Below, piece by piece: positions 1-64,000 of a stretch of DNA of 64,000 nt. Source of the DNA: Cryptosporangium minutisporangium. Its GTDB lineage: Bacteria > Actinomycetota > Actinomycetes > Mycobacteriales > Cryptosporangiaceae. How positions within the stretch are numbered: the stretch's first letter is position 1; each line of letters starts with the position of its first letter. The notes beneath the pieces are model-generated. The model did not search any database. It was not told the origin of the DNA and saw only the letters and a list, made by a program, of their open reading frames with translations. The position numbers and the translations under genes were made by a program. The stretch is taken from the NCBI RefSeq assembly GCF_039536245.1, contig NZ_BAAAYN010000011.1:62001-126000 (forward strand). Direction: 5' to 3'.

Positions 1-47
1 GTGGCCATCGTCAGCTTCGGAACCTGGACGGGGACTTTCTGGGTCAT
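1..47 (-). CDS. 2-oxoacid dehydrogenase E2 component, N-terminal end only (runs off the left edge)
   Basis: An ATG at 47 overlaps the stop of the E1 beta gene (ATGA arrangement) and opens a frame that runs out of the window. The visible start reads MTQKVPVQVPKLTMA, which resembles the first beta strands of a lipoyl-binding domain (V-x-V/M-P-K-L-x-M). E2 acyltransferases usually follow E1 alpha and E1 beta in such operons, so this is inferred to be the lipoylated E2 subunit. Only 15 residues are visible. Confidence 0.6.
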   Translation of the reverse strand, partial: MTQKVPVQVPKLTMA

Positions 48-1054
48 TTGCTGTATCCCACGGTTGCGCGAACGGCCGCAGCGATGCGGTCGGCGTTGGG
101 GTAGACGGCGGCTTCCAGGTCCTTCGCGGCCGGAATCGGCCGGAACCGGGAGCCGACGCGGGCCACCGGAGCCCGCAATTGTCCGAACAGGCCGGTGTTG
201 ATCTGGGCGGCGATCTCGGCGCCGGGGCCGGCGAACTCGACCGCGTAGTGCGCCACGACCGCCCGGGCGGTCCGGCCGACCGACTCCAGCACCGCGGGCA
301 TGTCGAGCGGTACCAGCGTGCGCAGGTCGAGGACCTCCACGTCGATACCGTCCGCCTCCAGCGCGGTGGCGGCGTCCAGCGCGTCGTACACGCCCCGGCC
401 GTACGTCACGACCGTGACGTCCGAGCCCGCGCGCTTGATGTCGGCCTTGCCGAACTCGACGACGTGGTTACCGGTCGGCACCGGGCCGCGCTTGCCGTAG
501 AGCGCCGTGGTCTCCAGGAACAGCACCGGGTCGGGGTCGAAGATCGCGGCCTTCAGCAGGCCCTTCGCGTCCGCGGGGGTGCTGGGCACCACCACCTTGA
601 TGCCGGGCATGTGCATGAACCAGGCTTCCAGCGACTGCGAGTGGGTGGCGCCCGAGCCCAGCCCACCGAAGCTCGCGGTCCGGATCGTCACCGGGCACGG
701 CGTGCGGCCGGCCGAGGTGAACCGGGCCTTGGCGGCGAGGTTCACGATCTGGTCCACGGCGATGCCGATGAAGTCCATGATCATGATCTCGGCGACCGGG
801 AGCCGCCCCTCGATCGCGGCACCGATCGCGGCGCCCGCGATCGCGGCCTCCGAGATCGGCGTGTTCAGCACCCGGTCGGCACCGTGCTTGGTGGACAGGC
901 CGGAGCTCACGTGGTTGACGCCGCTCGCCGGATCGGCGAGGTCCTCGCCGAGCAGGAACACCCGCTCGTCCTCGGCGAGCGCCTCGTCCAGGGCCGCGTT
1001 CAGCGCCGCCAGCACGGTCATCGTCTTGGTTCCGGTCTCTGTGACGGCGGTCAC
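44..1054 (-). CDS. Thiamine-dependent 2-oxoacid dehydrogenase E1 component, beta subunit
   Basis: This 336-residue protein matches the E1 beta (transketolase pyrimidine-binding plus C-terminal) subunit of two-chain acetoin/pyruvate/branched-chain 2-oxoacid dehydrogenases. Recognisable segments are LLGEDLADP near the N-terminus, TPISEAAIAGAAIG, and the C-terminal domain DVTVVTYGRGVYDALDAA followed by DLRTLVPLD. The usual length is about 325-340. The GTG at 1054 overlaps the E1 alpha stop and has GGAGGG upstream; an ATG at 1021 is the alternative start. E1 beta works with E1 alpha as a heterotetramer that decarboxylates a 2-oxoacid and passes the acyl group to lipoyl-E2, whose gene starts immediately downstream. 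The substrate (acetoin, pyruvate or branched-chain oxoacid) cannot be decided from sequence alone. The neighbouring branched-chain-type importer is suggestive only. Confidence 0.93.
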   Translation of the reverse strand: MTAVTETGTKTMTVLAALNAALDEALAEDERVFLLGEDLADPASGVNHVSSGLSTKHGADRVLNTPISEAAIAGAAIGAAIEGRLPVAEIMIMDFIGIAVDQIVNLAAKARFTSAGRTPCPVTIRTASFGGLGSGATHSQSLEAWFMHMPGIKVVVPSTPADAKGLLKAAIFDPDPVLFLETTALYGKRGPVPTGNHVVEFGKADIKRAGSDVTVVTYGRGVYDALDAATALEADGIDVEVLDLRTLVPLDMPAVLESVGRTARAVVAHYAVEFAGPGAEIAAQINTGLFGQLRAPVARVGSRFRPIPAAKDLEAAVYPNADRIAAAVRATVGYSK

Positions 1055-2049
1055 GACGGGATGCCCTCCATGTTCACGAAGACGTCCTGGTCGAGCTCGG
1101 CCAGGTCCGGGGCGGGTGCGGCGAGGACCTCGGCCAGCGCGGCCTCGACCTGCGCGGTGGCGTCCTCGTCGATCGCGGTGAGCTCGTCCGCGGAGAGCGC
1201 ACCGGAGTCGAGCAGCTTCTGCCGGTACCGCGGGATCGGGTCGGCCTCCTTCGCCGCGGCCAGCTCCTCGGCCGGCAGGTACTTCTGCTGATCGCCGAAG
1301 TAGTGGCCCTCGAAGCGGAACGTCACCGCCTCGATGAACGTCGGGCCGCCGCCGCTCCGGCCGCGCTCGACCGCCGCGGTGACAGCCCGGTGGACGGCCT
1401 CGGGGTCGTTGCCGTCGACCCGCTCGCCCGGCATCGCGTACGCCAGGCGACGGTCGACGACCTGGTCGATGTTCATCGTGTCGCCGATCGGCGTCATCTC
1501 GGCCCAGAGGTTGTTCTGGCAGACGAAGACGACCGGCAGCTGCCACGTGGACGCCAGGTTCATGCCCTCGTGGAACGAGCCGGTGTTGGTCGCGCCGTCG
1601 CCGAAGCACACCGCGGTGACCCGGTCACTGCCCTGCTGCTTGGCCGCGAGCGCGAGCCCGACCGCGACCGGCACGCCGGCGCCGACGATCCCGGTGGTGA
1701 GCGCGACGCCCTGCTCGGGAGCGGTGATGTGCATGGTGCCGCCCTTGCCGCGGGAGGCGCCGATGCTCTTGCCCATGATCTCGCCGAGGATCTCGGTGAG
1801 CGGCACGCCCTTGCCGACCAGGTCGTGGATGCCCCGGTAGGTCGTCACGAGTCGGTCGTCCCGGCGCAGCGCGGCGCCGACACCGGCGGCGACCGCCTCC
1901 TGGCCACGGGACGGCCAGATCACCGCGAAGAACTCACCGCGGCCGATGCCTTTCCGCAACCGCGCGTCGACCGCTTGGGCCAGCGTCATCGTGATGTACA
2001 GGCGGCGAGCCAGATCGGTATCGGTCGGTAAATCCGTGGTCGACGTCAA
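1051..2049 (-). CDS. Thiamine-dependent 2-oxoacid dehydrogenase E1 component, alpha subunit
   Basis: A 332-residue E1 alpha subunit. It has the thiamine diphosphate/Mg motif GDG near residue 150 followed about 27 residues later by NN (from CFGDGATNTGSFHEG to VFVCQNN). It also has the conserved SRGKGGTMH loop, an ITAPEQGVAL segment and a C-terminal FRFEGHYFGD region. Length is typical of the separate alpha chains (AcoA-like). I chose the TTG at 2049 because GAGGAG lies six bases upstream; a longer in-frame extension to 2124 has no ribosome binding site. It is the first gene of the E1 alpha-E1 beta-E2 operon. Confidence 0.93.
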   Translation of the reverse strand: MTSTTDLPTDTDLARRLYITMTLAQAVDARLRKGIGRGEFFAVIWPSRGQEAVAAGVGAALRRDDRLVTTYRGIHDLVGKGVPLTEILGEIMGKSIGASRGKGGTMHITAPEQGVALTTGIVGAGVPVAVGLALAAKQQGSDRVTAVCFGDGATNTGSFHEGMNLASTWQLPVVFVCQNNLWAEMTPIGDTMNIDQVVDRRLAYAMPGERVDGNDPEAVHRAVTAAVERGRSGGGPTFIEAVTFRFEGHYFGDQQKYLPAEELAAAKEADPIPRYRQKLLDSGALSADELTAIDEDATAQVEAALAEVLAAPAPDLAELDQDVFVNMEGIPS

Positions 2050-2152
2050 TCTGCACTCCTCGGTGAGCGTCTTCCGAATAAGGGAGGGAGGGCGAGGCGG
2101 AAACCTAACATTTGTTCCGCTCAAGCTAGCAACGGCTCTGAGCGAGCCGCAA

Positions 2153-2184
2153 GGGTGCGGCCTCCGCGGCCGGAGGCCGCACCC
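2153..2184 (-). terminator. Strong hairpin downstream of the substrate-binding protein gene
   Basis: A perfect 14-bp stem (2153-2166 with 2171-2184) and a 4-base loop lie 10 bases past the stop of the minus-strand lipoprotein gene. They also sit about 100 bases upstream of the E1 alpha start. There is no clear T-run, which is usual for terminators in G+C-rich actinobacteria. It probably insulates the dehydrogenase operon from transporter transcription. Confidence 0.7.
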
Positions 2185-2193
2185 CGACGCACA

Positions 2194-3411
2194 TCAGCCG
2201 CTGACGACCTTGCCGCAGAGCGGCGCTGCGTTCGGCTCGGGCACGAACGCGCTGCCCTTGAGCTTCAGGAAGTACTGGCACTGCTCGTCCGCGTCGATCG
2301 TGGTGAAGTCGCGCGGCGAGGGGTAGAGCCCGTCGGCGTCCCACGTCTTGTCCGCCCGCAGGTCGGAGATGACCTTCGCCTGCTCCGCGTCACAGCCCGC
2401 GACCTCGAGGCCGTGCAGGAACATGTCGGCGGTCATCCAGCCCATGGTCTGGGAGAACCCGGGGATACCGGACTTCGAGCCCGCGTGGTCCTTGAGCGCC
2501 TTCGCCATCCGCTCGGTGCCCTCGTTCTTCACCTCGTTCGGGGCCCACCCGGTGGTGAACGTGACACCCTGGCCCGCCTGCACCGCCGGAGCGGATTCCA
2601 GCAGGTCATTGCCGTACCCGGTGGCCGAGATGATCGCCTTCGGCGTGTAGCCCGCCTGCTTGAGCCCGGCCACGATCGCGAACGACGTGTCCGGGTTGAT
2701 TCCGAACTGGACGACGTCGGCCTTCGACTGGATGATGCCGAGCACGATCGCGCCGACGTCCGTGCTGCCGAACGGCACCGTGGTGTTCACGTAGCCGCGC
2801 TTCAGACCGGCCGCCTCCGCGGACCGCATCGACGCCTCGAGGCCCTGCTGCGAGCTCGGGCTCTCGTAGGCCACTCCGGCGACCTTGGTCCCACCGACGC
2901 TCTTCAGGTACTCACCGGCGGTGGTGTACGTCTTGGAGTAGTTCGGGACGGGAATCGCCGGGAACAGGTTGTTCTTGGTGTTCTGCCATTCCTTCGCGCC
3001 GTCGAAGCCACCGCCCATGATCGGCGTGCCCTTGCCGACCGTGGTCAGGAACGGCGTGGCGCCGTAGAAGAACGAGCTGACCGCCAGGATCGAGTAGACC
3101 TTGTCCTGCTGGATGAGCTTCTGGGAAGCGGTCAGCGCACCCTGCGCGTTCGACTGGTCGTCCGCCTCGACGGTCTCGAACTTCTTGTCCGCGCACTTAC
3201 CTCCGTCCTCTTCGTAGGCCGCGAGCCGGGCCTCCGCGCCGGACACCGTGCCCTTGAACGCCGCGCTGTTCGGGCCGCTCAGCGACGTCAGGATGCCCAA
3301 CTTGACGGTGTCGCCGGCGGCTGTCCCGCCGCCCCCGTCGTCGCCGCACGCCGACACCGCGAGCACGACCGCACAGGCGGCTCCGATCGCGGTGATGCCT
3401 CTTTTGCGCAT
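2194..3411 (-). CDS. ABC transporter substrate-binding lipoprotein, branched-chain amino acid (Liv) type
   Basis: A 405-residue periplasmic-binding-type protein of the Leu/Ile/Val-binding family. The N-terminus is a lipoprotein signal: MRKRG, a hydrophobic run, then the lipobox VSAC at about residue 22, followed by a Gly-rich linker. Family features follow: VKLGILTSLSGPNSAAF near the start of the mature domain and VAGVAYESPSSQQGLEA in the middle. It should be anchored outside the membrane and deliver ligand to the LivHM/LivG/LivF complex encoded divergently just upstream. The actual ligand is unknown; this family also binds amides, urea, aromatic acids and others. The start has GAGAGGACGAG upstream. 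Confidence 0.93.
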   Translation of the reverse strand: MRKRGITAIGAACAVVLAVSACGDDGGGGTAAGDTVKLGILTSLSGPNSAAFKGTVSGAEARLAAYEEDGGKCADKKFETVEADDQSNAQGALTASQKLIQQDKVYSILAVSSFFYGATPFLTTVGKGTPIMGGGFDGAKEWQNTKNNLFPAIPVPNYSKTYTTAGEYLKSVGGTKVAGVAYESPSSQQGLEASMRSAEAAGLKRGYVNTTVPFGSTDVGAIVLGIIQSKADVVQFGINPDTSFAIVAGLKQAGYTPKAIISATGYGNDLLESAPAVQAGQGVTFTTGWAPNEVKNEGTERMAKALKDHAGSKSGIPGFSQTMGWMTADMFLHGLEVAGCDAEQAKVISDLRADKTWDADGLYPSPRDFTTIDADEQCQYFLKLKGSAFVPEPNAAPLCGKVVSG

Positions 3412-3610
3412 GTTCCACTCGTCCTCTCTGACAGTTGTGGAAACGTCGAAATTCAGATGGGTTGCACGCCGCGGGTCGGCGGCGCGGGCTCAGCGGTGGC
3501 GAAACCCGCTAGACGTGCGGCAAGGAGATGGCCGCCGAGTGGGCGAGCCGCCCCCTCCCCGAGAGTTTGAGGTGCGCAATCATTTCCAAGGATCGAAAAA
3601 TTTACAAGCA

Positions 3611-3650
3611 TTGACGTGGATCACACTGCATAGCACTCTGTGATGGATCC
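3611..3650. promoter_or_regulatory. Candidate promoter/operator of the divergent Liv-type transporter genes
   Basis: In the 289-base gap between the binding-protein gene and the permease there is a TTGACG -35-like element at 3611-3616. A near-palindrome overlaps it: ATCACA (3620-3625) and TGTGAT (3639-3644), inside a wider GGATCACA...TGTGATGGATCC context. This is a plausible operator or regulator site. The -10 element is not clear. The rest of the gap shows nothing further. Confidence 0.4.
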
Positions 3651-3700
3651 GCAGCGTGGGAGCGCGCAGACCGTTCCCGTCCCATGTGCTTGGAGGCTCC

Positions 3701-5731
3701 GTGCTCTCCTACGTCCTCGCCGGGCTGGCACTCGGCTCCATCTATGCGATAGCGGCGGGTTCCCTCGTCGTCACGTACGTCGCGTCCGGCATCTTCAGCC
3801 TTGCCTTCGCCGCGATGGCCTTCACCGTGGCGCGGGTGTACTACGCGCTGAACACCGAGGCGGGATGGCCGATCCTGCCGGCGGCCGTGGTCGCACTCCT
3901 GCTTTTCGCGCCGGTGCTGGGCATGGCCCTCTACTGGCTGCTCTTCCGCCATCTGCGCCAGCGCTCGATGCTGGTGAAGCTGATGGCCACGATGGGCCTC
4001 TCGGTCGCGCTCCCGCCGCTGGTGGAGCTCGTCATGGGACATCTGACGAGCGTCACCGCACCGGGCCTGGCACCGCGTCCGCTCGCGACCTGGCACCCGT
4101 TCGGGGCGGTGCTCAACGCCGACCAGCTCGTCGCCTACCTCGGACTCGCGGTGGTCCTGCTGCTCGGCGTCGGCGTGCTCCGCTTCACCGACGTCGGCCT
4201 GAAAGTCCGCGCGCTGGTCGACTCGGAGGCGCTGACCGGCCTGTCGGGCACCAGCCCCGGCCGCGTCTCGCTGGGCGTGTGGGCCGCGAGCGCCACCCTC
4301 GCCGGTCTGGCCGGCATCCTGATCGCGCCGACCGCCGGCCTCTCCGCCGAGGGCATGACCGTCCTGATGTCCGCGGCGTTCGCCGCGGTCGTCGCCGCTC
4401 GCCTGCGCAGCCTGCCGATCGCGGTCGGGGTCGCTCTGGCGATGGGTGTGGTCACGACCGTGATTCAGAAGTACCTGGACGCGGAGAGCTCGATCACCGC
4501 CGCCGTGGTGCCGAGCGTTCCGTTCGCGTTCATGCTCGTGTTCCTGCTCTACTACGCCGCTCGCGGACAGGCGGGTGACACCACCGCGGGTGGTGCGCTC
4601 GACCGCGCGATCAGCGTCCAGGACGAGACGCCGGCGACGACGACGGCGCGGGCATCGAACTCCGCGCTGAGCCGGTTCGGGCCGGGCCTCATCCCCACGG
4701 TCGTGTTCGTGGCGATCGTGGCGATGCTGCCGCTGATCCTCAGCGAGTACTGGGCCGGGCTGGCCGCGGCCGGCATCGCGCTGGCGATCGCACTGCTCTC
4801 CTACACGCTGGTCACCGGCGAGGGCGGCATGGTGTGGCTCTGCCAGATCACGTTCGCCGGGCTCGGCGCGGTGCTCTCCGCCGAGCTCGCGACTTACCAG
4901 GGGTGGCCGCCGCTGCTCGCGGTCGTCGCGGCCGCGCTCGTCGTCGTCCCGCTCGGGGTGATCCTCGGCGTCCTGACGATCCGGCTGGGCAACCTGTACG
5001 TCGCGCTCGTGACGCTGACGTTCGGCCTGCTGATCCAGACGCTGGTCTTCACCAGGGACCGGTTCTACAACTTCGGGTCGGGGCAGCCGATGCCGCGGCC
5101 GTCGTTCGCCCTGGACAACCAGACCTTCGCGCTGATCACGCTCGGCGCGTTCCTCATCCTCGGGCTGGTCGTGCTCAACCTCCGGCGATCCACCGCGGGG
5201 CTGGCGATGAGCGCGGTCCGCTGGAGCGAGAACGGCTCCCGGACGCTGGGCATCAGCGTCCTGCAGGCCAAGGTCCTGGTCTCCGGGGTGGCGTCGTTCG
5301 TCGCCGCGATCGGCGGCGGGTTCCTCGCGATGAACTTCCAGTCGTCGCTGCCCGACTCGTTCGCACCGTTCCTCGGCCTGGTGTGGCTGGCCGTGCTGGT
5401 GACGCTGGGATCGCGGTCGATCATGGCCGCGCTCGCGGCCGGGTTGCTGTACTACCTGATGCCCGGCCTGTTCTCCACCTACGTGCCGTCGGAGTTCGCG
5501 GGCATCCCGGTCATCCTGTTCGGCCTCGGCGCGATCGCACTGGCAAACCACCCGGAGGGCGTTGTCGCGCAGAACGGCGCCGCGATCGCCCGTCTCGCAG
5601 CCCGCTTCCGCTCCGGCCGGGCCGAGCCGGTCGCGGCTTTCGCCGCCACCCCGGCAGCGTCCGGAGGAACCGCGGCGGCCACCCCGGACGCGGCGGACGC
5701 CGTCGCAGGCACGGCGGGAGACCGGGCATGA
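3701..5731 (+). CDS. Fused LivH-LivM-type ABC transporter permease
   Basis: A 676-residue, highly hydrophobic protein. The N-terminal half (about 1-290) is LivH-like (LAGLALGSIYAIAAGSLVV at the start). The C-terminal half (about 345-620) is LivM-like: LLSYTLVTGEGGMVWLCQITF, then VTLTFGLLIQTL, and the EAA-type loop around ARVLGISVLQAK-like sequence (here RTLGISVLQAK). A polar linker of about 50 residues joins the halves, and the C-terminal tail is Ala/Thr-rich. In most genomes these are two genes, so this is a natural fusion supplying both transmembrane subunits of the importer. The GTG at 3701 has GGAGG directly upstream. It is followed by the two ATPases in one operon. Confidence 0.93.
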   Translation: MLSYVLAGLALGSIYAIAAGSLVVTYVASGIFSLAFAAMAFTVARVYYALNTEAGWPILPAAVVALLLFAPVLGMALYWLLFRHLRQRSMLVKLMATMGLSVALPPLVELVMGHLTSVTAPGLAPRPLATWHPFGAVLNADQLVAYLGLAVVLLLGVGVLRFTDVGLKVRALVDSEALTGLSGTSPGRVSLGVWAASATLAGLAGILIAPTAGLSAEGMTVLMSAAFAAVVAARLRSLPIAVGVALAMGVVTTVIQKYLDAESSITAAVVPSVPFAFMLVFLLYYAARGQAGDTTAGGALDRAISVQDETPATTTARASNSALSRFGPGLIPTVVFVAIVAMLPLILSEYWAGLAAAGIALAIALLSYTLVTGEGGMVWLCQITFAGLGAVLSAELATYQGWPPLLAVVAAALVVVPLGVILGVLTIRLGNLYVALVTLTFGLLIQTLVFTRDRFYNFGSGQPMPRPSFALDNQTFALITLGAFLILGLVVLNLRRSTAGLAMSAVRWSENGSRTLGISVLQAKVLVSGVASFVAAIGGGFLAMNFQSSLPDSFAPFLGLVWLAVLVTLGSRSIMAALAAGLLYYLMPGLFSTYVPSEFAGIPVILFGLGAIALANHPEGVVAQNGAAIARLAARFRSGRAEPVAAFAATPAASGGTAAATPDAADAVAGTAGDRA

Positions 5732-5768
5732 CGCTCTGCCTCGACCGACTCGCTTCGGAGGATCACGC

Positions 5769-6599
5769 ATGACTGCGGTGGCGGAAGAGAAGGCCCCGGC
5801 GACCACGGCCCGGCTGGAGGCACGGGGTGTGACCGTGCGGTTCGGTGGCCTGGTCGCGCTCAACGACGTCGACGTGCAGGTACCCGCGCAGTCGATCGTC
5901 GGGCTGGTCGGACCGAACGGCGCGGGGAAGAGCACGCTGTTCGGCGTCCTGTCCGGACTGCTCAAGCCGACCGCGGGCACGGTGCTGATGGACGGCGAGG
6001 ACGTCACCTCGGCGTCACCGCAGGCCCGCGCCCGGCGCGGGCTGGCCAGGACGTTCCAGCACCCGGAGCTGTTCTCGACGCTGACCGTGCGCGAGCACAT
6101 CGTCCTGGGCTACCGGATTCGCCACGCCAAGCGCCGCCTCTGGACCGACCTGCTGACCGGCGGCGGGTTCCGCCGTCCGCCGGCTGCCGAGACCGAGCGG
6201 GTCGACGCGCTCGTCGACGCGCTCCACCTCGGTGGTGTGCAGCACTCGCCCGCAGCCGGGCTGCCGCTCGGCACCAGCCGCCTGGTCGAGGTGGCCCGCG
6301 CGCTCGCCGTCGACCCGCGCGTCCTGCTCCTCGACGAGCCGTCGTCCGGTCTGGACGTCCGGGAGACCGAGGAGCTCGCCGCGACGCTGCGCCAGCTCGT
6401 CGCCGACCACGGCGTCTCGCTGCTGCTGGTCGAGCACGACGTACCGCTGGTGCTCGGGATGTGCGACCGGGTGCACGTCCTGGACTTCGGCATCTGCATC
6501 GCCGCCGGCACCCCGACCGAGATCCGGGACGACCCGGCGGTGCGCGCGGCGTACCTCGGCACGGCCGTCGACGAGACCACGGAGGAGGAGCCGGCATGA
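5769..6599 (+). CDS. livG: ABC transporter ATP-binding protein, LivG type
   Basis: A 276-residue ATPase subunit of the Liv-type importer. Walker A is GPNGAGKST at about residues 48-56. The LivG-style signature LPLGTSRLVEVARAL replaces the classical LSGGQ, Walker B is VLLLDEPSSGLD, and an H-loop follows (LLLVEHDVPLVLGMCD). LivG proteins characteristically have the long insert between Walker A and the signature seen here (FQHPELFSTLTVREHIVLG onward). The ATG at 5769 has GGAGG upstream and lies 37 bases after the permease stop. Confidence 0.93.
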   Translation: MTAVAEEKAPATTARLEARGVTVRFGGLVALNDVDVQVPAQSIVGLVGPNGAGKSTLFGVLSGLLKPTAGTVLMDGEDVTSASPQARARRGLARTFQHPELFSTLTVREHIVLGYRIRHAKRRLWTDLLTGGGFRRPPAAETERVDALVDALHLGGVQHSPAAGLPLGTSRLVEVARALAVDPRVLLLDEPSSGLDVRETEELAATLRQLVADHGVSLLLVEHDVPLVLGMCDRVHVLDFGICIAAGTPTEIRDDPAVRAAYLGTAVDETTEEEPA

Positions 6600-7309
6600 C
6601 CGAAACGCTCACGGTCGAGAACCTGTCGGTGCGGTACGGCGCGGCGCAGGCGCTGGCCGACGTCTCGTTCGAGATCCCACCGAACAGCGCGCTGGCGGTT
6701 CTCGGACCCAACGGCGCGGGCAAGAGCACGCTGGCCAGGGCGCTGTCCGGGCTGGTGCCGAAGACGGAAGGCTCGGTGCGCTTCGGCGATCAGGACCTGA
6801 CCAGGCTGTCCGCGGCGAAGGTGCGCCGGGCCGGCATCGTTCACCTGCCCGAGGGACGCGGGGTGTTCCCGGGGCTGACGGTGCTGGAGAACCTGCGGAT
6901 GGGGCTCGCGGTGGAGAAACGACGCCGCGCCGAAGGGCTGGACCGCGCTTTCGAGCTCTTCCCGGTGCTCGGCGAACGCCGTCGGCAGCTGGCCGGGACA
7001 CTCTCCGGCGGTGAGCAGCAGATGCTCTCGCTCGCCAGGGCGCTGATGGTAGAGCCGAAGCTGGTCATCGCCGACGAGATGTCACTGGGGCTGGCCCCGA
7101 AGCTGGTCGACCTGATCTTCGAGAGCCTCGAGCGGGCCCGGTCGGCCGGCGTCTCGGTGCTGCTCATCGAACAGTTCGCCGGGCGGGCGCTGGAGTTCGC
7201 CGACCAGTGCCTGATCCTGCAGCGCGGCCGGACGTCCTGGACGGGCCCGGCGGACGCGGCCGGCGAGGAGCTGCTCCACCGCTACCTGGGCGAGGCCACC
7301 GCCGCCTGA
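6596..7309 (+). CDS. livF: ABC transporter ATP-binding protein, LivF type
   Basis: A 237-residue second ATPase of the importer, overlapping livG by four bases (ATGA) with GGAGGAGGAG upstream, so translation is coupled. Walker A GPNGAGKST spans about residues 37-45. The sequence VHLPEGRGVFPGLTVLENLRMG is typical of LivF, the signature is LSGGEQQML, and Walker B is VIADEMSLGLAP. It pairs with LivG on the cytoplasmic face of the fused permease. Confidence 0.94.
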   Translation: MTETLTVENLSVRYGAAQALADVSFEIPPNSALAVLGPNGAGKSTLARALSGLVPKTEGSVRFGDQDLTRLSAAKVRRAGIVHLPEGRGVFPGLTVLENLRMGLAVEKRRRAEGLDRAFELFPVLGERRRQLAGTLSGGEQQMLSLARALMVEPKLVIADEMSLGLAPKLVDLIFESLERARSAGVSVLLIEQFAGRALEFADQCLILQRGRTSWTGPADAAGEELLHRYLGEATAA

Positions 7310-7404
7310 GCGCCGCTCGGCTGCCGGACCGGTCAGGTCCGGCCGTCACCTGCCGACGAGGAACAAGGGCAGTGCGTCAGCGGCGGGTGGCGAAAGGCAG
7401 CGAG

Positions 7405-8538
7405 ATGCGATTCCGGCGGGCCGGTCGGGGGCGACCACGATCCCCCGCCGGTCCGCCGGTGCCGGAGAACGCCGGGGAGCTCGACGCGCTGCACCAGCGG
7501 CGCCGCACCACCGAGCTCACCGGCATCGGCGTCGGCGTCGTGGGCTTCCTGCTGGTCGCGCTCACCTGGTCGATCCGGGGCCTGCTGCCGCGCGAGCTGG
7601 CGGAGGTGGCCCCGCTCAGCAGTTCCCTGTTCGCGCCGCTGACTCTCGCGGTCTGTGCCGCGGGCGTGTTGGGGCTGCGCTCGATCCGGAATTCCCGTCG
7701 GTACGCCCAGGTGGGCGTATTGCAGATCGCGCTCAGCGTGGGCGCGGTCTTGGCGGCCGTGGTCGTGATGCCGGTGACCAGCCGGGGCGCAGCCGCCTGC
7801 CTGATCGTGCTCCCGATTCTGGTGGCGGGCATCCGGTTCGGCCGTCGGGGCGCGCTGCTCACCTGGGCCTGCGGGGTGGTCGGCCACGCCGTCGTCTCCG
7901 TGGTCGTCGCCGTCGTCGCGGAGCACCGCATCGCCACCGGACGGGCCACCGAGGCGGCGATCACCGGGTGGATGTTCGCGGCCGTGCTCGGGTTCATCGC
8001 CGCCTGGACGGTCGGCAGCCAGAGCGCCGCGGTGGACCGGCACCTCGCCGCGCTGGCGGCTGCCCGGGACGCGCTCCAGCACCAGGCGACCCACGACGCG
8101 CTGACCGGCCTGGCCAACCGCGGCGTGCTCTACGGCCCCTGTGCCGCGCTGCACGACGCCGGCGCGCTGCTCGGCATCGATCTGGACGGCTTCAAAGGGG
8201 TGAACGACACCTACGGCCACGCGACCGGCGACGCGGTCCTGTGCGCCGTCGCGAACCGGCTGCGCGCCTGCGTCGGACCGGAGGACCTCGTCGTCCGGAT
8301 GGGTGGCGACGAGTTCGTCGTCGTGCTTCGCGGCGCCAACCGGGACGTGGCCGAGTCCGTGGCAGATCGAATCCGGGCGGCGGTCACGCTGCCGGTGCCG
8401 ACCGCCGACGGCCCGCTGAGCGTCGGCGTGAGCGTCGGCATCGCGGTGGCGCAGGGACCCGGCCTGTGGGACGTCGACGCGCTGGCCGCCCAGGCCGATG
8501 CGCGGATGTACGCGGAGAAGGCAGCACACCGCCGCTGA
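7405..8538 (+). CDS. Membrane-anchored GGDEF-domain protein (putative diguanylate cyclase)
   Basis: A 377-residue protein. About six hydrophobic segments occupy residues 30-225 (for example TGIGVGVVGFLLVALTWSI and GVVGHAVVSVVVAVVA). They are followed by a short linker (HLAALAAARDALQHQATHDALTGLANR) and a GGDEF domain. The intact GGDEF signature at about residues 300-304 predicts cyclic-di-GMP synthesis. The product-inhibition I-site normally reads R-x-x-D five residues before the signature; here it is G-P-E-D, so the inhibitory Arg is missing. No EAL or sensor domain is visible beyond the membrane region. The ATG at 7405 has AAAGG upstream; GTG codons at 7374 and 7389 are alternatives. It stands alone, 95 bases after livF. 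Confidence 0.88.
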   Translation: MRFRRAGRGRPRSPAGPPVPENAGELDALHQRRRTTELTGIGVGVVGFLLVALTWSIRGLLPRELAEVAPLSSSLFAPLTLAVCAAGVLGLRSIRNSRRYAQVGVLQIALSVGAVLAAVVVMPVTSRGAAACLIVLPILVAGIRFGRRGALLTWACGVVGHAVVSVVVAVVAEHRIATGRATEAAITGWMFAAVLGFIAAWTVGSQSAAVDRHLAALAAARDALQHQATHDALTGLANRGVLYGPCAALHDAGALLGIDLDGFKGVNDTYGHATGDAVLCAVANRLRACVGPEDLVVRMGGDEFVVVLRGANRDVAESVADRIRAAVTLPVPTADGPLSVGVSVGIAVAQGPGLWDVDALAAQADARMYAEKAAHRR

Positions 8539-8546
8539 CCACCTGA

Positions 8547-8585
8547 TTCAACAAGCCGTGGAAGATGCTCTACAGTTTGTTGACA
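8547..8585 (+). promoter_or_regulatory. Promoter with flanking inverted repeat before the threonine dehydratase gene
   Basis: A -35-like TTCAAC (8547-8552) and a -10-like TACAGT (8571-8576) are separated by 18 bases. Transcription would start within a few bases of the ATG at 8585, suggesting a leaderless mRNA; no Shine-Dalgarno is visible. A perfect inverted repeat TCAACAA (8548-8554) / TTGTTGA (8577-8583) covers the -35 and the start site. This is a natural operator for the YheO/DauR-like regulator encoded by the second gene. Confidence 0.55.
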
Positions 8586-9571
8586 TGAGTGGAGACGAGC
8601 TGCCCCTACTGGAGTACGCGGCGATCGAGGCGGCGGCACGACTCATCGAGGGGGACGTCGTCCGGACCCCGACGGTGGTGAGTACCGGCCTCAGCGAGCT
8701 GCTGGGCGTCCCGGTCACGGTGAAACTCGAACTGCTGCAGCGCACGGGGTCGTTCAAGACCCGCGGCGCCGCGGCGAAGCTCCGGTCGCTCGACGACGCC
8801 GAGCGCGCCGCCGGTGTGGTCGCGGTGAGCGGCGGCAACCACGGCATCGCGGTCGCGGCGATGGCCGCGGCGCTCGGCGTCAAGGCGACGATCGTGATGC
8901 CCCGCTCGGCGCCCCGGCGCGCCGTCGACATCGCGGGGCGGCACGGCGCGGCGGTCCAGCTCACGACCGACGTCACCGAGGCGTTCGCACTCGGCGTCCG
9001 GCTGCAGTCGGAGGGCCTGATGCTGATCCACCCGTTCGACGACCCGGACGTCGTGGCCGGCCAGGGAACCGTCGGCCGGGAGCTCGCGGAGGACGCCGGC
9101 CCGTTGACCGACGTCCTGGTCAGCATCGGCGGGGGCGGCCTGATCAGCGGGATCGCGGTGGCCCTGCGCGCGCTGCGGCCGGGCGTCCGGATCTGGGGCG
9201 TGGAGACCGAGGGCTCCGAGTCGATGGCCAGAGCGCTCGCGGCAGGCGGCCCGGTGCCGATCGTGCCGAGCTCGGTCGTCACCACGCTCTCTCCGCCCGC
9301 CGTCGCACCGCTGACCTACGCGCACACCCGCGCACTCGTCGACGACGTACTCGTGGTGACCGACGCGGAGGCGGTCCGCGGAACGCTGGAGCTCGCCGAC
9401 GCCGCGAAGGTCTGGACCGAGCCGGCCGCCGGTTGCCTGCTCCCGGCGGCGCGGCGGGTGATCGAACGCGTCGGCGGCGACTGCCGGCTCGGCCTGGTGC
9501 TCTGCGGTGGTAACGCCACGGTGACGGACGTGCTGGCCTGGGCCGATCGGTTCGGGGTCGACCGTGGGTGA
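8585..9571 (+). CDS. PLP-dependent threonine/serine dehydratase family protein
   Basis: A 328-residue fold-type II PLP enzyme. The Schiff-base lysine lies in GSFKTRGA (about K58). The substrate-carboxylate loop SGGNHG is at about 82-87. A glycine-rich phosphate-binding loop SIGGGGLISG sits near residue 180, and a C-terminal LCGGNATV segment completes the set. There is no ACT domain, so it resembles catabolic threonine dehydratase or serine racemase rather than biosynthetic IlvA. It would deaminate a hydroxy-amino acid to a 2-oxoacid plus ammonia. It overlaps the downstream regulator by eight bases, which implies joint control. Confidence 0.9.
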   Translation: MSGDELPLLEYAAIEAAARLIEGDVVRTPTVVSTGLSELLGVPVTVKLELLQRTGSFKTRGAAAKLRSLDDAERAAGVVAVSGGNHGIAVAAMAAALGVKATIVMPRSAPRRAVDIAGRHGAAVQLTTDVTEAFALGVRLQSEGLMLIHPFDDPDVVAGQGTVGRELAEDAGPLTDVLVSIGGGGLISGIAVALRALRPGVRIWGVETEGSESMARALAAGGPVPIVPSSVVTTLSPPAVAPLTYAHTRALVDDVLVVTDAEAVRGTLELADAAKVWTEPAAGCLLPAARRVIERVGGDCRLGLVLCGGNATVTDVLAWADRFGVDRG

Positions 9572-10229
9572 CTCCGGCGGATCGTGGGCGACACCGGAGT
9601 TCGCGGCCGAGGCGGCCCGGGTCGTCGCGGCTTACCGGCCGCTCGTCGAACCGCTGGCGCACGCCGTCGGCCCCGGCGTCGAGGTCGTCCTGCACGACCT
9701 GAGCAAGCTGCCGAACTCGGTCGTGGCGATCGCCGGCGGGTTGAGCGGCCGAACCGTCGGCGCCCCCGCGACCGACCTCGGCCTGCGCCTGCTGATGCAG
9801 GACGACCCGCCGGAGAGCATCGTCGGGTACCGCACCGAACTGCCGGGCGGCATCGTCTGCCGCTCCTCCACGATCTTTCTCCGCGGCGATGCCGACCGGC
9901 CGGTGGCCGCGCTCTGTCTCAACCGGGACATCGGTCAGCTCACCGCGGCGCGGGATCTGCTCGCCGCGCTGGTCGACACACCCGCCGTCAGCGGGCACGA
10001 CCGGTCGGAGACGTTCTACGACTCGGTGGAGAACCTCACCGACGACCTACTTCGCCGGGCGATCGGCGCGGTCGGGGGCGACGTGGCGGCGATGTCGAAA
10101 GCGGACAAGACCCGCGTGGTGAAGGACCTGGAGCGCCGGGGCTTCTTCCTGATCAAGGAGTCGGTCGAACTTGCCGCGCGCGCGCTCGGCGTCAGCCGGT
10201 ACACGATCTACAACTACTTGAACGACTGA
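9564..10229 (+). CDS. YheO/DauR-like transcriptional regulator
   Basis: A 221-residue protein. The N-terminal YheO-type PAS-like domain spans about residues 15-125 (VEVVLHDLSKLPNSVVAIAGG and the RSSTIFL strand). The C-terminal helix-turn-helix lies in about the last 60 residues (ESVELAARALGVSRYTIYNYL). Family members such as DauR regulate amino acid catabolism. Here the gene is translationally coupled to a threonine-dehydratase-like enzyme (GTG start eight bases inside it), so it probably controls that operon in response to an amino acid. The inverted repeat at 8548-8583 is its likely target. Confidence 0.85.
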   Translation: MGDSGGSWATPEFAAEAARVVAAYRPLVEPLAHAVGPGVEVVLHDLSKLPNSVVAIAGGLSGRTVGAPATDLGLRLLMQDDPPESIVGYRTELPGGIVCRSSTIFLRGDADRPVAALCLNRDIGQLTAARDLLAALVDTPAVSGHDRSETFYDSVENLTDDLLRRAIGAVGGDVAAMSKADKTRVVKDLERRGFFLIKESVELAARALGVSRYTIYNYLND

Positions 10230-10313
10230 ATCCCGACCTCGGCCGTCACCGGTCGGGAAGAGTTCACCGACGACCACCCGCCTGACCTCTCGGGCGCGGG
10301 TGACAATCGAGCG

Positions 10314-11417
10314 GTGCCGCCGGAACCGTCGTCTCCCCGTCGCCGTTACGGTCTGCTCGCCGCGCTGGTCGCCGCCGCCGTGGCGGTCACCGCGGGGGTC
10401 GCGCTCTTCGCACCCGACCCCGAGCCGGCACCGCCGGAGCCCCAACCGGCATCGGTCCGGTGGAACGCGACCGTGAACCAGGTGGCGTTCGCCGACGAGC
10501 GCCACGGCTGGGCGCTGACGCCCCGGTGTGCGGCGCCGACCCGCTGCGAACCGCGCTTCTGGCGGACGCTCGACGGCGGCGGCACGTGGCAGCAGGCCGT
10601 TCTGCCCACCGACGACCTGGGCCGGGACACCGGAGTCCAGCTGGTAGCGGTGGGCCCGCGCACGATCGTCGTCGAGGCGGGGAGGCGGCGGTGGCTGAGT
10701 ACGGACAGCGGCGAGACGTGGCGACGAGGGCTTGCGCTCGACGCACTCCGGGCCCCGGCGGCGCCGCCGACCGGCGTCCGGCTGCGGACGACGTCCGGCA
10801 CCAGACCGGACCCGGGGCAGAAGATCCGACCGCCCCGGCTGCTCGCCTGGTACGCGCTCGACTCCGGCCAGCCGACGGCCTTCCCCGACCAGCCGGCCTG
10901 GCAGCCGATCTCGGTCTCGGCCGGTCCGGACGGCAGCATCTGGGCCGCCGGCGGTAACGCGCAGGTAGCGGTCTGGAACGGTCGCTGGCAGGCGGTGACG
11001 CCGGCGCTCCCGCCACCGCCGCGGACGTTCGTGCAGGTTGCGGCCGTCGACCGACGGACCGCCTACCTGCTGGTGTTCGGGGCCGACGACGACAGCCTGC
11101 TCCGCCCGACCGCGGTGTCGCTGACCACGGACGGCGGGCGCACCTGGCGGCTCCACTCGCTCCGCGGGTCGACGCTGCGCGGAAGCCGGGACGCCGCAGC
11201 CGTGCGGGGCCGGTTGGTCGTCGTCGACTCGAGCGGCGGCGCCCGGGTGCTCGTCCCGGCGCCGAAGCTGACCGCGCCGTACGCCGTGGAGGACGGGCCG
11301 GCGCTCTGGTCGCTGGACTCCACCGGCGGCCGGTTGCTCGGCACCGGCGTGCAGGACGGTCGTTACTGGACGACGACCGACGGCGAGACCTGGACCGAGC
11401 TGCGGCTCCCCGCCTAA
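10314..11417 (+). CDS. Membrane-anchored or secreted Asp-box (BNR-repeat) beta-propeller-like protein
   Basis: A 367-residue protein. Residues about 12-32 form one hydrophobic segment (YGLLAALVAAAVAVTAGVALF) after a basic N-terminus, so it is a signal anchor or uncleaved signal. Pro-rich sequence follows. At least four Asp-box motifs of the form S/T-x-D-G-G-x-T-W can be seen (RTLDGGGTW, LSTDSGETW, LTTDGGRTW, and the slightly short TTTDGETW near the C-terminus). These indicate a sialidase/VPS10-like propeller. No catalytic sialidase arginine triad is evident, so an enzyme function should not be assumed. Start is the GTG at 10314. The partner and function are unknown. Confidence 0.8.
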   Translation: MPPEPSSPRRRYGLLAALVAAAVAVTAGVALFAPDPEPAPPEPQPASVRWNATVNQVAFADERHGWALTPRCAAPTRCEPRFWRTLDGGGTWQQAVLPTDDLGRDTGVQLVAVGPRTIVVEAGRRRWLSTDSGETWRRGLALDALRAPAAPPTGVRLRTTSGTRPDPGQKIRPPRLLAWYALDSGQPTAFPDQPAWQPISVSAGPDGSIWAAGGNAQVAVWNGRWQAVTPALPPPPRTFVQVAAVDRRTAYLLVFGADDDSLLRPTAVSLTTDGGRTWRLHSLRGSTLRGSRDAAAVRGRLVVVDSSGGARVLVPAPKLTAPYAVEDGPALWSLDSTGGRLLGTGVQDGRYWTTTDGETWTELRLPA

Positions 11418-11435
11418 CCCGTCACCCCGGGCTGG

Positions 11436-12503
11436 TCAGACCCGGCGCCAGGCGTCGTCCGGGCCGTTGCCGGGCGTGATCAGCCCGCGCCGGGTGAGGT
11501 GCACCAGGTGGGCGTAGGTCTCGCCGATCGCCGCGCGGCGGATGAAGCCGCGGTTCTGCTCCCACGGCCGCGACCACGTCAACCGCCCGGCCACCTCGAG
11601 CGTGGTCGGCCCGTTCCCGGCGTCCAGCACCGCGAGGATCTCGGCCAGCCGCTGCTCGTGGTGGCGCCGCAGTTGCCGGACCCGCGCCGGGAGCCCGGAG
11701 AACCGGTACTCGTGCGCGGGCAGCACCTCGGCGACGTCGAGGTCTCCGATCAGCGCCAGCGAGTCGAGGAACTCCCCGAGCGTGTCCTCGTCGCCGAGCG
11801 GCGACGGGCTGATGTTGGGGCTGATCCGCGGCAGCACGTGGTCGCCGGTGAGCAGGACGTCGTGGTCGGAGTGGACCAGGCAGATGTGGCCCGGAGTGTG
11901 GCCGGGCGTCCAGACCACTCGCAGCGGCGTGCCCGTGCCCATCGGCAGGTCGCCGTCCTCCAGCAGCACGTCGACCTGGCCCTGCTCCCAGAGCGGGCCC
12001 TCCGCGTCCACGGGCGGCAGCATCTCGGCGAGTTCCGGCTCTGGAACCCCGCGGCGGCGGAGCCACTCGCGGTCGGTGTCGACGAAGTCGCCGAGCGACT
12101 CGAACGTCCGGAGCACGGTCGCGTCCAGGCGGTGCATCGCCACCCGGGCTCCGGAGGCCTCGCGGACGCGGCCGGCGAGTCCGAAGTGGTCGCCGTGGAA
12201 GTGGGTGACGATCACGGCGTCGACGTCCGCCAGCTCGTGCCCGGTCTCCCGAACGCCGTCCACCAGAGCCTGCCAGGCCTGCTCGCTGGGCCAGCCGGTG
12301 TCGACCAGCGCCAGCCCGGCGCGGGTCTCGATCAGGTAGCTGAGCACGTACCGCAGCGGGTTGTCCGGGAACGCCGTCGGGATCGACCAGAGACCGGGTC
12401 GCACCCGCTCGACCGGCGGCAGCACCCGGTCCCGCCACGCCTGCTGCTGGGCGGTTCCGGTCACGCGGATCGCGTCGCCGGCCGAAGTGGTTGTTTCGGT
12501 CAC
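11436..12503 (-). CDS. Metallo-beta-lactamase-fold hydrolase
   Basis: A 355-residue MBL-fold protein. The zinc-binding HFHGDH motif lies in VIVTHFHGDHFGLAG at about residue 100, and the downstream ligands appear in TPGHTPGHICLVH and LLTGDHVLP. A C-terminal winged-helix-like extension (about 280-355, RLTWSRPWEQNRGFIRRAAIGE) is typical of the LACTB2-like branch. It likely hydrolyses a thioester or other ester. The GTG at 12503 is the chosen start; another GTG is at about 12462. Upstream of it is a palindrome (separate entry). No operon partner is obvious, though the DUF1330 gene is on the same strand 46 bases upstream. Confidence 0.88.
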   Translation of the reverse strand: MTETTTSAGDAIRVTGTAQQQAWRDRVLPPVERVRPGLWSIPTAFPDNPLRYVLSYLIETRAGLALVDTGWPSEQAWQALVDGVRETGHELADVDAVIVTHFHGDHFGLAGRVREASGARVAMHRLDATVLRTFESLGDFVDTDREWLRRRGVPEPELAEMLPPVDAEGPLWEQGQVDVLLEDGDLPMGTGTPLRVVWTPGHTPGHICLVHSDHDVLLTGDHVLPRISPNISPSPLGDEDTLGEFLDSLALIGDLDVAEVLPAHEYRFSGLPARVRQLRRHHEQRLAEILAVLDAGNGPTTLEVAGRLTWSRPWEQNRGFIRRAAIGETYAHLVHLTRRGLITPGNGPDDAWRRV

Positions 12504-12516
12504 CCAGTCAGCCGAA

Positions 12517-12527
12517 CATACGGTATG
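12517..12527 (-). promoter_or_regulatory. Palindrome in the promoter of the MBL-fold gene
   Basis: The 11-base perfect palindrome CATACGGTATG lies 14 bases upstream of the GTG start of the MBL-fold gene, in the 46-base gap after the DUF1330 gene. Read on the minus strand it contains TATGTT at its downstream side, which could be a -10 element. A small repressor site is possible. Confidence 0.35.
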
Positions 12528-12549
12528 CCTTACGGCAACGAGAGATGGG

Positions 12550-12846
12550 TCACCGTGCGGGTACCCCTCCGAGCAGCAGGACGACGCCGGTGGTCGCGGC
12601 TTCACGGTCGACGGAGATGGCCTTGTACTCCGGCGACTCGGCCCAGCGCCGGAAGCTCTCCTCGTCGTCGAACGCCATCAGGATGGCCTTCTGGTACTCC
12701 CAGCTGCCTTCGACGACGGTCGGCGACTCGTCGGCCGACAGCAGCCGCCCGCCGTACTGCCGGAGTACCGGGAAGAAACCGGCGACGTACCGGTCGTAAC
12801 GGGGACGATCGTGGATGGCGATCTGCGCAAGGGCGTAAACGGTCAC
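12550..12846 (-). CDS. DUF1330 family protein
   Basis: A 98-residue protein that looks like a DUF1330 (dimeric alpha+beta barrel) member. It begins VTVYALAQIAIHDRPRYDRY and contains VVEGSWEYQKAILMAF and SFRRWAESPEYKAI, both characteristic of the family. The family's biochemical role is not established. The GTG at 12846 is the natural start. Confidence 0.85.
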   Translation of the reverse strand: MTVYALAQIAIHDRPRYDRYVAGFFPVLRQYGGRLLSADESPTVVEGSWEYQKAILMAFDDEESFRRWAESPEYKAISVDREAATTGVVLLLGGVPAR

Positions 12847-12948
12847 GTGCCGGATGCTAGGAGCGGGTGCTCGCCATGCCTGTCGGGTTCCGGACTGGTG
12901 GCGCGGCTGAGCCGAAGCCGCGTCGCCTCAGGTCGTGGCGCGACCAAT

Positions 12949-12990
12949 GATGTGGCGTTGGGCTCGCTATCACGAGCCCAACGCCACATC
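12949..12990. repeat. Long perfect hairpin in a divergent intergenic region
   Basis: Two 18-base arms (12949-12966 and 12973-12990) are perfectly complementary around the 6-base loop CTATCA. The element lies between two genes that diverge (DUF1330 leftward, L7/L12-like rightward), where a terminator is not needed. It could be an outward-reading insulator, a regulatory RNA structure or a small mobile palindromic repeat. Confidence 0.7.
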
Positions 12991-13056
12991 GTTCGACCGA
13001 GTCCGCGTCGCCCCCTTCGACCAGCCGCTCTGGTCGGGGCGGGGTTCAATGAGGGC

Positions 13057-13563
13057 ATGGACTACGTGCTGCTCGTCGCGTTAGTGATCGCCGTCATCGG
13101 CCTCGGCCTGCTCACCGCGTCGCTCGCCGGGCGCGACCGGCGTGAGCACCGCACGGCCCGGCAGCTCGCGTCCGTCGAACGCAAGCTCGACGTGATCATC
13201 GCCCACCTCGGCATCGACCTCCCGCGGGAGGCGTACCCGGAGGTCCTGGCGCTGCTCCGGAAGGGCGAGAAGATCGCCGCGATCAAGGCGTACCGCGAGC
13301 AGACCGGCGCGGGCCTCAAAGAGGCGAAGGACGCCGTCGAGCACATGGAACGCGAGCCGGTCGAGCCCGCGCCGGAGCCCCGGCCAGCGTCAGAGCCCCG
13401 CCCCGCCCCGGAGCCGCGGCCAGCGTCAGAGGCCGGCCCCGCCGCCGAGAAGCAGCCCGCCGCGGCCGCCACGGCCGTTGCCGACGACACCGCCGAGCCC
13501 CGGCCCGCCGCCGCCAAGCAACCCGCCACCGACGCGGCTGCTCAGCCCAGTCCCGGGGAGTAG
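13057..13563 (+). CDS. Membrane protein with ribosomal L7/L12 C-terminal-like domain and Pro/Glu-rich tail
   Basis: A 168-residue protein. Residues about 3-22 form one transmembrane helix (YVLLVALVIAVIGLGLLTASL). Residues about 25-60 are charged (RREHRTARQLASVERKLDVI). Residues about 65-105 look like the L7/L12 C-terminal fold (KGEKIAAIKAYREQTGAGLKEAKDAVE). The rest is a low-complexity EPRPASEPRPAPEPRPAS-type tail. Such proteins are common in actinobacteria and are probably not ribosomal; the function is unknown. Its 3' end overlaps the convergent GNAT gene by 22 bases. Confidence 0.8.
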   Translation: MDYVLLVALVIAVIGLGLLTASLAGRDRREHRTARQLASVERKLDVIIAHLGIDLPREAYPEVLALLRKGEKIAAIKAYREQTGAGLKEAKDAVEHMEREPVEPAPEPRPASEPRPAPEPRPASEAGPAAEKQPAAAATAVADDTAEPRPAAAKQPATDAAAQPSPGE

Positions 13564-14357
13564 ACCGAGCCGATCGGCAGCGCGACGTCGGGCGTCCGCA
13601 TCGTGACGTCGAAATCGTCGACGCGGAAGCCGGCCGCGAGCAGTCGCCGCAGCGCGGGGTGCGGGCCGGGCAGGCAGAACGCGACCCGATCGACGCCGAG
13701 CGCGGCGACGGCCGCGAACAGCGCGCCGGCAGCGGCACCCGGATCGGGACAGGCGAGGCGCGCGAGCACGGCGGGATCGCCGGGCTGCGCGGCGCCGACC
13801 GCGATCACCCGGGCGCGGTCCCGCACGACGAACGCTTCGCCCCCGGAGAGGTAGTACGCGAAGACGCCGGGACGCGGCTCGCCGCCGGCCAGCCGGGACT
13901 CCGCCGCCGCCGCGGCTCCGGCGTCCACCCGGTCGACGCGCAGGACGCCGAGCGGCAGCCGGTCGGTCGGGCCGCTGACGTACAGCAGGGGCCAGGACGG
14001 GACGAGGCCGGCACGGGCGTAGAGCGGTAGTGCGGCGGGATGCTTCGAGCTGAACGTGTAGCGCCGCCGCGCCGACGGGGTGGGCCAGAGGGCGCCCAGG
14101 AGTGCGGTGCCCACTCCGCGGGCGTGCGCGACCGGATCCACGAACAGATCGGTGAGCAGCGCACCGTGCGGCGTCGGCAGCGTGGCCGCCCAGCCGAGCA
14201 CCCGATCGTCCTGCACGGCCACCAGGGCGGTACCCGTGGACCGGATCAGCTCGACGTACGCGGCGTCGGCCCCGGACCCCGGCTCGGACTGGTCGGTGGC
14301 GAACGTGACCGCGCGGATTCCCGCGAGATCCCCGACCTCGGCGGCGCGCACGATCAC
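13542..14357 (-). CDS. GNAT family N-acetyltransferase
   Basis: A 271-residue protein with an N-terminal GNAT domain. The motif A-like segment is LFVDPVAHARGVGTALLGAL at about residues 75-95 (R/Q-G-x-G-x-A type acetyl-CoA loop). A second GNAT-like half follows (about 140-265) with VLARLACPDPGAAAGALFAAV. The substrate is unknown. The GTG at 14357 is chosen; 21 more in-frame codons extend upstream but would run into the divergent gene's promoter. Confidence 0.8.
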   Translation of the reverse strand: MIVRAAEVGDLAGIRAVTFATDQSEPGSGADAAYVELIRSTGTALVAVQDDRVLGWAATLPTPHGALLTDLFVDPVAHARGVGTALLGALWPTPSARRRYTFSSKHPAALPLYARAGLVPSWPLLYVSGPTDRLPLGVLRVDRVDAGAAAAAESRLAGGEPRPGVFAYYLSGGEAFVVRDRARVIAVGAAQPGDPAVLARLACPDPGAAAGALFAAVAALGVDRVAFCLPGPHPALRRLLAAGFRVDDFDVTMRTPDVALPIGSVYSPGLG

Positions 14358-14418
14358 GCTCCCACGGTATCGGCGAGCCGGGTGGCCACTGCGGCGGCCG
14401 CGCGGCAGGGTGGCGGTC

Positions 14419-14850
14419 ATGGACGACCCCTACCGGCTCGAACGATTCGTCAGCGCGCAAAACAGCGGCCACGGGTACGACGCCGTGCTCGCCGAACTGC
14501 ACGCGGGCGAGAAGGTCAGCCACTGGATGTGGTACGTGTTCCCGCAGGTGCAGGGACTGGGCAGCAGCGCGATGGCCCAGCAGTACGCGGTCTCCTCAGG
14601 GGACGAGGCGCGGGCCTACCTGGCGCACCCGGTTCTCCGGGCCCGGCTGCTGGCCGCGGTCGACGCGCTGCTCGGCGTCGAGGGGCGCAGCATCACCCGG
14701 ATCCTCGGCCCGGTGGACGCGATGAAGCTCCGGTCGTCGATGACGTTGTTCGCCGCGGCCGACCCGGACGAACCCGCGTTCCGCCAGATCCTGGACAAGT
14801 ACTTCCACGGGCAGACCGACGACCGGACCGTGGCGTTGCTCGGCATGTGA
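14419..14850 (+). CDS. DUF1810 family protein
   Basis: A 143-residue protein with the hallmark DUF1810 pattern: DPYRLERFVSAQ at the start, then KVSHWMWYVFPQVQGLGSSAMAQ-type sequence, LAHPVLRARL and a C-terminal DPDEPAFRQILDKYF. Length matches the family (about 140). The molecular function of the family is not well established. The ATG at 14419 lies 61 bases from the divergent GNAT start. Confidence 0.88.
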   Translation: MDDPYRLERFVSAQNSGHGYDAVLAELHAGEKVSHWMWYVFPQVQGLGSSAMAQQYAVSSGDEARAYLAHPVLRARLLAAVDALLGVEGRSITRILGPVDAMKLRSSMTLFAAADPDEPAFRQILDKYFHGQTDDRTVALLGM

Positions 14851-14885
14851 GGATCACGGTGCCGCCCCACGGAAGGATGCCGCCG

Positions 14886-16472
14886 ATGAGTACGCCGAGG
14901 ACCGTTGACCAGGCCCGCCAGCACACGCTCGGCGACATCCCCCGCCGCTCGGCCCGCCGGTTCGGCGCAAAGACCGCGATCGTCGACGGCGGCACCCGCC
15001 TCACGTTCGCCGAGCTGGACGCCGTCGTCGACCGGACCGCCGCCGCGATCGACGCCGCCGGGCTGGTCAAGGGCGACCGGCTCGCGCTGCTGTCCCACAA
15101 CTGCTGGCAGTTCGCGGTGCTCTCGTTCGCCACCGCCCGCCGGGGCGTCGTCCTGGTGCCGGTGAACTTCATGCTCAACCCGGAGGAGGTCGCCTACGTC
15201 CTCGACCACAGCGGCGCGGTCGCGTTCGTCGCCGAGGACGGGCTGACCGCCACCGCCGAGAAGGCGATCGCCGCGTCGCGGGGCACGGTCACCCGGCGGC
15301 TGTTCATCCCGCTCGGCACCGGCGACGCCCAGCCCGGCTGGCAGGACGTCACCGCCTGGACGACGTTCGGCGGTCCGCTACCCGCCGAGGTCCCGGTCGC
15401 CGACGACGACCCGACCCGCCTGATGTACACCAGCGGCACCGAGTCCCGTCCCAAGGGCGCGATCCTCACCAGCAGGGCGCTGCTCTGGCAGTACGCGAGC
15501 TGCGCGATCGACGGCGAGATGACCGGCGACGACATCGAGGTGCACGCGCTTCCGCTCTACCACTGCGCCCAGCTCGACTGCTTCCTCAACGTCGACGTCT
15601 ACACCGGCGCGACCAGCGTCATCCTGGCTGCGCCGCAGCCGGCGGCGATCCTGCGAGCGATCGCCGAGCACGGCGCCACGAAGTTCTTCGCCCCGCCGAC
15701 GGTCTGGATCGCGCTGCTGCGCTCACCGGAGTTCGACACGACCGACCTGTCGACGCTGCGCAAGGGCTACTACGGCGCGTCGCCGATGCCGGTGGAGATT
15801 CTGCACGAGCTCAGCCGCCGGCTGCCGCAGGTGCGCTTCTGGAACTTCTACGGCCAGACCGAGATGGCCCCGCTCGCCACGATCCTGCGACCGGACGAGC
15901 AGCTTCCCCGGGCCGGCAGCGCCGGACGGCCGGCGATCAACGTCGAGACGATCGTGGTCGACGACGACGACCGACCGGTGCCGCCGGGCACCGTCGGGGA
16001 GATCGTGCACCGCAGCCCGCACGCCACGCTCGGCTACTACCACGACGACGAGAAGACCGCCGAGGCGTTCCGCAACGGCTGGTTCCACTCGGGTGACCTG
16101 GGAATCCTCGACGAGGACGGCTACCTGCGGGTGGTCGACCGCAAGAAGGACATGATCAAGTCCGGCGGCGAGAACGTGGCGAGCCGCGAGGTCGAGGAGG
16201 CGCTGTACCAGCATCCGGGCATCGCCGAGGTCGCGGTGTTCGGCATCGACCACCCGCACTGGATCGAGGCGGTGACCGCCGTGGTCGTGCCGAAGGATCC
16301 CGCCGCGGGCGGCCTGGACCCCGACGCGATCATCGCGTTCAGCAAGGAGGTCCTGGCCGGGTTCAAGGCGCCGAAGTACGTGGTGATCGCCGACGCGCTG
16401 CCGAAGAACCCGAGCGGCAAGATCCTCAAGCGAGAACTGCGCACCCGCTACGGCCACCTCGGGCGCAGCTAG
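14886..16472 (+). CDS. Acyl-CoA synthetase / AMP-dependent ligase
   Basis: A 528-residue adenylate-forming enzyme. The ATP P-loop appears as MYTSGTESRPKGAIL near residue 180, with Glu/Ser in place of the usual T-G. The A5 motif is FWNFYGQTEM, the A7 motif is WFHSGDLGILDEDGYL, the A8 hinge is RVVDRKKDMIKSGGENV, and the A10 lysine lies in NPSGKILKREL. It would activate a carboxylic acid to its CoA thioester. GGAAGG precedes the ATG at 14886; the ATG at 14877 is an alternative. It follows DUF1810 on the same strand and has no catabolic partners next to it, so the substrate is unknown. Confidence 0.92.
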   Translation: MSTPRTVDQARQHTLGDIPRRSARRFGAKTAIVDGGTRLTFAELDAVVDRTAAAIDAAGLVKGDRLALLSHNCWQFAVLSFATARRGVVLVPVNFMLNPEEVAYVLDHSGAVAFVAEDGLTATAEKAIAASRGTVTRRLFIPLGTGDAQPGWQDVTAWTTFGGPLPAEVPVADDDPTRLMYTSGTESRPKGAILTSRALLWQYASCAIDGEMTGDDIEVHALPLYHCAQLDCFLNVDVYTGATSVILAAPQPAAILRAIAEHGATKFFAPPTVWIALLRSPEFDTTDLSTLRKGYYGASPMPVEILHELSRRLPQVRFWNFYGQTEMAPLATILRPDEQLPRAGSAGRPAINVETIVVDDDDRPVPPGTVGEIVHRSPHATLGYYHDDEKTAEAFRNGWFHSGDLGILDEDGYLRVVDRKKDMIKSGGENVASREVEEALYQHPGIAEVAVFGIDHPHWIEAVTAVVVPKDPAAGGLDPDAIIAFSKEVLAGFKAPKYVVIADALPKNPSGKILKRELRTRYGHLGRS

Positions 16473-16510
16473 CGAGCGTGCTCGCCGCGCCCGCGCCGCC
16501 GGACGCTCGC

Positions 16511-17524
16511 CTAGCCGGCGGCGCGGTACGCGGTGCCGAGCCTGGTCGGGGTGCCGGCCGCGGTGTAGAGCGACGTCCCACTCCCACCGCCGTCGCGCGG
16601 CGGCGAGAACAGGAACCAGGAGTACCGCTCGACATAGGACAGGCTGTCGAGCATCGCGGTCGACGCCGTCACGAACGCGGCCTGCTGCTCCGGCGTGGGG
16701 AACCGCACCCCGGCGCTGAAGTCGATCAGCGCGTACTCGGTGAGCCAGATCGGCTTGCGCCAGCGGTCGTGCACCGTCTGCAGGTAGCTCTTCAGCTGCC
16801 CGACCGCGTTCGCCGTCGTGAAGTCGCCGCCGTACCAGTGCAGCGCGATGAAGTCGACGCGGTAGCCCTTGCTCTGCGCGCCCTTCATGAACTGGTCGAA
16901 CCAGCTTCCGTCGGTCGCTCCGCCGGTGGCGGGCGCGGGGCTGCCGAGCCGCATCCCGGTCGCCATCAGCTGCGGCCACAGCGCGAGCGCACGGTCGACC
17001 GAGAGGTTCGACTGGCTCGCGAAGTCGGGCTCGTTGAAGCCCAGCAACGTGTCGCCGCGCTGTCGCACCGCGTCCAGCGTGGCCGCGTTCACCGAGTCCG
17101 CACCCCAGATCATCGGGGTGAACGCCACCCCGGGCGGCGCCGCGATGCCCTGCGGATCCGCGGCCCAGTTGTAGTACCAGCCGACGCGTGCGTCCGCGAG
17201 CGCCGAGCGGACCGCACCGAACGGATTGAGGGCCGCGCCCTTCTTGGACGAGACCGGCCGCGCGCCACCGACCGTCCGCGACGCCCGCGGCGACGGGCTG
17301 GCCCCTACTCCGGACTGGGCCGGCCCCACCGAAACCCGCGGCCGCGCGGTGGACGCCGTGCTGGCCGGCGTCGCCGGGTCGCTGGCGTCACCGATCACCG
17401 CCGCGACCGGCGCCCTGTCGCCCCCTCGGCCGCCGAGCACCCACCCTCTGGTACCGACCGCCGCGACCAGGACGCCGAGGCACAGCGCAACGATCAGGAC
17501 GACACGGCGTCGGGAGCGGGGCAC
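16511..17524 (-). CDS. Secreted GH128-like glycoside hydrolase (Asl1-type catalytic core)
   Basis: A 337-residue protein. A signal anchor (RRRVVLIVALCLGVLVAAVG) is followed by a Ser/Thr/Pro-rich linker to about residue 90 and then a TIM-barrel-like catalytic region. Motifs fit the GH128 beta-1,3-glucanase family: GWYYNWAADP near the start of the domain, LLGFNEPDFASQSNLS with the putative acid/base Glu, FIALHWYGG, and KPIWLTEYALIDF with the putative nucleophile Glu. It probably acts on fungal or plant beta-glucan outside the cell. GTG start at 17524. It is divergently oriented from the TIR-macro gene. Confidence 0.85.
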   Translation of the reverse strand: MPRSRRRVVLIVALCLGVLVAAVGTRGWVLGGRGGDRAPVAAVIGDASDPATPASTASTARPRVSVGPAQSGVGASPSPRASRTVGGARPVSSKKGAALNPFGAVRSALADARVGWYYNWAADPQGIAAPPGVAFTPMIWGADSVNAATLDAVRQRGDTLLGFNEPDFASQSNLSVDRALALWPQLMATGMRLGSPAPATGGATDGSWFDQFMKGAQSKGYRVDFIALHWYGGDFTTANAVGQLKSYLQTVHDRWRKPIWLTEYALIDFSAGVRFPTPEQQAAFVTASTAMLDSLSYVERYSWFLFSPPRDGGGSGTSLYTAAGTPTRLGTAYRAAG

Positions 17525-17703
17525 CCCGCCAGTCTTCCCGGCGCGACCCCGATCGGGACAGGACGATCATCCAGACGCAAGGAAGCCATAAGAGGGACGA
17601 AAGGTGGACGCATGCGGTTTTGTCGAGCTGCGCTACTCTCTGCACCACTGCAGCGCCGTCCGACGTAGCCGCGTCACCGGACGGCCCACCGTGAGGAGCG
17701 GTG

Positions 17704-18939
17704 ATGCGACCGCGCGTTTTTATCGGCAGCTCGAGCGAGGCCCTCAAGATCTGCCACGCGATCCAGCACGAGCTGGAGCAGGACTTCGACGTCACGGTGT
17801 GGGACCAGGACGTCTTCCGGTTGACGCGCGGCGCACTCGACAGCCTGCTGACGGCGCTCGACGCCTCGGACGCAGGCGTGTTCGTCCTCCGGCCGGACGA
17901 CTCGACCGAGAGCCGCGGCTCGGTGCAGCCGACCGTCCGTGACAACGTCCTCTTCGAGTTGGGCCTGTTCCTCGGGCGCCTGGGCCCCGAACGGACGTTC
18001 ATGCTCACGCCCAAGAACTCGCCGGTTCACCTGCCGACGGATCTGCTCGGGTTGACGTCGGCGCACTACGACCCGATCCGGTTCGATCGCGGCGAGGAGC
18101 GACCGGCGATCGCCCCGGCCTGTCGGCAGATTCGGCGGGCGTTACGCGAACGACAGCCACGGCTGACGCCACCACCCGCAGCGCAGGTCCGGCTGGAGCG
18201 CGCCATGAAGCGTCTGAGCCGTGACCTGGAGGAACTGCTGAGCGCGCAGCCCGCGGACGGCTCCGTCGTCAGCAACCCCGAGCCGCCGCTCCTGGCTGAG
18301 TTCACGTTCCGCCGGATGACCGTCCGGCTCGAACTCGGCCGGATCCAGGACTACGTCTCGTCGGACGCCCAGTCGGTGATCGGCTTACCGGCCAACGAGT
18401 ACTTCGACGACGAGTGCATCAACGATCCGCACAGCTCGCTCGGCGCGTTCGTTCGGCATCACTTCGGCGGTCGTCACGACGAGTTCATCCGGGCGGTCCG
18501 GGCCGAGCTGACCGGCCTGCCGTCCCAGCGCGTCCACCGGGCCGGTCAGCGGATCGGCGAGAGCTACGGCGTCGGCGAGGCGCTCTATCTGCGCGGGCTG
18601 GCTCCGGAGCTCCGGACGATCCTCGTCGCGGCGACCACGGAACGGTCCTCGGTCGGGCTGCGCGCCGAGCCGCACTTCCTGTACGCGGCGCTGGAGAGCG
18701 TCCTGGCCACGATGAACGAGTGCCGGCTGAACTCGCTGACGATTCCGGTTCTCGGGTCCGGCCACGGTGGCATGCCACTGCCGATCGCGATCTTGTTCAA
18801 CCTCCTGGCGCTGCGCTCGCTGGCCGGCGAGGACGACACCGGCCGGCACGTCCGACGCGTACGTATCGTCGCGTTCGAGCCGGCAGCCGAAGCGCTCGAC
18901 TGGGACACGATGCGCCACGTCCTGGCGTACTTCGCCTGA
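17704..18939 (+). CDS. TIR-like (CAP12-type) domain fused to a ThsA-like macro domain
   Basis: A 411-residue protein. Residues 1 to about 150 form a CAP12-type TIR-like domain (RVFIGSSSEALKICHAIQ at the start). The conserved block RDNVLFELGLFLGRLGPER carries the presumed NADase glutamate at E85. A charged linker (about 150-205, RLERAMKRLSRDLEELL) follows. The C-terminal part (about 205-410) looks like the macro domain of Thoeris ThsA-type proteins: VIGLPANEYFDDECI at about 225-239, SSLGAFVRHHF, ILVAATT, and the Gly-rich loop VLGSGHGGM at about 349-357. Known TIR domains of this kind cleave NAD or make signal nucleotides in anti-phage systems, and ThsA macro domains bind such signals. That both sit in one chain is directly visible; a defence role is inferred. 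GAGGAG lies five bases before the ATG at 17704. It has no co-directional partner genes. Confidence 0.85.
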   Translation: MRPRVFIGSSSEALKICHAIQHELEQDFDVTVWDQDVFRLTRGALDSLLTALDASDAGVFVLRPDDSTESRGSVQPTVRDNVLFELGLFLGRLGPERTFMLTPKNSPVHLPTDLLGLTSAHYDPIRFDRGEERPAIAPACRQIRRALRERQPRLTPPPAAQVRLERAMKRLSRDLEELLSAQPADGSVVSNPEPPLLAEFTFRRMTVRLELGRIQDYVSSDAQSVIGLPANEYFDDECINDPHSSLGAFVRHHFGGRHDEFIRAVRAELTGLPSQRVHRAGQRIGESYGVGEALYLRGLAPELRTILVAATTERSSVGLRAEPHFLYAALESVLATMNECRLNSLTIPVLGSGHGGMPLPIAILFNLLALRSLAGEDDTGRHVRRVRIVAFEPAAEALDWDTMRHVLAYFA

Positions 18940-18982
18940 CGCTGCCCGCTCCGAACGCGGTGCCGGACGGCCCGCCGCCCCC

Positions 18983-20200
18983 TCAGAACAGCTCGGTCAG
19001 CGGCACCTCCGGATCGCGCAACCGCTCCGGCGACACGACCGGCCGCTCGTTCGCGAGCTTCCAGAGCGGCGCACTGTCGTCCCAGGCGTTCGCGTTGAGC
19101 ACGGCCTGGACCGCGCCCCCGACGAGCCAGAACACGTACCAGGAGCCGGCCGGGTCCGCACCGCGCACGACGACCTCCGGCTCCGGCCCGCGCGGGTCCA
19201 CCCAGCCCCGATACTCGAAACCGAGCTCGTACTGGTCGGAGAAGAAGTACGGCACCCGTGAGTACGGCTCGGGCGCCGCGCCGGTGAGCGCCCCACCGAC
19301 GTACTTCCCGTGCTGCTGCGCGACGTCCCAGTGCTCGACCCGCACCGGAGCCCCGTACACCGGATGGTCGACCGCCGCGATGTCTCCGATCGCGACGATG
19401 TTCGGATCCGAGGTGCGCAACGTCGCGCTGACCGCCACTCCGCCAGCGACCTCCGCGAGCCCGGCCGCCCGCGCGAGGTCGAGACGCGGCGCGACGCCGG
19501 TGGCCAGCACGACGACCGACGCCTCGACGAACCGGTCCGCGAGCGCGACGCCGTCCGGGGTGACCTCGATGACGTCCGCGCCCAGCGTCACGGCCGTGCC
19601 CTTCGACCGGTGCAGCTGCAGGAGGCGCTCGCTCACCGCGTCGGAGGCGAGGGCCGGGAGCAGCCTCGGCGCCTTCTCCACGATCTCGACGTCGCACCCC
19701 TGCTGTCGCAGCGATGCCGCCACCTCGCAGCCGATCCAGCTTCCCCCGATCAGCGCCACCCGCCCACCGGACCGGGCCGCGCGCCGGATCGCGAGCGCGT
19801 CGTCGAGTGAGCGCAACGTGAAGGCGCGCTCGGCGCCCGGGATCGGTAGCCGCCGCGGTTCCGCGCCGGTGGCCAGGACGAGCGTGTCGTAGGCGAGCAC
19901 GTCCCCGTCGTCGAGCGTGACGGTCCGGGCGGCCGGATCCACGCCGACCGCCCGCGTCCCCGCCCGGAGCGTCACACCGCGCTCGCGCCAGGCCTGTTCG
20001 GCGCCGTCGGCCAGCACCCAGTCGGGCTGGTCACGCTCGCCCTGCATCACCGCCTTCGACAGCGGCGGACGCTCGTACGGCGGCTGGTGCTCCGCGCCGA
20101 CGAGCGTCACCGACCCGTCGAACTGGTGCTCGCGCAGCGCGAGGGCGGCGGTGCCACCCGCCAGGCTCGCGCCGACGACGACTACTCGTTGTTCCGTCAT
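18983..20200 (-). CDS. FAD-dependent NAD(P)H:ferredoxin/rubredoxin reductase
   Basis: A 405-residue two-dinucleotide-fold flavoprotein. The N-terminal FAD site is VVVGASLAGG at about 6-15, followed by PPYERPPLSKAVM, the hallmark of oxygenase-coupled ferredoxin reductases. LVLATGAEPRRLPIPG follows, then a second GxGxxG-like site RVALIGGSWIGCEVA near residue 150, and IVAIGDIAAVDHP close to the C-terminal domain. It should pass electrons from NAD(P)H to a ferredoxin serving a P450 or oxygenase. No ferredoxin gene is adjacent. GAGG lies upstream of the ATG at 20200, and a stem-loop overlaps that region. Confidence 0.9.
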   Translation of the reverse strand: MTEQRVVVVGASLAGGTAALALREHQFDGSVTLVGAEHQPPYERPPLSKAVMQGERDQPDWVLADGAEQAWRERGVTLRAGTRAVGVDPAARTVTLDDGDVLAYDTLVLATGAEPRRLPIPGAERAFTLRSLDDALAIRRAARSGGRVALIGGSWIGCEVAASLRQQGCDVEIVEKAPRLLPALASDAVSERLLQLHRSKGTAVTLGADVIEVTPDGVALADRFVEASVVVLATGVAPRLDLARAAGLAEVAGGVAVSATLRTSDPNIVAIGDIAAVDHPVYGAPVRVEHWDVAQQHGKYVGGALTGAAPEPYSRVPYFFSDQYELGFEYRGWVDPRGPEPEVVVRGADPAGSWYVFWLVGGAVQAVLNANAWDDSAPLWKLANERPVVSPERLRDPEVPLTELF

Positions 20201-20209
20201 GCGACACCT

Positions 20210-20250
20210 CTTCTCTGCGGCCGGCTCCAGACTCCGCGGCTGCAGAGAAG
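20210..20250 (-). promoter_or_regulatory. Inverted repeat just upstream of the ferredoxin reductase start
   Basis: Nine-base arms GCAGAGAAG and CTTCTCTGC (20210-20218 and 20242-20250) flank a 23-base loop, ten bases before the ATG. On the mRNA the second arm abuts and partly includes the GAAGAGG ribosome binding region, so folding could hide it. It also lies nine bases past the nearest end of the LysR gene and might serve as its terminator. Confidence 0.45.
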
Positions 20251-20258
20251 CATTCCAC

Positions 20259-21176
20259 CTACCAAGCCGCCGCGGCCCGCACGAGTGCATCGTGGACCGC
20301 GGTCACGTGCGGATGCGCCGGCCCTCCGACGCGGCGGACCAGGTAGAGGGTGTTGATCGGCGGATCGTCGGGCTCCAGCACCGCGATCAGCGTCCCGTCG
20401 GCGAGCTGGGCCGCGCAGAGGTACCGCGGCAAGACGCTCACGCCCGCGCCCGCCGCCACCGCGGACGCGACCGCCCGCAGGTCGGGAACGACGAGCGCCG
20501 GATCCGCGGTCAGCCGGGTGCCGAACACGTGCCGCCAGTAGCGGCGCAGGATCGGCACATCCTCGGCGTAGGAGACCAGCGGCTCCTCCGCGATCGCGGC
20601 CACCGGATCGGTGGCCAGGGCGTCCCGGTCCAGACGCTCGTACCGCGCCGGTGAAGTGACCAGCACGAACTCCTCGTCCGCCAGTGGGGCGGCCTGCAGG
20701 CCACGCCCGCGCGGCCGGACCGCGGAGAGGACCAGGTCGTGCACGCCGGCCCGCAGCCCGGCCAGCAGGTCGTCGGCCAGACCGGCCACCACGCGCAAGC
20801 GCACGCCGGTCTCCAGGAGCGGCGTGAGCGCCGGGAGGACGAGCATGGCCAGCCCTTCGGCGGGCCCGCCGAGGTGCACGGGCGGCTCCGGTGCACTCAC
20901 CCCGGAGCCGGACGCGATCGCCTCCAGCGCGTCCATCGGTGCGGCGAGCCGCGCGGCCAGTTCGTCCGCGACCGCGGTCGGCGCGACGCCGCGCGGGAGC
21001 CGTTCGAACAGCCGCCGCCCGAGCGTGGCCTCCAGCGCCCGCAGTTGCGCGGTCACGGTCGGCTGGGCCAAGCCCACCAGGCGGGCACCCGCGGTCAGCG
21101 AGCCCGCGCGGTAGACCGCGAGGAAGGTGCGGAGCTGACCGAGGTCGAGCCCGCCATCAGTTTTCCGATCGCTCAC
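20259..21176 (-). CDS. LysR family transcriptional regulator
   Basis: A 305-residue LysR-type protein. The N-terminal winged helix-turn-helix lies at about residues 10-70 (LRTFLAVYRAGSLTAGARLV, then QPTVTAQLRALEATLGRRLFER). A periplasmic-binding-like effector domain follows to the end. It is divergent from the DJ-1/PfpI gene with a 68-base gap, the standard arrangement for a LysR regulator and its target. The ferredoxin reductase downstream on the same strand may be cotranscribed. GTG start at 21176. Confidence 0.92.
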   Translation of the reverse strand: MSDRKTDGGLDLGQLRTFLAVYRAGSLTAGARLVGLAQPTVTAQLRALEATLGRRLFERLPRGVAPTAVADELAARLAAPMDALEAIASGSGVSAPEPPVHLGGPAEGLAMLVLPALTPLLETGVRLRVVAGLADDLLAGLRAGVHDLVLSAVRPRGRGLQAAPLADEEFVLVTSPARYERLDRDALATDPVAAIAEEPLVSYAEDVPILRRYWRHVFGTRLTADPALVVPDLRAVASAVAAGAGVSVLPRYLCAAQLADGTLIAVLEPDDPPINTLYLVRRVGGPAHPHVTAVHDALVRAAAAW

Positions 21177-21244
21177 ATCGGCGATCCTATTTTCCGCCTG
21201 ATGGATCCGTGCCTACCGTCGAAGGCGACGAAAGGACGTATTCC

Positions 21245-21931
21245 ATGTCGACCATTCTGTTCGTGCTGACCGGCGCCCGGCACTGGACGCTCAACGACGG
21301 TACGGCCCACCCCACGGGGTACTGGGCCGAGGAGTTGCTGGCGCCCTACCGCGCGTTCACCGAGGCCGGCCACCGCGTCGTGTTCGCGTCCCCCGGCGGC
21401 GTCGAGCCGGTCGTCGACCGCGCCAGCCTCGCTCCCGAGGTGAACGACGGCAAGGACGTCGAGCCGGAGCTGACGGCGATCATCGACCTGAAGGCTCCGC
21501 TCGACCTGGCGTCGATCGACGTCGCCGCGTACGACGCGGTATTCTACCCCGGCGGCCACGGCCCGATGGAGGACCTCGCTGTCGACGCCGACTCCGGCCG
21601 CGTGCTCACCGAGACACTCGACTCGGGCAAGCCGCTGGCCGTCGTCTGCCACGGCCCGGCCGCACTGCTCGCGGCCCGGCGCGAAGACGGAACCTCGCCG
21701 TTCGCCGGTTATCGGCTGACCGGGTTCACCAACGCCGAGGAGACGCAGGCCGGGCTGGCCGACAAGGCGCCCTGGCTCCTGCAAGACCGTCTGACCGCTC
21801 TCGGTGCGGAGTTCGACGAGGGCCTGGCGTGGCAGCCGCACGTCGTCGTCGACCGGAACCTGTACACCGGCCAGAACCCCGCCTCGTCGGCCTCGTTGGC
21901 CTCAGCGGTCCTCACCCGTCTCGCCGAGTAG
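21245..21931 (+). CDS. DJ-1/PfpI family (Hsp31-like) type 1 glutamine amidotransferase-fold protein
   Basis: A 228-residue class I amidotransferase-fold protein. The nucleophile elbow is AVVCHGPAALL with C135 and H136, and a conserved acidic residue lies in YWAEELL at about 29-30. Other Hsp31/glyoxalase III-like features are FYPGGHGPMEDL and GYRLTGFTNAEE. Likely roles are methylglyoxal detoxification or deglycase/chaperone activity in electrophile stress. AAGGACG precedes the ATG at 21245. It is probably regulated by the divergent LysR gene. Confidence 0.9.
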   Translation: MSTILFVLTGARHWTLNDGTAHPTGYWAEELLAPYRAFTEAGHRVVFASPGGVEPVVDRASLAPEVNDGKDVEPELTAIIDLKAPLDLASIDVAAYDAVFYPGGHGPMEDLAVDADSGRVLTETLDSGKPLAVVCHGPAALLAARREDGTSPFAGYRLTGFTNAEETQAGLADKAPWLLQDRLTALGAEFDEGLAWQPHVVVDRNLYTGQNPASSASLASAVLTRLAE

Positions 21932-22001
21932 CTGCTGGTCCCCGCGGATCGTGCATCCGATACATAGTGGAGACGCACGCTGACGATCCGTGGGGGACGC
22001 G

Positions 22002-22700
22002 ATGAGCTACGGGCCACCTCGCTCGCACAACCGCGGTCCCTGGCTGCTGGTCGTCGCCGTGCTCGTCGTCCTGGCGCTCTCCTGCTGCGCCGGTCTGCTG
22101 ATCTCCATCGCCCAGCAGGGCGGAGACTCGACGGCCCAGGACTCGGCCCAGGACTCGACGGCCCAGCCGTCGGATCCGGGGCCGTCGGCAACGCGAGGGT
22201 CGTCGGGCCGCGGCACCGTGACGGTGCCGCGGCTGGCCGGCGCCCGCCTTCCGGACGCCGAGCGGCAACTGGAAGCGCTCGGCTTCGACGATCCGCGGGT
22301 GGTCGACGCCACCGGCCGGAACCGCACGGTACTGAGCAGGCAGAACTGGGTCGTCCGGACCCAGGAGCCGGCGGCAGGCAGCCGCGTCGCACCGTCCACC
22401 GAGATCACGCTGCGGGTGAGCAAACCCACCGACGGCGCCCCGAGCCACGCGCCCGTCGACGGCGTCGTCCCGGACGTCGTCTGCCGGGACCTGCAAGCGG
22501 CGCAGGACGCCCTGCAGGCCGCGGGGTTCTACGTGCTCTCGTCGGTGGACGGCAGCGGGCAGGGGCGCCGCCAGCTGGTGGACCGGAACTGGGTGGTGGT
22601 CCAACAATCGGTCACGCCGGGTAGCCGCCCGGCGCGCTCCACCCGGGTGCGGCTCACCGTGGTGAAGATCGGCGAGCCCACGGACCGCTGCTCCGGCTAG
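22002..22700 (+). CDS. Membrane-anchored protein with two PASTA domains
   Basis: A 232-residue protein. A single transmembrane helix lies at about 13-38 (LLVVAVLVVLALSCCAGLLISI). A Gln/Asp/Ser-rich linker with AQDS repeats reaches about residue 75. Two PASTA-like modules follow: VTVPRLAGARLPDAERQLEA to LRVSK, and GVVPDVVCRDLQAAQDALQA to LTVVK. Each ends in the typical Q-x-P-x-x-G-S-R pattern (TQEPAAGSR, QSVTPGSR). PASTA domains bind peptidoglycan or beta-lactams in Stk kinases and PBPs; here there is no kinase or transpeptidase. GGGGGA precedes the ATG at 22002. Confidence 0.85.
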   Translation: MSYGPPRSHNRGPWLLVVAVLVVLALSCCAGLLISIAQQGGDSTAQDSAQDSTAQPSDPGPSATRGSSGRGTVTVPRLAGARLPDAERQLEALGFDDPRVVDATGRNRTVLSRQNWVVRTQEPAAGSRVAPSTEITLRVSKPTDGAPSHAPVDGVVPDVVCRDLQAAQDALQAAGFYVLSSVDGSGQGRRQLVDRNWVVVQQSVTPGSRPARSTRVRLTVVKIGEPTDRCSG

Positions 22701-22701
22701 G

Positions 22702-23823
22702 TCAGATGCCGGTCAGTGCGAACGCGGCGATCTGGGACGTCAGCGCCCAGTGGAAGTTGTCGTCGGACACCAGGAGCAGGGTCCGGCGCCCGTCCGGCAG
22801 CTCGGGGCCGAGCGTCGCTCCCTCGAAGTTGTCGACGCGCAGGCCCGGCGCGTCGTCCAGGTCGAGGAGCAGCGTCTTCGTCATCGGCGTCGCACCGCGC
22901 ACCGAGTCCCGGCCGAGAACGTCGGTCGCCCGGCCGACCTCGGCCAGGTAGATCCGGACCCCGATCCGCAGCCGATCGGGGACCGCGGCCCGCTCGATCA
23001 TCAAGAACCGTCCGTCCCCGAGCGCCACCAGGTCGGACAGCCCGTTGGTCGCGGCCGAATCCGGCTCGCGCGGCTCGGCGAAGAGCGGCTCGAGCGGATA
23101 CAGGTACTGAGCGGCCAGGCGACCGGCGTCGTACCGGGTGATCCGGGTCGGCGCGCCGGCCTCCGCGGTCGGGTTCGGACCGTCCTGCCGCAGCGGCTCC
23201 TCCATCGCGGTGAACAGCTGACGCCCGTCCGGGGTGAACGACACGCCTTCCAGCGCCTGATTGCGGCGCGGCCCGGTGCCGCTGTCGATCCGCAGGGACT
23301 GCGGGATCTCCAGTTCGCGGACGAACTTTCCGGTGGGCGTCGCCACCCGGACCGACGGGTTCTCCAGGAAGTCGCTGCGCTCCCCCTCGTCGACCCAGTA
23401 CAGGTTCCGCGAGCGCGGGTCGACCGCGATGCCTTCCGGATCGGGCGGCACCTCACCGGAGGCGAGCGACGGGAACGTCGACCCGTCGGCGCGCCGGAGC
23501 GGTTTCGTGCCGGTCAGCCGGGCCTGGACGTCGTCCGCGGTCACGGTGACGGTCGCGGTGTAGAACCGGGCCGGATCGCGCTCCGACCGGTCGTCGCTGA
23601 TCAGGTAGTACGTGCCGGTCCGCGGGTCGCGGCTGATGCCGGAGAGTCCACCGACCGTGGTCGCCTCGACCTGCGACGCCCGCGGCAGCGTCGTCGCACC
23701 GAGAAACGTCAGCCCCGGCTTCGGCGCGGCCGACGGCGCGGAGGCGGGATCCGTCGCGGTCGGGCTGCAGCCCACCGTCGCGAGCAGGCCCAGGAGCAGG
23801 AGAGCGACGACAGCGGAGCGCAC
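22702..23823 (-). CDS. Phytase-like (esterase-like activity of phytase family) lipoprotein
   Basis: A 373-residue exported protein. The signal MRSAVVALLLLGLLATVGC carries a lipobox with Cys at about residue 19. The mature part matches the phytase-like propeller family: TTVGGLSGISRDPRTGTYYLISDD near the start, EGIAVDPRSRNLYWVDEG, NQALEGVSFTPDGRQLFTAMEE, and RVDNFEGATLGPELPDGRRTLLLVSDDN at the end, with the acidic residues this family uses for metal binding. The substrate is unknown. It is convergent with the PASTA gene, one base between stops. Confidence 0.87.
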   Translation of the reverse strand: MRSAVVALLLLGLLATVGCSPTATDPASAPSAAPKPGLTFLGATTLPRASQVEATTVGGLSGISRDPRTGTYYLISDDRSERDPARFYTATVTVTADDVQARLTGTKPLRRADGSTFPSLASGEVPPDPEGIAVDPRSRNLYWVDEGERSDFLENPSVRVATPTGKFVRELEIPQSLRIDSGTGPRRNQALEGVSFTPDGRQLFTAMEEPLRQDGPNPTAEAGAPTRITRYDAGRLAAQYLYPLEPLFAEPREPDSAATNGLSDLVALGDGRFLMIERAAVPDRLRIGVRIYLAEVGRATDVLGRDSVRGATPMTKTLLLDLDDAPGLRVDNFEGATLGPELPDGRRTLLLVSDDNFHWALTSQIAAFALTGI

Positions 23824-23894
23824 GCACCGAGCCTAGGTGCCGTGCGCACGTCGGAGGCCGACGGCACCACCTCGGATCCGAGATAGCATAGTTC

Positions 23895-23904
23895 ACCTAT
23901 AGGT
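23895..23904 (+). promoter_or_regulatory. Palindrome in the promoter region of the DUF1684 gene
   Basis: The perfect 10-base palindrome ACCTATAGGT lies about 25 bases upstream of the DUF1684 ATG, in an unusually A+T-rich patch of the 106-base divergent gap. It may overlap a -10 element and could be a repressor site. No well-formed -35 is evident. Confidence 0.35.
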
Positions 23905-23929
23905 TTGTATGAGCTGTGGGGAGCGTGTC

Positions 23930-24745
23930 ATGACCGCGTCGGACACCGTCAGCGAGGCCTTCACCCAGGAGTGGGAGGCGTGGCAGGCCGAGCACGAGCG
24001 GGTGCTCGCCGACCCGCACGGCTTCCTGGCGATCACGAGCCTGAACTGGCTCGACGAGACCCCGCAGCGCTTCGCGGACGCGCCCGGGGAGTGGTCGACC
24101 GGTCCGGGCGGCGTCGTCGTCGGCCTGGCCCCCGGCGAGCACCTGGAGATCAACGGCGAGACCGTGACCGGCCGCCATGAGTTCGGGGTGATCGCGGAGC
24201 GCGCGAGCCTGTTCCCGAAGGCCGGCGACGCCGTGATCGAGGTGGCCAAGCGCGGGGGGCACGACATCGTCCGGCCGCGGCACCCGGACAACTCGCTCCG
24301 GGTGACCTTCGCCGGTACGCCGACCTACCCGCCGCACCCGCGGTGGGTCGTCACCGGCCGGTACGTGGCGTTCGACCAGCCGCGACGCACCACGGTCGGC
24401 GCGGCCGTCGAAGGGCTGCAGCACGTCTACGACGCGCCCGGCGAGGTGCGGTTCACGCTCGACGGCCGGGACCTGACCCTCACCGCGTTCAACGGCAGGG
24501 CACCGGGCACCCTGTCGATCCTGTTCACCGACGAGACGTCGGGCGTCACGACGTACGCCGCGAACCGTTCGCTGTCGGTCGACGCGCCGGCCGCGGACGG
24601 CACGGTGACCCTCGACTTCAACCGCGCCGCGAACCTGCCCTGTGCCTACACCGACCTGGCCACCTGCCCGCTGCCCCCGGCGGAGAACCGGCTCCCGGTG
24701 GCGGTCGAGGCAGGTCAGAAGATCCCTACCGAGCGGCTTTCCTAG
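23930..24745 (+). CDS. DUF1684 family protein
   Basis: A 271-residue protein with the DUF1684 signature. EWEAWQAEHERVLADPHGFLAIT is followed by LNWL at the N-terminus. The core includes NSLRVTFAGTPTYP, and the C-terminal strand-rich half contains TTYAANRSLSVDAP and the highly conserved LDFNRAANLPCAYTDLATCPLPP followed by ENRLPVAVEAGQK. The family has no established biochemical function. GGGGAG precedes the ATG at 23930; an ATG at 23909 is less likely. Confidence 0.88.
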   Translation: MTASDTVSEAFTQEWEAWQAEHERVLADPHGFLAITSLNWLDETPQRFADAPGEWSTGPGGVVVGLAPGEHLEINGETVTGRHEFGVIAERASLFPKAGDAVIEVAKRGGHDIVRPRHPDNSLRVTFAGTPTYPPHPRWVVTGRYVAFDQPRRTTVGAAVEGLQHVYDAPGEVRFTLDGRDLTLTAFNGRAPGTLSILFTDETSGVTTYAANRSLSVDAPAADGTVTLDFNRAANLPCAYTDLATCPLPPAENRLPVAVEAGQKIPTERLS

Positions 24746-24787
24746 CTCCCCGGCGGTCGGCCCGGCTGGCGGGAACGATCATCGGAG

Positions 24788-24820
24788 CCCGGGTGGGGCG
24801 CCGCGGCGCCCCACCCCGGG
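24788..24820. terminator. Bidirectional terminator hairpin
   Basis: A near-perfect palindrome: 12-base arms 24791-24802 and 24805-24816, extended by CCC/GGG with one bulge. It sits in the 78-base gap between the convergent DUF1684 gene and the small minus-strand gene. Its placement right after the stop of the small gene supports that gene being real. Confidence 0.75.
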
Positions 24821-24823
24821 CCG

Positions 24824-25099
24824 TCATCCGTCGCCCAGCGACGGCCTCCGCTTCTCCGCCACCACCGCGACCGAAGGCAGCCCGGTCAGCGCCTCGCCCA
24901 CCGCGGCGAGCACACGATCGGCGTCCTGCCTGCTGCCCAGCCCTTCGACCGTGGCCACCGCGTGCCCGAGGTAGGCCACCAGCGACCGCAGCGCCTGCGC
25001 GGCGTAGGCGGTCCTGACTGGGCTGAACGGACCGGCCAGCGGCCAGTGCCCGGCGACGACGGAGTATCCGTCGACGTCTGATCCGACCTTCTCGTCCAA
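24824..25099 (-). CDS. Small hypothetical protein
   Basis: A 91-residue reading frame starting with TTG at 25099 (GGTGAG upstream) and stopping directly before a strong hairpin. The sequence is partly amphipathic (AAQALRSLVAYLGHAVATVEGL, then ADRVLAAVGEALTGL) and begins with a hydrophilic stretch. I recognise no family. Placement before a terminator and unforced codon usage favour a real gene. The start codon is uncertain. Confidence 0.5.
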   Translation of the reverse strand: MDEKVGSDVDGYSVVAGHWPLAGPFSPVRTAYAAQALRSLVAYLGHAVATVEGLGSRQDADRVLAAVGEALTGLPSVAVVAEKRRPSLGDG

Positions 25100-25191
25100 A
25101 CGAACTCACCACTCACACTCGAACCGGGTGCGCCCCCAACGACCATTCTGGAACGACTGCGACGAACCCGCACTTCGAGCCGCGTACCGGC

Positions 25192-25875
25192 TCAGAAGTT
25201 CCAGGCTTCCTCGGAGTAGCGCACGTCGTCGGCCTGAAGCGCCTCGTCGATCAGGTCGACCCGGTCGGAGATCGCGCCGGGCGGGACGTCGACGAGTTCG
25301 TAACCACACGTCTCGTAGGCGGCCCGGTGCAGCTCCTCGAACCGCTTGACGTCGGCGGAGCCGACCGGGCTAACCGGGGTGGCGGAGCCGACCGGGCCAA
25401 CCGGGGTGGCGGAGCCGACCGGGTTGGCCGGGCTGGCCGGGGTGGCGACAGTGACCGGGTCAGCCGGGTCGACCTCCCCGTCGGACGTCGATTCGATGTC
25501 GGCTTGCCGCTGGACGAAGAACACCATCGGTTGGTAGATCGCGCTCTGCACGACCCGGTTGACCTCGGCGCGTAACTCCCGGGTGACCGGCAACTCCAGG
25601 TACCGCGCCAGCGCCAGCGTGCAGATCGGCGACCGGTCGTAGACCTGCATCGCGCCGCCGTCCAACGGTGCCTTCTGCTGCCGCTGCTGCTGGAGCCGGA
25701 TCACCGCGTCGACGAAACCGGGCTCCCGCCACGGCTCCTCGACACCCCGCTCCTGCTCGCGAGCGACCACGTCGGTCGCCGCTTCGCCGATCACCGGGTA
25801 GCCGCGCTGCGCCAGGGCGTAGGCGATCGTCGCCTTCCCGCCTCCGGGTGCTCCGGTCAGGATGTAGCGCCGCAT
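25192..25875 (-). CDS. P-loop NTPase (AAA_28-like) with an inserted tandem repeat
   Basis: A 227-residue predicted ATPase. The P-loop is TGAPGGGKAT at residues 7-16; note Ala rather than Ser/Thr directly after the invariant Lys, with Thr next. The middle part has MQVYDRSPICTLALARYLEL, a feature of this family, and the C-terminus has YETCGYELVDVPPGAISDRVDLI. Between them (about residues 147-174) a Pro/Val/Gly-rich repeat with unit SATPVGPVG interrupts the domain. It is encoded by 27-base DNA repeats (separate entry). Without it the protein would be close to the usual 180-190 residues. The substrate is unknown. Confidence 0.8.
   Translation of the reverse strand: MRRYILTGAPGGGKATIAYALAQRGYPVIGEAATDVVAREQERGVEEPWREPGFVDAVIRLQQQRQQKAPLDGGAMQVYDRSPICTLALARYLELPVTRELRAEVNRVVQSAIYQPMVFFVQRQADIESTSDGEVDPADPVTVATPASPANPVGSATPVGPVGSATPVSPVGSADVKRFEELHRAAYETCGYELVDVPPGAISDRVDLIDEALQADDVRYSEEAWNF
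25354..25434 (-). repeat. Three 27-base tandem repeats inside the AAA ATPase gene
   Basis: Three consecutive 27-base units (25354-25380, 25381-25407, 25408-25434) share the pattern GGCGGAGCCGACCGGG..., and a degenerate continuation reaches about 25470. Because 27 is a multiple of three, the reading frame is kept and each unit adds nine residues. The copy number is likely to vary between strains. Confidence 0.85.
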
Positions 25876-25951
25876 CTGCCCTGCCTACTCAGGACGCGCG
25901 GACGAGGGCGAGGACGAATGCCCGATCGACGTAGTTTTCCGCACACTGCTA

Positions 25952-25964
25952 TTGACCCAGTCAA
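25952..25964 (+). promoter_or_regulatory. TTGAC-CCA-GTCAA palindrome upstream of the M20 peptidase gene
   Basis: In the 199-base gap before the M20 gene, TTGAC (25952-25956) and GTCAA (25960-25964) form a small palindrome that also provides a TTGACC -35-like element. A second small hairpin (AAGGG...CCCTT) lies downstream at about 26017-26030. The -10 element is not clear; the rest of the gap shows nothing more. Confidence 0.3.
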
Positions 25965-26074
25965 CGGCGGCGGATGCAAGACACCGGCGTCCGGACGTAG
26001 TCGACGTGCGCCGAAGGGTCAGCCCTTCCGATCGCCGTCGAACCGTCCGCGCCGACTCGCGTAGGTTCGAGTTC

Positions 26075-27382
26075 GTGAGCCGGCTGCGCGCTGTCGACGA
26101 GGTCGTGGCGCTCACCAGCGCGTTGATCCGGATCGACACCACGAACGTCGGCGATCCGCACGCGCCGGGCACCGAGCGGGCGGCCGCGGAGTACGTGGCC
26201 GGGATGCTCGCCGAGGTCGGCTACGACCCCACGTACGTCGAGTCCGGTGCGCCCGGCCGGGGCAACGTCGTCGTGCGGCTGCCCGGCAAGGACCCCAGCC
26301 GCGGTGCGCTGCTGGTGCACGGCCACCTCGACGTCGTTCCCGCGGACCCGGCGGAGTGGTCCGTGCACCCGTTCTCCGGCGAGGTCCGCGACGGTTACGT
26401 CTGGGGACGCGGCGCGGTCGACATGAAGGGCACGGTGGCCACCGCCCTCGCGCTCGCCCGGCAGTTCCGCCGCGAAGGCACCGCGCCACCGCGGGACCTG
26501 ATCTTCGCGTTCCTCGCCGACGAGGAGGCAGGCGGACGCCTCGGCGCGCAGTGGCTGGTCGACCACCGGCCGGACCTGTTCGCCGGGGCCACCGAGGCGA
26601 TCAGCGAGGTCGGCGGGTACTCGGTGACGCTCGGCGGCCACCGGGCCTACCTGATCCAGGTCGCGGAGAAGACGTCGTTCTGGCTCCGGCTGGCCGCCCA
26701 CGGCGTACCCGGGCACGGCGCGCTGCTGCACCCGGACAACCCGATCGCCCGCCTCGCCGACGCGGTCGCGCGGCTCGACCGGCACCGGTTTCCGCTGCTG
26801 CTCACCGACCCGGTGCGCGGCTTCCTCACCGGCGCGGCCGACCTGCTCGGGAGCACGTTCGACCCGGACGATCCGGAGGCGACCGTCGCCCGTCTCGGAC
26901 CGCTCGCCCGGCTGATCGGCGCGACCCTCCGCGACACCGCGAACGTCACGATGTTCCGGGCGGGCTACAAGTCGAACGTCGTGCCGTCGATCGCCACGGC
27001 CGAGATCGACTGCCGGGTGCTGCCCGGTCGCCTGTCCGCGTTCGAACAAGAGCTGGTCGACGTGCTGGGGCCCGGCATCGAGGCGGAGTGGCGCCACCTG
27101 CCGTCCTGGGAGACGACGTTCGACGGGCCGCTCGTCGACGCGATGACCCGCGCGGTGACCGCCGAGGACCCGGATGCCCGGCTGCTGCCGTACCTGCTCC
27201 CGGCGGCCACCGACGCGAAGGCGTTCGCCCGGCTCACCATCCGGACGTTCGGCTTCGCTCCGTTGCGGTTGCCGCCGGAGCTCGACTTCAGCGCGCTGTT
27301 CCACGGCGTCGACGAGCGCGTGCCCGTCGACGCCCTGGAGTTCGGCGTCCAGGTGCTGGAGCGGTTCCTACTGGACTGTTAG
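26075..27382 (+). CDS. M20 family metallopeptidase / amidohydrolase
   Basis: A 435-residue M20 (ArgE/DapE/carboxypeptidase G2-type) enzyme. First metal-ligand motif HGHLDVVP near residue 87, second WGRGAVDMKG near 112, the catalytic Glu pair in LADEEAGG near 150, and a dimerisation domain in the middle (HGVPGHGALLHPDNP). It would cleave an acyl-amino acid or dipeptide. I chose the GTG at 26075 (VSRLRAVDEVVALTSALIRIDTTN); the longer frame upstream looks non-coding. Its end overlaps the convergent nucleoside hydrolase gene by 15 bases. Confidence 0.9.
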   Translation: MSRLRAVDEVVALTSALIRIDTTNVGDPHAPGTERAAAEYVAGMLAEVGYDPTYVESGAPGRGNVVVRLPGKDPSRGALLVHGHLDVVPADPAEWSVHPFSGEVRDGYVWGRGAVDMKGTVATALALARQFRREGTAPPRDLIFAFLADEEAGGRLGAQWLVDHRPDLFAGATEAISEVGGYSVTLGGHRAYLIQVAEKTSFWLRLAAHGVPGHGALLHPDNPIARLADAVARLDRHRFPLLLTDPVRGFLTGAADLLGSTFDPDDPEATVARLGPLARLIGATLRDTANVTMFRAGYKSNVVPSIATAEIDCRVLPGRLSAFEQELVDVLGPGIEAEWRHLPSWETTFDGPLVDAMTRAVTAEDPDARLLPYLLPAATDAKAFARLTIRTFGFAPLRLPPELDFSALFHGVDERVPVDALEFGVQVLERFLLDC

Positions 27383-28354
27383 GCGGGCGTCCGCGTTGGC
27401 CATGACCTCGGTGAACTCGGCCAGGAACGCGGCCTGGTCGACGTCGAGCACGACGTGCGTGTCCGGCGTGTCGACCAGCGGGAACGCGGGAAGTTCCAAT
27501 ACCGCGGTGCGCATCAGCCGGGCGCGGACCGCGTAACCGTCGTCCCGCACGTTGACCGGCCCGTCGGCGGAGGCGCTGATCCACTCCGGGTGGAGGAGCA
27601 GGCCGGCCGCGAGCGGGTCGTGCGCCGAGCAGATCCGGCGACCCCACTTCTCCTGGTAGAAGTCCAGGTAGTAGCTGAGGATCGCGGTGCAGAACGACGT
27701 CACCGGGCCGGGCTGCGCGGCGAGCGTCGCGAGGAACCGCTCGTCGAGGATCGCTGGCGACGTGACGTTGACGCCGACCATGACCAGGTGGCCGCGCTCG
27801 GCGCCGAAGACCACCTCGGCGGCCTGCGGGTCGGCGTCCACGTTCGCGTCGACCTCGAGGATCGTGCCGGCCGGCTGGTACGGCCCGGAGCCGCCCATCA
27901 CCACGACCGATCGGTACCGGGTGAGCACCAGCGGGTCGATCGCGATCGCGTCGGCGACGTTCGTCATCGCCCCGAGCACGAGCAGATCGACCTCGCCCGG
28001 CCGCTCCGCGGCGATCCGGACCAGCGCCTCGGCGGCCGGCTCGTCTCTCGGCGTGCTCGGAAGCTTCTGGATGCCGAGGTCGCCCAGGCCGTCGTGGCCG
28101 TGCACGCGGTGGGAGTACCGCGGTTCCTTGCCGCTGATCGGCCCTCGTCGTCCGAGGTGGATCGGCACGTCGGGGAGGCCGCACAGACCCAGCACGTGCC
28201 CGACGTTGATCGCCGAGTCGGCGGTCGAGCAGTTGCCGTGGGTGGCGGTACAGGCGACCAGCTCGACGCCGCCGACCGCCGCGAGGTAGACCAGCGTGAG
28301 CGCGTCGTCGATACCGGTGTCGGTGTCGACGACCACGGCGCGGCGGGAGTTCAT
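27368..28354 (-). CDS. Inosine/uridine-preferring nucleoside hydrolase
   Basis: A 328-residue IunH-type hydrolase. The calcium-binding DTDTGIDDALTLVYL motif lies at about residues 10-24, VELVACTATHGNCS near 40, VVVMGGSGPYQPAG in the middle, and a C-terminal AHDPLAAGLLLHPEW segment with the conserved His-Asp. It splits ribonucleosides into base and ribose. It is the last gene of a five-gene nucleoside uptake operon and overlaps the upstream permease by four bases, giving a clear logic of import then hydrolysis. Confidence 0.94.
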   Translation of the reverse strand: MNSRRAVVVDTDTGIDDALTLVYLAAVGGVELVACTATHGNCSTADSAINVGHVLGLCGLPDVPIHLGRRGPISGKEPRYSHRVHGHDGLGDLGIQKLPSTPRDEPAAEALVRIAAERPGEVDLLVLGAMTNVADAIAIDPLVLTRYRSVVVMGGSGPYQPAGTILEVDANVDADPQAAEVVFGAERGHLVMVGVNVTSPAILDERFLATLAAQPGPVTSFCTAILSYYLDFYQEKWGRRICSAHDPLAAGLLLHPEWISASADGPVNVRDDGYAVRARLMRTAVLELPAFPLVDTPDTHVVLDVDQAAFLAEFTEVMANADARLTVQ

Positions 28355-29265
28355 CGGGTGCCTCCTGCAGGTACGGGGTTGCGTCGGGAAACGGCCGAGG
28401 TGAGCAGCAGCGCAATCAGTGTGATGACGTACGGGGCGGCGTCGGTGGCCTGCTGCGGAAGCCCGAGCCCCTGCAGCCGGAAGCCGAACGCCTCGGCGGC
28501 GCCGAACACGACGCAGGCCGCGAGGACGAGCCAGGGCCGCCCGCGGCCGAGCATGACCGCGACGACCGCCACCCAGCCCCGTCCGGCCGTCATCTGCTCG
28601 CTGAACAGCTGGACGTTGCCGAGAGCGAGCTGCGCACCGGCCAGGCCGCAGAGCGCACCGGCGACCAGAATCGCCGTCTGCTGGTACCGGGAGACGCGCA
28701 CGCCGAGGCTGCGGGCGGCGTCCGGGTTCTCGCCGATGCCGCGCAGCCGGAGACCGGCCGGGTGCCTGGCCAGGAAGAAGCCGAGCGCCGGCACCGCCAG
28801 CAGGCTGAGCACGACGATCCAGCTGCTGCTCCGGAACACGTCGCCCAGGACCGGGATCGAGCCGACCCAGGTGTCGCCGAGCCGGGTCAGACCGGCCAGA
28901 TCCGGGCTGCTGTACGTGCCGCTGGTGCCGAGCACCGAGCGGAGCAGGAAGCCGGTGAGGCCGACCGCGAGCAGGTTCGTGCCGATCGCGAGCACGATCG
29001 GGTCGGCGCGGAGCCGGATCGCGCCGATGGCCAGCACGAGCGCGGTGAGCACTCCCGCGCCGACGGCCGCCAGGACGCCGAGCAGCGCGCTGCCGGTTTT
29101 TGCGCTCACCGCCACCGCGGTGAAGCAGCCCAGCAGCATCTGGCCTTCCAGGCCGATGTTGAACACGCCGGCCCGCGCGCAGAGTGCACCACCGAGCGCG
29201 GCGAGCAGCACCGGGGCGAGCGCGATCAGGACCGCGGCGACGAACCCGAGCGTGAAGACGTTCAC
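28351..29265 (-). CDS. Nucleoside ABC transporter permease (second)
   Basis: A 304-residue membrane protein of the BmpA-associated (sugar/nucleoside) permease family: LGGALCARAGVFNIGLEGQMLLG is the diagnostic segment near the N-terminus. About eight to nine hydrophobic segments follow, with an RGIGENPDAARSLGV cytoplasmic loop for ATPase contact. It begins with GTG at 29265 and overlaps both neighbours by four bases. Confidence 0.93.
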   Translation of the reverse strand: MNVFTLGFVAAVLIALAPVLLAALGGALCARAGVFNIGLEGQMLLGCFTAVAVSAKTGSALLGVLAAVGAGVLTALVLAIGAIRLRADPIVLAIGTNLLAVGLTGFLLRSVLGTSGTYSSPDLAGLTRLGDTWVGSIPVLGDVFRSSSWIVVLSLLAVPALGFFLARHPAGLRLRGIGENPDAARSLGVRVSRYQQTAILVAGALCGLAGAQLALGNVQLFSEQMTAGRGWVAVVAVMLGRGRPWLVLAACVVFGAAEAFGFRLQGLGLPQQATDAAPYVITLIALLLTSAVSRRNPVPAGGTR

Positions 29266-30347
29266 CGGGCACCTGCCCGGGTGCGGCTCCGGTACGCGCG
29301 CACCGCGACGATCAGCACGAACGTGATCACGACCGACGCCTGGATGATCGCGGTGAGCTGCCGGGGGATGCCGACGTCGCGCTCCATCCCGGTGCCCCCC
29401 ACTTGGAGTGCGGTGAACAGAACCGAACCGGCGAGCAGCCCGGCGGGGCGCCCGGACGCGATCAGGGCGACCGTGACGCCGGTGAACGTGTAGCCGGGCG
29501 TGACCAGCGCGCCGTCGATGAACCGGTACGGCGGACCGGCCACGATCAGCGCCCCGGTGAGGCCCGCGACCGCTCCGCTGGCGGCGAGCGCGCCGGTGGC
29601 CCGGCGGCCGACGTCGATGCCCACGTACTGCCCGAAGCGGAGGTTCGCGCCGAGCGTCCGCAGTTGGAGACCGGTGCCGGTCCGGGCGTCGACGACCCAG
29701 TACGCGGCCAGCACCAGCACCGCGACGACCAGCCCGAGGTTGACGTAGGCGCTCACCGGCAGGGCGGGCAGGTGCATCGCGTCCGGCAGCCGGGGCGTCT
29801 GCGGGATGCCGGTGCCCTTGTCGGTCAGCGGGTAGCGGGCCAGATAGGACGCGAACGACACCGCGGGGAACCCGAGCAGGAGCGTCGAGATGATGACCGG
29901 CACGCGACCGTACCGGGCCAGCGGGACCGCGAGCGCCGCCCAGAGCGCCGCGGCGGCCGCACCGGCGACTGCGGCCACGCCGAAGCCGGCCAGCCCCCAG
30001 GAGGGGATCGCCATCGCGACCGCGGCGGCGGTGATGCCACCGAGCACGAGCTGGCCGTCCCCGCCGAGGTTGAACTCCCCCATCCGCAGCGGGATCGCGA
30101 AGCTCACCGCCATCCCGAGGATCGGCGCGAACGCGGCCGCCAGGTAGGGCAGGTTCGTGTCGAGCAGGACGCCGCGGACCAGGGCCTCGTACCCGGTGAT
30201 CGGGTTCGTCCCGGCGGTGAGCAGCACGATCGCGCCGACGACGAGCGACGCCAGCAGCGCCGGTAACGCCGCCCCGGTCACGGCCCGTCCGCCGGCGCGG
30301 CGGAGCCTCGCGGCCACCGTCGGCCGGTCAGGCGCGAGCGTCGCCAT
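29262..30347 (-). CDS. Nucleoside ABC transporter permease (first)
   Basis: A 361-residue permease. An N-terminal cytoplasmic stretch precedes about nine hydrophobic segments. The family motif IPLRMGEFNLGGDGQLVLGG lies near residue 90, and the EAA-like loop is RTLGANLRFGQYVGID. It pairs with the next permease as the heterodimeric channel of a BMP-type nucleoside importer. The ATG at 30347 lies inside the end of the ATPase gene (20-base overlap). Confidence 0.93.
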   Translation of the reverse strand: MATLAPDRPTVAARLRRAGGRAVTGAALPALLASLVVGAIVLLTAGTNPITGYEALVRGVLLDTNLPYLAAAFAPILGMAVSFAIPLRMGEFNLGGDGQLVLGGITAAAVAMAIPSWGLAGFGVAAVAGAAAAALWAALAVPLARYGRVPVIISTLLLGFPAVSFASYLARYPLTDKGTGIPQTPRLPDAMHLPALPVSAYVNLGLVVAVLVLAAYWVVDARTGTGLQLRTLGANLRFGQYVGIDVGRRATGALAASGAVAGLTGALIVAGPPYRFIDGALVTPGYTFTGVTVALIASGRPAGLLAGSVLFTALQVGGTGMERDVGIPRQLTAIIQASVVITFVLIVAVRAYRSRTRAGAR

Positions 30348-31986
30348 CGGCGCGTCCTTCCTCCTCCGCGGCGGCCACGACCGCCGAACGTTCCGCCCCG
30401 GCCGGGTCGGCCGCGTGCGCCGGGTCGGCCGCGTGCGCCGGGTCGGCGGGGCCGGCCGGCTCCGTCGGCGGCGCGAGCGCGGCGGTCACGGCCGCGGCTC
30501 CGGCCGCGTTCGTCATCGCCGCACCGAGATGCTGTTCGGAGAGTTCGTCGCGCTCGAACGCGGCGACGAACCGGCCGTCCACCATCACGTGCACCCGGTC
30601 GGCCAGCGCGATCAGCTCGCTCAGTTCGTTCGAGACCAGCAGGACGCCGTGCCCGGCGGCACGGTAGGCCAGCAGCTCGCGGTGGATGTACTCGATCGCC
30701 CCGACGTCGACGCCCTGGGTCGGGTTCTCGGCGACCAGCAGCGGCGCGCGGTGCGCCAGCTCACGGGCGAGCACGACCTTCTGGGCGTTGCCGCCGGAGA
30801 GCGAAGCCATCGACGCGTCGGGCCCGGCGCCCCGCACGTCGTGCCGCGTCATCAGCTCGGCGGCGAAGCGGCGCAGCACCGCGGGCTTCAGCCAGCCTGT
30901 GCGGTAGTGGCCGACCACCAGGTTGTCCCGGATGCTCAGGCTCCGGGCGGACCCGACCGCACCCCGGTCTTCCGGCACGTACGCCAGTCCGGCGGCGCGG
31001 CGGCCCTGGACGTCGGCCCGGCTGACGTCCGCTCCCGCGATGCGGACCGTTCCGGACGCGGGCCGGAGGCCGACCGCGGCCTGCACCAGCTCGCTCTGGC
31101 CGTTGCCGGCGACTCCGGCGATCCCGACGATCTCTCCGGCCCGGACCTCGAGCCGCTCGCAGTGGACGGCCGCCCGCGTCCCCTCGGCCGGGATCCGCAG
31201 GTCCGTCACCTCGAGAACGGCGGAGCCGACCACGGCGGGCTCGTCGTTCGTCGCGGTCTCGATGTCCCGCCCGGTCATCGCCTGGGCGAGGGCCGCCGGC
31301 GTGGTGGACGCGGTCTCCATCGACGCGACGACCGCGCCCTGCCGCAGCACCGTGACCCGGTCGCTGACCTGCATCACTTCGTCCAGCTTGTGGGTGACCA
31401 GGACGATCGCCGTACCCTGCGCGGCGAGTCGGCGGACCGAGGTGAACAGCAGCGCGGTCTCGGCCGGGGTGAGGACCGCGGTCGGCTCGTCCAGGATCAG
31501 CACGTCGGCGCCACGGTAGAGCGCCTTGAAGATCTCGACCTGCTGGCGCAGCCCCATCGGCAGCGTGCCGACCGCCGCGGTCGGCGAGAGCGGCGACCCG
31601 TACTCCTCGACCAGCGCGCCGACCCGCTCCCGGGCCCGGCGCCGGTCGAGGAGCCCGCGCCGCGTCGGCTCGGCGCCGTAGATCACGTTGTCGGTGACCG
31701 ACAGGCTCTCGAAGAGCTGGAAGTGCTGGTGGACCATGCCGATACCGGCCGCGATCGCGTCCCGCGGTGAGTCGAAGCGGACGTCGGTGCCGCGCGCGAC
31801 GATGCGTCCGGCGTCCGGGCGCGCGCTGCCGTAGAGCACCGACATCAGCGTCGACTTGCCCGCGCCGTTCTCGCCGACGACCGCGTGCACCTCGCCGGCC
31901 CGCAGTTCCAGGTCGACGTCGTCGTTGGCCACCACCCGGCCGAACCGTTTGGTGATCCCGGCGAGGTGCACGCGGACCTCGGTCAT
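30328..31986 (-). CDS. Nucleoside ABC transporter ATP-binding protein with two ABC modules
   Basis: A 552-residue ATPase with duplicated nucleotide-binding domains. The first has Walker A GENGAGKST near residue 38 and Walker B DVLILDEPTAVLTP. The second (from about 260) has GVAGNGQSEL as a degenerate Walker A, the signature LSGGNAQKVVLAREL and the catalytic-site-like ENPTQGVDVG. This is the usual form in Mgl/Rbs/Bmp-type importers. The C-terminal tail contains three ADPAHA-type hexapeptide repeats encoded by 18-base DNA repeats, an unusual extension overlapping the next gene. Confidence 0.93.
   Translation of the reverse strand: MTEVRVHLAGITKRFGRVVANDDVDLELRAGEVHAVVGENGAGKSTLMSVLYGSARPDAGRIVARGTDVRFDSPRDAIAAGIGMVHQHFQLFESLSVTDNVIYGAEPTRRGLLDRRRARERVGALVEEYGSPLSPTAAVGTLPMGLRQQVEIFKALYRGADVLILDEPTAVLTPAETALLFTSVRRLAAQGTAIVLVTHKLDEVMQVSDRVTVLRQGAVVASMETASTTPAALAQAMTGRDIETATNDEPAVVGSAVLEVTDLRIPAEGTRAAVHCERLEVRAGEIVGIAGVAGNGQSELVQAAVGLRPASGTVRIAGADVSRADVQGRRAAGLAYVPEDRGAVGSARSLSIRDNLVVGHYRTGWLKPAVLRRFAAELMTRHDVRGAGPDASMASLSGGNAQKVVLARELAHRAPLLVAENPTQGVDVGAIEYIHRELLAYRAAGHGVLLVSNELSELIALADRVHVMVDGRFVAAFERDELSEQHLGAAMTNAAGAAAVTAALAPPTEPAGPADPAHAADPAHAADPAGAERSAVVAAAEEEGRADGDARA
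30403..30449 (-). repeat. 18-base tandem repeats at the 3' end of the nucleoside ATPase gene
   Basis: Units of 18 bases (30403-30420, 30421-30438 and a partial third to about 30449; CGGGTCGGCCGCGTGCGC pattern) encode ADPAHA hexapeptides. The frame is preserved. The repeat lies beyond the second ABC domain, so variation should be tolerated. Confidence 0.75.
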
Positions 31987-33023
31987 GCGGCCGCGGGGTC
32001 CTTCACGACGAGCTTTCCGGAGACGATCTGGTCGCGGACTTCCTTGACCTTCGCGAGCACGTCCGGGTGCTGGGTGATGACGCAGCCGGACGACGCCGCG
32101 TCGTCCTCCAGGCCGGTCAGGCCGACGCCGTTCTCCTTCAGGCCGTACTCCGTGACGCCACCGGGCTTACCGTCGAAGACTGCCTTGACCGCGTTCTCGA
32201 TCGCGACGTCGACCCGCTTGGTCGCGTTGTCGACGACGACGCCGGGCGCCTCGCCGCACTGGTTGACGTCGACGCCGAACGCGAAGAAGCCGCCGGCCTT
32301 CGCGGCCTGGAAGACGCCGGTGTTGCCCGCCGAGGCGGCCGCCATCACGTAGTCGACGCCCTTCTGGGCCAGCGTGTCGGCCTGGGCGTTGGCCCGCGCC
32401 GGGTCGCTGAACGGGTTGTTGCCGCCGACGAACAGCGGGCTGAACGTCGTCTTGGGGTTCACCGACTTCGCGCCCTCGCCGAACGGGTCGGTCCAGCGGT
32501 GGATGAACGGTGAGTCGAGCGCGGCGACCGCGCCGATCGCGTTCTTCTTGGTCAGCAGCCCGGCCTCGACGCCGGCCAGGTACACCGCCTCGTACTCCTT
32601 GAACCGGGCGCAGGTGAGGTTCTTCGCGGGGTTCTCCGGGCACGAGTCGACCTGGAGGAACTGCTGGTCGGGGTTGTCGACCGGCGCGGTCTTCATCAGG
32701 TCGTCGAAGCTGAAGCTGATCGTCACGATGAGCTTCGGCTTGAGGTCGATCGCGGCCTGCAGGTTCTGCGAGATGCTCGTCGGGTCGGTGCTCTCGTAGA
32801 CCTTGACGTCGGCGTCCTGCGCCTTCGCCGCGGCCTTCGAGCCCTCCACCGAGAGCTTGAGGAACTCGTTGACGCCGACCGGGTTCGGGGTGATGACGAC
32901 GATCAGCGGCTTGTCCCCGGACGCTCCGGAGTCGCTGGAAGAGCTGCAGCCAGTGGCGGCGAACGCCGTGAGGGCAGCGCCCAGCCCGAGGGCCAACAAC
33001 TTGGCGTGACGACGTGACCGCAT
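31983..33023 (-). CDS. BMP family nucleoside-binding lipoprotein
   Basis: A 346-residue BmpA/PnrA-like binding protein. Signal peptide with lipobox AATGC at about residue 26, followed by a Ser-rich linker. LIVVITPNPVGVNEFLKLSVEG starts the mature domain, and family features KNAIGAVAALDSPF and VMAAASAGNTGVFQAAK follow. It should capture nucleosides at the outer membrane face and feed the permease pair. First gene of the operon, divergent from a GntR regulator. Confidence 0.93.
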   Translation of the reverse strand: MRSRRHAKLLALGLGAALTAFAATGCSSSSDSGASGDKPLIVVITPNPVGVNEFLKLSVEGSKAAAKAQDADVKVYESTDPTSISQNLQAAIDLKPKLIVTISFSFDDLMKTAPVDNPDQQFLQVDSCPENPAKNLTCARFKEYEAVYLAGVEAGLLTKKNAIGAVAALDSPFIHRWTDPFGEGAKSVNPKTTFSPLFVGGNNPFSDPARANAQADTLAQKGVDYVMAAASAGNTGVFQAAKAGGFFAFGVDVNQCGEAPGVVVDNATKRVDVAIENAVKAVFDGKPGGVTEYGLKENGVGLTGLEDDAASSGCVITQHPDVLAKVKEVRDQIVSGKLVVKDPAAA

Positions 33024-33044
33024 TCCAGAGTTCTCCTACCAGCA

Positions 33045-33098
33045 GTATGGGTTATGCGTCCGGCAGCATACGGATTCGATCAGTGATTGAACAACTGA
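33045..33098. promoter_or_regulatory. Inverted repeats between the nucleoside operon and its GntR regulator
   Basis: In the 101-base divergent gap there are two candidate operators. GTATG (33045-33049) and CATAC (33067-33071) form one; TCAGT (33080-33084) and ACTGA (33094-33098) form the other. GntR/HutC proteins typically bind such dyads. A TAGGCT -10-like element at 33116-33121 lies just before the regulator's GTG. Confidence 0.4.
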
Positions 33099-33124
33099 AG
33101 GAGTCCACGAATCGCTAGGCTAAC

Positions 33125-33886
33125 GTGCGTACGGTTTCCGCAGGTAGGAGTGTGATCATCGCCAGACGTCCGGTGCGCGCCACCGCGCTCCCCGAGGTGA
33201 TCGCCGCCTCTTTACGCGAGCGCGTCGGAGCCGAGTGGTCGACCGGCGACCAGCTGCCGAGCGAGGCCGAGCTCGCCGCCGAGTACCAGGTCAGCCGGCA
33301 CACGATGCGAGCGTCGCTGCTGCAGTTGCAGCGCGCCGGCCTGCTGGAGACCCGGCACGGTTCGGGGACCTACGTCACCCGGTACAACTCGTCGATCCGG
33401 GCCGGCCTGCAGGAACTCCGGTCGCTGCACGACCTGATCGCGCAGCAGGGGCATCGTCCCGGAGCCACGTACCGGCTGCGCCACCGTCGACCGGTGACGC
33501 CCGAGGAGGCACGGCGGCTGGAGCGCGGCCCGACCGCCGAGGTGTTCGAGATCGAGCGCGAGATCACCTCGGACGACCGGACCGTGGCGTTCGACTACTC
33601 GGTCGTGGCCACAGACGTGCTACCCGACGACCTCACGGCCGAGGACCTGACCGGGTCGATCTTCGAGCGGTTCGCGCGCGTCAACGCGCTGCCGGAGCGA
33701 GCGGTCTGCCAGGTCCGGGCCGTGCTCGACGGCGGCATCGGGTGGGGTGCCGGACGCAGCCCGAGCGGGCTGTACCTGCTGCTCGACCAGGTGCAGTACC
33801 TACCCGGTGGTCGACCGCTCTCCTGGTCGAAGATCTACTTCCTCGACGACGGCTTCGACTTCCTGATCGTCCGCCACGGCACCTAG
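33125..33886 (+). CDS. GntR family (HutC/UTRA) transcriptional regulator
   Basis: A 253-residue regulator. The N-terminal winged helix spans about residues 20-85 (QLPSEAELAAEYQVSRHTMRASL, then GLLETRHGSGTYV). A UTRA ligand-binding domain follows (EEARRLERGPTAEVFEIERE to the end). It is divergent from the nucleoside importer operon and most likely represses it until a nucleoside or ribose derivative binds. The first GTG (33125) is used; a GTG at 33152 is the alternative. Its end overlaps the convergent acetyltransferase by four bases. Confidence 0.9.
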   Translation: MRTVSAGRSVIIARRPVRATALPEVIAASLRERVGAEWSTGDQLPSEAELAAEYQVSRHTMRASLLQLQRAGLLETRHGSGTYVTRYNSSIRAGLQELRSLHDLIAQQGHRPGATYRLRHRRPVTPEEARRLERGPTAEVFEIEREITSDDRTVAFDYSVVATDVLPDDLTAEDLTGSIFERFARVNALPERAVCQVRAVLDGGIGWGAGRSPSGLYLLLDQVQYLPGGRPLSWSKIYFLDDGFDFLIVRHGT

Positions 33887-35064
33887 AAGATCGTGCCGGA
33901 GTGGGGCGCCCGCGGCGTGGCGAAGAGGTCGTCGGCCCTGGTCAGCGCGCCCGGGGTGTGTTCGGCGACCCGGCCGGCGAGCGCGAGCTGCCACCAGCGG
34001 GTGCCGCCGAGGTAGACCGCGGCCAGCGCGGCGACGTCGAGGCTGAGATCGGCCGGGTCGTCGGTGCGGCTGCCGTCGAGCCGGTAACGGCCGGTGTTCG
34101 CCGGGAGGACGTCGTCGGTGACCTCGATCGTGACCGGGGCCGCATCGGAGTAGCTGCGGGCGGCGAGCGCCGCGCCGACGTCCACCAGCCGCAGCCACGT
34201 CTCGTCCCGGATGCTGCCCACCGTGACCGCGCGGCGGTCGCGGAACAACGTCGGCAGCGGGTCGTCGACCGGACGGCCGCCGAGCACGATCGTGTCGACC
34301 AAGTCGACGCGCAGCAGGTACTGCAGCAGTCCGGCGTAGGCCTCCGGCGTGTGCGCCACGAGATCGTCGACGACGATCGTCCGCTCGGCGCCGCTCCACC
34401 ACTCCGCGGTGTTCACCGGATGGAAGACCAGGTAGCCGTCCTCCGCCCCCTCCGGACCGTGGACGGCCAGCTGAGCGCCCGGCCCCGGCCGGTGCGACAC
34501 CCACCACTGATCGGCCCGCCGCACCGCACCGACCCACCCGGCCGCGGCGTAGATCTCCGGCAGCAGCTCGCCGGCCTCGCCGACCTCCACCAGCCGCACC
34601 GGGCCACCGGTCGGCACCGACTCCCGCAGCACCGCCCGCCGCCGGGCGATCCGGTACTCCGCCGAGCAGCTCGCCACCCCGTACCCGAAGCGCTCGTAGA
34701 TCACCGCCTCCGACGCACGCAGCGTCGCCACCGGCTCACCCCGGGCCGCGATGTCCTCGAGCTGCCGCGAGACCAGCCCGGTGACGATCCCCCGGCGAGT
34801 GTGCGTGGGCAGCACGCCGATGTGCGTCACCGCGGCGTGCGGCAGCCGCCGCCCACCGGGGACCACCAGCCAACCGGTGTACGAGTCCGCGCCCCCGACG
34901 ATCGCACCGTCCACGACCGCGCCCAGGTACCGCCCCGGCTCCAGGACCTCCGCCGGATCCGCGTCGAGCATCGCCGGCGGCAGTCCGACCATCGCCTTCA
35001 AGAACGTCCGGAGCGCACGCCCGGACTCCTCCGGGTGGCGCAACGGGCGGATCTCCACGGACAT
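33883..35064 (-). CDS. Eis-like GNAT acetyltransferase
   Basis: A 393-residue protein of the Eis (enhanced intracellular survival) type. The N-terminal GNAT domain has HIGVLPTHTRRGIVTGLVSRQ near residue 85 and VIYERFGYGVAS near 125. A second GNAT-like domain and an SCP2-like C-terminal region end in a terminal Phe (SGTIF), as in Eis, whose C-terminal carboxylate is catalytic. Length is close to the usual 400. Family members acetylate amines, including aminoglycosides and lysines; the natural substrate here is unknown. Confidence 0.88.
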   Translation of the reverse strand: MSVEIRPLRHPEESGRALRTFLKAMVGLPPAMLDADPAEVLEPGRYLGAVVDGAIVGGADSYTGWLVVPGGRRLPHAAVTHIGVLPTHTRRGIVTGLVSRQLEDIAARGEPVATLRASEAVIYERFGYGVASCSAEYRIARRRAVLRESVPTGGPVRLVEVGEAGELLPEIYAAAGWVGAVRRADQWWVSHRPGPGAQLAVHGPEGAEDGYLVFHPVNTAEWWSGAERTIVVDDLVAHTPEAYAGLLQYLLRVDLVDTIVLGGRPVDDPLPTLFRDRRAVTVGSIRDETWLRLVDVGAALAARSYSDAAPVTIEVTDDVLPANTGRYRLDGSRTDDPADLSLDVAALAAVYLGGTRWWQLALAGRVAEHTPGALTRADDLFATPRAPHSGTIF

Positions 35065-35227
35065 CAGGGCTCCCAGGTCGGTCGGGCGCTGGTCATCGAG
35101 GGAACTCTGCCTCGCGAAAGTTGCGGATCCCGAGCCGGGGAAGGGCGTCGGCCGCGAAGGTGGTGAGCCTGAGCACTGCGCGAGCGCAGCGGTAAACGGT
35201 TCGGAGCGCGGCCCCGGCGGGAGTACG

Positions 35228-35956
35228 GTGCCGACCGTGGAGGACGGATACTTCGGGGAGAGCGTCGCGGCCGACTACGACGATCCGGGGAGCGCGGAGT
35301 TCCACCCCGAGGTCGTCGGCGCCACCGTCGACGTGCTGGCCGACCTCGCCGCCGGCGGCCCGGCGCTGGAGTTCGCGATCGGCACCGGCCGGATCGCGCT
35401 CCCGCTCGCCGCCAGGGGCGTCCCGGTCCACGGCATCGAGCTGTCCCGCGCGATGGTCGCTCGTCTGCGCGCGAAGCCGGGCGGCGACGACATCCCGGTG
35501 ACGATCGGCGACATGACGTCCGCTCGGGTCGAGGGCTCGTTCGCGCTCGGGTACCTCGTCTTCAACACGATCATGAACCTGACCACGCAGGCGGCTCAGG
35601 TCGCGTGCTTCCGCAACGCCGCCGCGCACTTGGCTCCCGGCGGCCGTTTCGTCGTCGAGGTCGGCGTTCCGGGTCTGCGGCTGCTGCCACCCGGCCAGAC
35701 GATGGTGCCGTTCCTCGACGAGCCCGACCGCTGGGCTTTCGACCGCTACGACACCGCGACCCAGGCGATGAGCTCCAACTACGTCGGGCCGGGCGAGTTC
35801 CGCTCGATCCCGTTCCGGTACGTGTGGCCGGCCGAGCTGGACCTGATGGCCGAACTCGCCGGTCTCCGACCGCTGCACCGCTGGGACGACTGGGACCGGC
35901 GCCCGTTCACGAGCGAGAGCACGAAGCACGTCTCGGTCTGGGAGCGACCCGCATAG
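35228..35956 (+). CDS. Class I SAM-dependent methyltransferase
   Basis: A 242-residue Rossmann-fold methyltransferase. Motif I is LEFAIGTGRIALPLAARG near residue 45 and the motif II acidic residue is in VHGIELSRAM. Motif IV lies around SFALGYLVFNTIMNL and motif V/VI around AAAHLAPGGRFVVEVG. The substrate is not predictable. The GTG at 35228 has GGGAG upstream; a second GTG at 35237 is an alternative. The 163-base gap before it shows only a small CTGCGC/GCGCAG hairpin. Confidence 0.85.
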   Translation: MPTVEDGYFGESVAADYDDPGSAEFHPEVVGATVDVLADLAAGGPALEFAIGTGRIALPLAARGVPVHGIELSRAMVARLRAKPGGDDIPVTIGDMTSARVEGSFALGYLVFNTIMNLTTQAAQVACFRNAAAHLAPGGRFVVEVGVPGLRLLPPGQTMVPFLDEPDRWAFDRYDTATQAMSSNYVGPGEFRSIPFRYVWPAELDLMAELAGLRPLHRWDDWDRRPFTSESTKHVSVWERPA

Positions 35957-36032
35957 GCATGCGGAGGTGACGTCGAGCCGCTCCGGCGCATCGCGACCTG
36001 AGTTGTTCGGTCACCGGGATACCCGATTGCCC

Positions 36033-36099
36033 GTTTCGTTGACAGCGCGAAACAGGCGTGTGACGGTGAGATGCGTTTGGAGTCAGCCGTCTCACCGTC
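36033..36099 (+). promoter_or_regulatory. Candidate promoter and operators of the cyclase/acyl-CoA synthetase operon
   Basis: A TTGACA -35-like hexamer (36039-36044) sits between the arms of an inverted repeat GTTTCG (36033-36038) / CGAAAC (36048-36053). Further down, a perfect ten-base inverted repeat GACGGTGAGA (36062-36071) / TCTCACCGTC (36090-36099) ends 18 bases before the ATG and could be an operator or a leader hairpin. No matching regulator gene is adjacent. Confidence 0.45.
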
Positions 36100-36117
36100 G
36101 AGACCGGAGGGTGCCCG

Positions 36118-37071
36118 ATGACCGACGTCCCCGCGATGACCGACCTGCTGCGCGATACGCCATCCAACTGGGGCCGGTGGGGTGACGACGACGAGGTCGG
36201 CGCACTCAACCACCTCACCGCCGCCGAGGTTCTCCGCGGCGCCGCTCACATCCGCTCCGGAACGGTCTTCACGCTGCAGCGCCTGATCGGTCACCCCCAG
36301 GGCGACCCGGTCTGGCCGGGCCGGGCGCCGGCGAAGCGGACGATGCTGCTCGACGAGTCCACCTGGGACACCGACGAGGCGCCGACGTTCCCCGGCGGCC
36401 TGCACTACGCCGACGACAAGATCGACGCGTTCCTCCAGGGTTCGACGCAGTACGACGCGCTCGGTCACGTCTGGTACGACGGCAAAATCTGGAACGGCTA
36501 CGACGCCCGCACGACCGTCGGGGGACTGGACAAGGCCAGCGTGCAGCCGATCGCCGAGCGCGGCGTCGTCGGCCGGGGTGTCCTGCTCGACATGGCCCGG
36601 TTCCGGGGCAAGGAGAACCTCGACAAGGCGGAGACGTTCACCCACACCGACCTGGAGGAGTGCGCGGCCAAGCAGGGCCACACGATCGAGCCCCACGACA
36701 TCGTGATCATCCGGACCAACTTCCTGCGCCTCTTCTACGAGCAGGGCGAGGCGTTCTACGACGGGTTCTGCGAGCCGGGGCTGACCTACTCCCCCGAACT
36801 GGTCCGCTGGTTCCAGGAGAAGGAGATCCCGAATCTGGTGACCGACACGATCGCGAACGAGGTCACCACCGACCCGGTCTCGGGCGTCGCGTTGCCGTTG
36901 CACTGCGCGCTCATGCGTGACCTCGGCATCGCGCTGACCGAGATCTGCGACCTGGAGAAGCTCGCCGCGAGCTGCGCCGAGGACCGGCAGTACACGTTCC
37001 TCTACGTCGCGGCCCCGCTGAAGGTGGCACGCGCCACCGGCGCGCCGGTCAACCCCGTGGCGATCAAATGA
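36118..37071 (+). CDS. Cyclase family protein (kynurenine formamidase-like metal-dependent hydrolase)
   Basis: A 317-residue PF04199-type protein. NWGRWGDDDEVGALNHLT near the start is typical of the longer bacterial cyclase-like branch. The metal site lies around QYDALGHVWYDG (Asp/His) instead of the classical HxGTHxD. VLLDMARFRG and DIVIIRTNF follow, and the C-terminal half has VTDTIANE and LPLHCALMRDLGI. The family hydrolyses amide or lactone-like bonds. It overlaps the downstream acyl-CoA synthetase by four bases, implying that the product acid is activated to a CoA ester. GGAGG precedes the ATG. Confidence 0.88.
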   Translation: MTDVPAMTDLLRDTPSNWGRWGDDDEVGALNHLTAAEVLRGAAHIRSGTVFTLQRLIGHPQGDPVWPGRAPAKRTMLLDESTWDTDEAPTFPGGLHYADDKIDAFLQGSTQYDALGHVWYDGKIWNGYDARTTVGGLDKASVQPIAERGVVGRGVLLDMARFRGKENLDKAETFTHTDLEECAAKQGHTIEPHDIVIIRTNFLRLFYEQGEAFYDGFCEPGLTYSPELVRWFQEKEIPNLVTDTIANEVTTDPVSGVALPLHCALMRDLGIALTEICDLEKLAASCAEDRQYTFLYVAAPLKVARATGAPVNPVAIK

Positions 37072-38723
37072 GCGGTTACGGCGACCGGCCGTGGCTCGCG
37101 CAGTACGGGGAAGACAGACCGGCCGATCTGGTTCCGGACCACGCGACGATGCTCGACCTCTTCCGCGCCTCGGTGGCCAAAGCACCGGCCACCGAGGTGA
37201 TCCGGTACTTCGACGGCGTCCTCACGCTGGCGGAGGTCGACCGGGCGTCGGACGCCCTCGCGGTCGCCCTGCTCGACCGCGGATTCGGCGCGGGCGACCG
37301 GCTGGCGCTGTACCTGCAGAACAACCCGGCGTTCGTGATCGGTCTGCTGGCCGCCTGGAAGACCGGCGGCATCGCGGTGGCGATCAACCCGATGAACAAG
37401 CACCGCGAACTCACGTACCTGCTCGCCGACTCGGGAGCCACCGCGCTGCTCTGCCTGGACGATCTCTATTCCGACGTCGGGCGAACGGTGGTCGCGTCCG
37501 GGGACACCGCCGTCCGGCTGGTGATCACCGCGTCCGCGCTGGACTGGCAGCAGCGCGTGGACCCACGGCTGTTCGCCCACGTCGTGAAGCCGGTGGTGGA
37601 GGACGCGCTCGACCTGGTCGACCTACTCGACCAGCACGAGGGCCAGTCTCCCCCACTGGCGGACCCGGCCCCCGACGACGTCGCGGTGCTCAGTTACACG
37701 TCGGGGACGACCGGCGTGCCGAAGGGTGCGATGAACACCCACCGCACGCTGGCGTTCAACAGCCAGACCTACCGGGACTGGATGGCGCTGACGCCCGCGG
37801 ACCGCGTGCTGGGCGTCGCGCCGCTGTTCCACATCACCGGCCTCGTCGGGCACGTCGGGATCGCGCTGCTCGTCCCCTGTCCGCTGATCCTCGCCCACCG
37901 GTTCCACCCCGGCGTGGTGCTGGACGCGATCCGCGAGCACCGGCCGACGTTCACCGTCGCCGCGATTCCGGTGTTCATCAGCCTCGCCGACCAGCCGGAC
38001 GCCACGCGGGAGGACTTCGCGTCGCTGACGATCGCCTACTCCGGGGGCGCTCCGATCGCGCCGGCCGTCCGGGACCGGCTGCGGACGAGAACCGGGCTGG
38101 AGATCCACAACATCTACGGGCTGACCGAGACGAACTCGCCCTCGCACGCGGTGCCGTACGGCGCGGCGGCGCCGGTGGACCCCGCGTCCGGCGCACTCTC
38201 GATCGGCGTCCCGGTGTTCAACACCGTCGTCCGCATCCTCGGCGACGACGGCGAGGAGGCTGAGGTCGGCGAGGTCGGGGAGATCGCGATCCGCGGCCCG
38301 CAGGTGGTGCCGGGGTACTGGAACAAGCCGGACGCGACCGCGGAGGCGATCCCGGGCGGCGAGCTCCGGACCGGCGACGTCGGCTTCATGGACCCGGACG
38401 GATGGTTCTACCTGGTCGACCGGAAGAAGGACATGATCAACGCCGCCGGGTACAAGGTCTGGCCGCGCGAGGTCGAGGACGTGCTCTACACGCATCCGGC
38501 GGTGCGCGAGGCGGCCGTGGTCGGAGTGCCGGACGCCTACCGCGGCGAGACCGTCAAGGCGTTCGTGTCGCTGCTGCCCGGGAAGTCGGCGAGCCCCGCC
38601 GAGCTGGTCGAGTTCTGCCGACAGAACATGGCCGCGTACAAGTACCCGCGCACGGTCGAGCTGGTCGACGAGCTGCCGAAGACCACGACCGGCAAGATCC
38701 TGCGCCGGGAGCTGCGCGAATAA
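37068..38723 (+). CDS. Class I acyl-CoA synthetase (AMP-forming)
   Basis: A 551-residue adenylate-forming ligase. The P-loop is SYTSGTTGVPKGAMNTH near residue 206, the A5 motif is IHNIYGLTETNSP, A7 is ELRTGDVGFMDPDGW, A8 is DRKKDMINAAGYKVWPREVE, and A10 is TTTGKILRREL. It is translationally coupled to the cyclase-family hydrolase, so both act in one small catabolic step. The acid it activates is unknown. Confidence 0.93.
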   Translation: MSGYGDRPWLAQYGEDRPADLVPDHATMLDLFRASVAKAPATEVIRYFDGVLTLAEVDRASDALAVALLDRGFGAGDRLALYLQNNPAFVIGLLAAWKTGGIAVAINPMNKHRELTYLLADSGATALLCLDDLYSDVGRTVVASGDTAVRLVITASALDWQQRVDPRLFAHVVKPVVEDALDLVDLLDQHEGQSPPLADPAPDDVAVLSYTSGTTGVPKGAMNTHRTLAFNSQTYRDWMALTPADRVLGVAPLFHITGLVGHVGIALLVPCPLILAHRFHPGVVLDAIREHRPTFTVAAIPVFISLADQPDATREDFASLTIAYSGGAPIAPAVRDRLRTRTGLEIHNIYGLTETNSPSHAVPYGAAAPVDPASGALSIGVPVFNTVVRILGDDGEEAEVGEVGEIAIRGPQVVPGYWNKPDATAEAIPGGELRTGDVGFMDPDGWFYLVDRKKDMINAAGYKVWPREVEDVLYTHPAVREAAVVGVPDAYRGETVKAFVSLLPGKSASPAELVEFCRQNMAAYKYPRTVELVDELPKTTTGKILRRELRE

Positions 38724-38775
38724 CCCTGTAATCCGGTCGGGAATAGGGATCACACGGCGGCGGTTGGCCCGGGAC

Positions 38776-39699
38776 ATGAGGCTCGGCATCGCGATCAACG
38801 TCACCGACCCGTCGGTTCCGAACTATGTGGACGGCGCTCTCGCGCACGCTCGCGCCGCCCGCGAGGCGGGGCTGCGGTCGGTCTGGTTCGGACAGCGTTT
38901 CGACTACGACGCCACCACGCTGGCGACCGTGGTCGGCCGGGAACTGCCCGAGCTGCGGGTCGGTACGTCGGCGATACCCGTGTTCGGGCGACAGCCCCTG
39001 CTGGTGGCCGCCCAGGCCCAGGTGGCGCAGGCCGCGACCGGGGGCCGGTTCCAGCTCGGTCTCGGGCTGGGCGCGAAGGATCTCGTCGAGCCGACGTTCG
39101 GGATCGCCTACGACCGGCCGATCGCACTGCTCCGGGAGTTCCTCACCGCGATCGGCACCCTGCTGAGCACCGGGACCGCCGACTTCCACGGAGAGCGGGT
39201 CACCGCCGCCCCACCGTGGCCGATCACCCTGCCCGGCGCCACGCCGCCGCCGCTCCTGGTCGCGGCGATGGGCCCGCAGGCGCTCCGGGCGGCCGGCGAG
39301 TTGGCCGACGGCACGCTGCCGTTCCTCGCCGGCCCGCGGACGCTCGCCGAGGAGATCGTGCCGACGATCACCGCGGCGGCCACCCGGGCCGGGCGGCCGG
39401 CTCCGCGAATCGTCGCGTTCGTGCCGGGCGGTCTGGCGTCCGACGTCGACGCCGCCCGCGCGGCCGCCGCCGACCAGCTCGCGTTCTACGATCGGGTGCC
39501 GTCCTACCAGCGGGTCGTCGAGCGAGAAGGCCTTCGCAGGTCGGCCGAGCTGGCCGTCCTCGGCGACGAGAAGGTGGTCGGGGACGCCGTCCGGCGGTAC
39601 CGGGACGCGGGGGCGACCGAGGTCGTCTTCACGCAGACCGACCTCGCCGGCGCCGCCGACCAGCAGCGCACCTACGCGCTCCTGGGGTCGCTCCGCTGA
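38776..39699 (+). CDS. LLM class (F420-dependent type) oxidoreductase
   Basis: A 307-residue luciferase-like TIM-barrel enzyme: LGIAINVTD at the first strand, LRSVWFGQRFDYDATT, LRVGTSAIPVFGRQPLLVAAQAQVAQ, GRFQLGLGLG, and PPLLVAAMGPQALRAAGELADG in the second half. This is the pattern of actinobacterial F420-dependent LLM subfamilies. The substrate is unknown. It lies 52 bases after the acyl-CoA synthetase on the same strand, and its end overlaps the convergent MFS gene by 28 bases. The ATG at 38776 is preferred over an upstream TTG. Confidence 0.88.
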   Translation: MRLGIAINVTDPSVPNYVDGALAHARAAREAGLRSVWFGQRFDYDATTLATVVGRELPELRVGTSAIPVFGRQPLLVAAQAQVAQAATGGRFQLGLGLGAKDLVEPTFGIAYDRPIALLREFLTAIGTLLSTGTADFHGERVTAAPPWPITLPGATPPPLLVAAMGPQALRAAGELADGTLPFLAGPRTLAEEIVPTITAAATRAGRPAPRIVAFVPGGLASDVDAARAAAADQLAFYDRVPSYQRVVEREGLRRSAELAVLGDEKVVGDAVRRYRDAGATEVVFTQTDLAGAADQQRTYALLGSLR

Positions 39700-40964
39700 A
39701 CAGCTCCCCGCCACGCGTACAGTCCGGCGGCGAGCGTGCCGACGCAGAGCAGCGCGGCGCTCACCCCCAGCGACCAGTGGACGCCGAGCACCGCCCCGAG
39801 CAGGCCGACCGTGATGCCGCTGCCGAAACGCAGGCCGTTCGCCGCGGTCCCGTACACGCCGACGACCCGCCCCCGGTCGGCCGCGGGCGCCTCCAGCTGG
39901 ACGATCGTCTGCCCGATCGACATCGCGGCGAGGTTCGCGACGCCACCCACCACGAGCATCAGCAGCGCGAGCAGGTAGTTGCCGGTCACCGCGAACACAC
40001 ACGTCGTGGCGCCGTAGACCAGCGTGCTGATCACCGCTGCCCGGACGCTGGGCCGCACCCAGCCGGTGGCCTCCAGCACGACGCCGCCGACCACCCCGCC
40101 GACGCCGTTGGCGAAGAGCAGCACACCGTACGCACTGCCTTCGCTGCCGGCGCCGAGGTCCTGCGCGAATATCGGCATCGCCGACTGGAGCGACGCCCCG
40201 ACGAAGAACGAACCGAGGCCGCCGAGCACGATCATGCTGACCAGCGTGTGGTTGTCGCGCACGTCCCGCAGCACGCGTACCGAATCGACCAGCCCCACCC
40301 GCGCCCGCTCGACCAGGCCGCCGTCTCGCGTGTGGCCGGTGAACTTCGTCCGGAACAGGAACACCGTCAGCGGCAGGTAGAACAGGACGTTGGCGAAGAT
40401 GCCCGCGGTCGGACCGAGCCCGAGCAACAGCGCCGAGCCGACGACCGGGCCGAACAGGATGCCCAGGCTGCGGAACGTCGCGTTCAGCCGGACCGCGCTC
40501 GGCAGCTCCTCGTCCCCCACGAAATCGTGCAGCATCAGCTGCTCGCCCGGCCCCCACAGCGCACCGGCGAGCCCGTGCAGGACGAGCAGCAGGCAGGCGC
40601 TCCAGACCTGCAGCATGTCGGTGAGGAACAGGACACCCCAGGCCACCGAGACCAGCATGAACAACGCCTGCGCGGCCTGGATGACCCGGCGGCAGTCGAA
40701 CCGGTCCGCGAGACCGCCGAAGTACACCGAGAAGAACAGGAACGGCAGCCAGTGGCTGATCACCTGGAAGCCGGCGAGCGCCGGGGATCGGAACTGCTCC
40801 CAGAGCACCCAGTACGTGATGACGTGCTCGATGTTGTCCGCCATCATCGCCAGCGCGGCACCGATCAGGTACGGGCGGCAATCGCGGTTCCGCAGTGCGG
40901 CGAACCGGGGTGGGGCTTTCGTGGGTCGGGGGCCGTGACCCGGGACTGCACACGCGGAACACAT
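39672..40964 (-). CDS. MFS transporter (EntS/drug-efflux type)
   Basis: A 430-residue protein with about 12 hydrophobic segments. The N-terminal cytoplasmic stretch is followed by FAALRNRDCRPYLIGAAL. The inter-helix motif YFGGLADRFDCRRV at helix 2-3 is the MFS motif A region, followed by LLVLHGLAGALWGPGEQ and a central cytoplasmic loop (TKFTGHTRDGGLVERARVG). Sequence style matches the EntS/macrolide-efflux branch. The substrate is unknown. The ATG at 40964 is used; upstream in-frame codons cross into the divergent yciO region. Confidence 0.88.
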   Translation of the reverse strand: MCSACAVPGHGPRPTKAPPRFAALRNRDCRPYLIGAALAMMADNIEHVITYWVLWEQFRSPALAGFQVISHWLPFLFFSVYFGGLADRFDCRRVIQAAQALFMLVSVAWGVLFLTDMLQVWSACLLLVLHGLAGALWGPGEQLMLHDFVGDEELPSAVRLNATFRSLGILFGPVVGSALLLGLGPTAGIFANVLFYLPLTVFLFRTKFTGHTRDGGLVERARVGLVDSVRVLRDVRDNHTLVSMIVLGGLGSFFVGASLQSAMPIFAQDLGAGSEGSAYGVLLFANGVGGVVGGVVLEATGWVRPSVRAAVISTLVYGATTCVFAVTGNYLLALLMLVVGGVANLAAMSIGQTIVQLEAPAADRGRVVGVYGTAANGLRFGSGITVGLLGAVLGVHWSLGVSAALLCVGTLAAGLYAWRGAVQRSDPRSA

Positions 40965-41007
40965 GGCCCTCACGCTAACCGGGGCCTCACCGCCTAGGCT
41001 CCCTGCC

Positions 41008-41628
41008 ATGGCCCGGTTCATCGACGTTCATCCGGTCAATCCCCAGCCGCGCGCGATCAACCAGATCGTGGCGCTCATCCGCGACGGTGGGCTGATCGCG
41101 TACCCGACCGACTCCTGCTACGCGCTCGGCTGTCAGGTCGGCAACCGCGACGGGCTCGACCGGATCAAGGAGATCCGCAAGCTCGACGACCGGCACCACT
41201 TCACGCTCGTCTGTCGTGACTTCGCCCAGCTCGGTCAGTTCGTGCAGGTGAGCAACACGGTGTTCCGGTTGGTCAAGGCGTCGACGCCGGGGCCCTACAC
41301 GTTCATCCTGCCGGCCACCAAGGAAGTACCGCGCCGGCTGCTGCACGCGAAGAAGAAGACCGTCGGCGTCCGGATCTGTGACAACGCGGTCACCCAGGCG
41401 CTCCTGGCGGAGCTGGGCGAACCGCTGCTGTCGACGACGCTGACGCTGCCCGGCGACGACGGGCCGCTGACCCTGGCGTGGGAGATCCAGGACCGCCTCG
41501 ACCACCAGATCGACGCGGTGGTGGACGCCGGGGAGTGCGGTATGGAGCCCACGACCGTCGTCGACCTCTCCGGCGACGAGCCCGAGGTGCTCCGCCGCGG
41601 CGCCGGGGACGCCTCCCGCTTCGAGTAG
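41008..41628 (+). CDS. yciO: YciO-type Sua5/YrdC family protein
   Basis: A 206-residue YrdC-fold protein. It closely follows the E. coli YciO pattern: FIDVHPVNPQPRAINQIV at the N-terminus, GGLIAYPTDSCYALGCQVG, KASTPGPYTFILPATKEVPRR, and a C-terminal PTTVVDLSGDEPEVLRRGAGD. YrdC/Sua5 relatives make threonylcarbamoyl-AMP for t6A tRNA modification; YciO is the less understood paralogue. There is no Sua5 C-terminal domain. The ATG at 41008 is the clear start. It is divergent from the MFS gene. Confidence 0.9.
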   Translation: MARFIDVHPVNPQPRAINQIVALIRDGGLIAYPTDSCYALGCQVGNRDGLDRIKEIRKLDDRHHFTLVCRDFAQLGQFVQVSNTVFRLVKASTPGPYTFILPATKEVPRRLLHAKKKTVGVRICDNAVTQALLAELGEPLLSTTLTLPGDDGPLTLAWEIQDRLDHQIDAVVDAGECGMEPTTVVDLSGDEPEVLRRGAGDASRFE

Positions 41629-41638
41629 TCCGCTGGTT

Positions 41639-41685
41639 GACGCCGAATCGGGCTCCACGCGCGCGGTGGAGGCCGATTCGGCGTC
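41639..41685. terminator. Bidirectional terminator between convergent yciO and marR-type genes
   Basis: A long stem-loop: 13-base arms GACGCCGAATCGG (41639-41651) and CCGATTCGGCGTC (41673-41685), continued after one mismatch by CTCCAC/GTGGAG (41653-41658 and 41666-41671), with a 7-base loop. It fills the 55-base convergent gap and touches the stop of the regulator gene. Confidence 0.8.
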
Positions 41686-42124
41686 ATCGCGCGTGGTGGT
41701 CCAGTAGCCGGCGGAGCAGCGCGACGAGCTGGTTCCGTTCGGACGGGTTCAGCGGCGCCAGGACGTGGTCCTGCACCGCGGTGACGCGCGCCTCGAGCAC
41801 CGCGAGCCGTTCCCGGCCCGCCTCCGTGAGCGTGACGACGTTCCGGCGTTTGTCCGCCGGATCGGGCGCTCGCTGGACGTAACCGTCCGCGGCCAGCTCG
41901 TTGAGCGCTGCCACCACGTCGCTGAGATGGATCCCGCTGCGCCGCCCGAGCTCCGCTTGGCTGGACGGCCCCGCCTCGGCGAGCGTGCCGAGCAGCCGGT
42001 AGTGGTAGCCGCGCGCTCCGTCGGCCGCGAACCCGTCGGCCACCAGTCGCCCGGCGTGCAGCGCGGTCTGGGTCAGCAACCAACTCGGCAGGGACGGCAG
42101 GCGGGAGAAGGCCGGTTCGTCCAT
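41684..42124 (-). CDS. MarR family transcriptional regulator
   Basis: A 146-residue winged helix protein: YHYRLLGTLAEAGPSSQAELGRRSGIHLSDVVAALNEL covers helices 2-4, and GYVQRAPDPADKRRNVVTLTEAGR is the wing with the typical D-x-R-x-x motif. It is divergent from the epoxide hydrolase gene, and the 79-base gap has three CGTTAGG-type half-sites, so it very likely controls both genes in response to an epoxide or aromatic ligand. Confidence 0.92.
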   Translation of the reverse strand: MDEPAFSRLPSLPSWLLTQTALHAGRLVADGFAADGARGYHYRLLGTLAEAGPSSQAELGRRSGIHLSDVVAALNELAADGYVQRAPDPADKRRNVVTLTEAGRERLAVLEARVTAVQDHVLAPLNPSERNQLVALLRRLLDHHAR

Positions 42125-42149
42125 GCGCTCACCCTAGTTTATTAGTTGA

Positions 42150-42193
42150 CCTAACGATATCGCCCACCTACCGTTAGGCGGACAAACGTTAGG
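42150..42193. promoter_or_regulatory. Operator array of the MarR/epoxide hydrolase divergent promoters
   Basis: Three copies of CGTTAGG lie in the gap: one inverted (CCTAACG, 42150-42156) and two direct (42172-42178 and 42187-42193, 15 bases apart). The first and second form an inverted pair. A TTGACC -35-like element overlaps the first copy. This is a convincing autoregulatory site for the divergent MarR gene. Confidence 0.65.
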
Positions 42194-42203
42194 GGATCAA
42201 ACG

Positions 42204-43283
42204 ATGTTTACTCCATACCAGGTCCACGTTCCGCAAGCCGACCTCGACGACCTCGCCGCCCGCCTGACCGCCACCCGCTGGCCCGACGAGCTACCCGATT
42301 CCGGACGCGACTACGGATTCCCGCTGGGCGAGCTGAAAGCACTCGTCGACCACTGGCGCACCGCGTACGACTGGCGGGCACACGAGGCCGAACTCAACTC
42401 GTATCCGCAGTTCACGACCGAGATCGACGGCGCGAACATCCACTTCTTCCACGTCCGGTCGGCGAACCCCGAGGCGCTGCCGCTGATCCTCACGCACGGC
42501 TGGCCCGGCTCGATCGTCGAGTTCCTCGACGTCCTCGCCCCGCTCTCCGAGACCTTCCATTTGGTGGTTCCGTCGATCCCCGGCTTCGGCTTCTCCGGCC
42601 CGACGCGCGAGCGCGGCTGGGACGTCCACCGGGTGGCTGCCGCCTGGGCAGAGCTGATGCGGCGGCTCGGCTACCACCGGTACGGCGCCCACGGCGGCGA
42701 TTGGGGCTCCGCGATCTCCCGGATTCTCGGGGATCGGGCGCCTGCCCAGGTGGTCGGCGTCCACTTGAACTACCTGCCGACCCCGCCGCCCGCAGACGGC
42801 GACGAGAGGTTCGGCCCCGACGACCGCGCCCGGATCGCGCAGATCCGGGAGTACCTGACGCACCAGCCCGGCGCCAGGGTCGTGAACGCGAGCACGCCGC
42901 AGACCGTGGCCTACGCGCTGACCGACTCGCCGGTCGGGCAGCTGGCGTGGATCGCGGAGCGGTTCGCCGAGTGGGGCGACCCCGGGACGCCGGTGAGCGT
43001 CGACCGGAAGCTGACCGACGTGATGCTCTACTGGCTGACGCGGACGGCCGGCTCGGCGGCGCGGCTGCACCGGGAGACCGGCGGCGGGCCGCTCCCCTGC
43101 CCGGTACCGATCGGCGTGGCCGTGTTCGCCGCGGACATCACCCGGCCGGTCCGGACGCTCGCCGAGCAGACGTACGACATCCGGCACTGGAGCGAGTTCG
43201 ACCGCGGTGGCCACTTCGCCGCCCTGGAAGTACCGGACCTGCTCGCGACCGATATCCGCGAGTTCTTCGAGAAGCTCGGCTAG
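42204..43283 (+). CDS. Epoxide hydrolase (microsomal/juvenile-hormone type)
   Basis: A 359-residue alpha/beta hydrolase with the N-terminal EHN cap (FTPYQVHVPQADLDDLAARL, RWPDELPDSGRDYGFP). The oxyanion motif HGWPGSIVEFLDVLAPL is near residue 92 and the nucleophile elbow is GAHGGDWGSAISR (Asp) near 170. The C-terminal catalytic His lies in DRGGHFAALEVPDLL. It opens epoxides to diols. Start ATG at 42204; regulated by the divergent MarR gene. A role in handling steroid-ring or xenobiotic epoxides is possible but not shown. Confidence 0.92.
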   Translation: MFTPYQVHVPQADLDDLAARLTATRWPDELPDSGRDYGFPLGELKALVDHWRTAYDWRAHEAELNSYPQFTTEIDGANIHFFHVRSANPEALPLILTHGWPGSIVEFLDVLAPLSETFHLVVPSIPGFGFSGPTRERGWDVHRVAAAWAELMRRLGYHRYGAHGGDWGSAISRILGDRAPAQVVGVHLNYLPTPPPADGDERFGPDDRARIAQIREYLTHQPGARVVNASTPQTVAYALTDSPVGQLAWIAERFAEWGDPGTPVSVDRKLTDVMLYWLTRTAGSAARLHRETGGGPLPCPVPIGVAVFAADITRPVRTLAEQTYDIRHWSEFDRGGHFAALEVPDLLATDIREFFEKLG

Positions 43284-43330
43284 CCGCGTGTGCCGGACGC
43301 CGCCCGACGTCGGCGTGGGGCCTCCCGGAG

Positions 43331-43378
43331 CGCGACCCGGAGACCGCGACCCGGAGACCGCGACCCGGAGACCGCGAC
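43331..43378. repeat. 14-base tandem repeat array
   Basis: Three perfect copies of CGCGACCCGGAGAC (43331-43344, 43345-43358, 43359-43372) and a partial fourth to 43378 lie in the 95-base gap between the epoxide hydrolase and the next minus-strand gene. They run directly up to that gene's stop codon. The rest of the gap shows nothing. Confidence 0.85.
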
Positions 43379-43705
43379 TCAGCGGCGGAGCGTCCTGAGC
43401 TGCACGGTGCCGTCCGCAGCCGCGACCGCGACCCGGGTGGCGTCCGGGTTGAAGGCCGCCGCGGTCGGGGTGGCGTCGGTCGGCAGCGTGACCGACGGGC
43501 GGAACAGGTAGCCGTTGTTCGGGATCCGGACGATGTGCGGGTGCTCCGGCGCGGCCAGGCCGGGCCCGAACGAGGCCAGCACCGTCACCACGCGGTCCTC
43601 GCCGAGCCTGCGCTCGCGGGCCCGGTAGACCGCGCCGTCCGCGATCTCCTCGCCGACGGCGTAGTCCGGTAGAACCGCCTGAATTCGTGCGCGATCGACG
43701 CTCAC
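43379..43705 (-). pseudogene. Remnant of a Ser/Thr kinase-WD40 protein (fused head and tail)
   Basis: A 108-residue reading frame. Its first half resembles the opening of a Pkn-type kinase (VLPDYAVGEEIADGAVYRARERRLGEDRVV, with HPHIVRI further on) but without the Gly-rich loop pattern or a visible VAIK lysine. Its last 30 residues look like one WD40 blade (AAAFNPDATRVAVAAADGTVQLRTL). An intact protein of this type would have about 600 or more residues between the two, so a large internal deletion is likely. It may still be translated. It is followed immediately by a 14-base repeat array. Being a small intact gene cannot be excluded. Confidence 0.6.
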
Positions 43706-43729
43706 GCCCGTGATGCTAGTAGCCGACGG

Positions 43730-44497
43730 CTACGTGCGGAGGATCGTGGCGAGCGCGTGGGTCGCGGTCGCGCCACCGTCGACGACGTACTCGCCACCGG
43801 TGCAGTACGCGCTCTCGTCGCTGGCGAGGAACAGCACCATGTTCGCGATCTCGTCGGGGGTCCCGACCCGGCCGAGCGCGACCTTCTTCCCGATCGGCGC
43901 CATCTCCACCGTCATCCCGCCGAGCGCGTTCGACACCATCGGGGTGTCGACCGCCCCCGGGTGCACCGAGTTGACGCGGATGCCTTCCCGGCCGAGCTCC
44001 ATCGCGGCGACCTTGGTCATCCCGCGGATCGCGAACTTGCTCGCCGAGTACGCGACGAGCAGCCCCATGCCGCCGAGGCCCTCCACCGAGGACACGTTGA
44101 CGATCGACCCGCCGCCCGGACGCATCAGCCGCACGGCGGTGCGCATGCCGAGGAACGTGCCGAACTGGTTGATCCGGATCACCCGCTCGTACTCGGCGAG
44201 CGTCGTGTCGGCGAGCGCCGAGAAGTGCAGGATGCCGGCGTTGTTGACCAGGACGTCGAGGCGTCCGTACCGCTCGCGGACCAGGTCGGCCGCGGCCTCC
44301 CACGCGCCCTCGTCGCTGACGTCCAGCGGTGTGTAGGTCGCGGCGTCCCCGAGGTCGGCGGCGAGCTTCGCGCCGTCCTCGTCGAGCACGTCGGTGAGCA
44401 CGACCTGGGCGCCCTCCGCGACGAAGCGACGCGCGGCCGCGGCACCCTGCCCGCGCGCCGCTCCGGTGATCAGAGCGATCTTGCCCTCTAACCGCAT
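43730..44497 (-). CDS. Short-chain dehydrogenase/reductase (hydroxysteroid dehydrogenase-like)
   Basis: A 255-residue classical SDR. The cofactor motif ITGAARGQG is at about 9-17, NNAG is near residue 85, and the catalytic set is S (VSSVEG) with Y-x-x-x-K in AYSASKFAIRG. The C-terminal YCTGGEYVVDGG is typical of FabG/3-alpha-hydroxysteroid dehydrogenase relatives. Asp in LTDVLDED after strand 2 favours NAD. GGAGG lies directly before an ATG at 44503, so I use the second ATG at 44497, which has normal spacing. It overlaps nothing and follows the next SDR by two bases, so the two are probably cotranscribed. Confidence 0.9.
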   Translation of the reverse strand: MRLEGKIALITGAARGQGAAAARRFVAEGAQVVLTDVLDEDGAKLAADLGDAATYTPLDVSDEGAWEAAADLVRERYGRLDVLVNNAGILHFSALADTTLAEYERVIRINQFGTFLGMRTAVRLMRPGGGSIVNVSSVEGLGGMGLLVAYSASKFAIRGMTKVAAMELGREGIRVNSVHPGAVDTPMVSNALGGMTVEMAPIGKKVALGRVGTPDEIANMVLFLASDESAYCTGGEYVVDGGATATHALATILRT

Positions 44498-44499
44498 GG

Positions 44500-45408
44500 T
44501 CATCCTCCTGTGGACGGCGCAGGCCGGAGCGCCGAGATATCCCGGGCGGTGAATACCTGTTCCGGGGTGTGCTGTGCGAAGTGCGTGCCGAGGGTCTCGG
44601 CGAGGCCGGCGGCGGTCCAGCCGGCTCCGTCCGCGTCGAAGCGGGCCGCCACCGTGGGCGGCGCGAGCACCGCCACCAGGCCCCCGTGGACGAAGAACAC
44701 CTGGCCGTTGATCCGCTCCGCCGCCGGCGAGGCGAGGTAGGCCACCAGCGGAGCCACGCGCTCGACGCCGAGTGGATCGGGTCCGTCGGCGGGCGCAGGG
44801 CCGTAGACCGGCTCGGTCATCGCGGTGCGGGCTCGCGGGCAGATGGCGTTGGCCCGGACCCCGTAGCGCGAGAGGCCACGGGCGGCGGCGACGGTGAGCG
44901 CGGTGATCCCGGCCTTCGCCGCGGCGTAGTTCGGCTGGGCGACCGCACCGAGGAACCAGGCCTCGGAGGTGGTGTTCACCAGCCGTCCGTAGACCGGCTT
45001 CCCGGACGCCTTGGACGCCTCGCGCCAGTAGGCCCCGGCGTCCCGGCAGAGCAGGAAGTGACCGCGGAGATGGACCCGGATGACCGTGTCCCACTCCTCG
45101 TCGGACATCGAGAACAACATCCGGTCGCGGACCACTCCCGCGTTGTTCACGACGATGTCGAGCCCGCCGAACCGGCGCACCGCGGTGCCGACCAGTTCGC
45201 GCGCCACCGCCGTGTCCCCGACGTCGCCGCGGACGAACGCCGCCCGGCCGGCCGGTAGCTCGTCCAGCACGTCGGTGGCGGTGACGTCGTTCACCACCAC
45301 GTCGGCTCCGGCCGCCGCCAGGGCGAGCGCCTCGGCGCGGCCGAGGCCCGATCCGGCGCCGGTGACCACCGCCACCAGTCCGGACAGGTCGAGCGGGTCG
45401 GTCGACAC
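44500..45408 (-). CDS. SDR family dehydrogenase, Hsd4A-like (Rv3502c-type) side-chain enzyme
   Basis: A 302-residue SDR. The cofactor motif VTGAGSGLGRAEALAL is at about residue 15, NNAGVVRDRMLFSMSDEEWD near 95 and the catalytic Y-x-x-x-K in PNYAAAKAGI. The insert YWREASKASGKP and the C-terminal extension are like the dehydrogenase part of multifunctional beta-oxidation enzymes. Divergent position from the FadE26/FadE27 pair matches the M. tuberculosis order around Rv3502c-Rv3505, so it is likely the 3-hydroxyacyl-CoA dehydrogenase or 17-beta-hydroxysteroid dehydrogenase of side-chain degradation. GGAGG precedes the GTG at 45408, and a KstR-like box lies 18 bases upstream. Confidence 0.88.
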   Translation of the reverse strand: MSTDPLDLSGLVAVVTGAGSGLGRAEALALAAAGADVVVNDVTATDVLDELPAGRAAFVRGDVGDTAVARELVGTAVRRFGGLDIVVNNAGVVRDRMLFSMSDEEWDTVIRVHLRGHFLLCRDAGAYWREASKASGKPVYGRLVNTTSEAWFLGAVAQPNYAAAKAGITALTVAAARGLSRYGVRANAICPRARTAMTEPVYGPAPADGPDPLGVERVAPLVAYLASPAAERINGQVFFVHGGLVAVLAPPTVAARFDADGAGWTAAGLAETLGTHFAQHTPEQVFTARDISALRPAPSTGG

Positions 45409-45425
45409 CGGAACTCCCTCCGTCT

Positions 45426-45439
45426 TAGAACTGGTTCTC
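45426..45439. promoter_or_regulatory. KstR-like box (SDR side)
   Basis: TAGAACTGGTTCTC fits the KstR consensus TnnAACnnGTTnnA except for the last base. It lies 18 bases upstream of the Hsd4A-like GTG in the 153-base divergent gap. Confidence 0.65.
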
Positions 45440-45481
45440 CGAGCGCCCGCACCCGTCCAGTGCGAGCGCTCGCGCAGAATC

Positions 45482-45495
45482 TAGAACGCGTTCTA
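45482..45495. promoter_or_regulatory. KstR box (FadE26 side), perfect match
   Basis: TAGAACGCGTTCTA is a perfect 14-base palindrome matching TnnAACnnGTTnnA. It lies 66 bases upstream of the fadE26-like ATG and about 73 bases from the divergent SDR start. Confidence 0.8.
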
Positions 45496-45561
45496 CGCTA
45501 GCGGACACGACGGGCGGCGCGTTACGTTCGCGGAAACTCCGACGAGGAGAGGGAGGCGCGG

Positions 45562-46752
<1,191 letters not shown>

Positions 46753-46755
46753 ACG

Positions 46756-47808
46756 ATGGACTTCTCCCTCACCGAGACCCAGACCGAACTCGCCGCGCTC
46801 ACTCGACGGATCGTCGGTGACCGGGTCACCCGGGACTCCCTGCGCGCCGCCGAGCAGGCCGGATCGCGCTTCGACCGGTCGCTCTGGCAGACCTTCGGCG
46901 AGACCGGACTGCTCGGCGTCGACGACCTTCTCGACCAGTGCTCGGTCCTGATCGAGCTGGGTCGCGGCCTGGCTCCCGTGCCCTACCTGGAGACGGTCGC
47001 GGTCGCCGGCCCGGCCCTGGCCCGGTTCGGCTCCGCCGAGACCCGTCTCCGGTGGCTCGCGCCCGCGCTCGCCGGACAGACCGTGCTCACGGCCGCACTG
47101 GCTCATCCCGACGTCCGGCCGCCGGCCGCCGCGGGCCGGTCCGGTGGGGGCTGGGAGCTGTCCGGCGAGGTGAGCGCGGTACCGGCCGGCCCGATCGCCG
47201 ACGCCCTGCTGGTCGAGACCGTCGCCGGGGTGTTCCTCGTCCGGCCGGACGACGCCGGGGTGCGGATCGAGCGGCAACCGACCACGAATCTGGACGACGC
47301 CGGCCTACTGGTGCTCGACGGGGTCGCGCTCTTCGACGACCGCCGGCTGGACGGGGACGACGTCGCGGGCTGGATCCGCGGGCGGGCAGCGGTGGCGCGG
47401 TCGGCGTACCAGCTCGGCGTGTTGGAGGCGGCGCTCGAGCTGACCGCCGAGCACGCCAGGACCCGGGTGCAGTTCGGGCGGCCGATCGGCGCGTTCCAGG
47501 CCGTGAGCCAGCGGCTGGCGAACGCGTACGTCGACGTCCGCGCGCTCGAGCTGACGCTGTGGAACGCGGCCTGCGCGCTGACCGACGGGGACGAATCCCC
47601 CGCGGCGGCCGTGGCCACGGCACAGTTCTGGACGGCCGAGGCCGGTCACCGGGTCGCGCACACGCTGGTTCACGTCCACGGCGGTACCGGCATCGACGTC
47701 GAGCACCCGGCGCACCGCTACTTCCTCGCCGCCAAGCGCACCGAGTTCGACGGCGGCGGCGCCACCGCCCAGCTGCTGGATCTGGGTGCGGTGATCGCCG
47801 CGGAGTGA
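46756..47808 (+). CDS. fadE27: Acyl-CoA dehydrogenase-like subunit, FadE27/ChsE5-like
   Basis: A 350-residue, divergent acyl-CoA dehydrogenase chain, shorter than usual (about 380-400). It starts MDFSLTETQTELAALTRRIV, and the middle domain is reduced (WELSGEVSAVPAGPIADALL) without the usual S-E-P-x-x-G-S/T-D flavin motif. The C-terminal part has ARTRVQFGRPIGAFQAVSQRLA and HTLVHVHGGTGIDVEHPAHRYF. This fits the partner subunit of the heteromeric steroid dehydrogenases. It should form the active enzyme with the preceding gene product. Confidence 0.9.
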   Translation: MDFSLTETQTELAALTRRIVGDRVTRDSLRAAEQAGSRFDRSLWQTFGETGLLGVDDLLDQCSVLIELGRGLAPVPYLETVAVAGPALARFGSAETRLRWLAPALAGQTVLTAALAHPDVRPPAAAGRSGGGWELSGEVSAVPAGPIADALLVETVAGVFLVRPDDAGVRIERQPTTNLDDAGLLVLDGVALFDDRRLDGDDVAGWIRGRAAVARSAYQLGVLEAALELTAEHARTRVQFGRPIGAFQAVSQRLANAYVDVRALELTLWNAACALTDGDESPAAAVATAQFWTAEAGHRVAHTLVHVHGGTGIDVEHPAHRYFLAAKRTEFDGGGATAQLLDLGAVIAAE

Positions 47809-47853
47809 CTTATCCGGCCTCTTGCGCCCGTGCGCGGGGTAAGGTCCGTCCGC

Positions 47854-48708
47854 ATGCGACTGGGGCTGTTCGGCATCAACACCGACCTCTGCGCGCTGGA
47901 CCCGCAGGTGGCTGCCGAGACCGCGCTCGCGGCCGAGGACGCGGGCTGGGAGAGCGTCTGGACCGGCGAGCACTACGTCCTCCCCGACCCCGCGGTGCCG
48001 TCGTCGCCGACCAGACCCGACACGCCGTTCCTGGATCCGTTCGTCACCCTCGGCCACCTCGCCGGCGTCACCCGCACGCTGTTGCTCGGCACCGGCGTCA
48101 CGGTCGTGCCGGTGCACCCGCCGGTCCTCCTCGCCAAGCAGGTGGTGACCGTCGACCGGATCAGCGGCGGCCGGTTCCTGTTCGGGATCGGCGTCGGGTA
48201 CCTGGAGCCGGAGTTCCGCGCGCTGGGCGTCCCGCTGTCCGACCGGGGAGTCCGCACCGACGAGTACCTCGAGGCCCTGCAGGCGCTCTGGACGACGTCG
48301 TCGGTGCGCGTCGTCGGGCCGCGGGTGTCGATCGTCGGGGTGACCGCCGGGCCGCGTCCGATCCGGCTCGGCGCCCGGCCGGTACACGTCGGAGGCGCGT
48401 CCCCGGCGGCGCTGCGCCGGGCCGTGACCAGAGCCCACGGCTGGTACGGCTGGGCGGTGACCCCGGAGCAGACCGCGGCCGTCGACGCCCAGCTCGCGGA
48501 GCTGGCCGACAACCTCGACCGGCCGGCCGAGCTCGGCCGCCTGGAGATCTCGGTGACGCCGGCCGGCCGGGCACTGGACGCGTCGCTGGTCGCCGCCTAC
48601 GCCGACGCCGGAGTCGACCGGCTCATCGTGTCGCCGCCCGGCCGCGTCCGCCGCGACCGCGACGCCCTCCTCCGCTTCGTCACCGATACCCCCGCCGCGC
48701 TGTTGTGA
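47854..48708 (+). CDS. LLM class oxidoreductase (TIGR03619-like, F420-dependent type)
   Basis: A 284-residue luciferase-like barrel enzyme: RLGLFGINTD at strand 1, WESVWTGEHYVLPD (His typical of the cofactor pocket), LLLGTGVTVVPVHPPVLLAKQVVTVDRISGGR across strands 3-4, FGIGVGYLEPEF, and RPVHVGGASPAALRRA for the phosphate-binding side. Several F420 LLM enzymes accompany actinobacterial steroid clusters, although their step is often unknown. AAGG precedes the ATG at 47854. It follows fadE27 by 45 bases on the same strand. Confidence 0.87.
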   Translation: MRLGLFGINTDLCALDPQVAAETALAAEDAGWESVWTGEHYVLPDPAVPSSPTRPDTPFLDPFVTLGHLAGVTRTLLLGTGVTVVPVHPPVLLAKQVVTVDRISGGRFLFGIGVGYLEPEFRALGVPLSDRGVRTDEYLEALQALWTTSSVRVVGPRVSIVGVTAGPRPIRLGARPVHVGGASPAALRRAVTRAHGWYGWAVTPEQTAAVDAQLAELADNLDRPAELGRLEISVTPAGRALDASLVAAYADAGVDRLIVSPPGRVRRDRDALLRFVTDTPAALL

Positions 48709-48721
48709 GGACGCAACGAAG

Positions 48722-48748
48722 CGGGGTCCAAGCGCCGCTCGGACCCCG
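48722..48748. terminator. Bidirectional terminator hairpin
   Basis: Arms CGGGGTCC (48722-48729) and GGACCCCG (48741-48748) with an 11-base loop, flanked by partly complementary outer bases. It lies in the 57-base gap between the convergent LLM and nitronate monooxygenase-like genes. Confidence 0.7.
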
Positions 48749-48765
48749 ATTCATCGTCGCGCCCT

Positions 48766-49875
48766 TCAGCTCCGGGTGGTCCCGAGGCGGCTCACCGTCG
48801 CGTCGGCCTCGGCCACCATCTCCTCGATGACCTCGGCGACCGGGCGCAGGTGGTCGAACCGGCCGATGATCTGGCCGGCCGGCATCGCCACCACGTCCGG
48901 GTCGTTCGCCGCGGCGATCCGGCGGTGTGCCTCACCGACCAGCAGGTTCTGCAGCGGCATCGGCAGCGGGTCGGGCGCGTCCGGCGCGGCCCACGCCTCC
49001 GTCCACCGGCTCTTCACCAGCCGGGCCATCTTGCCCGAGTAGATCCGCGCCCGGACCGTGTCGGCCGAGGACGCCTTGAGCAGCGCCTGGCTCACCGCGG
49101 TCTGGCCGGGCATCCCCTGCGCGTACTCCTCGGTCAGCAGCCAGGTCGATCCCATCCAGACCCCGGACGCCCCGAGCGCGAGCGCCGCGACCAACTGCCG
49201 CCCGGACCCGATGCCGCCGGCTCCGAGCACCGGCACCTGGTCGCCGACCGCGTCCACGATCTCCGGCAGCAGCACCATGCTGCCGATCTCTCCGGTGTGC
49301 CCACCGGCCTCCGACCCCTGCGCCACCACGATGTCGACGCCGTCGGCGACCTGGCGCCGGGCGTGGTCGACCCGGCCGGCGAGCGCCGCGACCAGGATGC
49401 CGCGGTCGTGGGCCTGGGCGATCACGTCGGCCGGCGGGGATCCGAGCGCGTTCGCGATCAGCGCGGGACGGTGCTCCAGCGCGATCTCGACGTGCGCCCG
49501 GGCCACCGAGTGCAGCCACCCCAGCACCCCGTCCTGATCGTCCTCGCTCGCCGGCAGCGGCGGGACGCCGAGCTCGTGCAGAGTCTTCTCGACGAAGTCC
49601 CGGTGCGCCGGCGGGACCAGGGCGGACAGGTCGCCGATCGACCCCTCGGTCGGCGCCTTCATCGGCATCACCACGTCGACCCCGTACGGGCGGCCGTCGG
49701 TGTTCTTGTCCATCCAGTCCAGCGCCGCCGCGAGGTCGTTCGGGTCGTTGTAGCGGACAGCGCCGAGGACCCCCAGGCCACCGGCTCGGCTGATCGCCGC
49801 CGCCACGTGCTCGGAGGGCGTGAAGCCGACGATCGGGTGCTCGATGCCGAGCCGGTCGCAGAGGTCGGTACGCAA
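48766..49875 (-). CDS. Nitronate monooxygenase (2-nitropropane dioxygenase) family flavoprotein
   Basis: A 369-residue FMN-dependent TIM-barrel protein: LGIEHPIVGFTPSEHVAAAISRAGGLGVLG at the start, VVAQGSEAGGHTGEIGSMVLLPEIV with the typical G-x-E-A-G-G-H motif in the middle, and VLGAGGIGSGRQLVAALALGASGVWMGS at the FMN phosphate site. Mycobacteria encode several paralogues, and the steroid-degradation enzyme IpdC belongs to this family. Assignment to IpdC is possible but not proven. The TTG at 49875 has AAGGAG upstream. It follows the fadD19-like gene by 21 bases, so they are cotranscribed. Confidence 0.87.
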   Translation of the reverse strand: MRTDLCDRLGIEHPIVGFTPSEHVAAAISRAGGLGVLGAVRYNDPNDLAAALDWMDKNTDGRPYGVDVVMPMKAPTEGSIGDLSALVPPAHRDFVEKTLHELGVPPLPASEDDQDGVLGWLHSVARAHVEIALEHRPALIANALGSPPADVIAQAHDRGILVAALAGRVDHARRQVADGVDIVVAQGSEAGGHTGEIGSMVLLPEIVDAVGDQVPVLGAGGIGSGRQLVAALALGASGVWMGSTWLLTEEYAQGMPGQTAVSQALLKASSADTVRARIYSGKMARLVKSRWTEAWAAPDAPDPLPMPLQNLLVGEAHRRIAAANDPDVVAMPAGQIIGRFDHLRPVAEVIEEMVAEADATVSRLGTTRS

Positions 49876-49896
49876 GCGGGTTCTCCTTCGTGGAGT

Positions 49897-51555
49897 TCAA
49901 CGACTCGCGGTCGTCGGCAGCTGCGCCGACGGCGAGTGCTCCTCGGTGTGGCGTCGGGCTCCGGTGTAGTCGGCCTTGCCGGTCGCCAGCCGCGGCATCT
50001 GGTCGACCCACCAGTAGGACCGCGGCATCTTGTAACCGGCCAGCTCGGTGCGGCCCAGGGTGTCCAGCGCCGCGATGTCGGGCTGGTGGCCCTCACGCCA
50101 CTGCACGATCGCGCCGACGCGGGATCCGAGCCGCTCGTCCGGAACACCGACGACCAGCGCGTCGAAGACCCCCGGATGCGACTTCAGCACACCCTCCACC
50201 TCTTCCGGGTAGACCTTCTCCCCGCCGGTGTTGATGCAGGTGTTGCCGCGGCCCAGCAGGAGGAACGTGCCGTCCGCCTCGGGGATCGCGAAGTCGCCGG
50301 GGACCGTGTACCGCTTCCCCTCGACGTCGACGAACAGCTGCGCGGTCTTCTCCGGGTCCTTGTAGTAGCCGCGCGGGAGGTAGCCGCCACGGGCGAGCCG
50401 GCCGACCTGGCCGGAGCCCGGCGTGATCGGCCGGTTGTACTCGTCGATGACGATCGCCTCGCGGGCGGAGTTCACCCGGGGACCGCGCGGCTCGATCGCG
50501 TCCTTGCTGATGATGCCGATCCCGCTGAAGCCGGTCTCCGACGACCCGACGGCCTCGGTCAGCAGAGCGTTCGGGAACTCCTCGAGGTACTCCCGCTTGA
50601 CCGCCGGCGACATGAGGGCCGCGGTGCTCGAGATCGCGAACAGCGACGACGCGTCGTACTTGCCGCCGTCCGGCGGGCCCTCCCGGTAGGCCTCGATCAG
50701 TGGCCGCGCCATCGCGTCGCCGACGATCGCGAGCACGTTGACCCGCTCTTCGGTGATCGCGCGCCAGATGTCGTGCGCGTCGAACTTCGGCATCAGCACG
50801 ATCGTGCCGCCCATGAAGAAGCCGCCGAACATCACCCACTGCGCCTGGCCGTGGATGAGCGGCGCCGCGACGAGCCGGATCAGCGGCGAGTCGACACCCG
50901 AGCGGGCTTGCTGCCACTCGTCCTCGATGGGCTCGCCGGTCATGAAGTCGACGCCGCCCCCGAGCACCCGCCAGATGTCCTCGTGCCGCCACATCACGCC
51001 CTTGGGACGACCGGTCGTCCCTCCGGTGTAGATGATGAAGATGTCGTTCGGGTCGCGCTCGGGGAAGTCCCGGTCGGGCGACTCGGCGGCCAACCCTTCC
51101 TCGTAGTCGGCGGTGTTCCCGGTGGTGGCCGGTGCCGGCAAGTCGATGCCGGGCGGCGAACCCTCGAACGCCACGACGTGCCGGAGATCGGGGCAGTCAC
51201 CGCGTACCGCTTCGACGTTCGCCGACAGGCCACGCTGGTGGACGAGCGCTACCGCGTCCGAGTCGCGGAGGACGTACCGTAACTCGTTCTCGGTGCTCCG
51301 GAAGTTGACGTTGATGGTCGCGGCGCGGAGCTTGCACACGGCGAACATCGTCTCGGCGGCCTCCATCGCGTTGGACGCGTAGAGAGCAACGTGGTCACCC
51401 GGCCCGACGCCATGTCGGGCCAGGTGGTGGGCTAATTGGTTGGCCCGTGCCTCGAACTGGGCGTAGGTGACCCGACGGCCCCCGAACACCAGGGCGACGC
51501 GGTCGGGCACGAGATCGACGGCATGTTCGACGAGGTCTGCCACGGTGAGGACCAT
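49897..51555 (-). CDS. fadD19: Steroid-CoA ligase, FadD19-like
   Basis: A 552-residue AMP-forming ligase. The P-loop IYTGGTTGRPKGVMWRHEDIW near residue 180 (with G for S in T-G-G) and the long insert DEWQQARSGVD are features of the FadD19 branch. Further motifs are TEAVGSSETGFSGIG, the hinge LLGRGNTCINTGGEKVYPEEVE, and a C-terminal RLATGKADYTGAR in which the catalytic Lys is conserved. FadD19 activates the C5 or C26 carboxyl of the sterol side chain. The ATG at 51555 has no ribosome binding site and lies 11 bases from a KstR-like box, suggesting a leaderless transcript. Confidence 0.92.
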   Translation of the reverse strand: MVLTVADLVEHAVDLVPDRVALVFGGRRVTYAQFEARANQLAHHLARHGVGPGDHVALYASNAMEAAETMFAVCKLRAATINVNFRSTENELRYVLRDSDAVALVHQRGLSANVEAVRGDCPDLRHVVAFEGSPPGIDLPAPATTGNTADYEEGLAAESPDRDFPERDPNDIFIIYTGGTTGRPKGVMWRHEDIWRVLGGGVDFMTGEPIEDEWQQARSGVDSPLIRLVAAPLIHGQAQWVMFGGFFMGGTIVLMPKFDAHDIWRAITEERVNVLAIVGDAMARPLIEAYREGPPDGGKYDASSLFAISSTAALMSPAVKREYLEEFPNALLTEAVGSSETGFSGIGIISKDAIEPRGPRVNSAREAIVIDEYNRPITPGSGQVGRLARGGYLPRGYYKDPEKTAQLFVDVEGKRYTVPGDFAIPEADGTFLLLGRGNTCINTGGEKVYPEEVEGVLKSHPGVFDALVVGVPDERLGSRVGAIVQWREGHQPDIAALDTLGRTELAGYKMPRSYWWVDQMPRLATGKADYTGARRHTEEHSPSAQLPTTASR

Positions 51556-51565
51556 GGAGCCAAAT

Positions 51566-51579
51566 TAGAACATGTTATC
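51566..51579. promoter_or_regulatory. KstR-like box upstream of fadD19
   Basis: TAGAACATGTTATC matches TnnAACnnGTTnnA apart from the final base. It begins 11 bases upstream of the fadD19 ATG and about 170 bases from the divergent FadD start. Confidence 0.65.
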
Positions 51580-51612
51580 GTTCGCCACAATGCTCGATCG
51601 GGCGTCGTTTCC

Positions 51613-51640
51613 GCGCCACCGAGCCTCGACCCGGTGGCGC
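51613..51640. repeat. Hairpin in the fadD19/fadD divergent gap
   Basis: Arms GCGCCACCG (51613-51621) and CGGTGGCGC (51632-51640) with a ten-base loop lie inside the 195-base gap. It may be a leader structure of the rightward fadD transcript. Apart from this and the KstR-like box I see nothing else in the gap. Confidence 0.5.
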
Positions 51641-51750
51641 GCCACTCCGCCGGGGGACAAAAGTGAACGGCGATTTCCATCGATCGTTGATCGCCGGAAC
51701 CTCGCGCCCGTACCGTGGAACTCCGGACGCGGCGACAGTGAGGTGGCCCG

Positions 51751-53274
<1,524 letters not shown>

Positions 53275-53277
<3 letters not shown>

Positions 53278-53322
53278 GCCGCCTCCGCCCTAAGCCGCCT
53301 CCGCCCTAAGCCGCCTCCGCGA
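53275..53322. repeat. 16-base tandem repeat containing a copied stop codon
   Basis: TAAGCCGCCTCCGCCC units at 53275-53290 and 53291-53306, followed by an almost complete third copy to 53322. The first unit begins with the TAA stop of the FadD gene, so the stop codon is triplicated. The remainder of the 111-base gap is otherwise unremarkable. Confidence 0.85.
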
Positions 53323-53388
53323 GGTGCCGTTCGATCGCGCGAGCAAGCCCCACGGCCCCGCCGCGAACGCTGCGGCAGTGAGAACGCG

Positions 53389-54438
53389 TTACACCCTGGC
53401 GTCCGCACCGAGGAGGGAACCGAGCGCACGGACCTCGGCCACCGTCCGGCAGCCGGTCAGCAGCATCGTGACGCCCGCCTCCTCGCGGCGTGCGACCTCG
53501 GCTCGCACGTGGTCCGCGTCGCCGACGATCGACACCTCGTCGACCAGCGCGTCCGGGACGGCAGCCACCGCCTCGGCGCGCTGTCCGGACTGGAACAGCG
53601 CGCCGATCTCGGCGACCGCGTCACCGAACCCGGCGCGGGTGAACAGGTCGGCGTGGAAGTTCATGCCGGGCGCGCCCATGCCACCGATGTAGTGCGCGAG
53701 GCTGGGCTTGAGCGCGTCGAGCGCGGGACGACGGTCGTCGGTGAGCACGATCTGGCAGTTCGCCACGACCTCGAACGTCTCCTGGGTCCGGCGCGCCCCC
53801 GGTCGGGCGAGCCCTTCGGCGAGCCACTCGGCGTAAACCGGTCCGACCCGGGGCGAGTAGAACACCGCGATCCACCCATCGGCGATCTCCCCCGCCAGCG
53901 CGACGTTCTTCGGCCCCTCGGCGCCGAGCAGAATCGGCAGGTCAGCGCGGAGCGGATGAGTGATCGGGCGGAGCGGCTTGCCCAGCCCGAGCGCGCCGGG
54001 CCCGCGGTAGGGCAGCGGGTGGTGCGGCCCGTCGTTGACGACCGGCGCCTCCCTGGCCAGCACCTGCCGCACGATGCGGACGTACTCCCTGGTCCGGGCC
54101 AGCGGCTTGGCGAACGGCTCGCCGTACCAGCCCTCGACCACCTGCGGCCCGGACACCCCGAGCCCGAGCGCGAACCGACCGCCGGACAGATGGTCGAGCG
54201 TCAGCGCGTGCATCGCGCACGCGGCCGGCGTCCGGGCCGAGATCTGGACGACCGCGGTGCCCAGGCGAACCCGTTCCGTCGCCGCGCCCCACCAGGCCAG
54301 CGGGGTGAACGCGTCCGATCCCCAGGCCTCGGCGGTGTACACGGCCGCGAAGCCGGATTCCTCCGCGGCGGCGACCAATGCCGGTGCGTCGGCGGGCGGA
54401 GCGGCGCCCCAGTAGCCGAGTTGGAGACCGAGTTGCAT
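53389..54438 (-). CDS. F420-dependent LLM class oxidoreductase (Rv3520c-like)
   Basis: A 349-residue luciferase-like enzyme: MQLGLQLGYWGAAPPADA at strand 1, FAAVYTAEAWGSDAFTPLAWW, VRLGTAVVQISARTPAACAMHALTLDHLS and RFALGLGVSGPQVVEGWYG. Two-thirds in, LPILLGAEGPKNVALAGEIADGW. This pattern and its divergence from a DUF35-Ltp4-Ltp3 operon match M. tuberculosis Rv3520c-Rv3523. It probably carries out a redox step on a steroid intermediate using F420. ATG at 54438 with GGAGG upstream. Confidence 0.9.
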   Translation of the reverse strand: MQLGLQLGYWGAAPPADAPALVAAAEESGFAAVYTAEAWGSDAFTPLAWWGAATERVRLGTAVVQISARTPAACAMHALTLDHLSGGRFALGLGVSGPQVVEGWYGEPFAKPLARTREYVRIVRQVLAREAPVVNDGPHHPLPYRGPGALGLGKPLRPITHPLRADLPILLGAEGPKNVALAGEIADGWIAVFYSPRVGPVYAEWLAEGLARPGARRTQETFEVVANCQIVLTDDRRPALDALKPSLAHYIGGMGAPGMNFHADLFTRAGFGDAVAEIGALFQSGQRAEAVAAVPDALVDEVSIVGDADHVRAEVARREEAGVTMLLTGCRTVAEVRALGSLLGADARV

Positions 54439-54480
54439 GCGAACCTCCGTGGCGTTTGAGCACCTCTTGCCGCACTATTC

Positions 54481-54494
54481 CAGAACGTGTTCTA
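54481..54494. promoter_or_regulatory. KstR-like box between the LLM gene and the DUF35-ltp operon
   Basis: CAGAACGTGTTCTA matches TnnAACnnGTTnnA except for the first base. It is the centre of the 64-base divergent gap and ends only eight bases before the GTG of the DUF35 gene. Confidence 0.7.
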
Positions 54495-54502
54495 CTTCGC
54501 GA

Positions 54503-55462
54503 GTGACCCAGGTTTCCGACACCGAGCCGTTGGGTGCCCCGCTTCGAATCGCGTTCGACTACACGCGCTCCCTCGGCCCGTCCCTCAGCCGATTCGCTAC
54601 CGCTCTGCGTGAGCACCGCGTGCTCGGGGTGCGTGGCTCCGACGGGCGGGTGCACACGCCGCCGCCGGAGTACGACCCGGTGACCGCAGCGCTGCTGACC
54701 GACTTCGTGGACGTCGGGCCGGGCGGTGAGGTCGTGACGTGGTCGTGGCAGCCGAAGCCGCTGGACGGTCAGCCGCTGACCCGTCCGTTCGCCTGGGCGC
54801 TGATCCGGCTGGACGGTGCCGACACCCCGATGCTGCACGCGGTCGACGCCCCCCGCGAGGCGATGCGCACCGGCATGCGGGTCCGGGTGCGCTGGTCACC
54901 CGAGCCGACCGGCGGCATCCGCGACATCGCCTGCTTCGAACCGGAGGAGTCCGCCGGTGCGTCGCCGACGCCGGACCCGGCCGAGGTCACGATGATCACC
55001 ACGCCGATCGAGCTGGCGTACTGGCACACCGCGTCACCGGAGGAGAGCCGCTTCCTGCGCGGCATCACCGAGGGCAGGCTGCTCGGACAGCGCTGCCCGG
55101 TCTGCGGCAAGGTCTACATCCCGCCGCGCGGCGCCTGCCCCGTCGACGGCGTTCCCACCACCGACGAGGTCGCGCTGCCCGACCGGGGCACGGTAACGAC
55201 GTTCTGCGTGGTCAACGTCCCGTATCTGGGCCAGCGGCTGACACCGCCCTACGTCGCCGCGTACGTGCTCCTCGACGGGGCGGACATCGCGTTCCAGCAC
55301 CTGATCCTGGAGTGCCCCGCCGACGAGGTGCGGATGGGCATGCGGGTGGAGGCGGTCTGGCGTCCCCGCGAGGAGTGGGGGCCGACGCTGGAGAACATCG
55401 ACCACTTCCGCCCCACCGGGGAGCCCGACGCCCCCTACGACGTCTATGCGCAGCACCTGTGA
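54503..55462 (+). CDS. Tandem DUF35 (OB-fold acyl-CoA-binding) protein, Rv3521-like
   Basis: A 319-residue protein with two successive DUF35-type modules. The N-terminal one (about 1-150) has an OB-fold-like GGEVVTWSWQP and PFAWALIRLDGADTP but no cysteines of the zinc finger. The second (about 170-310) has the rubredoxin-like knuckle GQRCPVCGKVYIPPRGACP and the OB segment DRGTVTTFCVVNVPY. DUF35 partners associate with Ltp-type thiolase-fold aldolases and MaoC hydratases in side-chain cleavage. The GTG at 54503 has no ribosome binding site, so leaderless initiation is likely. The order with ltp4 and ltp3 mirrors Rv3521-Rv3523. Confidence 0.88.
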   Translation: MTQVSDTEPLGAPLRIAFDYTRSLGPSLSRFATALREHRVLGVRGSDGRVHTPPPEYDPVTAALLTDFVDVGPGGEVVTWSWQPKPLDGQPLTRPFAWALIRLDGADTPMLHAVDAPREAMRTGMRVRVRWSPEPTGGIRDIACFEPEESAGASPTPDPAEVTMITTPIELAYWHTASPEESRFLRGITEGRLLGQRCPVCGKVYIPPRGACPVDGVPTTDEVALPDRGTVTTFCVVNVPYLGQRLTPPYVAAYVLLDGADIAFQHLILECPADEVRMGMRVEAVWRPREEWGPTLENIDHFRPTGEPDAPYDVYAQHL

Positions 55463-55473
55463 GGGAAGGTCCG

Positions 55474-56535
55474 ATGGTTAACGACGTCGCGGTCATCGGG
55501 TTCGCGCAGTCGCCGTCCGTACCGGTCACCGACGGCACCACGAACGGGGTCGAGATGCTGGTGCCGGTCTTCGAACGAGCGCTGGCCCAGGCCGGTCTGC
55601 CCAAGTCCGACGTCGGCTTCTGGTGCTCCGGCTCCTCGGACTACCTGGCCGGACGAGCGTTCTCGTTCGTCGCCGCGGTCGACGCGATCGGCGCGTTCCC
55701 GCCGATCCACGAGTCCCACATCGAGGGTGACGCTGCCTGGGCGCTCTACGAAGCCTGGCTCAAGCTGCGCACCGGCGAGGCCGACACCGCGCTGGTCTAC
55801 GGCTTCGGCAAGTCGTCCGCCGGCGAACTGCGCCGGGTGCTGGCCCTGCAGACCGATCCCTACACGGTCGCGCCGCTCTGGCCGGACGCGGTGAGCCTCG
55901 CCGCGCTGCAGGCCCGGCTCGGCTTGGACGCCGGTCTCTGGAGCGAACGCGACATGGCCGAGGTGGCCGCCCGCAGCCGCGCGGACGCGACCACGAACCC
56001 GCTGGCGCAGCTCTCCGGCAAGGTCGACGTCGAGGAGCTGCTCGGCACCGAGTACGTGGCCGATCCGCTCCGCGTCCACGACTGCGCACCGGTGACCGAC
56101 GGCGCCGCCGCGGTGGTTCTCGCCGCCGGCGACCGGGCCCGGGAGCTGGTGGGGCGGCCGGCGTGGATCTCCGGCATCGCCCACCGGGTCGAGTCCGGGT
56201 CGCTCGGCGTCCGCGACCTCACCACGTCGGTGTCGACGACGGCGTCGGCGGAGGCGGCGGGCGGCGTCGACGGCGTGGAGGTCGCCGAGTTGCACGCGCC
56301 CTTCACCCACCAGGAGCTGCTGTTGCGCCAGGCGCTGGGGCTGGGCTCCTCCGTCCGGATCAACCCGTCCGGTGGGGTGCTCACCGGTAACCCGATGTTC
56401 GCGGCCGGGTTGGTGCGGATCGGGGAGGCCGCCGGTCGGGTCTTCGATGGCTCCGCGGGACGAGTGCTCGCGCACGCCACCAGCGGCCCGCTCTTGCAAC
56501 ACAACCTCGTCTGCGTCCTGGAGGGTGCGCGGTGA
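55474..56535 (+). CDS. ltp4: Thiolase-fold lipid-transfer protein, Ltp4-like
   Basis: A 353-residue SCP2-thiolase-like protein: NDVAVIGFAQSPSVPV at strand 1, a region where thiolases carry the nucleophile (GFWCSGSSDYLAGRAFSF), HESHIEGDAAWALYEAWLKL, DPLRVHDCAPVTDGAAAVVLA, and the late motif RINPSGGVLTGNPMFAAGLVRI. The GHP-type histidine motif of true thiolases is replaced by SGGVLTGNP, as in Ltp-type retro-aldol lyases. It presumably acts with the DUF35 protein in releasing the sterol side-chain fragment. ATG at 55474 with GGGAAGG upstream; the next gene overlaps by four bases. Confidence 0.9.
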   Translation: MVNDVAVIGFAQSPSVPVTDGTTNGVEMLVPVFERALAQAGLPKSDVGFWCSGSSDYLAGRAFSFVAAVDAIGAFPPIHESHIEGDAAWALYEAWLKLRTGEADTALVYGFGKSSAGELRRVLALQTDPYTVAPLWPDAVSLAALQARLGLDAGLWSERDMAEVAARSRADATTNPLAQLSGKVDVEELLGTEYVADPLRVHDCAPVTDGAAAVVLAAGDRARELVGRPAWISGIAHRVESGSLGVRDLTTSVSTTASAEAAGGVDGVEVAELHAPFTHQELLLRQALGLGSSVRINPSGGVLTGNPMFAAGLVRIGEAAGRVFDGSAGRVLAHATSGPLLQHNLVCVLEGAR

Positions 56536-57683
56536 AGCAGCCTGCGGCAGTGTTGGGGACCGGGCAGACGCACCACCGCAGCAAGCGGCTCGACGTCTCG
56601 ATGGGTGGCCTGTGCCGGGAGGCGATCGATCGGGCACTCGCGGACGCCGAGGTCGACTGGTCCGACATCGACGCGGTGGTGCTGGGCAAGGCGCCGGACC
56701 TGTTCGAGGGCGTGATGATGCCCGAACTGGCCCTGGCCGACGCGCTCGGCGCGACCGGCAAGCCGTTGCTGCGGGTGCACACCGCCGGATCGGTCGGCGG
56801 CTCGACCGCGCTGGTCGCCGCGTCGCTGGTGCAGGCGGGCGTCCACCGCCGCGTCCTCGCGGTGGCGTTCGAGAAGCAGTCCGAGTCGAACGCGATGTGG
56901 GCGCTCTCGATCGGGATCCCGTTCAGCATGCCGGTGCACGCCGGCGCGGGCGGCTACTTCGCCCCGCACATCCGCTCGTACATCCGGCGGTCCGGGGCGC
57001 CCGAGCACGTGGGTGCGATGGTCGCGGTGAAAGACCGTCGCAACGGGGCGCTCAACCAGTACGCGCACCTGCGTCAGTCCGACATCACGCTGGAGTCGGT
57101 GCAGGCCTCGGCGATGCTCTGGGACCCGGTGCGCTACGACGAGACCTGCCCTTCGTCCGACGGCGCGTGCGCGATGGTGATCGGCGACGCGTCGACGGCG
57201 GGCGGGCGGAACGCCGCGTGGATCCACGCGACCGCCATGCGTACCGAGCCGACGATGTTCGCCGGGCGCGATCACGTGAACCCGCAGGCCGGACGGGACG
57301 CCGCCGCTGCACTGTGGAAGGAGGCCGGGATCACCGACCCGGCCGCCGAGGTGGACGCCGCCGAGATCTACGTGCCGTTCTCCTGGTTCGAACCGATGTG
57401 GCTGGAGAATCTCGGGTTCGCCGACGTCGGCGACGGCTGGAAGATGACCGAGGCCGGTGACACCGCGATCGGCGGACGCCTGCCGGTCAACCCGTCCGGC
57501 GGGGTGCTGTCGTCGAACCCGATCGGGGCGTCCGGCATGCTGCGCTTCGCCGAGGCCGCGATGCAGGTGATGGGGCGGGCAGGCGATCACCAGGTGGACG
57601 GCGCGCGCACCGCGCTCGGCCACGCGTACGGCGGCGGCTCCCAGTTCTTCGCGATGTGGGTAGTCCGCTCCACGAAGCCGTAG
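56532..57683 (+). CDS. ltp3: Thiolase-fold lipid-transfer protein, Ltp3-like
   Basis: A 383-residue SCP2-thiolase-like protein. LLRVHTAGSVGGSTALVAASL sits at the position of the thiolase nucleophile, with Ala/Gly rather than Cys. VGAMVAVKDRRNGALNQYAHL is the loop domain, YDETCPSSDGACAMVIGD follows, and the C-terminal NPSGGVLSSNPIGASGMLRFAEA ends in HAYGGGSQFFAMWVV. Loss of the Cys and the conserved N-P-S-G-G motif fit the Ltp aldolase class. The GTG at 56532 overlaps ltp4 by four bases. Confidence 0.9.
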   Translation: MKQPAAVLGTGQTHHRSKRLDVSMGGLCREAIDRALADAEVDWSDIDAVVLGKAPDLFEGVMMPELALADALGATGKPLLRVHTAGSVGGSTALVAASLVQAGVHRRVLAVAFEKQSESNAMWALSIGIPFSMPVHAGAGGYFAPHIRSYIRRSGAPEHVGAMVAVKDRRNGALNQYAHLRQSDITLESVQASAMLWDPVRYDETCPSSDGACAMVIGDASTAGGRNAAWIHATAMRTEPTMFAGRDHVNPQAGRDAAAALWKEAGITDPAAEVDAAEIYVPFSWFEPMWLENLGFADVGDGWKMTEAGDTAIGGRLPVNPSGGVLSSNPIGASGMLRFAEAAMQVMGRAGDHQVDGARTALGHAYGGGSQFFAMWVVRSTKP

Positions 57684-57710
57684 TGCACGGCCCGCCCAGA
57701 GCGATCCTGA

Positions 57711-60443
<2,733 letters not shown>

Positions 60444-60571
60444 GCCCGCCGCTGATCAGCCGTCCGCCTCGGCCCCGTACTCGACGTCCGAGCGGACCCA
60501 GCGCGTGCTTCCCCCGACGCTGTACCGGGTCTCCACCCCGCGCAGGTTCGCGACGGGTAGCGCGTCGATGC

Positions 60572-60615
60572 GGGCCCACACCATGCCGTAGTGGGCGGCT
60601 CGCTGGTGTGGGCCC
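60572..60615. terminator. Candidate bidirectional terminator between fadA5 and the ABC permease gene
   Basis: Perfect 12-base arms GGGCCCACACCA (60572-60583) and TGGTGTGGGCCC (60604-60615) with a 20-base loop, in the 207-base convergent gap. Nothing else is recognisable in the gap. Confidence 0.6.
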
Positions 60616-60650
60616 ACCGTGTACCCGGTCGCACCGGAGCGGCAACCGGG

Positions 60651-61367
60651 TCAGGGCCGCCGGGTGAGCCGGGTGCGGGCGTAGGCGGCCAGTACTACGG
60701 CCGCCCAGAGCACGGTGTGGACGCTCAGCAGCACGATGTCCGCCGAGCGGGCAGCGCTGGCGGCCCGCACCGTCGCGGTCAGCCGGGGCACCAGCCAGCC
60801 GAGCGGATCCGCCGCGCCCGAGCCGAGTGCGAGCACCAGCACGACTCCCCCGACCAGCGTCAGCGTCGCCCGCCCCAGGTCCGGGCCGACCGCGCGGGAC
60901 GCCCAGGCCCCGATCGCCAACCCGGTGGCCACCGCGAGCAGGTGGACCCAGAGCCCGAAGGCCAGCCCGGCCACGAGCGCGCCACCCGACTCCGGCGGCG
61001 CGATCGCCCCGAACACCCAGGGCACGGCGAGCGCGACGAGCACGGTGACCGTCGCGGGCACGGCCGCGGCGACCAAACCGGCCACGACCTCCCGGCCGGC
61101 TCCGCCGACGGCCGTGGCCGCCAGCAGCCGCTGCGCGTCCGGCTCCAGGTCCAGCGCGAGCTTCGCCTGCCAGGCCAGGACCGGCAGCAACACCAACGCC
61201 GAGATCCCGTACGCCTCGACGATCGGCGCGGCGCCCCCGGCGTGCACGACCGCGAGCAGGCCGAGCGTCGCGATCAGCGGGGCCAGCGCCCGGCGTGACC
61301 GGGTGTACCCACGGACCCGGACCCGGGTCAGCGCGACGACGCGGTGCGACGGAGCGGCCGTGTTCAT
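60651..61367 (-). CDS. ABC transporter membrane subunit (unclassified)
   Basis: A 238-residue protein. A basic N-terminus (HRVVALTRVRVRGYTRSRRA) is followed by about six hydrophobic segments (for example APLIATLGLLAVVHAG, VPATVTVLVALAVPWVFGA and LATGLAIGAW-type helices) and a basic C-terminus. It overlaps the upstream ATPase gene by four bases, so it is the permease of a small ABC transporter. No substrate can be deduced. It is codirectional with and 833 bases from the hsa genes. Confidence 0.8.
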   Translation of the reverse strand: MNTAAPSHRVVALTRVRVRGYTRSRRALAPLIATLGLLAVVHAGGAAPIVEAYGISALVLLPVLAWQAKLALDLEPDAQRLLAATAVGGAGREVVAGLVAAAVPATVTVLVALAVPWVFGAIAPPESGGALVAGLAFGLWVHLLAVATGLAIGAWASRAVGPDLGRATLTLVGGVVLVLALGSGAADPLGWLVPRLTATVRAASAARSADIVLLSVHTVLWAAVVLAAYARTRLTRRP

Positions 61368-62107
61368 TGCGGCACCTCCGCCGGCCGCACCGACCGCACC
61401 ACGTGCCCGGCCGCGCGCAGCGACGCCACGACGTCCGCGACCTCCGTGCCGTCCACCACCACTTCGAGCACCTGCCGCCCGATCACGGGTGCCGCCACCT
61501 CGGAGAGCTGGCCCTGCTCCAGCCGCCACTCGGCGTCCGGCCGCAGGCCCGCGATCTCACCCCGGTGGTCGGAGACCACGCAGACGCCGCCCGCGGTGGT
61601 GACCTCGGCGACCAGCGCGGGCAGCTCCTCCCTGGTCGCCGCGTCCAGCCCTTCCCAGGGTTCGTCCAGTACCAACAGCCCCGGCCGCACCAGCAACGCC
61701 TGCACCAGCCCCACCTTCTGCGCGGTGCCCTTGGAGAGCGTCGACAGCCCGGCGTCGAGGAACGGCGTCAGGTACAGGCGTTCGGACCACGCCGCGATCG
61801 CGGCGGCACCGGTCGGCAGCCCGCGGACGCGTCCGACCGCGTCGAGGTACTGGCGCACGGTCCAGATCTGATCGGCCGGGAACCGCTCCGGTACCCACCC
61901 GACCACGGCCGGACGCCCGACCACCGTGCCGCGGCTGGCCGGAAGTACGCCCGCCAGCACCCGGAGCAGCGTCGTTTTGCCGGCGCCGTTCCGTCCGGTG
62001 ACCGCGGTGACGGTGCCGGACGGCAGCACACCGTTGACTCCACGAAGGACCCACGGGGCGCGCCGACCGAACCGCAAAGACACGTTTTGCAGTGCAATCC
62101 CGGCCAT
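61364..62107 (-). CDS. ABC transporter ATP-binding protein
   Basis: A 247-residue ATPase. Walker A GRNGAGKTTLLRVLAG near residue 37, the signature-like LSKGTAQKVGLVQALLV, Walker B LLVLDEPWEGLDA, and the switch VCVVSDHRGEI, in which the usual His is preceded by Asp. Exporter-type (CcmA/NatA-like) features include the K-G in the signature. ATG at 62107; longer in-frame codons to 62164 look non-coding. It lies 92 bases downstream of hsaB, with an imperfect TCACT/AGTGA dyad in that gap, so it may or may not share the hsa transcript. Confidence 0.87.
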   Translation of the reverse strand: MAGIALQNVSLRFGRRAPWVLRGVNGVLPSGTVTAVTGRNGAGKTTLLRVLAGVLPASRGTVVGRPAVVGWVPERFPADQIWTVRQYLDAVGRVRGLPTGAAAIAAWSERLYLTPFLDAGLSTLSKGTAQKVGLVQALLVRPGLLVLDEPWEGLDAATREELPALVAEVTTAGGVCVVSDHRGEIAGLRPDAEWRLEQGQLSEVAAPVIGRQVLEVVVDGTEVADVVASLRAAGHVVRSVRPAEVPQ

Positions 62108-62199
62108 GATGCGGCGATCGTACGGCGCGGCCGTTGGCGCGTGCGCACTCGCGTCACCCATCACTCAAGTGAATGCACACGCCCGCCGGCGGGCAGCGT

Positions 62200-62735
62200 T
62201 CAGATCCAGTCGTCCGGCTGGGACCAGCCGAACCACGGCTCGGGATCGGACGTCGCCGTGTACCGGCCGCGGTGGAACAGCAGCGGCGGCCGTCCGGCGC
62301 CGGGTGCTTCCAGCGTGTCCACCCGCCCGACGACGATGTGGTGGTCGCCGCCGGGGTAGACCGCGTCGACCGTGCAGTCGACCCAGGCGAGGACGCCGTC
62401 GAGTACCGGGGCGCCCGCCGGCGACCAGCTCCACTTCACGACGTCGAACTTGTCTTCCCGGCGGGCCCCGAACACGGCACTCACCTCGGCCTGGTCACCG
62501 GCGAGCACGTTGACGCAGAACGTCCCCGCGCGCGAGATCACCGGCCAGCTCCGCGACGTCGCGCTCGGGCAGAACACGACGAGCGGCGGGTCCAGCGAGA
62601 GGGCCGAGAACGACTGGCACGCGAACCCCACCGGCTCGCCGTCCAGACTGGCGGTCACCACCGTGACGCCGGTGCAGAACTGCCCGAGTACCGCCCGGAA
62701 CGTCGCCGGGTCGATGTCGCTACGAGGCACCGACA

Positions 62736-62736
<1 letters not shown>
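62200..62736 (-). CDS. hsaB: Flavin reductase component of 3-HSA monooxygenase, HsaB
   Basis: A 178-residue flavin reductase-like protein: FRAVLGQFCTGVTVVTA near the start, GEPVGFACQSFSALSLDPPLVVFCPS with the flavin-binding S-x-S-x-D-P-P motif, FCVNVLAGDQAEVS, and C-terminal GDHHIVVGRVDTLE and PLLFHRGRY. HsaB supplies reduced flavin to the oxygenase HsaA (not in the window) in steroid ring A hydroxylation. The GTG at 62736 overlaps the hsaC stop by one base; GTG at 62730 is the alternative. Confidence 0.92.

Positions 62737-64000
<1,264 letters not shown>

Follow-up and report, generated by a model that had tools for sequence, protein, structure and literature searches.

A TIR-macro fusion gene of Cryptosporangium minutisporangium as a candidate ligand-gated NADase effector

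The fusion gene and its homologs

The DNA analyzed (the window) was a stretch of 64,000 nucleotides from Cryptosporangium minutisporangium (contig NZ_BAAAYN010000011.1, positions 62,001 to 126,000). It contains an open, intact reading frame that joins a CAP12-type TIR domain to a divergent ThsA-like macro domain in one protein of 411 amino acids, counted from the ATG at 17704 (a GTG at 17701 could serve instead), with coding-like codon use (GC1/2/3 = 0.71/0.47/0.89); the single reading frame that a preliminary description had reported for the two domains was thus upheld. The features are as follows.

17693..17698, + strand: GAGGAG, likely ribosome-binding site, 5 bases 5′ of the ATG (by eye)
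17704..18939, + strand: TIR-macro fusion gene, 411 aa plus stop
17704..18153, + strand: CAP12-type TIR domain, residues 1–150 (Pfam match to residues 4–123; phmmer match to TIR-STING 9lmq, E = 8e-26)
17956..17958, + strand: E85 codon, counterpart of catalytic E84 of SfSTING by alignment, same in 4/4 fusions
18040..18042, + strand: D113 codon, counterpart of SfSTING D110 (numbering counted by hand)
18178..18243, + strand: predicted linker helix, residues 159–180 (AlphaFold2 secondary structure), followed by a low-pLDDT stretch at residues 184–195
18298..18936, + strand: ThsA-like macro domain, residues 199–411 (Pfam, PADLOC, hhalign, AlphaFold2, Foldseek, VIA)
18340..18342, + strand: R213 codon in the GRI motif, replacing the adenine-contacting Asp D83 of EcThsA (hand-counted map)

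The whole protein was modeled with AlphaFold2 on the 10-row alignment A3 (mean pLDDT 79.9), and in Foldseek and VIA comparisons the TIR half of the model matched TIR-STING while residues 194–411 matched macro domains. The structure and profile comparisons that had been proposed for the two halves therefore returned TIR-STING for the first, and a macro fold with a ThsA-like profile for the second.

A search for homologous fusions, also proposed earlier, yielded three more, all from Actinomycetota: L003 (a Streptosporangiaceae MAG), L004 (Paractinoplanes toevensis) and L045 (a genome of the same family as L004), which are 55%, 53% and 52% identical to the window protein, respectively. Because L004 and L045 are 86% identical and have a similar upstream gene (by eye), they were counted as one lineage. 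With copies in these three genomes as well, the fusion cannot be put down to an error in a single assembly. For the L004/L045 pair, dN/dS was 0.18 overall, 0.12 for the TIR, 0.40 for the linker and 0.21 for the macro domain, and by this estimate both halves of that pair are under purifying selection. In the open-licence literature, judged by titles and the first lines of abstracts, no paper on a TIR-macro fusion was found, and the term "TIR-macro" is absent from it.

TIR domain

Residues 4–123 matched Pfam CAP12-PCTIR_TIR (PF10137) with E = 1.2e-28 and 99.9 bits (cut-off 24.7), PADLOC TIR effector models matched the fusion protein with E values down to 6e-48, and the best whole-protein Foldseek match was TIR-STING (E = 2.6e-11), confirming the CAP12-type assignment made earlier. 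By VIA, the TIR half aligned with 9lmq_D at Z 15.5 over 140 residues (rmsd 3.7, 38% identity). The NCBIfam Cap12 models matched the TIR half only, at 121 and 97 bits against the 450 required.

The NAD+ pocket of SfSTING is described as comprising F6, S10, W33, F37, L47, R78, N80 and the catalytic E84, with D110 completing the active site of the opposite TIR (PMC9402430). Equivalent positions in the fusion were mapped by hand from the phmmer alignment, and all nine counterparts (F6, S10, W33, F38, L48, R79, N81, E85 and D113) are identical in the 4/4 fusions. E85, presumed earlier to be the NADase glutamate, aligns in each with the catalytic glutamate of TIR-STING. Since D113 corresponds to a residue that acts in trans, the TIR is expected to need assembly for its activity, like that of TIR-STING.

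Killing is most likely the task of the TIR half, because its sequence is that of an effector-type TIR. The earlier remark that no killing domain is visible was accordingly set aside: a CAP12-type TIR itself kills in TIR-STING, and the pocket is complete in every fusion. That the TIR makes a signal, as the preliminary description had also proposed, became less likely, as the best family is that of CAP12/Pycsar effector TIRs (PF10137) and not that of signal-making ThsB TIRs.

Two other TIR sequences were noted in the genus. A second CAP12-family TIR protein (L001, contig C22 of the same genome) has 315 aa with its TIR at the C terminus and matches PADLOC PDC-S35 with E = 3.1e-64; the adjoining ORF looks nuclease-like by eye. 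In a congener (L009, contig C10 of G002), a TIR-only relative is 33% identical to the window protein over residues 2–159, has one TGA within the matching region and may be decaying.

Macro domain

Residues 215–370 matched Pfam ThsA_Macro with E = 1.2e-5 and 25.6 bits, barely above the cut-off of 25, and residues 288–360 matched Pfam Macro with E = 2e-4 and 21.7 bits, just below the cut-off of 22. Among the other fusions, L003 matched ThsA_Macro at 34.1 bits, and L004 and L045 had no reported match to it; the PADLOC ThsA macro model PDLC00410 matched all four (E = 1.5e-13 for the window protein). A profile of the macro domain, A2, was built from three fusions and the sister macro L005 (below) and matched a ThsA-like profile by hhalign with Prob 98.1 and E = 7.7e-14. 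When the macro half was modeled alone (AlphaFold2, pLDDT 88.8), its first Foldseek match was PcThsA with IAD (8v6s, E = 5.3e-10), and ThsA chains made up 7 of the 11 top rows. These four results bear out the ThsA-like macro domain of the preliminary description. That description had let its case depend on a macro fold with ligand loops in the C-terminal half; the fold is predicted, and where ThsA has longer loops than the canonical macro L026, the fusion has residues in the same places (by eye).

The macro fold of the C-terminal half is secure at the level of the predicted structure. Fold comparison does not settle the nearest macro family, because VIA placed macroH2A1.1 with ADP-ribose first (Z 19.0, 172 residues aligned), 1.4 above the best ThsA entry, and AF1521, O. 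iheyensis and PARP14 macros within 1 Z of that entry. The four ThsA entries had Z values of 17.6, 17.4, 16.9 and 16.9 with 194–195 residues aligned, and the listed non-ThsA entries other than macroH2A1.1 aligned over 155–180 residues. With the whole-protein model, several macro families lay within 1.5 in Z. Searched against the sequences of solved structures, A2 ranked macroH2A (E = 2.8e-5) above ThsA (E = 0.001); the ThsA match spanned the whole domain (profile 1–201) and the macroH2A match positions 129–196.

MacroD-type hydrolases carry a catalytic Asn/Asp-Gly loop. No motif of this type was seen by eye in the alignments, which included the canonical macro L026. The macro domains of EcThsA are reported to bind ADPR and IAD and then to oligomerise or self-aggregate, joint mutation of D83, S217, T220 and K262 abolished ADPR binding in EcThsA, and ThsA macros are said to lack the ability to process ADPR derivatives (PMC11204291). 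EcThsA residues were mapped by hand on the alignment, with all nineteen residues named in the part of PMC11204291 used falling on the right letter. Kept or conservatively replaced in the fusion are N96 (N231), D100 (D235), L113 (L246), S175 (T311), G218 (G353), S217 (S352) and H259 (F391); the counterpart of S217 is serine in the window protein and alanine in L004 and L045. Changed in the window protein are D83 (R213), N114 (G247), T220 (G355) and K262 (A394), so that three of the four jointly mutated residues differ (R213, G355, A394). R213 lies in a GRI motif and is arginine in 6/6 rows (the window protein, L003, L004, L045, L005 and L011), where the other aligned macros have D (L016a, L029, L046, L026) or N (L016b). 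The replacement of T220 by glycine gives a GSGxxG-type loop, as in macroH2A (A2 alignment). Because three of four ADPR-binding residues are lost, the ligand or its mode of binding appears to differ from that of EcThsA; judged from these substitutions, the macro ligand may differ from the ThsA ligand, or binding may be weak.

A role as sensor is more likely for the macro half than one as eraser, because a ligand-binding fold is present and no catalytic motif was seen. The preliminary description had allowed the macro domain either to bind or to remove the product of its own TIR; the sensor reading gained from this comparison and removal lost, there being no MacroD-type motif in sight and ThsA macros binding such compounds rather than processing them. 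It is quite improbable that the macro serves as a brake, hydrolysing or sequestering the TIR product to keep the enzyme harmless. VIA does put the hydrolase macros AF1521 and O. iheyensis level with ThsA, but the MacroD-type loop is not seen in the alignments (by eye) and the ThsA macros that the profile matches reportedly cannot process ADPR derivatives (PMC11204291).

Sister macros and a possible exchange of the effector module

Outside the fusions, the closest macros come from L005, a Bacteroidales MAG, and L011, an IMG/VR contig whose copy is interrupted by a stop and a frameshift. GRI and NEYFDD motifs are common to these two and the fusions, and L005 also shares GSGHGG. In each, the macro is preceded by hydrophobic segments, scoring 2.56 and 2.37 in L005 and 3.05 and 2.52 in L011, where they lie in two pieces; the two ThsA proteins of L016 have segments of 1.98 and 2.37, and of 1.97 and 2.04. 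No N-terminal hydrophobic segment was found in 4/4 fusions at a threshold of 1.6: the highest value is 1.55 in the window protein, and the peaks of the other fusions (1.33–1.61) fall inside folded domains, with a marginal stretch (1.61) within the macro of L004 and L045. The two membrane segments of ThsA are its effector module. It is mainly because either membrane segments or a TIR precede a similar sensor that the macro is read as the sensor and the TIR as the output.

A tree built from 11 macros separated the ThsA-like rows from the fusions, L005 and L011 with 100/100 support. The tree does not show the fusions and TM-macros as a clade of their own, because L026 falls on the fusion side via a very long branch, four of the eight inner branches stay open and the rooting is arbitrary.

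Directly downstream of the TM-macro, both L005 and L011 have a DUF1810 gene (PF08837). No paper naming DUF1810 or Rv1873 appeared, from its title or the start of its abstract, to be about a TM-macro/DUF1810 system. At L005:7806-13154, the TM-macro and DUF1810 genes are followed by genes for a UvrD-like helicase, DarT and an ADP-ribosylglycohydrolase, an ADP-ribose-rich island. The window also has a DUF1810 gene.

14419-14850: DUF1810 gene, Rv1873 family (solved relative 2jek)

A three-part system including this gene, which lies 2.9 kb upstream of the fusion, was considered and rejected because the gene is single-copy in 4/4 genus members and belongs to a GNAT-DUF1810-AMP ligase block conserved across the genus. 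DUF1810 was present in 3/4 fusion genomes versus 9/21 in a draw of relatives (own genome included), numbers too small to distinguish.

Other uses of ThsA-like macros were observed in passing. At L029:718-2085, a BTAD domain (PF03704) is fused to ThsA_Macro (172 bits), possibly a transcription factor that senses an ADPR-type signal. A protein of 547 residues at L046:346-1989, from the family of L004, combines EAD1 (25.6 bits) with a C-terminal ThsA_Macro (184.6 bits), another shuffled use of the macro. The IMG/VR locus L016:2512-7450 holds two TM-macro ThsA-like genes and several TIR-like ORFs (by eye), a Thoeris-like cluster.

Distribution

A PF20016 search of the own genome missed the fusion gene itself, and rarity was therefore counted from matches to alignment A2. 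Macro matches were found in 1/394 genomes of the class (the window's own), 1/347 genomes of the order of L004 (L004), 2/345 genomes of the order of L003 (L003 and the BTAD fusion L029), 3/354 genomes of the family of L004 (L004, L045 and the EAD1 fusion L046) and 2/247 genomes of the order of L005 (L005 and the canonical macro L026); the class, L005-order and L004-order draws were samples of larger groups, and draws may overlap. The TIR-macro fusion is rare and patchily distributed. L026 was rejected as a fusion, being a canonical macro gene, and further relatives from sequence searches were rejected because they match the TIR half only.

Among plasmid records, none covered 80% of the fusion query; 30 matches reached residue 212 at most, that is, the TIR half and linker, and the macro domain alone had no match. 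Phage sequences gave no match to the fusion or the macro. In IMG/VR, matches were confined to the L011 contig, which recurs as L015, L030 and L032, and the Thoeris-like L016, and no TIR-macro name occurred among the best 50 viral structures.

Genomic context

The fusion gene stands alone, with a divergent glycosyl hydrolase gene on one side and a convergent ferredoxin-reductase-like gene on the other. The nine flanking ORFs encode, by Pfam, ordinary enzymes, a LysR regulator, a PASTA protein, a DUF and one weak match. A PADLOC scan at E 1e-5 covered 50 other window ORFs (8/57 listed ORFs and some unlisted ones lay outside it), of which five matched something: two matched mad3, mad8 and AriA models (one also ATPase-Toprim and HEC-02A) and were taken as generic ATPases, two matched an oxidoreductase model, and the PASTA protein matched PD-T4-6 over its PASTA part. 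No CD-NTase, cyclase or TIR, including ThsB, was found among these 50 ORFs, no PADLOC match at all occurred among the 10 ORFs between 10.3 and 24.7 kb, and the scan revealed no defence island around the fusion gene within the window.

Around L045, a Pfam scan of four neighbors in the 19-kb L047 identified an SDR, a K+ transporter and a TrkA-type channel protein and left the fourth unmatched; the rest of L047 was read by eye, and no signal-making gene was found; none was seen by eye beside L003 and L004, both on short contigs. The earlier statement that no CD-NTase or cyclase gene is adjacent thus holds for all four copies, as judged by PADLOC, Pfam and eye.

Because congener G002 keeps both neighbors of the fusion but has other genes between them, the fusion appears to occupy a variable slot. 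Of the genes tested past the AMP ligase, G001 and G003 had none within the 19 kb examined. These observations bear on whether the protein might be decayed or domesticated, with a housekeeping role in NAD metabolism. The ordinary gene context, free of a defence island, would agree with such a role, but the patchy distribution, the variable slot in one congener with both sides kept, the full NADase pocket in 4/4 fusions and the low dN/dS in both halves make it very improbable.

Elsewhere in the own genome, two TIR_2 proteins (contigs C79 and C6) have ThsB_TIR matches, scoring 31.1 and 23.4 bits in the genome search and 29.5 and 20.3 bits as whole proteins (cut-off 21.2); the C79 protein also has a DUF6879 domain and may for that reason have an output of its own. 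ThsB_TIR matches were seven in the genome of L004 (G479) and one in that of L003 (G478), the latter partial (model positions 51–95). A split Thoeris-like system, in which the TIR_2 protein on C79 or C6 makes a signal and the fusion is its effector, would use these genes, one of which exceeds the cut-off as a whole protein, and is in keeping with the matches in G479 and G478. TIR proteins of the TIR_2 or ThsB_TIR type may, however, be common in large actinobacterial genomes. The possible separate output of the C79 protein and the arrangement of named Thoeris systems, whose TIR and effector genes share one operon (PMC12847820), also speak against the split system, which is considered improbable.

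Proposed mechanism

The preferred reading, whose chance is put at somewhat better than even, is a stand-alone, ligand-gated NADase effector in which macro-driven TIR assembly destroys NAD+. The macro domain would bind a small molecule of the ADP-ribose type, and ligand-bound macro domains would oligomerise, as ThsA macro domains do. Their clustering would join the N-terminal TIRs so that an aspartate of one completes the active site of its partner, and the assembled TIRs would hydrolyse NAD+, stopping or killing the infected cell. This mode of action would resemble that of TIR-STING, TIR-SAVED, PycTIR and Cat1, except that a ThsA-like macro would do the sensing. We infer ligand gating, oligomerisation, destruction of cellular NAD+ and an antiphage role, the last by analogy with the families to which the domains belong. 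Read in this way, the gene is probably a one-gene emergency self-poisoning switch against viruses.

The gate could instead be closed upon itself. In a self-contained feed-forward arrangement, which we consider possible but unlikely, a direct trigger, such as a phage protein or crowding, would set off the TIR, and the ADPR or variant produced would bind the protein's own macro and drive more assembly, one gene being sensor, amplifier and killer. In line with this, no partner gene was seen beside 4/4 copies, EcThsA macros are reported to bind ADPR itself and then aggregate (PMC11204291), and SpbK, a single TIR NADase, is described as pairing directly with the phage protein YonE (PMC12847820). 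ADPR is an ordinary metabolite, however, and a gate set by it would therefore need a high threshold; moreover, the fusion clade has Arg where EcThsA has the Asp that contacts adenine, and the two TIR_2 proteins of the own genome could act in trans. The feed-forward and split Thoeris-like arrangements are distinguished chiefly by where the ligand would come from.

A more specific proposal, which we regard as doubtful, is a one-gene feed-forward NAD+-depletion switch in which the same-chain macro reads the protein's own product or a new non-canonical nucleotide, with no partner gene. Its GRI subclass of macro, with a ligand unlike the His-ADPR or ADPR of ThsA, would be shared with an undescribed system of membrane-macro and DUF1810 proteins.

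STING, SAVED, CARF and cyclic-nucleotide-binding domains are all known as sensors of bacterial TIR NADase effectors. A macro-gated TIR NADase, if the preferred reading is true, would join the signals of Thoeris, which are ADP-ribose derivatives, to effector TIRs in one protein, and the ThsA-like macro would be a module swapped between killing domains (membrane helices and TIR). A ligand different from His-ADPR would point to a further nucleotide immune signal. Because the gene is small and alone, its ligand, NADase activity and protection against phage are directly testable.

Comparison with known systems

Type II Thoeris ThsA (8v6q, 8v6r, 8v6s, 8r66) likewise has its macro after an N-terminal effector module, but the fusion has a TIR in place of the two membrane helices, no ThsB seen beside it and differences at three of the four ADPR-binding residues tested, and it lies on the opposite side of the 100/100 tree split. 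With no membrane module and no ThsB seen, it falls outside Thoeris type II. The closest macros, those of the TM-macro/DUF1810 pairs L005 and L011, differ in having two hydrophobic segments instead of the TIR and DUF1810 directly downstream.

PycTIR (8jsj) combines a CAP12-family TIR effector with a ligand-binding domain and matches the TIR half (phmmer E = 6.7e-18), but its TIR is C-terminal (residues 156–296 of 311). It has a cyclic-nucleotide-binding domain and a cyclase gene in its operon; Pfam, PADLOC and NCBIfam found no cyclic-nucleotide-binding domain in the fusion, and no cyclase was found among the 50 window ORFs. The fusion is therefore outside Pycsar, and, with neither STING nor a CD-NTase seen, outside CBASS Cap12.

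By sequence and predicted fold, the fusion carries a TIR and a small-molecule-binding domain in one chain, the composition of a sensor-gated TIR NADase. Cat1 (CARF-TIR; PMC12162218) and TIR-SAVED (PMC9402430) are described as nucleotide-gated, filament-forming TIR NADase effectors; unlike the fusion, they have other sensor domains and their signals are cyclic oligonucleotides. SfSTING/Cap12 TIR-STING (9lmq) has the same order of an N-terminal CAP12-type TIR and a C-terminal nucleotide-binding domain, with the nine pocket residues in common; the fusion departs from it in having a macro instead of STING, no CD-NTase gene seen and NCBIfam scores of 121 and 97 of 450 bits. By analogy, the fusion would work most like a TIR-STING with a ThsA-like sensor.
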